This document shows, piece after piece, positions 1-38,890 of a stretch of DNA of 38,890 nucleotides; position 1 is the first letter of the stretch, and every line of letters starts with the position of its first letter. The notes below the pieces were generated by a model. That model was given only the letters and a program-made list of their open reading frames with translations. It was not told the DNA's origin and did no database searches. A program made the translations under genes and the position numbers. This stretch comes from a virus, in IMG/VR virus record IMGVR_UViG_3300021140_000016, positions 1 to 38,890 of that record. One strand, 5' to 3'.

Positions 1-618
1 GCCAACCTTCCAGCCGTTAACAGCATTTCTAATGCACTTCGTAATATTCAAACTGACACCAATACTTCAGGTGGCGTGACTATCCTTAAAATGGACAGAA
101 CAGGCCACTGGGTATATGGCGCGTCAGAAACTGAAGTGGACAACGATAGCGTGTGGGCAGTTAATCCGTTCAGCTTTACGCATGGCTTTATTGCGTGGGG
201 CGAAGGTGAAGTGCTAGGTGAAAAAATGGTTAGTGTAACTGAGCCATTGCCACAAGTTGAGCCTGCGCCTGCCGCTGCTAAACGTGGCTGGGAAACGCAA
301 GTGGGCTTCTCTCTCAAATGTATTGACGGTGAAGACAAAGGTGAAGAAGTACGTTACACAGTCACTAGTGTGGGCGGTAAACGCGCCGTACAAACATTAG
401 CAGTCAATATCGCCAATCAGGTAGAAACAGACCAAACTAAGCCTGTGGCTGTAGTTTCGTTAAGCAAAGAGCATTATCAGCACAAAGCCTACGGGCGTAT
501 TTACACGCCAGTGTTTGACATTGTGCAGTGGATTAGTCTTGACGGCGAACCTTCAGAAGACACACCCCAAGAAGTCATCGAAGATGACGCGCCTGCCACC
601 CGCCGCAGACGCGCATAA
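1..618 (+). CDS. Conserved phage protein of unknown function (5' end outside window)
   Basis: The frame is open from base 1, so the start is outside the window; 205 residues are visible. A GTG at 76 could start a shorter protein but would discard sequence in the same frame. Two blocks are seen: an N-terminal one with TGHWVYGA and WAVNPFSFTHGFIAWG, and a C-terminal one with HKAYGRIYTPVFDIVQW, separated by a Pro/Ala-rich linker; the end is acidic and then RRRR. I recognise this layout only as a conserved phage protein next to family A polymerases, where other phages carry a ssDNA-binding protein; a replication accessory role is inferred from position. If base 38890 joins base 1, the start becomes an ATG at 38882 or 38885. 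Confidence 0.8.
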   Translation, partial: ANLPAVNSISNALRNIQTDTNTSGGVTILKMDRTGHWVYGASETEVDNDSVWAVNPFSFTHGFIAWGEGEVLGEKMVSVTEPLPQVEPAPAAAKRGWETQVGFSLKCIDGEDKGEEVRYTVTSVGGKRAVQTLAVNIANQVETDQTKPVAVVSLSKEHYQHKAYGRIYTPVFDIVQWISLDGEPSEDTPQEVIEDDAPATRRRRA

Positions 619-622
619 CCGA

Positions 623-659
623 TAAGGAGAGGGCGGCTGAAAGGCCGCCTTTTTTTATG
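623..659 (+). promoter_or_regulatory. Shine-Dalgarno, hairpin and start codon of the polymerase gene; also terminator-like
   Basis: The only good ribosome site, AAGGAGA (624-630), is 26 bases from the polymerase ATG at 657. Between them lies a hairpin, GGCGGC (632-637) with GCCGCC (644-649), extended by G-U and A-U pairs to 630/651, capped by a GAAA-like loop and followed by seven T (650-656) directly before the ATG. It has the form of an intrinsic terminator. If folded, about five bases separate Shine-Dalgarno and ATG. T4 gene 38 is the known case of a hairpin closing such a gap. Whether it terminates, aids initiation, or does both cannot be settled here. Confidence 0.6.
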
Positions 660-2576
660 CCTATACTTTATATCGATTTTGAAACAAGAAGCGAATGTGA
701 TTTGCCTAAGCATGGCGTTTACAATTACGCGCAAGACCTGACTACTGACGTGCTGTGTATGTGCTACGCCTTTGATGATGAGGACGTGCAGACATGGGCG
801 CCTGATATGCCGTTTCCTGACCGAGTGCGTAACTTTACGGGTCAGATACGAGCGCATAACGCCGCGTTTGAGCGTTTAATATTCTGGTACGTTCTACAGA
901 TAGATTTTAAACTTGAGCAGTTTTACTGCACCGCTGTGCAAGCACGGGCAAATTGCCTTCCGGGCAGTCTTGAGGATGTTGGTCGCGCTATCTCTAGCGA
1001 GATGCGCAAAGACCACCGTGGCAAAATGCTGGTCAAGCAGTGCTGCACTCCTCCTTTTAACACCAAGCTGTTGCCTGAGCTTATCGAGTATTGCCGTCAA
1101 GACGTAAGAACCATGCGAGCAGTGTCTACTGCACTGCGTCAGTTGACAAATGACGAGCTTGCAGACTATCACGTTAACGAGCGCATTAACGACGCAGGTG
1201 TTTTGGTGGACGTTGACTTGTGCCGTGCCGCTATGCGTTATGCCAGTGTCGAGCTTGAGGAAATCCAATCTCGCGTCGTGGAGCTAACTGATGGCGCAAT
1301 TAAGTCTGTTCGTTCACCGAAGATGCGTGAGTGGGTACTTGAGCGTGTTGGTGAGTCTGCGCGGGCGCTAATGTGGAATGGTGAGAAGTATTCAATTGAC
1401 AAAAGCGTTCGCGCTAATTTGTTGCTGATGGACGACCCTGAGCAGATACCACCGCACGTTGCGGAAGTTATCCAGTGCGCGGATGACCTGTGGGCGTCGT
1501 CTGTTGCGAAGTTTAATCGTCTGCTTTCCCTTGCAGATTTCGAAGACCATCGTGTGCGTGGCGCGTTTGTGTTCAACGGTGGGTCAGCGACTGGTCGAGC
1601 GTCGTCTTACGGTGCGCAGGTGCATAACTTCACGCGGAAATGCGCTAAAGAGCCTCAACGAGTGCGTGATGATATGGTTGATGGGCGTGATATCGTTCCG
1701 GTGCATGGTAAGCGTGTTACTGACGTTTTAAAGGGTATGCTTCGCCCTGCGCTGATGCCTGCTATTGGAAACGTGTTCGTGGTAGCAGATTGGGCAGGTA
1801 TTGAAGCGCGTGTGACGCCGTGGGCGAGTTTGCAGCATGGCAGTGAAGATGTGCTTAACGTGTTTCGCAGTGGTGAGGATATTTACGTCCGTGCCGCTGC
1901 GGGTATCTTTAACCGTCCGATGGATATGATAACGCCTGACCAACGTCAAATTGGTAAGGTGGCTATTCTGTCGTGCGGCTATATGGGTGGTGCGGGTGCG
2001 TTTGGCGCGATGGGCAAAGCGTATGGCATCTCCTTACCTGAAGCGGAGGCTAAACGTACCGTTGACGCGTGGCGTCGCAGTAACTCATGGGCGGTGCAGT
2101 ATTGGGGCGAGCTTGAGCGAGCGTATATGTGCGCCATGCGCCATAAGGGTCGTGAGTTTACCGCTGGTCGCGTGACGTATCTGTTTGATGGCGTTAATTT
2201 GTGGTATGCCCTGCCGTCTGGTCGGGTGCTGTGTTATCCGTCAGCATATATTGAAGACGGGTCGGTATCTTACGCTAAGGCGGCGTGGAAACCCGCTGCT
2301 GATGCAGTCGAATGGCCGCGAGCTAGGCTATGGGCTGGACTTGCTTGTGAGAATATTACACAGGCGATTGCAAATGATTTACTTCGTGACGCATTAGCGC
2401 GAATCGGGCATACTGTCGTGCTTCATGTTCACGACGAAATCGTGCTAGAAGTGAAAAAAGAAGACGCGGCGACAGCCGCGCAAGACTTGGAAACCGTGAT
2501 GTGTAGCGCCCCTGCATGGGCAGAAGGTTTACCCTTAGCGGTTGGTGTATCAACATTAGAGAGATATGGAAAATGA
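657..2576 (+). CDS. Family A DNA polymerase with 3'-5' exonuclease domain
   Basis: Replicative DNA polymerase of 639 residues, the phage-type length lacking a 5'-nuclease domain. Exonuclease motifs: D7 and E9 in YIDFET, N68 in AHNAAFE, and Y145-D149 in YCRQD. Polymerase motifs: A with D378 in ADWAGIEAR; B from R430 and K434 to Y442 in RQIGKVAILSCGY; C in HVHDE (H592, D593, E594). The exonuclease motif starts at residue 5, so the ATG at 657 must be the true start although its ribosome site is separated by a hairpin. The last bases overlap the primase-helicase start (ATGA), suggesting translational coupling. Confidence 0.96.
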   Translation: MPILYIDFETRSECDLPKHGVYNYAQDLTTDVLCMCYAFDDEDVQTWAPDMPFPDRVRNFTGQIRAHNAAFERLIFWYVLQIDFKLEQFYCTAVQARANCLPGSLEDVGRAISSEMRKDHRGKMLVKQCCTPPFNTKLLPELIEYCRQDVRTMRAVSTALRQLTNDELADYHVNERINDAGVLVDVDLCRAAMRYASVELEEIQSRVVELTDGAIKSVRSPKMREWVLERVGESARALMWNGEKYSIDKSVRANLLLMDDPEQIPPHVAEVIQCADDLWASSVAKFNRLLSLADFEDHRVRGAFVFNGGSATGRASSYGAQVHNFTRKCAKEPQRVRDDMVDGRDIVPVHGKRVTDVLKGMLRPALMPAIGNVFVVADWAGIEARVTPWASLQHGSEDVLNVFRSGEDIYVRAAAGIFNRPMDMITPDQRQIGKVAILSCGYMGGAGAFGAMGKAYGISLPEAEAKRTVDAWRRSNSWAVQYWGELERAYMCAMRHKGREFTAGRVTYLFDGVNLWYALPSGRVLCYPSAYIEDGSVSYAKAAWKPAADAVEWPRARLWAGLACENITQAIANDLLRDALARIGHTVVLHVHDEIVLEVKKEDAATAAQDLETVMCSAPAWAEGLPLAVGVSTLERYGK

Positions 2577-4849
2577 ATTTTATTACTTACTTGGAACGTA
2601 TCGCGCCTGAAGGCGAAAGTATCCTTTTGGTCAAACAAATTGCTAAAGATAACGGTCAGTTTGCATGGCCTGCTTATCTTCCTTCTCGATACGACGGCAA
2701 AGGCGCGTGGTATGGCAATACCGCGTCGTTTATCACGTCACGTTTTAAAGATGGCAAACCGTCTGCGAGTGCGGGCAACTGCGAGTACGTTGCTTTTCTC
2801 GTGCTTGACGACATTGGCACCAAGAGTTTGCGTCCTCCTATCGAGCCGACATGGATAATGGAAACCTCACCGCAGAATTACCAGTGGGGGTACACGTTTG
2901 CTTTAGATGATATGCCCACTAAAGGTGAGTTTAGCGCCGCTATTAAAGCAATCGCTGACGCGGGCTATACTGACAGTGGCGCGATTAACCCCGTGCGTAA
3001 TTTTCGCCTTCCTGCGTCAGTCAATTTGAAGCCTGACCGTGCGTCGTTCAAATCTATTCTCGTGGAGTTTCACCCTGAGCGTGAGTTTACGCTTGACCAA
3101 ATTTGCTCGGCGCTTAACGTTCACCCGTCGGCGGCTGACACAGCGACAGTGCGCCCGATTGCTATTATCGACACAGGTAATGACGATGTGCTGGAATGGC
3201 TATCTTCTCGTGGTGACGTGATGGAGTCCGCTAACGCTGAAGGCTGGGTTGGGGTAGTTTGCCCTAACCACGTTGAGCATACAGACGGGCAGTTGATGGG
3301 CAGATACCACCCGCTTAACCGTGCCTACTGTTGCTTTCATGGGCATTGCTCGTTGTGGGACAGCCGTGCTTACCTCGCGTGGGTAGCTGAGATGGGCGGC
3401 CCTAAACACTCACATGGTCTTCGTGAAGAAATACTTGCAGAGGTCATGCACACCGCTATTGGCAAACTCGAACCGTCTGATATGTTCAGCACTGACGCGG
3501 CGGCGGCTATCATTGCAGAAGTCGAGCAGAAGGAAATCGCGCGGCTTGAGAAGGCGGAGTGGTATCAACGCTTTGCTTACGTCATGTCAGACGATTCCTA
3601 TTTCGATTTGCAAAACCGTCGTGAATTCTCACGTCAGACGTTCAACGCCGTGTTTCGTCATGTGTCGTGCAAAAGTATTCACTCTGACCGCAAGATAGAG
3701 GCCGCCATGAGCTTTGACGAGAATCGTCAGGTGATGGGCGCTAGAGTGCTGGCAGGTATCACCTTTGCTGCTGGTGACTCGGTGATTGCTATGCGTGACG
3801 GTGAATTGTATGGCAACCGATGGCGTGACGCCCGCCCAGATTCATCTCGTGGCGGAAATTTGGGTGGTGATATATCCTTATGGCTTGACCACTGTAAATC
3901 GCTTGTTCCTGATGAGCGTGAGCTGGAACACATTTGGGATTACATGGCGTTTAAGGTGCAAAATCCACGCGTTAAGATTAACCACGCTATTCTTCACGCA
4001 GGTGGTCAAGGTATCGGTAAAGATACAATGTATGCCCCGTTCATTTACGCCGTGTGCGGTCCTCACCTGCGCAACTACTCACTCATGTCTACGGACACCA
4101 TTCAATCTGCGTGGGGCTACCATTTAGAAGCTGAGATTATCGTCATTAACGAGCTTAAAGAAGCAGACAGCGCCGCCCGTCGGATGCTAGCCAACAAACT
4201 TAAGCCTGTCATTGCCGCACCACCTGAGATGCTATCCGTTAACCGCAAAGGCCTTGCACCATACAATCTTGTGAACCGCCTTGCCGTGCTTGCGTTCTCT
4301 AATGACCGTGTACCGTTGTCGCTTGAATCGGGCGACCGTCGGTGGTTTGCTACTTGGAGTACGGCGGAGCGTCTTACGCCGCAATCAGCTACCGCTATAT
4401 GGAAATGGTTTAACGACGGCGGTGGATATGACCTTATTGCCAACTGGTTGTTCTTGCGTGATGTGTCTGCGTTCAACCCTGCTGCGCCTGCGCCGATGAC
4501 AGACTTTAAGATGTCACTGGTGCAGAATGGTATGTCTGCGGTGGAGTCATCGCTTCTCGACATGATTACGGCTCGTATGGGTGAATTCGCTAACGGTGTG
4601 ATTGCCTCTCCCTTTCAAGCTATTTGTGAGCGCGCCGCTATGTCGTTTGGCAGTAAGCAATTTCCACCTGCTGCTTTGTTTCATGCACTTGAAGAAGCTG
4701 GGTGGGCTGATATGGGAATGTGCAATTCGCGCTCGTCTAAGACTAAAAAACACATTTTCTGCGCACCTGAGTTTGCGCACATGAGCAAATCTAGCCTTCG
4801 CGATTTAGCAGAACAGAAACCTGTTGCAAAAGTTGTAGCGATTAAGTAG
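2573..4849 (+). CDS. Phage primase-helicase (DUF5906/D5-like superfamily 3 ATPase)
   Basis: 758 residues, start at the ATG of an ATGA overlap with the polymerase stop. The N-terminal third resembles RepB-type primase domains (VAFLVLDDIG region, RNFRLPASVNLK). A Cys/His cluster, CPNHVEH then CCFHGHC, lies around residues 229-260 and may bind zinc as in primases. The ATPase is C-terminal: Walker A GGQGIGKDT at 477-485, an acidic Walker B-like VINELKEAD near 523-531, then FSNDRVPLSLESGDRRW, typical of DUF5906/poxvirus D5-like helicases. It probably unwinds DNA and primes for the adjoining polymerase. The primase catalytic acids cannot be assigned with certainty. Confidence 0.9.
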   Translation: MNFITYLERIAPEGESILLVKQIAKDNGQFAWPAYLPSRYDGKGAWYGNTASFITSRFKDGKPSASAGNCEYVAFLVLDDIGTKSLRPPIEPTWIMETSPQNYQWGYTFALDDMPTKGEFSAAIKAIADAGYTDSGAINPVRNFRLPASVNLKPDRASFKSILVEFHPEREFTLDQICSALNVHPSAADTATVRPIAIIDTGNDDVLEWLSSRGDVMESANAEGWVGVVCPNHVEHTDGQLMGRYHPLNRAYCCFHGHCSLWDSRAYLAWVAEMGGPKHSHGLREEILAEVMHTAIGKLEPSDMFSTDAAAAIIAEVEQKEIARLEKAEWYQRFAYVMSDDSYFDLQNRREFSRQTFNAVFRHVSCKSIHSDRKIEAAMSFDENRQVMGARVLAGITFAAGDSVIAMRDGELYGNRWRDARPDSSRGGNLGGDISLWLDHCKSLVPDERELEHIWDYMAFKVQNPRVKINHAILHAGGQGIGKDTMYAPFIYAVCGPHLRNYSLMSTDTIQSAWGYHLEAEIIVINELKEADSAARRMLANKLKPVIAAPPEMLSVNRKGLAPYNLVNRLAVLAFSNDRVPLSLESGDRRWFATWSTAERLTPQSATAIWKWFNDGGGYDLIANWLFLRDVSAFNPAAPAPMTDFKMSLVQNGMSAVESSLLDMITARMGEFANGVIASPFQAICERAAMSFGSKQFPPAALFHALEEAGWADMGMCNSRSSKTKKHIFCAPEFAHMSKSSLRDLAEQKPVAKVVAIK

Positions 4850-4888
4850 ACTAGTTGCAACAATTCTCTCTAATTGTTAGTTCATGTG

Positions 4889-4926
4889 TTCCTCAATTAT
4901 CGGCTCGGATGATTGGGGAATTTTTT
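4889..4926 (+). terminator. Strong intrinsic terminator of the replication operon
   Basis: A 13-bp stem pairs 4889-4901 with 4908-4920, containing two G-U pairs, with a six-base loop GGCTCG, followed at once by six T (4921-4926). It lies 40 bases after the helicase stop and should end rightward transcription before the convergent operon. Confidence 0.85.
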
Positions 4927-4964
4927 AGCTATGAATAAAACGCCTTGAAAGATAGCAGAGTCCT

Positions 4965-5001
4965 TACTATAACTCTAAGCGCTTAGTGGTTATAGTATAA
5001 T
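4965..5001 (+). promoter_or_regulatory. Dyad (possible operator) overlapping a perfect -10 box
   Basis: TACTATAAC (4965-4973) is repeated inverted as GTTATAGTA (4989-4997), and the centre CTAAGC/GCTTAG (4975-4986) is itself palindromic, giving arms of about 16 bases with one irregular position. A perfect TATAAT lies at 4996-5001 on the right arm; no good -35 is found at the proper distance (CTCTAA at 4973-4978). A repressor-controlled or activator-dependent rightward promoter feeding the structured stretch after it is possible. A cruciform or stem-loop of an origin is the alternative. Confidence 0.4.
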
Positions 5002-5135
5002 GCGCGAAAGCGGGGAAACCTCGGTAAAGCCGACAATTGCAAATCGATGTGTAATTGTTTGGAAGAAGTAACGGGCGTTTTATTGATAGTTAATGCGTAG
5101 GCTGATACGCAGCATCAACGCCGGCAATTATCATT
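5001..5135 (+). ncRNA. Possible structured non-coding RNA
   Basis: No protein frame is visible, but short stems follow each other: CGC-GAAA-GCG (5003-5012), GGGG-AAA-CCTC (5012-5022), TCGG-TAAAG-CCGA (5021-5033), then TGCGTA/TACGCA (5094-5111) inside a larger GGCGTT/AACGCC pair (5074-5079 with 5117-5122), with GATAGTT/AATTATC (5085-5091 with 5126-5132) as an alternative pairing. It follows a -10 box. The first part looks like the P4-P5 part of group I introns of T-even phages, but I find no guanosine-site pairing and no flanking exons. I cannot assign it to a known RNA family. Confidence 0.25.
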
Positions 5136-5166
5136 TTCAAGAATTCAGAAAAAATTTTGTCATTTG

Positions 5167-5257
5167 GTTTCGTGGCAAAAATTTGCAAATCGTTTCGTGG
5201 CAAAAATTGAGCGTTCATTAGATTTGAAATCCTAACCCCTACCAGAATTGAAATCCT
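5167..5257. repeat. Two pairs of short direct repeats in the non-coding region
   Basis: GTTTCGTGGCAAAAATT occurs exactly at 5167-5183 and 5192-5208 (25-bp step), with the palindrome ATTTGCAAAT (5181-5190) between. TTGAAATCCT occurs at 5224-5233 and 5248-5257 (24-bp step). Regular steps near two helical turns suggest protein binding sites. The rest of 5258-5486 is non-coding and AT-rich, with TACGCG repeated near 5271, 5289 and 5302 and no gene that I can see. Confidence 0.6.
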
Positions 5258-5486
5258 GAGCCTTCATATATACGCGTTTCATCACATTTACGCGTGATTT
5301 TACGCGCGCGCTTGTCATTGAATAGGGCGTTTTTATAGCCTTTATTGGCTTGTCATTAGCTGATTGAGTGATAGGTAATACTAGGGTATTGCTTTAAATT
5401 GTTTTGCAGTCTATAGGCCATTGTAGGCCGTTAAATGGCGGGCAATAAAAAAGGCCTATTAAGACTTTGCAATTGTTTGGGGCAAT

Positions 5487-5510
5487 AAAAAAAGCGGCCT
5501 TTTGGCCGCT
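5487..5510 (-). terminator. Intrinsic terminator of the leftward small-gene operon
   Basis: Read on the minus strand, AGCGGCC (5510-5504) pairs with GGCCGCT (5499-5493) around a four-base loop, followed by a run of T (5493-5487). It lies just after the last leftward small frame and faces the terminator at 4889-4926 across the convergent region. Confidence 0.85.
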
Positions 5511-5517
5511 CTCTTGT

Positions 5518-5580
5518 TTAGTTTTCTAGTAGTATCGCTAATACAGCGAATTTAACTAGAATTAAAAATATTATTATCAT
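5518..5580 (-). CDS. Candidate 20-residue membrane micropeptide
   Basis: A frame of 20 codons from ATG (5580) to TAA, giving a nearly wholly hydrophobic peptide (MIIIFLILVKFAVLAILLEN). It lies between the last recognised leftward gene and that operon's terminator, so it would be transcribed. There is no convincing Shine-Dalgarno site, and AT-rich DNA produces hydrophobic codons by chance. A single membrane helix is the only property I can support. Confidence 0.25.
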   Translation of the reverse strand: MIIIFLILVKFAVLAILLEN

Positions 5581-5589
5581 GTCATTAGC

Positions 5590-5667
5590 CTATAAAATTT
5601 CAATTACCCAATCAGCTAGTTGTTCAGGCGTAAAAGAATCATAAAAGTCACGGTATGTCTTTATCAT
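5590..5667 (-). CDS. Small 25-residue protein, unknown function
   Basis: Begins with an ATGA overlap on the stop of the gene before it (ATG at 5667-5665, TGA at 5666-5664), the junction style used throughout this genome, and ends with TAG at 5590. The peptide is soluble-looking and acidic (FYDSFTPEQLADWVIEIL), able to form one amphipathic helix. Translational coupling is the main evidence; length and unknown family keep confidence moderate. Confidence 0.45.
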   Translation of the reverse strand: MIKTYRDFYDSFTPEQLADWVIEIL

Positions 5668-5897
5668 CTTTCAACCCCAAAAAATTGAAGTATTAAATAC
5701 TGCACTTCTCTAACGTCGTTTAAATCGTCGCTACTTAAACCAAAATCTTCACAAAACAGTGTTTCGTTTAAATCGTCATAATACCATTCACAATTTAGAC
5801 AATTTTCTAACTGTAAACGTAATTTTAACGCAACGTCTACGCCGTAAATGTCTTCTATTTTATTAATTGAATTTTTAATGTAGTCAATTGTATTCAT
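5664..5897 (-). CDS. Small acidic protein, unknown function
   Basis: 77 residues from ATG at 5897, which has GGA about ten bases upstream; a TTG seven codons earlier is less likely and would overlap the preceding gene. The protein is acidic and Leu/Asp-rich, with a stretch CLNCEWYYDDLNETLFCEDFG containing three cysteines, and looks helical. No family is recognised. It belongs to the leftward small-gene operon, ending in an ATGA overlap with the next frame. Confidence 0.7.
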   Translation of the reverse strand: MNTIDYIKNSINKIEDIYGVDVALKLRLQLENCLNCEWYYDDLNETLFCEDFGLSSDDLNDVREVQYLILQFFGVER

Positions 5898-5901
5898 ATT
5901 A

Positions 5902-6120
5902 TTAATTCCAGCTATCAACGTAAATTTTCACGCCTTGAATGATGATATAACACGACGCTACGTTAGAAAAACATGACGCATAAACGCGATATTCTTTGTT
6001 ACCTACCAGTGCTTTTTTGCCGGTGTTTAGTTTTTTACCGTAACCGGTCGCAGTTTGCATTAACCCGCGCTCGTGGTACCACATAGGGGCGTCAATAAAT
6101 TCTAGGTATATGGTTTTCAT
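5902..6120 (-). CDS. Conserved small phage protein (TATGYGKK / RVYASCFSNVASCYI type)
   Basis: 72 residues from ATG at 6120, preceded by AAGG in AATAAGGCTATCAAAATG; a frame extension upstream lacks a ribosome site. The order LMQTATGYGKKL, then YRVYASCFSNVASCYI, then VKIYVDSW matches a short protein often seen in early operons of phages of Proteobacteria, whose function is unknown to me. Two cysteines sit in the conserved C-terminal half. A GC-rich hairpin lies just upstream of the operon stretch at 6161-6188. Confidence 0.75.
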   Translation of the reverse strand: MKTIYLEFIDAPMWYHERGLMQTATGYGKKLNTGKKALVGNKEYRVYASCFSNVASCYIIIQGVKIYVDSWN

Positions 6121-6160
6121 TTTGATAGCCTTATTTTTATTAGGTGCGAAATTACACCGC

Positions 6161-6188
6161 ATAGCGCGCGACCTTAACCACGCGCTAT
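6161..6188 (-). repeat. Intercistronic hairpin 1 in the leftward operon
   Basis: ATAGCGCG (6161-6168) is inverted as CGCGCTAT (6181-6188) around a 12-base loop, between two leftward genes. No T run follows on the minus strand, so an mRNA processing or stability element is more likely than a terminator. Confidence 0.5.
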
Positions 6189-6199
6189 ACGCTGAAATT

Positions 6200-6358
6200 T
6201 TACACGTTCCACGCCTTGCAAGCGCGGCGGCTTAAATAATACTCCGCGCTACTATCTGATAGTTGATATTCTTTAAGCATAGCGCGTGCCTCCTTTATAG
6301 TGTCAAACGCGTCAACTGTTTCAAGGCAGCCCACGCTTTTACGTTGAATGTAAATCAT
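6200..6358 (-). CDS. Conserved small phage protein (ETVDxF...EARAMLKEYxLSD type)
   Basis: 52 residues, ATG at 6358 overlapping the stop of the preceding gene (ATGA), with GGAG ten bases upstream. The core LETVDAFDTIKEARAMLKEYQLSD followed by AEYYLSRRACKAW resembles a short protein seen repeatedly in phage early regions; the usual start is a few strands, then two helices. Function is unknown. Conservation of this pattern, the overlap and the ribosome site make it a real gene despite its length. Confidence 0.8.
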   Translation of the reverse strand: MIYIQRKSVGCLETVDAFDTIKEARAMLKEYQLSDSSAEYYLSRRACKAWNV

Positions 6359-6633
6359 AACGCAGCTCCTATTTTTGACGCGTCAAAACAAAATGAATAC
6401 CCGCGGCCGTCTGCGCTGTCACCATATCGCATATTTTCAAGGTCCCATTCTAGTTTGTTTTTAATGACAAGCGCTTTTACAGCTTCAAAATGACAGTCAA
6501 CGCCACTTAACTCGCTTGGATATGAAATAGTCGCTTGAAAGCCTTTGAAGCTACCATGAGCTGCGGTGTAGGCTTTAATTCTGCTACCACGTGAATTTGA
6601 AACGGGTAGATATTTAGTATGTATTGCAATCAT
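6355..6633 (-). CDS. Conserved small phage protein (HTKYLPxSNxRGSRIKA type)
   Basis: 92 residues from ATG at 6633. The N-terminus, MIAIHTKYLPVSNSRGSRIK, fits a family of short phage proteins that begin in this way, followed by a beta-rich middle and an end with GRGYSFCFD. A small nucleic-acid-associated fold is plausible from Arg/Lys content but is only inference; the biochemical role is unknown. It lies in the middle of the leftward early operon and overlaps the next gene by four bases. Confidence 0.75.
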   Translation of the reverse strand: MIAIHTKYLPVSNSRGSRIKAYTAAHGSFKGFQATISYPSELSGVDCHFEAVKALVIKNKLEWDLENMRYGDSADGRGYSFCFDASKIGAAL

Positions 6634-6662
6634 TGTTATTTTCTCGCTATTGTTAGATGGTA

Positions 6663-6685
6663 GCGCGGTCAGCTCGCGACCGCGC
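6663..6685 (-). repeat. Intercistronic hairpin 2 in the leftward operon
   Basis: GCGCGGTC (6663-6670) is inverted as GACCGCGC (6678-6685) around a seven-base loop, in the gap between two leftward genes. Like the hairpin at 6161-6188 it starts with AGCGCG and lacks a T run, suggesting processing or differential stability of the mRNA. Confidence 0.55.
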
Positions 6686-6691
6686 GTCAGG

Positions 6692-6892
6692 TTAAATGAA
6701 TCTGATTTTAAATTTTAAGTTATCAATTAATAATATTTCATTAGCGTGCAGCATTGCAGTCAACGTGTTGCTGATTGCTAATATTTCACTCGTTGTTACA
6801 CGGTCAAAAGTAATTGTATTTTTATCGCTGTCAAACGCGGTAACAGATAAGTTTTGTGCAAGTAAAGCGGTGTATATAGCTAAAGTGTTCAT
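6692..6892 (-). CDS. Small protein, first gene of the leftward operon
   Basis: 66 residues from ATG at 6892, with GAGAG about ten bases upstream. The sequence is mixed alpha/beta (LLAQNLSVTAFDSDKNTITFDRVTTSEILAI..., ending KFKIRFI), with no cysteine and no obvious motif; I do not recognise the family. It is the promoter-proximal gene, about 55 bases downstream of the predicted start of transcription from the promoter at 6955-6982, so it is probably the earliest product of this operon. Confidence 0.7.
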   Translation of the reverse strand: MNTLAIYTALLAQNLSVTAFDSDKNTITFDRVTTSEILAISNTLTAMLHANEILLIDNLKFKIRFI

Positions 6893-6954
6893 GATGTTTT
6901 CTCTCTATGTTGTGGTTAGTGTAGGTAGTCAACATTAATGATGACTTGCAAAAC

Positions 6955-6982
6955 ATTATACAGCATCAAACAGTAATTGCAA
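6955..6982 (-). promoter_or_regulatory. Sigma70-type promoter for the leftward small-gene operon
   Basis: On the minus strand TTGCAA (6982-6977) and a perfect TATAAT (6960-6955) are separated by 16 bases, pointing toward the gene starting at 6892. Four or five of six bases match at -35 and all six at -10, so it should be read by the host RNA polymerase, as expected of an early phage operon. Confidence 0.75.
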
Positions 6983-7029
6983 TACTTTTTGTTACAAACT
7001 GGTAATTTGTGGTTAGCGGTAGGTAATAT

Positions 7030-7307
7030 GTAGTCAGTCTAAAGGGTGTTAGACTGACTACGCGCGAAGCCGCGCCTGTACTGAGCTGGGAGTGTTGTAG
7101 TCAGTTGTAGGTAGTATATTTTATATATAGTAAGAATTATATAATATACCATAATAAAAATAAGGTATATAATAATATATATAAAAGAGCGGCGGTAAAA
7201 GTATTACCTACAACTGACTACAATCGCGCAAACCCACGCCACCATTGGGCGGAGGCGTAGTCAGTCGGCTATGCTTTGACTGACTACGTATGCTTACGAC
7301 TGACTAC
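7030..7307. repeat. Seven copies of GTAGTCAGT, mostly in inverted pairs
   Basis: Exact copies on the plus strand: 7030-7038, 7097-7105, 7257-7265. Copies on the minus strand (ACTGACTAC): 7053-7061, 7213-7221, 7279-7287, 7299-7307. Pairs 7030/7061 and 7257/7287 form 10-bp stems with 12- and 11-base loops. The pair at 7097-7113 and 7205-7221 extends to a perfect 17-bp inverted repeat (GTAGTCAGTTGTAGGTA) enclosing a 91-base AT-rich spacer that has its own TATACC/GGTATA pair (7145-7150, 7164-7169). This is too many exact copies for chance and suggests specific protein binding. Confidence 0.9.
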
Positions 7308-7320
7308 ACTATCAGAGCAG

Positions 7321-7448
7321 ACAGCAGACAGCAGACAGCAGACAGCAGACAGCAGACAGCAGACAGCAGACAGCAGACAGCAGACAGCAGGGCAGACAGC
7401 AGGGCAGACAGCAGGGCAGACAGCAGGGCAGACAGCAGGGCAGACACC
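7321..7448. repeat. Tandem repeats of 7 bp and then 12 bp, free of T
   Basis: ACAGCAG is repeated ten times without error (7321-7390), then GGCAGACAGCAG four times (7391-7438) plus a partial copy. The stretch from about 7315 to 7448 has no T on the plus strand. The 12-bp unit is the 7-bp unit with an added GGCAG, so the second array arose from the first by slippage. One strand is A/G/C only and hardly able to fold. Confidence 0.95.
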
Positions 7449-7482
7449 TTGCAAGCCTTATAAATCAATGACCTACAATAAC

Positions 7483-7700
7483 GTCAAATAATTGACACTT
7501 AGCCTTGGACCTCTGTAACCCGCGTATTCCGTGGTGTCCAGCGATAGGGGGGGAGGTTAAAATAAAAAATAAAGCGCAGGCGGGGAGGACTTGACAAGAC
7601 GACTGGCGGGGGCATTATCTCCAACGTTTGCATTTTTCCTGTACTAATTGCATTTATCATATATACCGTCAAATAAATGACACAATGTCAAATAATTGAC
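7483..7700. repeat. Three GTCAA-N4-TTGAC dyads (operator-like)
   Basis: GTCAAATAATTGAC at 7483-7496 and 7687-7700 and the variant GTCAAATAAATGAC at 7668-7681. The last two are 19 bases apart, near two helical turns, so dimers would bind on the same face. They lie between a possible promoter and the terminase operon, as expected of a late-gene regulator site. Confidence 0.65.
7591..7618 (+). promoter_or_regulatory. Candidate rightward promoter for the late operon
   Basis: A perfect TTGACA (7591-7596) is followed after 16 bases by CATTAT (7613-7618), four of six matches to TATAAT. The leader to the first terminase gene would be about 185 bases and would contain two of the dyads. It is the best match in the region, but late phage promoters often need activators and may not look like this. 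Confidence 0.3.
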
Positions 7701-7810
7701 GCATAGGGGGGGCGTTCAATTCCGAAGGTGATGCAAAAGATTCACAGACAAAAAAGTCATTTCCATATATATTATAAATATTTTTTAACAAGCTAAGGAT
7801 TCATGCGACC

Positions 7811-8188
7811 ATGCAATCATTTCCATATTCACCAAGAGAGTTAAAAGTCACAGAGGCGCGTCTAAACGCCATTTACGACGCGTCAGCACTTGGGCTAAAG
7901 GGTGACAAGCTCGCCCTCGCTGCAGGGCTACTTCCAAGCGAGTATCGGCAGTTGTGCCAACTCGACCCAAACGTTGAGTTGATGACGATGAAGGGCGCTG
8001 CCGACGCAGAGGCGCAAATGGCACAGGTGTTAAAAGACGCGGCGCTAGGGGGTGATACAAAGGCGGCGTTAGCTATCCTTCAAAACGTGCATGGGTGGGC
8101 AAGCGCTAAAGAGCAGAACAGAGTGGCGTTCGGTATCACTAACGCGGACGGCACAGCGGCAAGCCTTGTTATCGGGTGGGAATCATGA
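7811..8188 (+). CDS. Terminase small subunit (putative)
   Basis: 125 residues directly upstream of, and overlapping by ATGA, the large terminase gene. The helical N-terminal half (LGLKGDKLALAAGLLPSEYRQLCQL) looks like the helix-turn-helix DNA-recognition domain of small terminases, and the rest (AADAEAQMAQVLKDAALGGDTKAALAILQNVHGW) like the oligomerisation helices. It should recognise the packaging site and regulate the large subunit. The ATG at 7811 lies 11 bases after AAGGA; an ATG at 7803 is closer to the site but opens only a 13-codon frame. Confidence 0.8.
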   Translation: MQSFPYSPRELKVTEARLNAIYDASALGLKGDKLALAAGLLPSEYRQLCQLDPNVELMTMKGAADAEAQMAQVLKDAALGGDTKAALAILQNVHGWASAKEQNRVAFGITNADGTAASLVIGWES

Positions 8189-9489
8189 AGGTTGTCATCC
8201 CCTACAAACCAAGAGATGTGTTTAAGCCGCTACACGCGAGAAAAGAAAGATGGGCGGTTGTGGTCGCTCACAGAAGGGCGGGCAAGTCGGTAGCGTGTAT
8301 TAACGAATTGATAAAGTGTGCTTGCACAGACACTAGTGGAGATGGTAGGTATGCCTACATCTGCCCATACTACTCACAGGCAAAACAAGTTATTTGGGAC
8401 TACTGTAAGACGTTTACAAAACCCATACCCAACATAAAGGTGAACGAAAGTGAATTACGACTCGATTTTCCAAACGGGGCGCGTATTCAGTTATTTGGTG
8501 CTGACAATCCTGACAGGCTGCGCGGTCTTTACTTTGACGGGATTATTGCTGACGAGTATGGCGATTGGAAGTCAACTGTATGGCCGTATGTTATCCGTCC
8601 TGCGCTGGCTGACCGCAAAGGGTGGGCAATAATTATTGGAACGCCAAAGGGTAAGAATAGCTTTTACGAACGCTTTGAAGCGGGCAAGCAAGACAAGGAC
8701 TGCTTTACCTTGCTGCTGACCGCATCTAATTCGGGAATTCTTGACCAAGAAGAAATTGACGCGCTGAGAAAGGAGTTGTCGGAGGACGCATGGCTACAAG
8801 AGATGGAGTGCAACTTCGACGCGGCGATACCGGGGGCTATTTACGGCAGAGAAATGTACGAAGTGGGGCAATCGGGTAGGGTACGGCCTTGCTACGACCG
8901 CAAACTCAAGACGTATGCAGCTATCGATTTGGGGTGGAGCGACGACACGGCGATTTGGTGGTTTCAGGTGGCGGGCAAAGAGCTTAGGTTTATTGACTGC
9001 TACAGCAACAGCGGAATGCCTATCGCGCACTATCATGACATTTTGCAAAGTAAAGGCTATGATTATGGCGAATGGCTATATTTGCCGCACGACGCAAAAG
9101 CTAAATCATTGCAAACGGGCAGAAGTATTGAGGAGCAATTTCGCTCACTTGGGTGGTCACCTAGAATTGTCCCAAATATATCACTTATGGACGGAATACA
9201 AGCCGCTAGGTTATCATTAGCAAACTGTTGGTTTGACCCAAGCTGCAAAGAAGGAATGGAAGCGCTAACACAGTACCAAAGAGAGTATAATGTGGACAAA
9301 AAGGTATTTAATGAACGCCCCAAACACGATTGGACATCTCACTTTGCTGATGCTTTCCGGTACGCGTGTCTTGCATGGCGTGAACAACGACCAGACGCAG
9401 CGCCAAAACCCAAAGCAAAATTCTGGGAAGACCAGTCCTTAGAGGAGTTGTGGGAACACAGCTCGAAACGTAGAGGTAGACGAATATAA
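8185..9489 (+). CDS. Terminase large subunit (ATPase and nuclease)
   Basis: 434 residues, start at the ATG of the ATGA overlap (an upstream GTG at 8176 is rejected). It opens with IPYKPRDVFKPLHAR, typical of this family. Variant Walker A AHRRAGKS near residues 28-36; Walker B GIIADEYGDW near 119-128; coupling motif IIGTPKGKNSFYE near 150-162. The C-terminal RNase H-like nuclease has the first acid in AAIDLGWSDDTA near 246-257 and a late one in HFADAFRYACLAW near 390-402. It translocates DNA into the prohead and cuts it, with the small subunit and portal as partners. Confidence 0.95.
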   Translation: MKVVIPYKPRDVFKPLHARKERWAVVVAHRRAGKSVACINELIKCACTDTSGDGRYAYICPYYSQAKQVIWDYCKTFTKPIPNIKVNESELRLDFPNGARIQLFGADNPDRLRGLYFDGIIADEYGDWKSTVWPYVIRPALADRKGWAIIIGTPKGKNSFYERFEAGKQDKDCFTLLLTASNSGILDQEEIDALRKELSEDAWLQEMECNFDAAIPGAIYGREMYEVGQSGRVRPCYDRKLKTYAAIDLGWSDDTAIWWFQVAGKELRFIDCYSNSGMPIAHYHDILQSKGYDYGEWLYLPHDAKAKSLQTGRSIEEQFRSLGWSPRIVPNISLMDGIQAARLSLANCWFDPSCKEGMEALTQYQREYNVDKKVFNERPKHDWTSHFADAFRYACLAWREQRPDAAPKPKAKFWEDQSLEELWEHSSKRRGRRI

Positions 9490-11705
9490 TGAGTGACAAA
9501 CTATCAGCACAGCCTTGGCACGACGAAATATCGCGCTACCAAGAAGAATATAGAAAGTGGACGGAGCGCGGCGAAAAGATTATCAAGCGCTACCGCGACG
9601 AGCGCAAAGACGCAGAGCAAGCGGACGCACGATTTAATATTCTTTGGTCTAACGTACAGACACTAAAACCTGCCATTTACGCAAAACCACCCAATCCTGA
9701 TATTTCAAGACGTTTTGACGATAAAAACGACGCCGGCAGAGTAGCGGCGATGATTTTAGAGCGCGTTCTTGACTTTGAGATTAAGGAATACCCTGATTTT
9801 CACGATACGCTGTCTTGCGTGGTGGATGATAGGCTTCTTCCGGGCAGAGGCGTGGCGTGGCTACGCTATGAGCCTAAGATTGAAGAATTTGAGCCTTCAA
9901 TTACCAATTATGCGGAGATAGGCGGGGAAGAATACTCACCTGAACGCACACTGGACGAAGAAAACGGGCTGGCGCAGACGGAAGTCTACGAACACGTTGT
10001 GTCTGAAACAACACCGGTGGATTATGTCTATTGGCAGGACTTTGCGCATCTACCTGCTCGGACATGGGACGAGGTGACATGGGTGGCACGACGCGTCTAT
10101 ATGACGTTAGACGAGGGGGTAGACCGCTTTGGCGACATCTTTGAGAAAGTTCCGTTAACTAACACGTCAAATCGTAAAGACGGCGACAAAGAAACTACTA
10201 AAGCCGATAAAAAGGCAGAAATCTGGGAAATTTGGTCAAAAGCAGAAAAATGCGTCTATTGGATAGCGGAGCAGTACGATGTCATTTTAGACCACAGAGA
10301 TGACCCACTAGAGCTTTCAAACTTCTTTCCCTGCCCTAAACCTTACTTTGCCACTACATCGACAGGGACGCTGATTCCTGTAGCAGATTTTCTACTCTAT
10401 CAAGACCAAGCAGACGAGATTGACGAGCTAACAGGTCGAATCAAGCATTTGACCAAAGCGCTTAAAGTCATGGGCATCTACGCGGCGGACGAGCCTGCGA
10501 TTGAACGCTTGATGAAAGAAGGTAACGATGGGGTGCTTGTCCCTGTCAAAAACTGGGCGGCGTTTGTTGAAAAAGGCGGACTGCAAGGCGCTGTGCAATT
10601 TATGCCACTTGGCGACGTTGCGTCTGCGTTGCAACAGCTATATCAAGCGCGTGAGTCATGTAAGCAAATCATTTACGAAACAACTGGCCTGTCCGACATC
10701 ATGCGTGGCGCGTCGGTAGCGAGTGAAACCGCGACAGCACAGCAAATTAAGAGTCAGTTTGCATCACTACGTCTTGGCAACATGAAAGACGGGCTGTATC
10801 GCTTTGCGCGTGAAATCCTGCGCATGAAGTCAGAGATTATCTGTTCAAAATACCAACCACAGACATTAGTTGAAGTGTCAGGCATTATGAATACGCCTGA
10901 CGCGCAATTTGTAGAGCAAGCGATTCAACTGCTTAAAAACGAACCTGCTAGGGTTTTCAATATTGATATTGAAACCGATACGCTAGTTGAGCTTGATAAG
11001 CAGACTGAAAAGCAAAACCGCATGGAATTTTTGACAGCGGTAAGCGGCTTTATTAAAGACGGCATTGGCGCGGTTAAAGAAGACCCTGCAATGGCGCCGT
11101 TAGTTGGAGAGCTATTGCTTTATGGTGTTCGTGGGTTTAAAGCGGGCAGAGAACTTGAAGGTGTCCTTGAGCAGTTTGTTGACCAAGCGGCTAAAAAAGC
11201 AGCAGGACCGCAACCACCGAGCAAAGACGAACAGCGTACACAAGCAGAGGCGCAAATTGCCCAAATGAAGATGCAAGCACAACAGCAATCAGAACAAGCG
11301 ACAATGCAGCTTGAACAAGTGAAACTTCAAGCTAGCAATCAACTTGAACAAGCTAAACTCGAATTTGATAAGTGGAAAACACAGCTTGATAATGATACAA
11401 AGATTACCATTGCGCAGATACAAGCTCAAAACAGTATGAAGCAACACGTTTTAAGTTTAAATGCAGGTAAAGAAGATTCAATGACAGAACTTGATGAAAC
11501 TGGAAACCCACAGTTGAATAGCGTATTATCAACATCACTAAACAATGTCATTGAAAACGTAAATATGAACATGACGCAAATGATGACACTTGCAAACCAA
11601 CAGAACCAAGCATTACTCGACAGAATGTCTGAAATGCACAACCAAGTAACTCGACCAAAACAAGTTGTTCGAGATGCTAACGGCAGAATTATAGGAGTCA
11701 AATAA
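9489..11705 (+). CDS. Portal protein, P22-like
   Basis: 738 residues, near the length of P22 portal (725). The start overlaps the terminase stop by one base (TAATG). The N-terminal half is typical of portals (SNVQTLKPAIYAKPPNPDI, DYVYWQDFAHLPARTWDEVTWVARRVYMT), followed by the long stem and clip region with YETTGLSDIMRGA. The C-terminus from about residue 575 is Gln-rich coiled coil (AEAQIAQMKMQAQQQSEQ), like the barrel of P22-type portals. It forms the dodecameric DNA gate and the docking site of terminase and adaptor. Confidence 0.93.
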   Translation: MSDKLSAQPWHDEISRYQEEYRKWTERGEKIIKRYRDERKDAEQADARFNILWSNVQTLKPAIYAKPPNPDISRRFDDKNDAGRVAAMILERVLDFEIKEYPDFHDTLSCVVDDRLLPGRGVAWLRYEPKIEEFEPSITNYAEIGGEEYSPERTLDEENGLAQTEVYEHVVSETTPVDYVYWQDFAHLPARTWDEVTWVARRVYMTLDEGVDRFGDIFEKVPLTNTSNRKDGDKETTKADKKAEIWEIWSKAEKCVYWIAEQYDVILDHRDDPLELSNFFPCPKPYFATTSTGTLIPVADFLLYQDQADEIDELTGRIKHLTKALKVMGIYAADEPAIERLMKEGNDGVLVPVKNWAAFVEKGGLQGAVQFMPLGDVASALQQLYQARESCKQIIYETTGLSDIMRGASVASETATAQQIKSQFASLRLGNMKDGLYRFAREILRMKSEIICSKYQPQTLVEVSGIMNTPDAQFVEQAIQLLKNEPARVFNIDIETDTLVELDKQTEKQNRMEFLTAVSGFIKDGIGAVKEDPAMAPLVGELLLYGVRGFKAGRELEGVLEQFVDQAAKKAAGPQPPSKDEQRTQAEAQIAQMKMQAQQQSEQATMQLEQVKLQASNQLEQAKLEFDKWKTQLDNDTKITIAQIQAQNSMKQHVLSLNAGKEDSMTELDETGNPQLNSVLSTSLNNVIENVNMNMTQMMTLANQQNQALLDRMSEMHNQVTRPKQVVRDANGRIIGVK

Positions 11706-12077
11706 ATGGCAGTTTCACTTAATACCACATTGCGCAATTCCCGCGCGGACGCAATTACTACTTTTGCTGGCAACGGCGCAAAACTTAGAATCTATACCTC
11801 TGGGGCGACACAATTAGCGGAATGTGTTTGCGGTACACCGTTTGCTGGCGCAGCGTCTGGCGGTGTGCTTACGCTAAGCTCAATCACTGCTGGAACAGCA
11901 GGTGCAACAGGTACCGCCGATAACGCAAGTATTTATAAATCTGACGGTACAACGCTTATTATTTCAGGGCTTACAGTTGGAACGTCAGGAAGTAATATTA
12001 ATTTGTCTAGCGTTGCTATTACAACTGGCGACAGCGTGGCAATTTCTTCAGCTACGATTACAGAAGGTAATGCGTAA
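11706..12077 (+). CDS. Small Ala/Gly/Thr-rich virion protein (putative)
   Basis: 123 residues, with GGAG eight bases before the ATG, inside the end of the portal gene. The sequence is beta-rich, rich in Gly, Ala, Ser and Thr (AGTAGATGTADNASIYKSDGTTLIISGLTVG), and resembles a small structural protein often found beside portals of related podoviruses; the specific role is unknown. The stop overlaps the next start (TAATG). Confidence 0.75.
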   Translation: MAVSLNTTLRNSRADAITTFAGNGAKLRIYTSGATQLAECVCGTPFAGAASGGVLTLSSITAGTAGATGTADNASIYKSDGTTLIISGLTVGTSGSNINLSSVAITTGDSVAISSATITEGNA

Positions 12078-12505
12078 TGACTTTAGTTTTAGCGGATAGA
12101 GTTAAGGAAACGACAACTTCTACAGGCACTACCGCTATTACTTTAGCGGGAGCGGCGACAGGATACCAATCGTTTTCTGCTGCGGTAGGAAATGGAAATA
12201 CCACTTACTACACCATTGCAGACCAGACAGGCGCAAATTGGGAGGTAGGAATTGGCACTTACGCAAGCTCTGGTAACACACTTGCCAGAACCACCGTATT
12301 GGCATCTAGCAACGCTGGCAGTTTAGTCACATTTACATCAGGTACTAAAGACGTATTTGTAACGCTACCTGCTGAACGTGCTATTCCAGTTACAACATTA
12401 CAAGTATTAAATCATTCATCATCGGTGATTCAAGTTGCGTTAGCAAACGGGTATCTTCCTGTGTTGAATCATTCAGGGTCAACAATTAACGTGAGCGTGA
12501 GCTAA
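12077..12505 (+). CDS. Conserved phage structural protein (VLADRVKETT type)
   Basis: 142 residues. It starts MTLVLADRVKETTTSTGTTAITL, continues with GYQSFSAAVGNGNTTYYTI and GNTLARTTVLASSNAG, a sequence layout seen in many phages in tail or neck gene blocks, of unknown precise function. The C-terminal 40 residues contain a twice-repeated VLNHSxS motif and may bind the next, fibre-like protein. It is joined on both sides by TAATG overlaps. Confidence 0.78.
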   Translation: MTLVLADRVKETTTSTGTTAITLAGAATGYQSFSAAVGNGNTTYYTIADQTGANWEVGIGTYASSGNTLARTTVLASSNAGSLVTFTSGTKDVFVTLPAERAIPVTTLQVLNHSSSVIQVALANGYLPVLNHSGSTINVSVS

Positions 12506-13281
12506 TGACAGCACGATACCCTCTAGTCCTAAACGGGACAGCTATTCAAGAATTACAAACAGGCGACACCGTAACCGGTTTAGCTGCATCTGGCGCAAAT
12601 AGTGATATTACTTCGCTTTCTGGTTTGACAACGGCATTAACAGTAGCACAAGGCGGTACAGGAGCGACAACACTAACCGGATTGTTAAAAGGGAACGGCA
12701 CAAGTGCTTTTACAGCCGCGACTGCTGGCACAGACTACGTTGCTATTGGCGGGGCATTAGGTACGCCTTCGAGTGGTACGTTAACAAATTGCACATTTCC
12801 AACGCTTAACCAAAACACCACAGGTACAGCAGGTAATTTATCGGGTACACCTACACTACCTTCTAATATTACGCTCAGCGCGTCAACACTAGGTGGCAAT
12901 TTAACGGGCGGTGACTATTCACTGACTCGGACAATGTATAAAGATACAGGCTGGGTCTACTACAATAGCACTACCACAGCAGCTTTAGACTACACCAACG
13001 GCTCTCAGCAACGCTGGGCGCCAACGGCTTCAAGCAGTCCTACGCTAACAATTTCAAACTGGCCGCCATCGGGTAACTTAGGTGAGCTTTTAATTGAAGG
13101 AGTTAACTTAGGCGCAGCAGGTACAATCACATGGCCGACTATTAACTGGATTACGTCTACAGGTGCAACAACGACTACGTTTGCTTCTAACGGTGTAACT
13201 TTGCAAACCTCCGGTACAGACTGGTGCTTACTTTGGACTCGCGATGCGGGTACAACCATTTATGGGAAGTTTGTGCGATGA
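12505..13281 (+). CDS. Tail-fibre-like protein
   Basis: 258 residues, TAATG start overlap. The N-terminal part has fibre repeats ([42 protein letters not shown]), shared with the large fibre gene at 28893-30197. The C-terminal half (WVYYNSTTTAALDYTNGSQQRW... and TLQTSGTDWCLLWTRDAGTTIYGKFVR) is beta-rich and probably trimeric. Placement between portal and scaffold is unusual for a fibre. It ends in an ATGA overlap with the lectin-like gene. Confidence 0.75.
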   Translation: MTARYPLVLNGTAIQELQTGDTVTGLAASGANSDITSLSGLTTALTVAQGGTGATTLTGLLKGNGTSAFTAATAGTDYVAIGGALGTPSSGTLTNCTFPTLNQNTTGTAGNLSGTPTLPSNITLSASTLGGNLTGGDYSLTRTMYKDTGWVYYNSTTTAALDYTNGSQQRWAPTASSSPTLTISNWPPSGNLGELLIEGVNLGAAGTITWPTINWITSTGATTTTFASNGVTLQTSGTDWCLLWTRDAGTTIYGKFVR

Positions 13282-13988
13282 GTATGTTATCTAGGTTTGC
13301 TACGCTTGGTGGTGGCGGAGACCCTTATTGGAATAATGTATCTTTTTTACTTGTAGGTAATGGTGCAAATGGGACTAATACAAACATTAAAGATTCTTCT
13401 AGTAATAGCATAACGATAACAAATACAGGAAGTACAGTAATTAGTACAGCGGTAAGTCCTCCGGCAGTGTCTAATGCGGGTAGCGGAACAGTTTATTTTA
13501 ATGGTACAACCCAGTATCTATCACTAGCAACTAATTCGGTATTAGCGTTAGGTACCGGTGATTTTACCGTTGAATATTGGGTTTATCATACTTCGTTTTA
13601 CAATTATATTGCAGTATTATCTGCACCTAGAAGCGCCAATGGATTTAATACTGGGACACAAGGAGCCGCGCAAATCGTTTGGTATGCGAATGGGTCTGAA
13701 AGAGTACGCGGTACAACTGCAATGGCAGCTAACACTTGGAATCATGTAGCATTTGTTAGGTATAACGGTACGTTAAAAGGTTATTTGAACGGCGTTCAAA
13801 ATGGTACAACTTATGCTGATTCTATCAATTATTCTCAGAATATACATACAATCGGATGTCTAGATGGCACAGGAGAATTTTTTACTGGGTACTTATACGA
13901 CCTAAGAATCACTAAAGGTGTTGCGCGATACACAGCAGATTACACCCCACCTCCATTCCCACCAACGGCAGCATTCCCAACCTCATAG
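13278..13988 (+). CDS. LamG/concanavalin-like lectin domain virion protein
   Basis: 236 residues starting at the ATG of the ATGA overlap; an upstream extension lies inside the fibre gene. After a short N-terminus with GGGGDPYWNNVSFLL comes a complete LamG fold: YFNGTTQYLSLATN, FTVEYWVYH, ANTWNHVAFVRYNGTLKGYLNG, then YLYDLRITKGVARYT and a Pro-rich end, the order found in laminin G_3 domains of phage particles. It probably binds cell-surface glycans. It ends just before a run of 11 A. Confidence 0.85.
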   Translation: MSMLSRFATLGGGGDPYWNNVSFLLVGNGANGTNTNIKDSSSNSITITNTGSTVISTAVSPPAVSNAGSGTVYFNGTTQYLSLATNSVLALGTGDFTVEYWVYHTSFYNYIAVLSAPRSANGFNTGTQGAAQIVWYANGSERVRGTTAMAANTWNHVAFVRYNGTLKGYLNGVQNGTTYADSINYSQNIHTIGCLDGTGEFFTGYLYDLRITKGVARYTADYTPPPFPPTAAFPTS

Positions 13989-14001
13989 GATAAAAAAAAA
14001 A

Positions 14002-14436
14002 ATGAAAATAGCCATAATTGAAAATAACCAAATCCTATCTTACGGTGAGCATACAGAGGTGTTTCCTAATGTATCATTTCCACCAGAAGGTCTTGATTTA
14101 ATGTGGGCGCAAGAGCGCAATGCGTATCAGATACAGTCTGATAAAGCACATTTACAAACAGAAAAACTCACTTCAGTTGAGCCATATATTGAGAATGGCG
14201 TAGTGTTTGATGTGATTGTTGAAGCTAAAACACAAGATGAGCTAGATGCTGAGAAAACACAAAAAGCCAATGAAGTACGCTATAAACGCAATATGCTACT
14301 CACACAGTCAGATTGGACACAATTAGCTGATGCGCCAGTTGATAATTTAGCGTGGGCGGTTTATAGACAATCACTGCGTGACATTACCTTGCAAGCAGGG
14401 TTTCCTTTTACTGTAGACTTTCCAGTAGCGCCGTAA
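14002..14436 (+). CDS. Phage tail assembly chaperone-like protein (Phage_tail_APC)
   Basis: 144 residues from ATG at 14002, preceded by AGGA and a run of 11 A that forms the spacer; an in-frame upstream start would overlap the lectin gene. The C-terminus, RNMLLTQSDWTQLADAPVDN with AWAVYRQSLRDITLQAGFP, is the mark of the Phage_tail_APC family, which is usually coded right after a fibre gene and helps its folding or attachment. Here the partner is probably the lectin or fibre gene just upstream. Confidence 0.85.
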   Translation: MKIAIIENNQILSYGEHTEVFPNVSFPPEGLDLMWAQERNAYQIQSDKAHLQTEKLTSVEPYIENGVVFDVIVEAKTQDELDAEKTQKANEVRYKRNMLLTQSDWTQLADAPVDNLAWAVYRQSLRDITLQAGFPFTVDFPVAP

Positions 14437-14440
14437 GATT

Positions 14441-15178
14441 ATGTTTGGACATAATCCTTTTGCTGACAGTCCTTTTGCAGCGCTTCCAACGCAAGGAGGC
14501 GGCGGCACAAGCATTACTGGAACGTTAGCTGTTACGTTAGATGATATTATTGTTGCAAGCGTTGGAACAATAGCACATAACGGGATTTTAACTGCCACAT
14601 TAGATGACATTTCTTTTGCCGGCACGGGGGCTGACACTCACACAGGAAGTCTGACTGTTTCGCTAGATGATATTGCGGTTGCAGCATCGGGGATAGTTAA
14701 ACACAACGGCACATTAGCGCTTACATTAGACGACATTATCTTTGATGCTCGCGGCGTTGGCAGAATTACTGGAACAATGGCGTTAACGCTTGAAAGCGTA
14801 ACTTTCTTAGCGGCAGGCGCTGACGTTCATGCAGGCTCGTTAGCGGTCACTTTAGAAGATATTATTTTCTTGGCTAATCAAGAGCCAGAGCCTATTGCTT
14901 TGCCTTCTAAGGGTGGCATAAAGGCTAAAAAGAAAGAATATAAAAACAACAGCGCCGACGTTAAAAAAGCAATCGAAGATGCTGTTGAAGCAGTAACGGG
15001 AGAACCTAAGCCAAAGGTTAAGGCGGCACCTAAAGTTGAAGAAAAGCCTGTTACTTTTGTTGAGGATTATGAAGCAATCCTCCGCATGGAAACTGAGAAA
15101 GCTGCACTAGAGCTTGCTATCGCGCAAATGCTTGAAGACGAGCGTGACGACGAAGAAGCCATACTTTTACTATTATGA
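14441..15178 (+). CDS. Repeat protein: six 21-residue repeats, then a Lys-rich region and helix
   Basis: 245 residues. From residue 27 to about 146 there are five full and one partial repeat of 21 residues, of the form G-x-L-x-(V/L)-x-L-(D/E)-(D/S)-(I/V)-x-(F/V)-x-A-x-G, such as GTLAVTLDDIIVASVGTIAHN. The period and alternating pattern suggest a beta-solenoid or stacked hairpins. A Lys-rich linker (KAKKKEYKNN) and an acidic C-terminal helix follow. A virion decoration or fibre stem is likely; no named family is assigned. Confidence 0.7.
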   Translation: MFGHNPFADSPFAALPTQGGGGTSITGTLAVTLDDIIVASVGTIAHNGILTATLDDISFAGTGADTHTGSLTVSLDDIAVAASGIVKHNGTLALTLDDIIFDARGVGRITGTMALTLESVTFLAAGADVHAGSLAVTLEDIIFLANQEPEPIALPSKGGIKAKKKEYKNNSADVKKAIEDAVEAVTGEPKPKVKAAPKVEEKPVTFVEDYEAILRMETEKAALELAIAQMLEDERDDEEAILLLL

Positions 15179-15190
15179 TTGGAGATTAAA

Positions 15191-15787
15191 ATGGGGTACG
15201 AAATTATATCCGCTGTCAGTAGCACTGGTGTTCCAGTCGCTGCAAGAGCCGACGGCAACGTTGTAGGCATAAGCACCAACGGTACACGCGCCACTTTTCG
15301 ATATGTTGCGCAGGACATTACACCTGTGGCAACCGCTACAGACGTGCTTGTAATATCTGGGTCTACAACAAAAATTATTCGCGTGACAAAAGTGGAGATT
15401 GTGGGTACGGCTACGACAGCATCCATATATGACCATTACATTATTAAGCGCACCGTTGCTAACACCGCAGGTACATCAACTAACGTGACCGCTGCACAGG
15501 CAGATTCAGCCGATGACGCGCAAACAGCAACATTAAAACTCTATACTGCAAACCCTTCAGCCTTAGGCACTGGCATTGCAATAGAAGCCCATAAAACGTA
15601 CTTATCCGCTAGCGCAACGCCGGGCGCGGCAGCACTGCCGACATCTTACGAGTTTGGCGTTCGTAATGACAAAGCTATCGTTCTTAGAGGCACTTCAGAG
15701 TCTTTAGCAATTAATTTTAACGGGCAAGCCGTACCAACTGGCGCTAGTTTGTATCTAGGAATTGAGTGGACAGAGGATGTTGCGTAA
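15191..15787 (+). CDS. Virion structural protein, unknown role
   Basis: 198 residues, start at the ATG with GGAG eight bases upstream; the earlier TTG is rejected. Beta-rich: SAVSSTGVPVAARADGN, VLVISGSTTKIIRVTKVEIVG, RGTSESLAINFNGQAVPTGASLYLGIEWTE. The end, with a possible jelly-roll-like sheet order, is similar to small head or tail surface proteins in this family of phages. Stop and next start overlap (TAATG). Confidence 0.65.
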   Translation: MGYEIISAVSSTGVPVAARADGNVVGISTNGTRATFRYVAQDITPVATATDVLVISGSTTKIIRVTKVEIVGTATTASIYDHYIIKRTVANTAGTSTNVTAAQADSADDAQTATLKLYTANPSALGTGIAIEAHKTYLSASATPGAAALPTSYEFGVRNDKAIVLRGTSESLAINFNGQAVPTGASLYLGIEWTEDVA

Positions 15788-16113
15788 TGCCGCTGTACGA
15801 AGTCACTTGCAAGAAATGCGGCGCATCGCAAGATATTTTTAGAAAACTGGCAGATTACGACAATTTGCCACAGTGTTGCGATACGATAATGACGCGAGTT
15901 ATTTCAGCGTCGTTTGTCCATGCTGAGTTTGCCCCTTATAGGTCACAAATTGATGGCAGTATGATTACTGACAGAGGACAGCATCGTAGGCATTTAAAGA
16001 ACAATGGGTGCAGTGAAGTCGGTAACGAGGACATGACACCCAAAGTAGACCATTTTGCGCAAAAGCGTAAAAAAGAAACGTTGCGACAAGAAATTGCCGC
16101 AAGAATAAACTAA
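15787..16113 (+). CDS. Zinc-ribbon protein (FmdB-like N-terminus)
   Basis: 108 residues. The N-terminus MPLYEVTCKKCG followed by QCCDTIMTR has the two-knuckle CxxC...CC pattern of FmdB-type zinc ribbons, which start in the same way (MPxYEYxCxxCG). The rest is basic and helical (KRKKETLRQEIAARIN). The gene is placed right before the scaffold, as in several podovirus-type phages; a zinc-bound assembly factor is inferred. Confidence 0.75.
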   Translation: MPLYEVTCKKCGASQDIFRKLADYDNLPQCCDTIMTRVISASFVHAEFAPYRSQIDGSMITDRGQHRRHLKNNGCSEVGNEDMTPKVDHFAQKRKKETLRQEIAARIN

Positions 16114-16126
16114 CTAAGGACTCCAA

Positions 16127-17068
16127 ATGAGCGAAGAAACGACAACTGAAGACTCAGTTGAAGAAGTTGCAGTAGAAGAAGAAAGTCAATCTACTCATGA
16201 TATTATTGGGCGTGAGCTGGATAAACTTGAAGAATCAACATCTACAAGCGAACCTGAAGAAACCGTAAAAGAAGAAGTAAAAACACCGCCTCCTGAACGT
16301 TCTCCGTGGAAATCATGGAAAGCCGAAGCGGCAGCCGAGTTAGAAAAGTTGCCAGAAACTGTACAGAAGCATATCATAGAGCGTGAAGAACAGTTCCACA
16401 GAGGGATAGAGCAGTATAAATCAGCGGCTAACTTTGCTAAAACCATTGATAAGTCGATTGCCCCATATAAAAATTATTTAGAAGAAATGCAAGTTGCGCC
16501 AGACGTCGCATTTTTCAATCTTCTAAAAACAGAACACACGCTTCGCCGAGGGTCATACCAAGAAAAAGCGGAAATGCTAATGAAATTAGCGCATGATTAT
16601 CAAATCGATATGGCTCAGCTAGCCGGCTTGCCATACGACCCAACCATGCACAATCTTAAGGCGCAGCTAGACGAGAAAGAACGACAACTGCGAGAGGCTT
16701 CGGAATTTAGACAAAGTCACGAAGACGCTCAAATTCAATCTAAAATTTCGGATTTTGCGCAACGTCATGAGTATTTTACCGAGGTGCAGTCAACGATGGC
16801 AGACCTGCTAGAACGTGGACTTGCAAACGACTTGGACGATGCTTATGAGAAAGCATTGCGGTTAAACGATAATACGTTTCAAAAAGTCTATGCTCAACAG
16901 CAAGGCGGCGGGAATCGTCAAAATTTAACGCAGGCAGACCAAGCTGCAAAAGCAGCAAAGGCAGCAGCGGTATCGGTTAAAGGTTCACCTGCGGGCGCGA
17001 ACCGAACAGTTATCCCTGCAACTACTGAAGATGCCGTTAGACAGGCGATGCGCCTTCACGGTTTTTAA
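16127..17068 (+). CDS. Scaffolding protein (putative)
   Basis: 313 residues directly upstream of the major capsid gene. The N-terminal 60 residues are very acidic (EEVAVEEESQ, EETVKEEVKT), the middle is charged alpha-helix and coiled coil (LKAQLDEKERQLREASEF), and the C-terminus is Ala/Lys-rich with a final short helix (EDAVRQAMRLHGF), the site by which scaffolds commonly grip the capsid protein. Position and composition are typical of a scaffold, which guides prohead assembly and then leaves. A good AGGA site precedes the ATG. Confidence 0.88.
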   Translation: MSEETTTEDSVEEVAVEEESQSTHDIIGRELDKLEESTSTSEPEETVKEEVKTPPPERSPWKSWKAEAAAELEKLPETVQKHIIEREEQFHRGIEQYKSAANFAKTIDKSIAPYKNYLEEMQVAPDVAFFNLLKTEHTLRRGSYQEKAEMLMKLAHDYQIDMAQLAGLPYDPTMHNLKAQLDEKERQLREASEFRQSHEDAQIQSKISDFAQRHEYFTEVQSTMADLLERGLANDLDDAYEKALRLNDNTFQKVYAQQQGGGNRQNLTQADQAAKAAKAAAVSVKGSPAGANRTVIPATTEDAVRQAMRLHGF

Positions 17069-17087
17069 ATTTTACGAGGATTAAGCA

Positions 17088-18086
17088 ATGGCATTTGCAA
17101 ACAGCGCGATTAGTGACATTATCGCAACCACCATCGAAAGCCGTACCAAATCGGCTCAAGATAACTTAACAAACAACAACGCGTTATTACTTCGTTTGAA
17201 AGAACGCGGTAACGTAAAAACAATCAGCGGTGGTTCAACCATCTTGCAAGAATTGTTTTATAACGACCCTGCAACCAACTATGCGTCAAGCTATAGTGGT
17301 TACGAAACAATCAATATTTCACCTGATTCGCCAATCAGTGCTGCGCAGTTCAATTTAAAGCATTACGCAGACGCTGTAACCATCTCAGGCCCTGAAATGT
17401 TAGCTAACAGCGGCAAAGAAGCAATGATTGAATTGCTTGCGACCCGTGTTGAAATTGCTGAAGCAAGACTTAACAACAAAATCGACATCGATTTACATGG
17501 TGACGGAACAGGCAACGCAGGTAAAAACTTAGTTGGTTTAGCGGCTATGATTAGCACTTCACCCTCTACAGGCACTTACGGCGGTATTGACCGTGCTACT
17601 TGGACTTTCTGGCGCAATGGCGCGTACACTTCAACTGGTTTGACTTCAGCCGCTGCTACAGCAGCTAACATTCAAAACAGCATGAACACAGTAGCGTTAT
17701 CAGTTGTTCGTGGTACAGACCATGTTGATTTAATTTATGCAGGCTCAACCGCTTATTCGCTTTACTTAGCGTCTTTGCAGGCAATCCAACGTATCACTGA
17801 CGATAAATTAGGCGCGGCAGGTTTCTCTGCGTTGAAATTCTACGGCGGCGCTGGCTCTGCTGACGTTGTACTTGGTGGCGGTATCGGTGGTAACCAAACT
17901 GCAACTCGTATGGACTTTATTAACACAAAATATGTGTATTTCCGTCCTCACAAAGACCGTAATTTCGTGCCAATCGGCGGCGACCGTCAAGCAGTTAACC
18001 AAGACGCGATTGTTCGCTTAATGGGCTTCTCTGGCGCGTTAACCTGTTCTGGTGCGCAATTCAACGCAACATTCAGCACAACCTAG
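17088..18086 (+). CDS. Major capsid protein (HK97 fold)
   Basis: 332 residues with a strong GAGG site. The segments LQELFYNDPATNYASSYSGYETINISP, AVTISGPEMLANSGKEAMIELLATRVEIAEARL (spine helix) and YVYFRPHKDRNFVPIGGDRQAVNQDAIVRLMGFSGALTCS (P-domain end) are typical of major capsid proteins of podovirus-type phages. No protease gene or cleavable N-terminal domain is visible; a separate scaffold is coded upstream. It forms the icosahedral shell. Confidence 0.92.
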   Translation: MAFANSAISDIIATTIESRTKSAQDNLTNNNALLLRLKERGNVKTISGGSTILQELFYNDPATNYASSYSGYETINISPDSPISAAQFNLKHYADAVTISGPEMLANSGKEAMIELLATRVEIAEARLNNKIDIDLHGDGTGNAGKNLVGLAAMISTSPSTGTYGGIDRATWTFWRNGAYTSTGLTSAAATAANIQNSMNTVALSVVRGTDHVDLIYAGSTAYSLYLASLQAIQRITDDKLGAAGFSALKFYGGAGSADVVLGGGIGGNQTATRMDFINTKYVYFRPHKDRNFVPIGGDRQAVNQDAIVRLMGFSGALTCSGAQFNATFSTT

Positions 18087-18095
18087 GAGGCATTC

Positions 18096-18590
18096 ATGGC
18101 TTATAACATTACAACCCCCTTAGCGGGTTTTCAAGGTATTGCGATTACTGATACCACACAAAATCATGCGTTAGGCACTATCGTTACTGCGGTAGACCCA
18201 ACTTACGGCGCTGGCGAATTCATTTATTTGAAAGGCGTTGCATCAACTGTTGTTGGCTCATTAGTTGATTATGACTCTTACTTAGCTACAACTGCATTAG
18301 CACCTGCTACTGGCGGTGTTGGCTCAGTTGCTGTAGCAATGTCAGCTAACGTGGCGTCACAGTACGGTTGGTATCAAATTTCTGGTATTGCGGCTGTTAA
18401 AGCACCGAATGCAATGACTGCTGGCGCTGACGTTTATGCGTTAGCTGCAACTCCGGGCAGCGTTGACGATGCTCAAGTAAACGGTGAGCAAATCTTAAAT
18501 GCTAAAGTATCTACCACAACAGGTACACCTAGCTCTGGCTTGGCGTTGATTCAAATCAACCGTCCATTCCACCAAGGTCAAGTAGTATAA
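18096..18590 (+). CDS. Capsid decoration/stabilising protein (putative)
   Basis: 164 residues, preceded by a perfect AGGAGG, so strongly expressed, as expected next to the capsid gene. Beta-rich and Ala/Gly/Val-rich (LGTIVTAVDPTYGAGEFIYLKGV, GWYQISGIAAVKAPNAM, ADVYALAATPGSVDD), similar in layout to DUF2190-type cement proteins that follow capsid genes. It should bind the capsid outside. A hairpin follows the gene. Confidence 0.75.
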   Translation: MAYNITTPLAGFQGIAITDTTQNHALGTIVTAVDPTYGAGEFIYLKGVASTVVGSLVDYDSYLATTALAPATGGVGSVAVAMSANVASQYGWYQISGIAAVKAPNAMTAGADVYALAATPGSVDDAQVNGEQILNAKVSTTTGTPSSGLALIQINRPFHQGQVV

Positions 18591-18597
18591 TTTTTAA

Positions 18598-18623
18598 GGC
18601 GGTAAACTAGACGGCTTACCGCC
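18598..18623 (+). terminator. Hairpin after the decoration gene (partial terminator or processing site)
   Basis: GGCGGTAA (18598-18605) pairs with TTACCGCC (18616-18623) around a ten-base loop. Only AACTTT follows, so termination would be weak. Its position would lower expression of later genes relative to capsid and decoration or stabilise the upstream mRNA. Confidence 0.5.
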
Positions 18624-18641
18624 AACTTTCTAGGATTAAAT

Positions 18642-19154
18642 ATGAGCGAAAAAATTTCTTACGTCGGCGACACCGGCGGCGATGCTTACTTAGACGTTTC
18701 TTTCTACATTGGAACGCACGATGGGCAAGAATACGACTTTATCCGAATCAATGTCCCCGGCGACAAATCGCTTGCGATTGATACAATTGCCGATGACAAC
18801 CATAAAGCCCGTTTTGCACGGCAATGGCAAGCCTATAAAGGCTTAAAAGATATTAAAGGTACGCCAATGGAGGAGTGGCCAGAAATTGCCGAAACGCTCC
18901 GCATTGAGCTAGCCTACCAAGGGTTTAGATATATTGAACAAGTTGCAGGCGCACCTGACAGTGCGTTTCTTCGCATTATGGGCGGCACTCAACTTCGCAA
19001 TAAAGCACAAGCCTTTTTAAATCGTGGTAAAATAGACGCTGACGAGCTAATTAAAGCTCAGACTGACCAAATTGCAGAGCTTCAAGCGCAAATGAAAATT
19101 TTGATGGACGCACAACCACCTGAAGTCAAAAGAGTTAGAACCGTTAAGGAATAA
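18642..19154 (+). CDS. Conserved virion-region protein, unknown function
   Basis: 170 residues. The N-terminal block DAYLDVSFYIGTHDGQEYDFIRINVPGDK is shared among phages with this kind of head module. The middle (ADDNHKARFARQWQAYKGLKDIKGTPMEEWPEI) is helical, and a C-terminal coiled coil follows (ELIKAQTDQIAELQAQMKILMD). It may act in head completion. I do not know its biochemical role. Confidence 0.75.
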   Translation: MSEKISYVGDTGGDAYLDVSFYIGTHDGQEYDFIRINVPGDKSLAIDTIADDNHKARFARQWQAYKGLKDIKGTPMEEWPEIAETLRIELAYQGFRYIEQVAGAPDSAFLRIMGGTQLRNKAQAFLNRGKIDADELIKAQTDQIAELQAQMKILMDAQPPEVKRVRTVKE

Positions 19155-19159
19155 AACGC

Positions 19160-20068
19160 ATGGCAAACCTACTTACGAATGTTCAAGATGTCTGTTTAGA
19201 AATAGGTTTGCCTGTCCCCACGCAAGTGGCGACGTCAACAGACCCTCAAGTGCTTCAAATTCAAGCGCTGATGAATCGTACAGGCGACACGCTGTCCACT
19301 GAACGTGACTGGCAAGCGCTAGCGGCAGAGTACCGTTTTGAAACGGTTTACTATCAATATACGGGCGACGTTACTGAAGGCTCAACAACCATCACTAATT
19401 TGTCGTCAGTAACAGGGTTATCAACTGATTTTATGGCTATTGGCGAAGGATTGTCACAAGACACTTTTGTCACTTTTGTTGGTACGACAACGGCTACAAC
19501 TTCTATTCCTGCTACTGCCACTGCAACAGGCATTACCATTACGTTTAGCCAAGCTAAGTACGCGATGCCTAGCGATTACGCTCGCATGGTAGACAAAACT
19601 CAATACAACAAATCAAACCGTTGGTCGATTATTGGGCCCAAAGACGCCCAAGAATGGCAATGGCTTAAAGCAAGCTATGTCACGACAGGCCCTCGTATGC
19701 GCTTTAGAATGATGGGTAACAAATTCACTATCTGGCCTGCACCTACCGCAGTGCTAGTAATGGGCTTTGAATACGTTTCTAACGCATGGGTTGTGGCGGC
19801 TGATGGAACGCCCAAATCACGCCTAACGGTTGATACAGATACAACGCTATTCCCAGACCGCGTAATGGTGCTAGGCACAAAACTTAAGCTATTTGAGATT
19901 AAAGGCTTTGACACCACCGCAGTGCTTCAGGATTACACCCGTGAGCTGGAGAAATGGAAAGCAGCAGAGAGCGGCGCAGATACGCTGTCCCTCGCGCCAC
20001 GCTATCCAAATATACTACTCACCCAGAACAATATACCGGATACGGGTTATGGAAACACTACATCGTAA
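19160..20068 (+). CDS. Head-tail adaptor (SU10-type)
   Basis: 302 residues. The N-terminus LTNVQDVCLEIGLPVPTQV and LSTERDWQALAAEYRFET, then YAMPSDYARMVDKTQYN and later LGTKLKLFEIKGFDTTAVLQDYTRELEKWKAAE, fit phage SU10-type adaptors. These helical ring proteins join portal and nozzle. Between residues 70 and 130 there is a Thr-rich beta insert (TGDVTEGSTTITNLSSVTG to GITITFSQ), probably an outer domain. Start ATG lies just after the previous stop. Confidence 0.85.
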   Translation: MANLLTNVQDVCLEIGLPVPTQVATSTDPQVLQIQALMNRTGDTLSTERDWQALAAEYRFETVYYQYTGDVTEGSTTITNLSSVTGLSTDFMAIGEGLSQDTFVTFVGTTTATTSIPATATATGITITFSQAKYAMPSDYARMVDKTQYNKSNRWSIIGPKDAQEWQWLKASYVTTGPRMRFRMMGNKFTIWPAPTAVLVMGFEYVSNAWVVAADGTPKSRLTVDTDTTLFPDRVMVLGTKLKLFEIKGFDTTAVLQDYTRELEKWKAAESGADTLSLAPRYPNILLTQNNIPDTGYGNTTS

Positions 20069-20069
20069 A

Positions 20070-20087
20070 GATACGGTTTTTCGTATC
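20070..20087 (+). repeat. Short hairpin after the adaptor gene
   Basis: GATACG (20070-20075) pairs with CGTATC (20082-20087) around a loop GTTTTT. No T run follows; at most a mild pause or processing site. Confidence 0.35.
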
Positions 20088-20103
20088 CTAAATAGGTAAC
20101 TAA

Positions 20104-21681
20104 ATGCTACGTCCTAAACGCCAAACTTCAGGTACCGTCACTGTCACCGCGCCAATCGGCGGGTGGAATGCGGTCAATCAATTAGCCGCAATGTCGCCTA
20201 ATGAGGCGGTCATCATCGATAACTGGTTTTGTTTGCCTACTGAATTGCAGTCACGCAAAGGCTACACAATGTGGCAGCAAAATATCACCGGAAATATTGA
20301 GTCTTTTATTACTTATGACGGTCAAAATGGTAGCTCACATATTTTTGCTGTAGCGGATGATGAAGGTGATTGCAGTGTTTGGAATGTAACAACGGTATAT
20401 CAAGACCCGACGGGACATATCACCGTCGCAACGGAAGTTGTGACAGGACTATCTAACGCTCGATGGTATTTTGGTCAAGTATCAACGTCAGGCGGTACAT
20501 TTACGCTTGCCGTAAACGGCGAAGATTATATGCTTCTCTATAACGGCACAACATGGCAACAAGTGACAGGCGTATCAACGCCTTACGCTATTACAGGCGT
20601 TGACACAAGCCTACTTGTTGGCGTTTTAGTGCATCATCGCAGAGCATGGTTTGTCCAGAAAGACAGCATGAAATGTTGGTATTTAGCCACTGATGCCATT
20701 GCTGGCGCAGCCACATCTTTTGACTTCGCGCCATTGTTTATCAATGGGGGCAGTATCGCTAAGATTGAAACATGGACGCTGGACGCCGGTAACGGTATGG
20801 ATGACTATTTTGTCGTCATTACTACGGTAGGTGAGATTGCCGTCTATAGCGGAACAAACCCTGCGTCAGCCGATACATGGTCACTTAATGGCGTGTATTA
20901 TGGTGGTTCACCCGTAGGGCGTAGTTGCACAATTAAGTTCGGGGGCGACATATTACTGCTAAACAAAGATGGTCTAGTTCCTTTGTCACAGTGGTTAATG
21001 TCTAGCCGTGTTAACGTCAAAACGTCTATCACAAACAAAATACAAAAACGTATTACTGATGCAACCGTAGCGTATGCAGGAAATTACGGTTGGCAAGTCG
21101 TGTTAAGCCCACCTAATAATATGCTGTTTATTAACGTACCAATCAGTTCAACGCAGTTTGACCAATACGTCATGAACACCATTAGCGGGTCATGGTCACG
21201 TTTTACAGGCGTTAATGCTACCTGTTGGGCGTTTGTTAACAACGTAATGTATTTCGGACAAGGCGGCAAAGTCTTTAAATTTTGGGATGGTCCAACTGAT
21301 GATGGCGAAGTCATCAATACCGACCTTTTACCTGCTTTTTCTGCCTTTGGCAGTCAAAGTCAGATTAAGCGTTGGACGATGGCTAAAGTGTCAATGGGCT
21401 ACGATTATGCGTTTGCGTTTTCAGGTCAAATTAACCTTAACTTTGATTTAACATCTCAACCGCCGCAGCCGTACAATTTGCTATCCACGACTGCCGGTAT
21501 TTGGGATGCAGGTGTTTGGGATACGTCAACATGGGGTGGCGATATTAAGCCTTTCTCTCGTTGGCAAATGGCGTCGGGCATGGGCTATTACGGCACGTTT
21601 AGAATCAGAACATCAAGTAAAACGTCTGATATTCGCTACTATGCAACAGACTATGTATTTGAAGGCGGAGGCGTACTATAA
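20104..21681 (+). CDS. Tail nozzle/stabilisation protein (putative)
   Basis: 525 residues, directly after the adaptor. It starts MLRPKRQTSGTVTVTAPIGGWNAVNQLAAMSPNEAVIIDNWFCLPTELQSRKGY-like, a typical N-terminus of the tail hub or nozzle proteins of podovirus-type phages. The remaining sequence has repeated beta blades (HIFAVADDEGDCSVWNV, EIAVYSGTNPASADTW, KVFKFWDGPTDDGE), suggesting a beta-propeller like that of P22 gp10 or T7 gp12. It probably forms the tail tube end. The stop overlaps the GNAT start (TAATG). Confidence 0.78.
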   Translation: MLRPKRQTSGTVTVTAPIGGWNAVNQLAAMSPNEAVIIDNWFCLPTELQSRKGYTMWQQNITGNIESFITYDGQNGSSHIFAVADDEGDCSVWNVTTVYQDPTGHITVATEVVTGLSNARWYFGQVSTSGGTFTLAVNGEDYMLLYNGTTWQQVTGVSTPYAITGVDTSLLVGVLVHHRRAWFVQKDSMKCWYLATDAIAGAATSFDFAPLFINGGSIAKIETWTLDAGNGMDDYFVVITTVGEIAVYSGTNPASADTWSLNGVYYGGSPVGRSCTIKFGGDILLLNKDGLVPLSQWLMSSRVNVKTSITNKIQKRITDATVAYAGNYGWQVVLSPPNNMLFINVPISSTQFDQYVMNTISGSWSRFTGVNATCWAFVNNVMYFGQGGKVFKFWDGPTDDGEVINTDLLPAFSAFGSQSQIKRWTMAKVSMGYDYAFAFSGQINLNFDLTSQPPQPYNLLSTTAGIWDAGVWDTSTWGGDIKPFSRWQMASGMGYYGTFRIRTSSKTSDIRYYATDYVFEGGGVL

Positions 21682-22142
21682 TGGAGTACACTTACAGCAT
21701 AGAAAAGTTCCACGATATTTGGCAAGAATTTGAGCCGTTATTTCGGGCACATTACAGCGAAATGCTTGAGCGTTTAGCAAAACAAGATATAGAATTTTCG
21801 CCGTTTAACTGGCGACTTGATGAATACTTGAAAGCTAGTCATGCGGGGTATTTAATCATGTATGTTGCGCGGTTAGATGGCAAACCAGTAGGGCATTGCG
21901 CGGTTTATATAACAAACGATATGCACAATATGGATTTAATAGCGCAAGAAGATGCGCTTTACATTACAAAAGAACACCGAAAAGGCATTGGTAAGAATTT
22001 AGTAAAGTTTGGGCTGCTTGACCTGCGCAACCGTGGAGTGAAACGTCTAAATGTTAGCGCAATGACCGATTTGCGCGTTGCAAAGTTGTGGGAGCGAATG
22101 GGCTTTAAACACACTTGCGCAAACATGACATACACATTTTAA
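21681..22142 (+). CDS. GNAT-family N-acetyltransferase
   Basis: 153 residues. The acetyl-CoA binding motif A is clear: LYITKEHRKGIGKNLVKFG around residues 92-110 (the R-x-x-G-x-G loop), preceded by a beta-strand and followed by the motif B region VKRLNVSAMTDLRVAKLWERMGFK. It should move acetyl from acetyl-CoA to an amine; the target is unknown. A GNAT gene at this place in the tail block is known in several related phages. It is overlapped by the upstream tail gene and keeps the same orientation, so it is probably late. Confidence 0.9.
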   Translation: MEYTYSIEKFHDIWQEFEPLFRAHYSEMLERLAKQDIEFSPFNWRLDEYLKASHAGYLIMYVARLDGKPVGHCAVYITNDMHNMDLIAQEDALYITKEHRKGIGKNLVKFGLLDLRNRGVKRLNVSAMTDLRVAKLWERMGFKHTCANMTYTF

Positions 22143-22156
22143 AGAGGAAATAACTT

Positions 22157-24112
22157 ATGTGCGCACCTTCAGCACCTCCAGCGCCAGACTATAAATTAGC
22201 CGCGCAACAAACGGCAGCAGGGAATCAAAACGCGGCTATCGCAGCGCAATATGGCAACATGACCAATCAAGTTGGCCCACAGCAATTTACTTATGATGCA
22301 GAAACAGGAGCGTACTCGCCTACTGGCACATCAACTGGCGTAACTTATACAAACCCTGCAAAACCTGATTCTCAAGGTAGTATGCCTTTTGATATGACGT
22401 CTTTAACGCAAGCGCAAAAAGACGCGTATTATGCTGGAAAAGGGCTACCTAAAAACTTTGTTAAAACGTATGACCCTCAGCAATGGAATCAAACTCAAAC
22501 ATTAGGCGCTAACGACCAACAGTTATTTAACCAAAGCCAAGCTACGCAGCTAGGTTTATCGAACATGGCGTTAACAGGTCTTGATAAAGTTAAACAAGCC
22601 ATTTCGCAAGGGGTTGCGCCAGAGATTGCAATTCAAGGCGGGCCTGCAAATACTGCTGACCGCATGACGACAAACGTTAATGCGCCTGACTTTGTTGGCG
22701 GTGGATTAGATACCTCCGGTTTGCAGGGCAGCGTAGGTAATGCCGGTCAAATGAGAACGTCTATTGGCCCCGTAAACGGGGTAGAGCAATATGTTGTAGA
22801 TAATAACGGGGATAGAATTTTAACGCAATCCGGCGCTAATCAGCAGGCTAGTGGTCTTGGAGCGGGGCTAAACAACTCAGCTAAAATTCAAACTAACTTA
22901 GGGCTAGACCCGACGCTACTTAACCAGCAAGCAACAGACGCGCTTTACAAAGCAAATACGCAATACCTAGACCCACAGTTTGCGCAAAGCCAAGCAAAGA
23001 TGGAAAGCCAATTGGCTAACCAAGGCATTACGCGCGGTAGTGAAGCGTATAACAACGCAATGTTTAACTTTAACAATCAAAAGCAACAAGCGTACACGGA
23101 CGCTCGAAATCAAGCGATTGGGCAAGGTACGGCGGCGGCGCAAGGGTTGTTTGGTATGGGGCTTCAAGGCGCTCAATTTGGCAATACATCACTTGGTCAA
23201 CAGTTTGGTCAAAACGTTACCGCGCAACAATTAGCTAACGCTTCAGCAGGGCAAAACAACGCCAACGCACAAACTAATATGGGGCTTACTAACGCCGCAT
23301 TAGGGCAACAATTTGGTCAAAATGTCACCTCAGCTAACTTTGCTAACGCGGCGCAACAACAAGCGTACAACCAAGCACAAGGTAATGCACAATTTCAAAA
23401 TGCCGCGCAAGCACAACAATACGGACAAAATTTGTCTGATATGCAGGCGCAAAACACAGCCGTTGGTCAACGCTTTGGTATGGACACATCCAACCAAGCG
23501 TCAACAAATAACGCGCAAACGCAGCAATATAACGCTGCTATGGCTAACGCTAACTTAAATAACCAGCAGCTTTCACAATTATATAATCAGCAATTGCAAA
23601 GCGGGCAAATGAGTAACGCGGCAAGTAATCAGCAACTTGCGCAGAATCAAGCGGTTCAACAGAATCCACTTAATATTTTGCAAGCGCTAAGAACAGGCGC
23701 TCAACTTAATACGGCTAATTTACCTGCGGTTGGCGTATCTCAGCCCGGACAGCTAGCTAACTGGCAAGGCGCGGATATGTTAGGCGCGGCTACTGCGCAA
23801 GGTCAATACGACCAGAGCGTATATAATGCACAAGCGGCGGCTAATGCGCAAATGATGAGCGCAGGGATTGGCGCAGCGGGAGCGCTTGGTGGCGCGGGCA
23901 TTAAAGCGGCGTCTGACAGAAGGCTTAAAAAGAACATTAAACGTATAGGTACGCACGTTCTTGGCATTGGGCTTTACACATGGGATTACTTGTGGGGTGA
24001 GCCGTTTGCTGGCGTTATGGCGGACGAAGTGGAACAAGTCATGCCAGAAGCTATCGTTATGCACCCAAGTGGGTTTAAAATGGTTAATTATTCAATGCTG
24101 GGGTTAGTGTAA
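22157..24112 (+). CDS. Gln/Asn-rich internal virion protein with C-terminal S74 self-cleaving domain
   Basis: 651 residues. The N-terminus (MCAPSAPPAPDYKLAAQQTAAGN) and the middle (residues about 290-500, rich in GQQFGQNV, AAQAQQYGQN, ANAQTN) are typical of podovirus ejection proteins. The C-terminal 66 residues begin SDRRLKKNIKRIG: Ser586 and Lys591 have the spacing of the S74 catalytic dyad (Ser911/Lys916 in endosialidase), so cleavage between Ala585 and Ser586 is predicted, after MADEVEQVMPEAIV-type strands fold. A good AGAGGA site precedes the ATG. Confidence 0.82.
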   Translation: MCAPSAPPAPDYKLAAQQTAAGNQNAAIAAQYGNMTNQVGPQQFTYDAETGAYSPTGTSTGVTYTNPAKPDSQGSMPFDMTSLTQAQKDAYYAGKGLPKNFVKTYDPQQWNQTQTLGANDQQLFNQSQATQLGLSNMALTGLDKVKQAISQGVAPEIAIQGGPANTADRMTTNVNAPDFVGGGLDTSGLQGSVGNAGQMRTSIGPVNGVEQYVVDNNGDRILTQSGANQQASGLGAGLNNSAKIQTNLGLDPTLLNQQATDALYKANTQYLDPQFAQSQAKMESQLANQGITRGSEAYNNAMFNFNNQKQQAYTDARNQAIGQGTAAAQGLFGMGLQGAQFGNTSLGQQFGQNVTAQQLANASAGQNNANAQTNMGLTNAALGQQFGQNVTSANFANAAQQQAYNQAQGNAQFQNAAQAQQYGQNLSDMQAQNTAVGQRFGMDTSNQASTNNAQTQQYNAAMANANLNNQQLSQLYNQQLQSGQMSNAASNQQLAQNQAVQQNPLNILQALRTGAQLNTANLPAVGVSQPGQLANWQGADMLGAATAQGQYDQSVYNAQAAANAQMMSAGIGAAGALGGAGIKAASDRRLKKNIKRIGTHVLGIGLYTWDYLWGEPFAGVMADEVEQVMPEAIVMHPSGFKMVNYSMLGLV

Positions 24113-24411
24113 TGATGTTAGGTGAAGACCAACACGCAGCGCTGGTGGCTGCACTTAGAAACCAACCGCAATACCCGCGAGGTAATGCCGCGCCGTCAGC
24201 GCAATCCATAATGCAGAACGCGGAAGCGCTTGGTAAAGGTTATCAGGCTATTAAAGAAGCTGGCAAAAGCGATGCACAGCAGTACGCTGATGAATTTGGT
24301 CAATATGACCCTCAATTTGCGGCGATGCAAGCAAAAACACCTGACGAGGGTAGCTTTATGAACGGTTTGCAAAACAAATGGAATGGGCTATTTGGAGGTG
24401 CGAGTGGCTAG
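24112..24411 (+). CDS. Small virion-region protein
   Basis: 99 residues, TAATG overlap with the gene before; a second ATG at 24115 is possible. Helical and polar (LVAALRNQPQYPRGN, ALGKGYQAIKEAGKSDAQQYADEFGQYDP), ending KWNGLFGGASG. It lies between two large ejection-type genes. It may be a small ejection protein or assembly factor; no family is recognised. The ribosome site GGAGG for the next gene lies inside its end. Confidence 0.65.
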   Translation: MMLGEDQHAALVAALRNQPQYPRGNAAPSAQSIMQNAEALGKGYQAIKEAGKSDAQQYADEFGQYDPQFAAMQAKTPDEGSFMNGLQNKWNGLFGGASG

Positions 24412-26041
24412 TTTATATGATGAAAAAGTGCTTGGCGCTAAAGATAGAATTGCTTTAGCTCGTAAGTTACAAGAACAAAGCGCTAATCAACAAGCAGGTC
24501 AAATGGTTAGCGGATGGTACGTTCCTAATACTGGTGGAGCCGCGCTTGGCGCGTTGCAAAATATCATTGGTGCATATCAAGAAAGCGGCGCTAAAGAAGA
24601 TTTAGATAAAGCAGAGCGTGAAAAAACGGCTGCTACTATGCGAATGTTTAACTCAGCAGGTATTCGTGTGCCTGAAGAAATGGCATTGCAAGCTGGAACA
24701 CCTGAGCAAAAACCTTCTTGGTGGGATAAAACGTCGGCATTTGTTACAGGTGGAGAACAACCTCAAACCGTACCTGCCAAACCGTTAGAGCAAAATGTTG
24801 CTCAAAATGTGTCGCCTGACCAATTTGAACAACTTGCGCCTGCAATGGCGTTAACGTCGCCAGAGCTTGCGCCTGTGATAACATCTGTTGCTAATAACAG
24901 ATACACTAGGTCTACTCAAAAAGAGCTTGCGGAAGCGCTTAGAACGGATAAACGCGAACAATTTGATATATCTGAAGAAGGTAGAAACGAAAGAGCAAAA
25001 GAATCTAACGCGCTTCGTGAAACGCTTTCAAGTGAAAGTAACGAAACTCGAAAAGCAATCGCAGCTTTGGTTGCCGCGTCCAGGCAAAATCAAGGCGGAA
25101 ATCAAGACCATTATGCGTCTGCTGGCGTAGACCCTTATACGGGAGAGCCTATTACATTTAACAGACAAACTGGGCAACATTTTAAAGCAGGCCCTAACGG
25201 AACACTTGTCCCCTTTGGCAATACTGCTGCACCTCCTGCTGTCAATGTTGCACCTCAGCCTACTGGAGCGCCTACTGGAGCGCCTACTGGAATGCTGCCG
25301 CCTAACGGTGCTATGGGCGGCGCTTCTGCGCCAAATCAATTCTCACCAGAGCAAAACGCTATTTTTAGCCAAATGTATCAAAATCAATTGTCCGGCATAA
25401 ACCCTCGCGTAAGCACTAAGATTCAGCCTGCGTATTTACGCTGGCAAGAAGCCAATGGTATAACCCCAAGTGATATTGTAAAAGGGACTGGCGAAGCAAA
25501 CGCAGCAAAAAGAACAGAGATGGACTTTAGCTCGGCGGGGAATTCTGGTAAAAACATAATGCGTATTGGAACGGCTGTGCAACATATTGACGTTTTAAAA
25601 GACGCCTATAAAGCCTTAGAAAACGGTGATATTCCTGCTGCAAACAGTATATTTAACAAAATAGCCCAAGAAAGAGGGCAAGCACCGCAAGCGACATTTG
25701 GTGCTACGGCGCAAATGGTTGCGCCAGAGATTGCAGCGGCGGTATTAGCTGCTGGCGGAGCATCGGCGCTTGGTGACCGTCAAGATTATAAGGCGTTACT
25801 TAACGGCAATATTTCACCCACGCAATTTAAAGGGTTGGTACAATCGTTTGATAGTTTGTTTGGCGGCCGAGTTAAAACGCTTGCAAGTGCGTATAAACAC
25901 GGGACAAATAAAGATTTTGATTATGCAGGATATAATCTTACAAAATTTGCGCCTAAAGAAGAAGCATCTCAACAACCCGCAGGGCTACCGCCTCAAAACG
26001 ACATTATGGAAGAATTACGCAGACGAGGGCTTAAAAAATGA
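24404..26041 (+). CDS. Internal virion/ejection protein (putative)
   Basis: 545 residues from GTG at 24404, chosen because GGAGG at 24394-24398 is five bases upstream; upstream in-frame codons would lie far inside the previous gene. Helical N-terminal domain (LGAKDRIALARKLQEQSANQQAGQMVSG), Pro/Gly linker at about residues 285-310 with a repeated GAPT, and a C-terminal helical domain with GGRVKTLASAYKHGTNKDFDYAGYNL. Order and composition are those of P22-type ejection proteins. The stop overlaps the next start (ATGA). Confidence 0.72.
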   Translation: MASLYDEKVLGAKDRIALARKLQEQSANQQAGQMVSGWYVPNTGGAALGALQNIIGAYQESGAKEDLDKAEREKTAATMRMFNSAGIRVPEEMALQAGTPEQKPSWWDKTSAFVTGGEQPQTVPAKPLEQNVAQNVSPDQFEQLAPAMALTSPELAPVITSVANNRYTRSTQKELAEALRTDKREQFDISEEGRNERAKESNALRETLSSESNETRKAIAALVAASRQNQGGNQDHYASAGVDPYTGEPITFNRQTGQHFKAGPNGTLVPFGNTAAPPAVNVAPQPTGAPTGAPTGMLPPNGAMGGASAPNQFSPEQNAIFSQMYQNQLSGINPRVSTKIQPAYLRWQEANGITPSDIVKGTGEANAAKRTEMDFSSAGNSGKNIMRIGTAVQHIDVLKDAYKALENGDIPAANSIFNKIAQERGQAPQATFGATAQMVAPEIAAAVLAAGGASALGDRQDYKALLNGNISPTQFKGLVQSFDSLFGGRVKTLASAYKHGTNKDFDYAGYNLTKFAPKEEASQQPAGLPPQNDIMEELRRRGLKK

Positions 26042-28893
26042 CAGATTTAAGCAAGCTATCCGATAGTGATTTAATGGCATTAGCCAATAACGACTTATCT
26101 AAAGTAAGCGACGAAGGGCTATTGCATCTTAGTGGTGAGCAATCGCAAGCGCCAGAAGAAAAATCAACACTTCAACGGTTTGCTGACATTCCTGCTAACG
26201 CCGTCCAATCACTTGTGGGCGCGGCAAAATATTCAGGAAACCTTCCTGCTGGACTGGCGCAAGGCGTATCTAATATTGGCGTTAACGCAGCGCAAACAGT
26301 TAACGCCGTGTCGCCTGAAAAAGCTAACGAATATAAAGCCGCAGTTCAACAGCAACTTCAAGGAATGGGCGCAAACCCAGAAAGCCTCCCGTTTAAAGTA
26401 GGTGAATTTGGCGGCGAAACAGCTCCTTTAATGGCGCTTGGCGGCGCGGCAGGCGCTGGCGCTAGAATGGCAAAATTGCCTGAAAATGTTGCGGCGGCAG
26501 TAGAATCGTTTGGCCTTAGCACAGGGCCGTCTAAACAGTATGCTAAAGACTATATTGCTAAAGTAGGTGCTGGCGCGTTAATGAATACTGCGGCAGGACA
26601 GTTAATTGACCCTAATAGCTCAGCTATGGGCAATGCAGGGTTTGGTGCTGCAACAGGTGCAATATCCGGCACGTTAGCACCTGTTGTTCGCGGCGTAGCA
26701 ACTATAGGAAAACCGTTATTTGAATCAGGCAAACAAGCTATTCTAGACGCTAAAATTATAGAAAGTTTGCGTGGCGCAAAACCGCCTGAAGCAGTTGAAA
26801 AATTACGCGCAGGCATGACGCCCGAACAGCTTGCAACAGACATTCAATCACCTGACCTTGCGGCTATTATTCAATCGTCAGAAAACAATAAAGCGACTGC
26901 GCCTGAATGGATGGCTAAACGTGAAGCTGAAAAAGAAGCGCTAGCGTCAAGAGTTAATCAAGCGCAAAGCTCACTTAATGCAGTGCAACAAGGTGAATTG
27001 CCTGTTAGTAATGTACCTAAAGCCATGCCATTTCAAAATGTGCGCGACGCGGTAATTGCACAAAAAGGCGCTCTTGAAGACACTAAAGCGGCGCGTACAG
27101 CAGAGCTATTACGGCAAGCAGAAACTCAACAGGCAGGGCTTGAAGAAGCTAAGCAAGGCATAGTTAACGCGGTGGCTCAACCTTCTCAACGTGATGTTGG
27201 CTTAACGCTTGCGGAAAAGAAAGCAGAGCTAGAAACAGCCGCTCGCGTAGAGCCAAGTAAGCAGTACACAGAGGCTTATGGGCAAGCGCCAGAAAAGTTT
27301 AGCTTTCAGCCCTTACTTGACGCGGCAGGGGACATTAAAAATAACCTTTCTACGGAAATTGACCGTCATGTTGCACCTAAAGTACATGAAATTTTAAAAG
27401 CGCTTAAAAGTAAAGAAGACGCCGCGCCTCAAATTTTAGGCGCTAACGGCAAGCCGCTTAACCCTAAAACAGGGGATTTGCCTTTTGAAGGTACGCTACA
27501 AGAAGCTCATGCTTTACGGTCTGCAATTTTAAAAGACCGCAGAGAGATAGAAAGGTCAACTAATGGGCAAGTTAATTTAACAAAAAGTAATTTAGAAAAA
27601 TTAGAAGCGGGTATTAATCAGACTATAGCGCAAGGCGTACCTGAAAGCGCAGGGGGAACTTTTACCGGTGCAAATAAATTATTTAGAGAAACCGTAGCCG
27701 CGCCATATATGGAAGGTGAAGCTAAAAGGCTAACAACAGAAAATACGTTTTCTCGCCCTAGAATTAACCCTTCAGAAGTAACAGATAGAGCGCTACATCC
27801 TGATTATGCAGTGGACTATGTTAATGCGTTTGGAAGTGACCCAGAAGCAATGCAGACCATTGAAACTGGTATCGAAGGTAAATTTAGAAATGCGTTAAAG
27901 AAAGGGGGTCAAGCAGGCGCAGACTTTATAGAAAAACACAACGAAGCGTTAACCACTTTAGATTCTGCGCCGGCTAGCGCGGGAATTAAAGACCGATTAA
28001 GCGGATTCGTTCGTGATTTTGGTAGTGCAGAAACTAAACAAGCAGCGCTTGGTGAGCAGATTAAGGCAATTCCTAAAGTTGTAGATGAATCGGTTGCAAA
28101 TCAGCAGCGAATTATTAGCAAATCAGCTAAAGACTTAAGTGCCGCAACTGACCCTGAAAATTTAGCTAAGATAGCCGTTAATGCAGACGTTCGCACAATG
28201 GGGCGAATATTGCACAAATTAACGCCTGAAGCTAAACCTGAATTGGCGCGGCAAGTTATTGATAATGCGTTTGAGCCTATGACAACGGGCGTTGAAAATG
28301 CGGGTGCTAAGACAGTTAAAGCGCTTGATAACTCTCGCATAGCGACGCTTTTAAAAGCTACTTATGGTAAAGAAGAAGGCGCGGCTAAATTGGCAGATTT
28401 TAAAGAAACCGCTAATATTCAATCAATGCTTGAAGATGTAAGAAAGCAAACGCCTAATCACCCTTACGACACCGCGCAAACGTTGGACAAATTAACAGAA
28501 GGTAAACCGCAAATTAAACGCGCCGTAGAAGAAGTAATGGCGGCACTTCAAGACGAAAAGAAATTTGAAGCGTTAGCGTTAAAAGGTCGTCAAGTAGGCG
28601 AATCTACGCGCAAAGTAGCGTCTGAAGCCACGCCTCACACACCGTTCCAACTTTCTACGGGCGGCGCGGTATTAAAATGGCTTCACACTATCGCTACTAA
28701 ACAAGCAGACAAAGCAATTGCGGATAAGCTATCAAGAGAGCTTATGTCGTCTGAAGCATTTGCTAACGCTATTGAACGAGCGCAATCTCGTTTGCCTTAT
28801 GACGAGCAAAACCTTAGAATAGGCGCAAGCGGTTTAGCAGGTCAAGGCTTATCTGCATTGCAATCACGCACATCATATAAAGGGGAACAATAA
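26038..28893 (+). CDS. Large internal virion/ejection protein
   Basis: 951 residues, the largest protein here. The N-terminus has a short repeated motif ([27 protein letters not shown]) seen in ejection proteins, followed by a Gly/Ala-rich region of about residues 55-240 with hydrophobic stretches ([39 protein letters not shown]) that could enter a membrane, then long helical and coiled-coil segments to the end. It probably leaves the virion with the DNA and forms the cell-envelope channel. No lytic transglycosylase motif is visible. Confidence 0.78.
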
Positions 28894-30197
28894 TGGCTTT
28901 TAATGGCTCTGGGACATATAACCTGCCTGCTGGCAACCCCGTTGTTACCGGCACAACGATTTCATCATCAACAACTAACACAACCAACAGTGACATTGCA
29001 ACAGCGCTGACAAACTGCATCACTCGTGATGGTCAGTCTACGCCATCTGCTAACTTGCCAATGAACGCAAAGAAACTCACAGGTTTAGCGGCTGGCACGG
29101 CTGCGGGGGATTCTGTGCGCTATGAGCAAGTATTACTGCTTGCTGGCGGCACGATGACTGGTACGGTTACACTTGTCACGCCTATTCTTGGTACGCCTAC
29201 AAGCGGTACGTTAACTAGCTGCACAGGGCTGCCTTTGACAACAGGCGTCACAGGCACGTTACCTGTTGGTAATGGTGGGACAGGCGTTACAACATCTACA
29301 GGTAGCGGAAACGTAGTGCTGTCTACTTCACCTACGCTAACCACACCTACGCTAACCACACCTACGCTAACCACACCTGTACTTGGGACACCTTCTAGCG
29401 GTACGTTGACTAGCTGCACAGGGTTACCTTTGACATCAGGCGTCACAGGGACATTACCTGTTGGTAATGGTGGCACAGGAACATCTAGTTTAACTGCTAA
29501 TAACGTACTTTTAGGTAATGGTACCAGTGCGCCACAAACAGTAGCTCCAAGCACAACGGGCAACGTACTAATATCTAATGGCACCACATGGGTATCAAGC
29601 CCGTTAACGAGTGTTACAGGGTTTTCTAATTTGGCTGTATTTACTTCGTCTGGAACATGGTCAGTGCCATTAGGAGTTACTAAGTGTAAAGTAACTGTTA
29701 CTGGCGGCGGTGCTGGAGGAGCTTCTAGTGGGACTAGCGGTAATGGAGGCGCTAGTGGCGCTGCTGGCGGTACAGCAATCAAGATTGTTACGTTAAGTGG
29801 CGGGTCAGCAACAATTACTATCGGTGCCGGTGGAGGAGGAAGTGCCGCTGGTGGAGATAGCAGTTTTGTTTACTCTGCAACTACAGTATCTGGCGGTGGC
29901 GGCGCAAGCAGCGGTACTTTTGTTGCCGGTGCGGGGGGTACAGCATCTGGCGGTGACCTAAACATTAGCGGTGGCGGCGGGTCTGGAATACAAGGTCAAG
30001 GTAGTATTGGAGTAGGTGGCGCTCCTGGAGGGAATTCAATATGGGGCGGCGCAGGCGGCGGTGGAAACGCTAATGCAAGTCAAGGAACTACTAATGGGCA
30101 AACTGCTGCTGCTAATTCCGGTAGTGGTGGTGGAGGCCCAGGTGCAAGCGGTGGCGGCGGCTCTGGTGCTGCTGGCATTGTAATAATTGAATACTAA
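28893..30197 (+). CDS. Tail fibre with poly-Gly C-terminal receptor-binding domain
   Basis: 434 residues. The N-terminus [23 protein letters not shown] is the virion-attachment part of many short-tailed phage fibres, followed by [35 protein letters not shown]. Residues about 85-210 are repeats ([33 protein letters not shown] twice). The C-terminal part from residue 250, [24 protein letters not shown] to [10 protein letters not shown], is a glycine-rich sandwich as in fibre adhesins (polyGly-II type). It likely determines the host range. Confidence 0.87.
29190..29483 (+). repeat. Duplicated 99-bp module and 15-bp triplet repeat in the fibre gene
   Basis: A unit of about 99 bp at 29190-29288 recurs at 29385-29483 with many synonymous changes, encoding [12 protein letters not shown] and [13 protein letters not shown] twice. 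Between them CCTACGCTAACCACA is repeated three times without change (29331-29375), encoding TPTLT. Exact short repeats are recent and unstable in number; the longer unit is older. Confidence 0.85.
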
Positions 30198-30209
30198 TAA
30201 GGCTGCTTA

Positions 30210-30566
30210 ATGGAACATTTCATATCACTATTATTCCTTGCAAGAGATGTTGCGCACCGTGAGCATCTACGCACTAGAAGTTATGCCGCGCACATGGCGC
30301 TAAACGACTTCTATCATGAGATTATCGAACAAGCGGACGGCTTAGTTGAGGCGTATCAAGGCAGTTATCAATTGCTAAAAGACTTGGAAATTATTGGCAG
30401 TAAAAATATTGACAATATTGAAGACTTCTTGAAGAAACAAGTGACATGGATTGACGAAAACCGCTATAAAGTCTGCGGTAAAGATGACACGCCAATTCAA
30501 AACCTAATCGATGGAGTAATGGAAACTTATTTCACCGTGCTTTATAAACTCCGATTCTTGAAGTGA
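30210..30566 (+). CDS. Conserved helical phage protein (DUF5856-like)
   Basis: 118 residues. MEHFISLLFLARDVAHREHLRTRSYAAHMAL-type start, then FYHEIIEQADGLVEAYQGSYQLL, match a conserved phage protein of four-helix, ferritin/Dps-like shape known as DUF5856. The two His residues in ARDVAHREH and the Glu/Asp in the later helices could bind a metal, but this is inference. It is found between fibre and lysis genes in several phages; the function is unknown. Confidence 0.8.
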   Translation: MEHFISLLFLARDVAHREHLRTRSYAAHMALNDFYHEIIEQADGLVEAYQGSYQLLKDLEIIGSKNIDNIEDFLKKQVTWIDENRYKVCGKDDTPIQNLIDGVMETYFTVLYKLRFLK

Positions 30567-30573
30567 GGTCGAG

Positions 30574-30786
30574 ATGCCCGACGAAGCCTGCCGTTTAGCT
30601 AAAGTAGAACAGCGCATTGATGCGCTAGAAGAAGTGTTTGAAGACAGAGGGAGAAAGCTAGACGCTATCATAGCTGCGCTTGACGAGATGAAAACCGAGC
30701 AAACGCGCTACAAGGGCTTTATCGGCGGTATCGTCTTTACTGTTGGCGCACTGTTTTCTTTCATTGCTTGGTGGACGAGTAAATAA
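30574..30786 (+). CDS. Small coiled-coil membrane protein (holin or spanin-like)
   Basis: 70 residues: an N-terminal amphipathic coiled coil (CRLAKVEQRIDALEEVFEDRGRKLDAIIAALDEM) and one C-terminal membrane helix (FIGGIVFTVGALFSFIAWW) with a short SK end. XhlA-type haemolysin or holin partners have the same layout. First of three consecutive small membrane proteins before the lysozyme, so a role in lysis is likely. TAATG overlap with the next gene. Confidence 0.7.
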   Translation: MPDEACRLAKVEQRIDALEEVFEDRGRKLDAIIAALDEMKTEQTRYKGFIGGIVFTVGALFSFIAWWTSK

Positions 30787-31049
30787 TGGAATTCCTGCAA
30801 TTTGCGTCGGACGTAGGGTTTCCTATTGCGGCGGCGACTGGCGGAATGTATTTTGTCTACCTGACGCAGAAATTTCTGCTTGATAGTGTGCTTGAGAAGA
30901 TTAAAAGTCTGATTGGCATTATCAAGCAGCTAGATAAACGTGTTACAGCCATGTCGCATGACATCGTTAGAATTGATGAATTAGCGTCAACAGCGCTTGA
31001 AATACCGCAAGAAAAACCCAAGCCCCCATCAGTGGAGCGAAAAGACTAA
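30786..31049 (+). CDS. Holin-like membrane protein A
   Basis: 87 residues with one N-terminal membrane helix (GFPIAAATGGMYFVYLTQKFLL) followed by an amphipathic helix (SLIGIIKQLDKRVTAMSHDIVRIDELA) and a Pro/Lys-rich charged tail. The same plan and the motif GFPI-AA-GGM-Y-VY are found in the next gene, so both come from duplication. A holin or antiholin function is inferred from size, topology and position ahead of the lysozyme. Confidence 0.7.
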   Translation: MEFLQFASDVGFPIAAATGGMYFVYLTQKFLLDSVLEKIKSLIGIIKQLDKRVTAMSHDIVRIDELASTALEIPQEKPKPPSVERKD

Positions 31050-31291
31050 TGGACGCCGATGCTATCGCTAAATATATTAACCAGTATGGATTCCCAATTA
31101 TCGCTGCTGGCGGTATGGGCTATATTGTCTACTTTGTCTGGCTCTGGGCGACCACCGTCGTAAAGCCTATTCTGCAAGAAGCCACAGACGCGCTAATTGA
31201 GCTAATTGACCAAGTGCGGGTGCTAGACAACGACATGATACGGCTGACACAAAAGTTAACGACTATTTTATCGCTACGGGGGAAAAAATGA
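31049..31291 (+). CDS. Holin-like membrane protein B (paralog of A)
   Basis: 80 residues. One membrane helix (YGFPIIAAGGMGYIVYFVWLW) and a helix ending LIDQVRVLDNDMIRLTQKL align with the preceding protein (GFPI, GGM, VY, LD, D-I/M-R). It lacks the Pro/Lys tail. One of the pair could be holin and the other antiholin. It overlaps both neighbours (TAATG and ATGA). Confidence 0.7.
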   Translation: MDADAIAKYINQYGFPIIAAGGMGYIVYFVWLWATTVVKPILQEATDALIELIDQVRVLDNDMIRLTQKLTTILSLRGKK

Positions 31292-31734
31292 AGATAGGTG
31301 AGAAAGGGTTAGCTCTAATTAAAGAATTTGAAGGCTGTAAACTGCAAAGCTATAAATGCCCAGCAGGTGTTTGGACGATTGGCATAGGCTCAACTCGCTA
31401 TGCGGACGGAACACCCGTGAAAGCTAATCAGGCATTGCCGGGCGAAGCAGCGGCACTGCATTTACTAGCGCAGACGTTAGCGCCGTATGAGCATACCGTC
31501 AACGCGATTGGCGAACCGCTTACCCAGAATGAATACGATGCGCTAGTTTGCCTCTGCTATAACATAGGCAGTGGAAATTTAGTTTCGTCAACGCTTGTTA
31601 AGATGCTAAAAGCAAAAGAACCTAAATCTGAAATAGCAGAGCAATTTCTGCGGTGGAACAAGGCTGGCGGTAAAGTATTAGCCGGTCTTACTCGACGCAG
31701 AAATGCGGAAGCAGAATTGTTTTTAAGCGAGTAA
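31288..31734 (+). CDS. Endolysin: GH24 lysozyme
   Basis: 148 residues. The catalytic triad of the family E-x8-(D/C)-x5-T is present as Glu15, Cys24 and Thr30 in FEGCKLQSYKCPAGVWTIGIG. The C-terminal lobe has LVCLCYNIGSGNLVSSTLVKML and GGKVLAGLTRRRNAEAELFL, as in the P1/P21/P22-type lysozymes. It hydrolyses the MurNAc-GlcNAc bond of peptidoglycan. There is no signal or SAR segment, so export depends on a holin, probably one of the upstream membrane proteins. Confidence 0.95.
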   Translation: MKIGEKGLALIKEFEGCKLQSYKCPAGVWTIGIGSTRYADGTPVKANQALPGEAAALHLLAQTLAPYEHTVNAIGEPLTQNEYDALVCLCYNIGSGNLVSSTLVKMLKAKEPKSEIAEQFLRWNKAGGKVLAGLTRRRNAEAELFLSE

Positions 31735-31902
31735 TTCGTCACGTTCACGGTTAGCGCGGAGTATGCAGTAGCGCTGATGCAAACGTACCAAAATAGAGCG
31801 TCTACGTTTACCGTGACGCTCTGATTTAATCATTTTTTCTAGCTCGTCTTCTGAGTAATTATTCAAATTAAAGAAGATGTCGCGCCATGTTAAGTTGTTC
31901 AT
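31723..31902 (-). CDS. Small basic protein, unknown function
   Basis: 59 residues, ATG at 31902 overlapping the helicase stop (ATGA) and with AGAGGA nine bases upstream. Acidic, then basic: MNNLTWRDIFFNLNNYSEDELEKM-type start followed by KSERHGKRRRSILVRLHQRYCILRANRERDELLA-type end, likely two helices. A short protein ending with LHQRY-xxLRAxRER is seen next to helicases of this type. Its end overlaps the lysozyme end by 12 bases on the opposite strand. Confidence 0.8.
   Translation of the reverse strand: MNNLTWRDIFFNLNNYSEDELEKMIKSERHGKRRRSILVRLHQRYCILRANRERDELLA
31795..31822. repeat. Hairpin in the convergent zone (possible late terminator)
   Basis: AGAGCGTC (31795-31802) pairs with GACGCTCT (31815-31822), with a further ACG/CGT inside. 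A run of T follows only after nine bases (about 31832-31837), so rightward termination would be inefficient. It lies inside the leftward 59-residue gene. Confidence 0.3.
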
Positions 31903-33185
31903 TTTAATTCCTCTAAGGCAATATCTGAGATTGCGCGTTTGTCATGCAGACTTGCGAATATGCGCTCGTCTACGGTTTTGTCTGTTAGCAGTACATAGCA
32001 ATATACAGCACTCTTTTGTCCACTACGGTGCAATCGTCCAATGGTCTGCTCATATCTATCAAGTGACCACGGAAGCGACAGGAACACCATTTTACTGCCT
32101 CCAAATTGAAGGTTTAGCCCATGCCCTGCTGACTTAGGATGAACGAGCAGTAATTCTACTCGCCCCGCGTTCCACGATGAGATAACGCCTTGCTGGTCGA
32201 TTGTTCGTGCGTTTGGGTACCGGCGTTTAAGTTCTTCAAGCTCTGCCTGAAAGTTATACACAATAATCGTATTGGCGTGTTGATTCTCCTCAAGTATTTC
32301 GTCTAGCCGGTCAAACTTGTGGCGCGAAAACCATGCGGCGGGTTGCCCTTCAATATACGAAAACCCGCTGGCCATTTGTTGCAGTTTGTTCACCACCACA
32401 GCGGCGTTAACTGCTATGATTTCCTTATCGTCGTAATACACCACAAAGTCTTTCTTCATCTCTTTGTACTGCTTCATGTCCATCGCGCATTTGACTGGCA
32501 CAACGTTAAGCGGAGGCAAAGTATCCATATACTCTTGCGTGTCGATAAGATACGTTGCAGGCTTAATTTCCGCCATTACGTCACGCAGTGAAGTGGACTT
32601 GGCTACCCACTCACCAAAATCTTTGTTGAGCAGTACAAAATACTTTTGAAGAAACGCTGTTTTGGACTTTCCAAGAAGTGATGTGTCCACTATCTTGCAT
32701 TGCCCAAACACGTCCTCAAGTCCGTTGCTGGTAAACGAGCCGGTAAGCCCCCACTTAACTTTAAAGTCTTTGATTAACCCAAATAGCGCTTTAAAACGTT
32801 TGCCTGAGGGATTCTTTAAAACCGTCAACTCGTCAAACACAATACCATCAAATCCTATTAGCGGAGGCGTTGTTTGCAGTGTATCGTAATTAGTCACCAC
32901 CACCTGCGTCGGTTTGTTGAACGCTATCAACCGCTGCGCGTAAGAGCCAACGGCGATAGATACTGTCAGATTTGGTGCCCACTTGGTTGGCTCTATTGTC
33001 CACACATCCGTGCAAACACGTTTTGGCGCTATCACTAAGAACCGGCGTACTCTGCCCATGTCGAGCGCTTGTTGCATGGCGGTTAGCGTTATCGCTGTTT
33101 TGCCCGCCCCCACTGGGGCGAGAATCATGCCCTTGTCTATTTGGCTCAAAAAGGCAACAGCTTCTATCTGATTGGGTCTTAGCAT
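31899..33185 (-). CDS. SNF2/DEAD-type helicase
   Basis: 428 residues from ATG at 33185. Motif I in APVGAGKTAI near residue 22-30; motif II DELTVLKN in GIVFDELTVLKN near 115-125; motif III LTGSFTSNG near 148; motif V-VI region HPKSAGHGLNLQFGG and QTIGRLHRSGQ near 352-395. These are the order and spacing of compact phage SNF2-like superfamily 2 helicases. Its role is probably DNA remodelling or recombination in replication. It belongs to the same leftward operon as VRR-NUC. Confidence 0.95.
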   Translation of the reverse strand: MLRPNQIEAVAFLSQIDKGMILAPVGAGKTAITLTAMQQALDMGRVRRFLVIAPKRVCTDVWTIEPTKWAPNLTVSIAVGSYAQRLIAFNKPTQVVVTNYDTLQTTPPLIGFDGIVFDELTVLKNPSGKRFKALFGLIKDFKVKWGLTGSFTSNGLEDVFGQCKIVDTSLLGKSKTAFLQKYFVLLNKDFGEWVAKSTSLRDVMAEIKPATYLIDTQEYMDTLPPLNVVPVKCAMDMKQYKEMKKDFVVYYDDKEIIAVNAAVVVNKLQQMASGFSYIEGQPAAWFSRHKFDRLDEILEENQHANTIIVYNFQAELEELKRRYPNARTIDQQGVISSWNAGRVELLLVHPKSAGHGLNLQFGGSKMVFLSLPWSLDRYEQTIGRLHRSGQKSAVYCYVLLTDKTVDERIFASLHDKRAISDIALEELK

Positions 33186-33300
33186 TGATAAATCTCCATC
33201 TTAAATACGCCGTTTGTGGGTGGTCTGCCATCATCGGAATGGAGCAGCAAGGGGTGTAGCATATCCACACCCCGTTCATCGTTTTGAGCTTTGGCTTCAT
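32890..33300 (-). CDS. Small protein (MKPKLK-NGVWxC type) with an over-long end overprinting the helicase
   Basis: ATG at 33300 overlaps the previous stop (ATGA). The first 42 residues (MKPKLKTMNGVWIC, then HPQTAYLRWRFINA) look like a short phage protein that normally ends after the AYxxW segment. The frame, however, does not stop and runs 296 bases inside the helicase gene in another frame, to a total of 136 residues of low-complexity, Ser/Gly/Arg-rich type. A rival frame of 27 residues (33179-33262) also overlaps the helicase start. The first part is more believable than the tail. Confidence 0.45.
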   Translation of the reverse strand: MKPKLKTMNGVWICYTPCCSIPMMADHPQTAYLRWRFINAKTQSDRSCCLFEPNRQGHDSRPSGGGQNSDNANRHATSARHGQSTPVLSDSAKTCLHGCVDNRANQVGTKSDSIYRRWLLRAAVDSVQQTDAGGGD

Positions 33301-33458
33301 CTATCCCGCCAAGGCAACACGATGTCGCTTACCTTCAGGGGGATAAACGGCACGGTATCTAGCCATTTGAGCAAATTCATGTAGTTTTCCATATCATCAC
33401 CGCGTAGCGCTTTGATGGTTGGGTCTTGGTCTACGGGTCCACTTTTAAATGCGTACAT
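33297..33458 (-). CDS. Small protein, unknown function
   Basis: 53 residues from the ATG at 33458 of a TAATG overlap with the DUF3310 gene; longer in-frame starts lie within that gene. Sequence: FKSGPVDQDPTIKALRG, then MNLLKWLDTVPFIPLKVSDIVLPW. I do not recognise a family. Charged start with a more hydrophobic end, no membrane helix. Fixed in the operon by overlaps at both ends. Confidence 0.7.
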   Translation of the reverse strand: MYAFKSGPVDQDPTIKALRGDDMENYMNLLKWLDTVPFIPLKVSDIVLPWRDR

Positions 33459-33697
33459 TAGAAATTCTCCAATTTGATTAGTCTGTCTAAATACCACCGT
33501 GCTTTGCGCAAGTCTTCAAGACCGCCTTTATCTCTAAAACGCCATTGGTACTTAAAAATATTACCGCGCAAATAGCCTCTAAATTCATCAACGCTAAGCA
33601 TTGCCTCCATTGCGTCGATGCACTGCATCTTGTCACCTTGATAATGCGCCGGCGCGTCTACGGCGTCGCCTGCGTGTACTGAGTCACCTTTTAGCAT
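33458..33697 (-). CDS. DUF3310 protein (phage nucleotide-kinase-associated family)
   Basis: 79 residues. HYQGDKMQCIDAMEAM, FRGYLRGNIFKYQWRFRDKGG and LEDLRKARWYLDRLI are the full set of conserved segments of DUF3310 (SaV-like), found across tailed phages. The family's biochemical role is unknown to me, although it is often linked with nucleotide metabolism or replication genes. ATG at 33697; stop overlaps the next start. Confidence 0.92.
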   Translation of the reverse strand: MLKGDSVHAGDAVDAPAHYQGDKMQCIDAMEAMLSVDEFRGYLRGNIFKYQWRFRDKGGLEDLRKARWYLDRLIKLENF

Positions 33698-33708
33698 ACT
33701 GTTGTTCC

Positions 33709-34332
33709 CTATCTATTAGCGTTATAAAATTGTTGCGCAAAAGTCTGTGGGCATAAAGAGCGCAAACTCATGTCATCATGTACTAAATCAGCAAACTTTA
33801 AAAACTCTGGTATGTCGTATATTGCGGACTTATGCAAAAACACTAATGACGGCTTACCTCGGTTTGGCCTAACATATAATTTAGGGTTTTTCTCAACAGT
33901 ATCCCAAGTATAAATCTTTTTAGGGCTGTTAAACTCCCCCCACAAAGCCGTCTTTTTAGTCCAAGGTGAACCGTATTCATACGGTTGATAAGTTAATTTT
34001 GGCGCACCTAGAAATTCTTTTAATCGTCCGGTTGCTGGATTTTCTATCGCCCAAAATGTTGGATTACACTGCTTTATAATTCTTAAGCAGTGGTTGACTA
34101 AAAACATTCCTTCTTCAACATCGCCATCACCTTTATTGTTTGCCCATTTTGCAAAACTAAATTCAGTGCAAACGGGGTTGGCAATCACGCCGTAAACATT
34201 GTCCGGCGGCGTATAGTTTTCAACGCCAATTTCTTTTCCGACTTTAATGACTTCATACTCGTCATCATTTGCATAGAACCAACTGTCAGAACCTATGTCA
34301 GCGCAGAGATGCAAAATTACTTTTTTTAGCAT
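33709..34332 (-). CDS. Cytosine-C5 methyltransferase-like protein
   Basis: 207 residues from ATG at 34332 (GGGAG 12 bases upstream). HLCADIGSDS at 8-17 stands for the SAM-binding motif I; NPVCTEFS has the catalytic-type Cys55 of the PC motif; ENP at 97-99 equals the ENV/ENP motif VI. It then has GSPWTKKTALWGEF. There is no target-recognition domain of normal size, and motif IX-X are not clear, so it is shorter than Dcm-type enzymes (over 300 residues). A known phage family with the PPCTxFS/ENP order exists; its activity is undetermined as far as I know. Confidence 0.75.
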   Translation of the reverse strand: MLKKVILHLCADIGSDSWFYANDDEYEVIKVGKEIGVENYTPPDNVYGVIANPVCTEFSFAKWANNKGDGDVEEGMFLVNHCLRIIKQCNPTFWAIENPATGRLKEFLGAPKLTYQPYEYGSPWTKKTALWGEFNSPKKIYTWDTVEKNPKLYVRPNRGKPSLVFLHKSAIYDIPEFLKFADLVHDDMSLRSLCPQTFAQQFYNANR

Positions 34333-34913
34333 AATGTCATCTCCCAACCTTTAGGCACGATAGTGTGCGTTCTCAAGAATTCCATAAAATGTTCGTTTCG
34401 GCGTTTGCCCATTGGTCGCGATCTGGGCTTTTCTCTTATTTCTTCATCGCGAAGTTTCTTAGCTAGAAGTTTAGCGCAATTCGCCTCTAGTAATTTTTTA
34501 TTAAAATACGCTCTTGAATACCCGTTTTCTACTCGGCGAGTAAACGGCTCACCGCGCATAAGCGCTGACACGCTAGGGTAGCGCAAGTCGTTTTCGTCAC
34601 AGAAGTCAATCATGGTCATTTCGTCTTCAGACGCTTTAATGACTCTAATATTGCTGATGCGCAGATTAGTTGGATTGTCATCTAAATACTCTACGGCGTC
34701 AGTATGCGCTGGGTACCAACCATAGGCTAAAAACACCGCAACTTTCCACGCTAAAAAGTTAGAGTGTAATCCACTCTTTTTAACGTTGATTGTTGCGTTT
34801 TTGTTTTTCCAGTTAAGCGCAGCAGGCGTAGATGCGCCGCCTTTGTAAAAGTGACCTGTTTGACTGTTGTACTTTACCGCTTCTCTTACTATATCTAAAT
34901 CTTTGTCATTCAT
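34326..34913 (-). CDS. Degenerate HNH-endonuclease-like protein
   Basis: 195 residues from ATG at 34913, in an 8-base overlap with the gene before. The first 95 residues follow the plan of phage HNH proteins: YNSQTGHFYKGG, LAWKVAVFLAYGWYP, then YLDDNPTNLRISNIRVI, which matches DHIDGNPTNNRxxNLR. The usual catalytic His pair is missing (FLAW instead of HRLAW; VEYLDD instead of DHIDG). The rest is basic and helical (AKLLAKKLRDEEIREKPRSR). It may bind DNA without cutting it. Confidence 0.6.
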   Translation of the reverse strand: MNDKDLDIVREAVKYNSQTGHFYKGGASTPAALNWKNKNATINVKKSGLHSNFLAWKVAVFLAYGWYPAHTDAVEYLDDNPTNLRISNIRVIKASEDEMTMIDFCDENDLRYPSVSALMRGEPFTRRVENGYSRAYFNKKLLEANCAKLLAKKLRDEEIREKPRSRPMGKRRNEHFMEFLRTHTIVPKGWEMTLC

Positions 34914-35139
34914 GTCCGCTCACCACGTCAAAAAACCGCAATCTGTCATTCATCGTTAAGTTGTTTAGCGCTTTGTATAGCTTGCGCGTTTCGCCGTTGT
35001 GCTGACGTACCAAGCGCCGGCATCTAGCACGAAAGCGTTGCTCGTTTAGCTCGTTAATAAGTCCGAGCGTAAACACCTCGCTTATAAATCTGTCTTTTAA
35101 AAAGGGCGACAGCCCTATGAATATTTGTGAGATGTTCAT
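34906..35139 (-). CDS. Small basic protein, unknown function
   Basis: 77 residues from ATG at 35139, which overlaps the stop of the zinc-type gene upstream (ATGA). Helical and Arg-rich: FIGLSPFLKDRFISEVFTL, then NEQRFRARCRRLVRQHNGETRKLYKALNNL. A nucleic-acid binding role is possible on charge alone. No family recognised. A frame on the same strand at 35054-35245 is an out-of-frame shadow. Confidence 0.65.
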   Translation of the reverse strand: MNISQIFIGLSPFLKDRFISEVFTLGLINELNEQRFRARCRRLVRQHNGETRKLYKALNNLTMNDRLRFFDVVSGHE

Positions 35140-35294
35140 CTTTGGTGCCGTATGTCGTTAAAAATGGGTCTTCGTTCTTTGCAGCGGTCACACTCGCGGT
35201 AACCAAAACTATTATATATGCGCCAATGGTCATGTTTACAGTCAACCGTTGTTGGCGCAGGTGTTACTGGCGATACTGGCTTTACTAATGACAT
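35136..35294 (-). CDS. Small zinc-finger-like protein
   Basis: 52 residues, ATG at 35294, ATGA overlap with the next gene. A Pro/Thr-rich start (KPVSPVTPAPTT) is followed by DCKHDHWRIYNSFGYRECDRCKERRP: C-x-H and C-x-x-C, enough for one zinc site in a beta-hairpin. A zinc knuckle protein that binds nucleic acid or a host protein is plausible; function unknown. It overlaps the end of the 25-residue membrane peptide. Confidence 0.7.
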   Translation of the reverse strand: MSLVKPVSPVTPAPTTVDCKHDHWRIYNSFGYRECDRCKERRPIFNDIRHQR

Positions 35295-35362
35295 AGCCAT
35301 AACCCCGTTAAAAATAGTACGCCAATGTAAAACATGAGCGCTGCAACATCATCGATTTGCAT
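35285..35362 (-). CDS. 25-residue membrane micropeptide
   Basis: ATG at 35362 in a TAATG overlap with the gene before it, GGAGGAAGGG just upstream, and TAG at 35285 inside the next gene. The peptide (MQIDDVAALMFYIGVLFLTG then LWLCH) has one membrane helix of about 17 residues and a short acidic start. The junctions and strong ribosome site support a real gene. Confidence 0.6.
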   Translation of the reverse strand: MQIDDVAALMFYIGVLFLTGLWLCH

Positions 35363-35496
35363 TACCCTTCCTCCAGTGCGCGAAGCATTAGTTTTAACTG
35401 CTCTATTTCTTTAAGGAGTTGAAGTTTAATTTTCTTCAGCTCCTTTTTGTTCTTTTGCGCCATTGTCAGGCGCTTATATAATTCTTCTTTTGTCAT
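35362..35496 (-). CDS. 44-residue coiled-coil protein
   Basis: ATG at 35496 overlaps the preceding stop (ATGA) with GAGGG nine bases upstream; TAA at 35362 overlaps the following start. The peptide is a single charged helix (YKRLTMAQKNKKELKKIKLQ, ending LMLRALEEG) with Leu at heptad positions. It may form a coiled coil with a partner; function unknown. Confidence 0.65.
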   Translation of the reverse strand: MTKEELYKRLTMAQKNKKELKKIKLQLLKEIEQLKLMLRALEEG

Positions 35497-36224
35497 TCTG
35501 TACCCTCTAAATTTTCTATCCAAAATGGCGCGGAATTATGTTGCTCAATTCTGTCTGCAATTACCGCTGCTCTCTGAGCTGCTGTAGCGGGTTTATAAAT
35601 TCCGAATCTATCAAGCGACCCACAATTTACTGCGGCGTTAGTTGAATCTGCTGATGACAATGGCAGTTTAGTAAACACTTTAGGGTTAAGCATACGCAAA
35701 CCGTGTAATTTACATTTAGGCATTCCCTTATCATCCGTAACAATCCTCATTACTTCTGACATTCTACCCCACCATTTTTTTGTGTTTGGTGTTGCATAAT
35801 CTCCACTGCTACCTAACGCCACAATTTCAAAAGAATCAATAAGCCATTCAAGATATTCAAAAGACTCATGCAAATGCCACACAGGAACACCTTTTGCTTT
35901 TGTTCCTGTTCTAGTCCATTTTAGCACCCAGTTTTTGTTATCTTCTTCTGTGCCATCAATAATATCGGGGATTAATGCCCAGTCAAAAGATGGGTGGCGG
36001 CATAGCGATTGCGCCCATGCTAAATAAGCATCAAAATCGATTGCGCCGTGTCCTTTTTTCCAATGACTAAATGCGCCATTATCTAGCACAAAAGATTGGC
36101 AAAACTCTAGCACCGCGCCAGTGTCATCTTGTCTTCCAAATGGGATTAAAGCGTGGCGGCCGACAAGAAATCGTGCTACGTCTTGACGTGTTCCGCCAAT
36201 CGGTGTGCCGTGATAGTGAATCAT
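35493..36224 (-). CDS. TGT/DpdA-like protein (putative tRNA-guanine transglycosylase fold)
   Basis: 243 residues. A conserved phage family starting MIHYHGTPI. Features fitting the TIM-barrel of tRNA-guanine transglycosylases and DpdA: VLDNGAFSHW at 46-55 (compare DSGGFQ), IPDIIDG near 87-93, WHLHESFEYLEWLIDSF, VALGSSGDY near 137-145 in place of the GG loop, LHGLRML, and SADSTNAAV near 193-201 as a second acid. No zinc-site cysteine cluster as in TGT is seen. No preQ0 synthesis gene is in the window. Base exchange in DNA or tRNA is possible but unproved. Confidence 0.6.
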   Translation of the reverse strand: MIHYHGTPIGGTRQDVARFLVGRHALIPFGRQDDTGAVLEFCQSFVLDNGAFSHWKKGHGAIDFDAYLAWAQSLCRHPSFDWALIPDIIDGTEEDNKNWVLKWTRTGTKAKGVPVWHLHESFEYLEWLIDSFEIVALGSSGDYATPNTKKWWGRMSEVMRIVTDDKGMPKCKLHGLRMLNPKVFTKLPLSSADSTNAAVNCGSLDRFGIYKPATAAQRAAVIADRIEQHNSAPFWIENLEGTE

Positions 36225-36421
36225 TTTGACACCATATTACCTTGCACATCGCGCGTCATTTCATAAACGCCATATACTTTGCCGTCACGAAGCATAAACT
36301 CGCCAATGTTAGTTTTAATAATGTTTTGATATTGTCTGTGCGTGGCGTATATTGTCAGCGTTGATGCAATAGCGCCAATCAAAAACGCGCCAATGGCTAT
36401 GTATAAAAGTTCATCTTTCAT
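36221..36421 (-). CDS. Small membrane-anchored protein
   Basis: 66 residues; ATGA overlap at both ends. One N-terminal membrane helix (LLYIAIGAFLIGAIASTLTIYA) followed by a 40-residue polar, probably cytoplasmic part (IGEFMLRDGKVYGVYEMTRD). No family recognised. Could be an inner-membrane host-takeover or superinfection-exclusion factor; this is speculation from topology. Confidence 0.65.
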   Translation of the reverse strand: MKDELLYIAIGAFLIGAIASTLTIYATHRQYQNIIKTNIGEFMLRDGKVYGVYEMTRDVQGNMVSK

Positions 36422-36618
36422 TTTCCATTCCCTCTAATGCCAAGTCTAAGTCTGGCTTTGTCTAAATCTTTAACGCGCCACAAGAATGACGGTGCGCCTG
36501 CTTCGGATAATCTTATACTGCCGGCAGGATATACCCCCATCTTAACGATGTGATAGTCCATACTGGTGCGGCTAACTTTATGTGTCGCGCAGTAGGCTTT
36601 TAAGGTTATTTCAGTCAC
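36418..36618 (-). CDS. Small helix-turn-helix-like protein
   Basis: 66 residues; ATGA overlaps on both sides. TLKAYCATHKVSRTSMDYHIVKMGVYP looks like a helix-turn-helix of the MerR/excisionase type, followed by SFLWRVKDLDKARLRLG, which could be its wing and third helix. A DNA-binding regulator of this or another operon is inferred. It is the only helix-turn-helix candidate found outside the terminase. Confidence 0.6.
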   Translation of the reverse strand: MTEITLKAYCATHKVSRTSMDYHIVKMGVYPAGSIRLSEAGAPSFLWRVKDLDKARLRLGIRGNGK

Positions 36619-36863
36619 TCTACTACTCCCATAGCGCTGTCGTTACAGACAGCCATAATGACCCGTGTGGGGCGTTTACTCATTTGATATGCGCCAATGA
36701 CAAGCCCCCATTCTTCACGCGCGTTTGTACACGCTTTCATCGAATCATACGGTATGGTGTTGGTCGTGTACGCAATTGTTTCGTGCGTAGTTGTTTTGCC
36801 GCGTTTGTCGATATTAGTATCGACGGTTAAGAATGATAATGTTAAAACTAACGATGCGCTCAT
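36615..36863 (-). CDS. Small protein with hydrophobic N-terminus
   Basis: 82 residues from ATG at 36863. The first 14 residues are hydrophobic (SASLVLTLSFLTV) but without preceding positive charge, so a signal peptide is uncertain. Then DSMKACTNAREEWGLVIGAYQMS and VIMAVCND with two Cys that could bridge, a layout seen in small secreted phage proteins. No family assigned. Confidence 0.6.
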   Translation of the reverse strand: MSASLVLTLSFLTVDTNIDKRGKTTTHETIAYTTNTIPYDSMKACTNAREEWGLVIGAYQMSKRPTRVIMAVCNDSAMGVVE

Positions 36864-37006
36864 CTCATCACCTGCTTCATGATTTTACGAAGGCGTGTAA
36901 TTTCAGTTAGCGCATTGAGGTGCAAACGCGCCATTAGTAAGAAACAAAACAGCATAATAAGGTATGCTAGATTTGATTCATCAAGGTATTGTAAAAATTT
37001 AATCAT
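36860..37006 (-). CDS. 48-residue membrane protein
   Basis: ATG at 37006, eight bases inside the end of the VRR-NUC gene and with GGAGAG upstream; a much longer in-frame extension through that gene is rejected. One membrane helix (LAYLIMLFCFLLMARLHL) followed by a basic helix (EITRLRKIMKQVMR). Ends in an ATGA overlap. Function unknown. Confidence 0.65.
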   Translation of the reverse strand: MIKFLQYLDESNLAYLIMLFCFLLMARLHLNALTEITRLRKIMKQVMR

Positions 37007-37274
37007 TATTCTCTCTCCAGTTGTTAATATCTTCTTTGCTCCAAAGACAAGCGTACTTTTGATTAAGTTTGCCCATGTCTGATGCAAAAACTTTTTGCAG
37101 TGCTGACAGTTTGCCACCTGCGGTTTTAAGCTCAATAAACCATGTACTGCCATTAGGTAGACACACGATTCTATCTGCCACTCCCCGACAAGCAGGGGAG
37201 GTGAACTTATACGATTTGCCGCCCATTTCTTTGACGACTTTTATTAAATATTTTTCGATGTCTTTTTCTAACAT
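36999..37274 (-). CDS. VRR-NUC domain nuclease
   Basis: 91 residues, the whole length being a VRR-NUC domain. Conserved elements: Glu in the first helix (EKDIEKYL), Asp in CRGVADRIV near 34, Glu and Lys in FIELKTAGGKLSALQ near 47-49, Gln at the end of that block, the PD-(D/E)xK active site. Such stand-alone phage nucleases process branched DNA or junctions, next to SNF2 helicases. ATG at 37274; no Shine-Dalgarno site is visible. First gene of the long leftward operon. Confidence 0.93.
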   Translation of the reverse strand: MLEKDIEKYLIKVVKEMGGKSYKFTSPACRGVADRIVCLPNGSTWFIELKTAGGKLSALQKVFASDMGKLNQKYACLWSKEDINNWRENND

Positions 37275-37280
37275 GGTTAA

Positions 37281-37326
37281 AGTTTATCATTGCAAACTTT
37301 TCTTTGCAAACTTTTTTTGATATACT
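37281..37326. promoter_or_regulatory. Divergent early promoter region with TTGCAAACTTTT repeats
   Basis: Rightward: an extended -10, TGATATACT (37318-37326), 30 bases before the ATG at 37358. Leftward: TTGCAA (37309-37304), 17 bases, then TAAACT (37286-37281); its start of transcription would be at about the ATG of VRR-NUC (37274). The 12-base TTGCAAACTTTT is repeated directly at 37290 and 37304 (14-bp step), so one regulator could control both directions. Confidence 0.4.
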
Positions 37327-37357
37327 GCAACCTCACTAAACAATTAGAGGCTAAACT

Positions 37358-37519
37358 ATGAGAGTACGCCAAAGAGGATTTAATCGATACGATGTGAAAT
37401 GGCGCAGTTTTAACTACGCGATGTTTACTAGAGATATGAATATGGCGCACATATTTAGAAAAGAACGCCCTTATAAAGTCCGTGCGGTGCTAAAAAGAAT
37501 AGGAGCAATCCGATGGTAA
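37358..37519 (+). CDS. Small basic protein, unknown function
   Basis: 53 residues, with AGAGG nine bases before the ATG. Strongly basic with aromatic residues (VRQRGFNRYDVKWRSFNYAMF, then FRKERPYKVRAVLKRIGAIRW). It is the first rightward early gene after the divergent promoter. Charge suggests nucleic-acid binding or a host polymerase inhibitor; no family recognised. Confidence 0.65.
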   Translation: MRVRQRGFNRYDVKWRSFNYAMFTRDMNMAHIFRKERPYKVRAVLKRIGAIRW

Positions 37520-37554
37520 ATGATTTGTACAATATGAGCAAGTGCGGGTGAATT

Positions 37555-37725
37555 ATGAATATAAAAGAGTTTGTAGTATTTATGGCTGTGAGTTTATTAG
37601 GAGTCTTTTTAGTTGCGGCTGTTGCTATACATGACATAAATAAAAAAACAAGCTGTGTTATAGATACAAGTAAACAAAATTTAACTTTTGATGAAATAAG
37701 CAAGTTATGTGGAATAGGTAAATGA
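37555..37725 (+). CDS. Small membrane/exported protein
   Basis: 56 residues. One N-terminal membrane helix (FVVFMAVSLLGVFLVAAVAI), then a polar end with two Cys (SCVIDTSKQNLTFDEISKLCG) that may pair outside the membrane. No lipobox. Weak ribosome site. TGA overlaps an ATG of the next frame (ATGA). A gap of 35 bases before it holds only a 12-codon frame. Confidence 0.6.
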   Translation: MNIKEFVVFMAVSLLGVFLVAAVAIHDINKKTSCVIDTSKQNLTFDEISKLCGIGK

Positions 37726-37736
37726 GGAGGAAGATG

Positions 37737-37904
37737 ATGCCAATGACTAAATGTGGAAAGTTTTATTACTACGGCAGGAAGTCACGACCAAGGATGATGG
37801 ACGAACTAAACCAGCGGTACGACATAGATAAAGACCATGTAAGAAATTATTTAAAACACTTTTGGAGAACAGTAAATGAGCCATTCAAGTATTGCTGGCG
37901 GTAG
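37737..37904 (+). CDS. Small basic protein, unknown function
   Basis: 55 residues from ATG at 37737, chosen because GGAGG ends six bases upstream; ATGs at 37734 and at 37722 (ATGA overlap with the previous stop) are in frame too. Basic with Tyr-rich start (MTKCGKFYYYGRKSRPRMM) and a helix (DKDHVRNYLKHFWRTV). No family recognised. The DUF2800 start lies 29 bases inside its end. Confidence 0.6.
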   Translation: MPMTKCGKFYYYGRKSRPRMMDELNQRYDIDKDHVRNYLKHFWRTVNEPFKYCWR

Positions 37905-38890
37905 CACCGCCAAACGAGTTATCGCGTGTCCTGCCAGTGTTAAGCTGGTGCAACAAATGCCACCTAAACCATCATCATCGTATGCCGATGAAGGGACGCT
38001 TTGCCACCTTGCAATGGAAAAGTTACTCACTGAGGATAACTTTAACATTTACAGTTTGTCGTATGCGGGCATTGATATGACAACTGAGTTGGCAAAAGAA
38101 AAGATTGAACCGGCGCTGGCGGCGCTTGATGAGATTGACCCGACTAAATCGATGGAGTTTACCGTTGAAGCTAAAGTAAGCTACGGTGATTTCTTGCCTG
38201 ATGTGTTTGGTAGTGTTGACCTTATTGGCAGACTTGGCGACCGCGCTGTTATTCTTGACTGGAAGTTTGGCAGTGGCGTTAGTGTGGAAGTAGAGGAAAA
38301 CGAGCAGCTCATGTTCTACGCCGGCGCAGCAATGCGCACAAAAGGGCTAGAATGGGTGTTTGATGGCGCGGCGTCTATTGAGCTTGTGATTGTTCAACCC
38401 CCGTCTGTTAAGCGCTGGAAAACCACCGCTAAACGCATTCGTGAGTTTGAAAAAACGCTCAAAAAAGCTATCGATTTGTCTGAAACACCTGATGCACCGT
38501 TAGCCAGTGGCAAACACTGCAAGTGGTGCGCGGCTAAGCCAACTTGCCCGTTAATGACAGGTGAGGTAGATAGGGCGCTGAAGGCAACGCTAGATAATAT
38601 TGATGCAGAATCTATTGCAAACTATTTACAACAAGCTGAGATTCTGGAACAATGGATTACCGATTTGAGAGCATTAGCGTTTCAAATGCTTGAAGCGGGC
38701 AAACCAGTCCCAAACTACAAACTCGTTGCAAAGCGCGGGACAAGAAAATGGACTAATGAGGCGCAAGCAGTCGAATCGCTTTTGGCTCTTGGTCTAACAA
38801 ATGACGACATCTACGATTCCAAATTGGTTTCACCGGCGCAAGCAGAGAAGAAATTAAAGGCTCTGAAACTGCCCATGCCGGATGATGTTG
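37876..38890 (+). CDS. DUF2800 Cas4/RecB-like nuclease (3' end at window edge)
   Basis: 338 residues visible, open at the window end; GGAG lies ten bases before the ATG. Start: SIAGGSTAKRVIACPASVKL and ADEGTLCHLAMEKLL, typical of DUF2800. Nuclease motifs: DVFGSVDLIG near 115-124, ILDWKFG near 132-138 (D-x-K), and Gln in ENEQLMFYAGA. HCKWCAAKPTCP near 216-227 has three Cys that, with an earlier Cys, could hold an iron-sulphur cluster as in Cas4. DNA end-processing with the replication proteins is expected. Joining base 38890 to base 1 ends the frame with TAA at 18-20. Confidence 0.92.
   Translation, partial: MSHSSIAGGSTAKRVIACPASVKLVQQMPPKPSSSYADEGTLCHLAMEKLLTEDNFNIYSLSYAGIDMTTELAKEKIEPALAALDEIDPTKSMEFTVEAKVSYGDFLPDVFGSVDLIGRLGDRAVILDWKFGSGVSVEVEENEQLMFYAGAAMRTKGLEWVFDGAASIELVIVQPPSVKRWKTTAKRIREFEKTLKKAIDLSETPDAPLASGKHCKWCAAKPTCPLMTGEVDRALKATLDNIDAESIANYLQQAEILEQWITDLRALAFQMLEAGKPVPNYKLVAKRGTRKWTNEAQAVESLLALGLTNDDIYDSKLVSPAQAEKKLKALKLPMPDDV

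Follow-up and report, generated by a model that had tools for sequence, protein, structure and literature searches.

A two-orientation iteron array, probably read by a primase-helicase wing, as a likely replication origin in a lineage of uncultivated tailed phages

Replication origins are normally conservative. Several known systems come close to the locus described here. P4 alpha binds its origin repeats through a winged helix (PMC4234260). PICI origins consist of two iteron sets flanking an AT-rich region, a layout described as occurring in no further replicon known (PMC6092414). In the PLE satellites of the ICP1 system, the RepA_N DNA-binding domain covaries with the origin iterons, only cognate pairs replicate, and an origin-directed nuclease has been proposed as selecting for change (PMC8263062). 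Additionally, the NrS-1 protein recognises an 8-nt template sequence that occurs only twice in its own genome (PMC7102993).

The array and its genomic setting

The DNA analysed here, called the window, is an IMG/VR virus record contig of 38,890 bp from an uncultivated tailed phage. In about 60 relatives, 140-145 bp join the sequences that match its end and its start; the window therefore represents an almost complete circular genome of ~39.03 kb, opened and lacking only ~143 bp. The contig holds terminase, portal, further virion genes and lysis genes, and it also encodes an SNF2 helicase. Its main landmarks are as follows:

657-2576: PolA-type polymerase
2516-4849, plus strand: primase-helicase of 777 aa, with a weak RepB_primase match, a DUF5906 helicase domain and a predicted C-terminal winged helix
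7811-8188: small-terminase candidate
8176-9489: terL
9489-11705: portal
right end of the contig: DUF2800 exonuclease

Several other segments deserve mention. The roughly 800 bp 3' of the primase gene (4849-5664) have no evident long ORF, carry TTTCGTGGCAAAAATT direct repeats and show no match to Rfam; within them, a segment at about 4926-5155 is missing or different in many relatives. A minus-strand gene at 35493-36224 matches PHROG 887 (queuine tRNA-ribosyltransferase-like) and is possibly linked to deazaguanine chemistry. The protein encoded at 36418-36618 is found in 46 loci, of which the array-classed ones all belong to the window's clade, though not all other loci reach the gene.

The array occupies a non-coding gap, with small minus-strand genes on one side and the small-terminase candidate on the other, about 2.2 kb from the upstream primase-helicase gene. 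A preliminary description, made from the letters alone, had reported seven exact 9-mers, three facing four, and all of them are present: three forward and four reverse copies of GTAGTCAGT within 278 bp (7030+, 7053-, 7097+, 7213-, 7257+, 7279- and 7299-), with no further exact copy in the rest of the 38,890-bp contig. Across 60 dinucleotide shuffles, the largest two-orientation 9-mer cluster per 300 bp was four, reached in one shuffle, versus the seven observed. The two stem-loops that it described are likewise there, and the inverted repeat it gave as 17 bp is perfect over 19 bp, within a 27-nt repeat of 89%. The enclosed AT-rich DNA at 7112-7188 holds the contig's only 70-bp stretches with at least 90% A+T.

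Degenerate copies had been overlooked. With a cut-off of at least 8/10 matches to TGTAGKYAGT, the interval 7008-7308 contains 11 sites, and two more lie at 6911 and 6920, so the seven exact sites are the best copies in an array of about 11 half-sites of the 9-bp type (TGTAGKYAG), spaced mostly 10-11 bp apart in the window phage. The elements of the locus are:

7008..7038, plus strand: left outer direct repeats TGTGGTTAGC, GGTAGGTAAT, TGTAGTCAGT, at 10-11 bp spacing, from the consensus scan
7030-7042/7049-7061: first stem-loop, 13 bp perfect with a 6-nt loop
7053..7062, minus strand: site CGTAGTCAGT, facing 7029-7038
7096..7115, plus strand: left core-flanking direct pair TGTAGTCAGT TGTAGGTAGT, at 10-bp spacing, with the left inverted-repeat arm at 7095-7113
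7112..7188, unstranded: A+T-rich core, a candidate unwinding element, with an equivalent core in relatives
7203..7222, minus strand: right core-flanking direct pair TGTAGGTAAT, TGTAGTCAGT, with the right inverted-repeat arm at 7205-7223
7256-7266/7278-7288: second stem-loop, 11 bp with an 11-nt loop
7256..7308, both strands: right outer sites at 7256-7265 (plus), 7279-7288 (minus) and 7299-7308 (minus)
7316..7446, unstranded: GC-rich minisatellite, (AGCAGAC)n then (GCAGACAGCAGG)n, part of the locus

L090, one of the relatives, shows three clean copies 11 bp apart at the position of the left outer repeats, and relatives have an additional right outer site near 7289-7298 that is degenerate in the window. 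Clustered short direct repeats in both orientations beside an A+T-rich element are thus found here, as in iteron origins.

The minisatellite lies directly to the right of the array and is hypervariable in both unit and copy number. Near-identical phage L117 has 24.7 copies against 18.7, and near relatives carry unrelated units at the same position (TGACATCCTCAGGC, GCTGGT, CTGGAA, GCTGATTCGCCTT, CCTTGC, CAGT and others). It is missing in some relatives, and it breaks assemblies.

A conserved layout with replaceable units

Searches with terL and the primase yielded about 240 IMG/VR loci, and about 100 of these relatives show the array layout of the window at the matching position with a variable unit. 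Within the window's clade, the aligned sequences keep the site order, the A+T core and the outer sites, with the unit TGTAG[GT][CT]AG. Distant relatives, whose primases are about 60-67% identical, have the same layout with another unit across the whole array: TGTTAGCAA, TGTATCA, TGTGTACA, TGTAAGCAA/TGTATGCAA, TGCATGCAA, TGTGGACAA, TTGGGTCAT, TTGGCAAT, TCTCGGCAG and others, in about 17 classes assigned by eye from the printed sequence. Adjacent units on one strand mostly keep a distance of 9 bp (241 of 281 cases), with 10 bp in 23 and 11 bp in 4; 9 bp is the usual spacing in most relatives. What is constant is the A+T core between opposed tandem units; the letters vary.

Beyond these loci, the GenBank sequence MW202483.1 (primase 49% identical) has a similar array with a TTGGTAGTG unit and an A+T-rich core inside. 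A nucleotide search of the array region against GenBank phages gave no match, an Rfam scan of the window gave no family, and the scan used for arrays found no clear equivalent near the distant DUF5906 primases of L250-L253. The cultured Rhodoferax phage P26218 (L249), whose terL is 43% identical, carries an opposed GTAGCAG array (TTGTAGCAG) at about 10-bp spacing at 2660-3000, between its RepA gene and terL; no significant similarity links this RepA with the primase-helicase of the window.

Covariation of the unit with the primase-helicase wing

The window's primase-helicase matches DUF5906 with 38.8 bits (cutoff 27.6), and its helicase region matches PDB 6k9c/6lrb 'Primase' (E=1.8e-8), which we take to be the NrS-1 protein. 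A Zn-ribbon plus Toprim primase N-terminus was not found in the protein; only a sub-threshold RepB_primase match was. AlphaFold2 models, generated from the window's and the loci's own sequences, predict a winged helix at the C-terminus. Confidence rises from a pLDDT of 73 for a longer piece (residues 643-777) to 87.5 for the trimmed domain, whose predicted elements in local numbering are H4-14, E24-27, H29-40, H47-57, E60-66 and E73-78. The Foldseek matches to this model were all generic winged helices (E of 0.04 or more), with no P4-domain-specific match among the matches listed; a Pox_D5 match is absent, and searching the PDB with the domain, by phmmer and by profile, gave nothing meaningful. 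Residues are numbered from the Met start of the window protein:

4529..4804, plus strand: C-terminal winged-helix domain, aa 672-763 (AlphaFold2, mean pLDDT 87.5)
4706..4762, plus strand: wing hairpin, aa 731-749, with the covarying residues (covariation and model)

Unit classes interleave along the primase tree, requiring 16 changes for nine groups where the minimum is 8, and this provides many close pairs of phages with different arrays. In such pairs, the primase bodies are nearly alike, up to 99% identical, but the C-terminal segment is not. Among 20 disjoint sister pairs with different units, a 16-residue wing segment differs at 122 of 320 positions (38%) against 8% in the body, whereas in 34 same-unit sister pairs the corresponding values are 25/544 (5%) and 4.5%. 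Fisher's test gives P=2e-36, a value to be read as very strong rather than literally, the pairs being related and kinship only partly controlled. The top wing columns differ in 19/20 different-unit pairs and in 1/34 same-unit pairs.

The covarying residues are 733, 736, 737, 739, 740, 742, 743 and 744 (local 62-73), all of which fall in E60-66/E73-78, the predicted beta2-wing-beta3 hairpin. Tabulated by unit class, the wings resemble a code:

GGGTCA unit: D-L-GR-V-A-S-(G/S)-D-(F/Y)-(Q/P)-(S/T)-K-KH
GGACA unit: D-C-GR-L-K-S-R-(E/D)-(F/Y)-D-x-K-KH, a few with M or R for C
TGTACA unit: D-M-GR-L-K-S-R-E-F-P-S-V-KH
TATCA unit: D-(N/K)-GR-L-K-S-(T/A)-D-(F/Y)-P-S-Q-KH
GTAAG unit: D-M-GR-I-A-S-R-E-F-T-T-Q-KH

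The wing that accompanies the GGACA unit (C/L/K/R/D/I) recurs on separate branches of the tree. At finer scale, within the window's own clade, Met733 accompanies GTAGT in 17/18 cases and Lys733 accompanies GTAGG in 12/13 (P=1e-6), the exceptions being L121 (Lys, GTAGT) and L028 (Met, GTAGG); this contrast is accompanied by a change in spacing from 10 to 9 bp.

Control proteins behave differently. The same pair test applied to PolA and the small terminase gave best excesses of 0.108 and 0.114, compared with 0.385 for the primase, and no comparable unit-covarying segment appeared in either. Indeed, the small terminases are 100% identical in the pairs L226/L223 and L204/L154 despite different array units. 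With about 2.2 kb between array and primase gene, genetic linkage may contribute to the association, but linkage alone is hard to square with small terminases that are identical beyond the array and with a signal confined to the wing. On these comparisons, the primase-helicase is almost certainly the reader of the array. Synonymous divergence in the wing of different-unit pairs is 0.65, versus 0.31-0.37 in the flanks and 0.34 in same-unit wings, and this doubling suggests exchange of the wing as a short mosaic segment instead of mutation in situ.

The origin reading, its rivals and known systems

With the primase-helicase as its probable reader, the array is best explained as a replication origin or an essential cis-acting replication region whose iterons are bound in tandem by the wing, a reading to which we assign a probability of about 0.86 from sequence comparison. 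The cognate initiator of such an iteron origin is identified here through covariation only. We infer physical binding, core melting and initiation at the array along the following lines. The C-terminal wing would bind the iterons in tandem, and protein copies sitting on the two facing sets of repeats would deform and melt the A+T-rich DNA between them. The strands laid bare would serve for assembly of the helicase domain, and primers for the phage PolA would come from the primase domain. GC skew does not change sign at the array and lends this reading no support.

The preliminary description had proposed an initiator or terminase binding complex; the initiator half agrees with the covariation, and the terminase half fails. 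For a pac or cos site at which the small terminase binds to begin packaging, the position would suit: the small-terminase candidate and terL follow about 0.5 kb downstream, and the contigs of many relatives end near the array. Yet these ends fall within the minisatellite or overlap across the array, a pattern expected of assembly breaks at repeats, while the window crosses the array and opens elsewhere, with ~143 bp missing. A pac or cos site would need a terminase that covaries with it, and the identity of small terminases across different units removes this reader, which leaves a packaging role most improbable. A conserved block with long G runs (CGATAGGGGGGGAGG ... GCGCAGGCGGGGAGG) at 7530-7640, between the minisatellite and the small-terminase candidate, is alignable in most relatives of the window's clade and is a better cos/pac candidate than the array.

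Regulation is another option: the primase-helicase, or another protein whose wing has matching specificity, would use the array as an operator to repress or time the divergent promoters that serve the late operon or the small minus-strand genes. The array's location between divergent gene sets fits this, as do the extra sites at 6911 and 6920, which fall in the leader of the 6692-6892 gene, but 11 sites over 300 bp around an A+T core far exceed typical phage operators, and the covarying partner is the primase-helicase, not a repressor. We therefore regard a purely regulatory array as very unlikely, with the proviso that origin function and autoregulation are compatible. P4 has two such regions, ori and crr, and the position downstream of the primase gene resembles that of crr; the array could accordingly be a secondary cis region partnering another origin elsewhere, but the contig contains no second copy, and we consider this unlikely. 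Two further ideas were dropped. The TGTGGACAA class resembles TTATCCACA, the DnaA-box sequence, and most units are unlike it. A functional stem-loop, as RNA or hairpin, was discarded because the stems are a by-product of opposed sites and the loops are not conserved.

If the array is an origin, its variability is unusual, as close relatives with primase bodies up to 99% identical would have different origin sequences and matching changes in one wing. Unit and wing change together, and often, so related phages would carry mutually distinct initiator-origin pairs. There is perhaps an even chance of a broader picture: a widespread freshwater lineage that keeps replacing its origin specificity, in which about eight mosaic-exchanged wing residues dictate the array, at least nine distinct pairs exist, the driver is probably conflict with phages or satellites that co-infect and either make use of the origin or attack it, and the code is readable and partly predictable. 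What selects for such rapid change in origin specificity is a question that the variability poses. Moreover, the pairs offer a natural library for testing how winged helices read DNA, and the array defines a likely origin for a large group of uncultivated phages.

Compared with known systems, the window protein resembles P4 alpha in being a fused primase-helicase with a DUF5906 helicase domain (38.2 bits in P4 alpha, cutoff 27.6); its predicted C-terminal winged helix, with generic structural matches, is a possible counterpart of the P4 origin-binding domain. Like the arrays here, the P4 ori/crr type 1 iterons are short and lie beside an A+T-rich neighbour; the annotated P4 origin repeats have 9/10/11-bp spacing in both orientations, and the P4 unit GGTGAACAG resembles the TGTGGACAA class. 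The differences are that the primase of P4 alpha is of the zinc-ribbon/Toprim kind and its C-terminus matches Pox_D5, neither of which holds for the proteins of the window's lineage; a profile comparison of the window primase-helicase with full-length P4 alpha gave no significant match, and P4 is a satellite whereas the window is a full phage with its own PolA. The array also shows the PICI layout of two iteron sets around an A+T-rich region 3' of the initiator gene (PMC6092414), at 2.2 kb downstream rather than immediately 3'. PICIs are satellites dependent on helper virion genes, whereas the window phage has its own terminase, portal and PolA. Its different primase domain, lack of a Pox_D5 match and own virion and PolA genes thus set it outside both P4 and PICI. 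NrS-1 type PrimPol-helicases share the helicase-region match and read an 8-nt template sequence where the window phage has an iteron array.

The PLE system provides the parallel for an initiator DNA-binding domain that covaries with origin iterons, although it involves another initiator family, iterons of about 30 bp and two described types, as against at least nine units here and a code at single wing residues. Collectively, these comparisons are best explained by a P4/PICI-like type of origin in a lineage of complete tailed phages that has at least nine natural specificities and, at residue level, a putative recognition code; the PICI/P4-type origin layout would thereby extend to complete phages.
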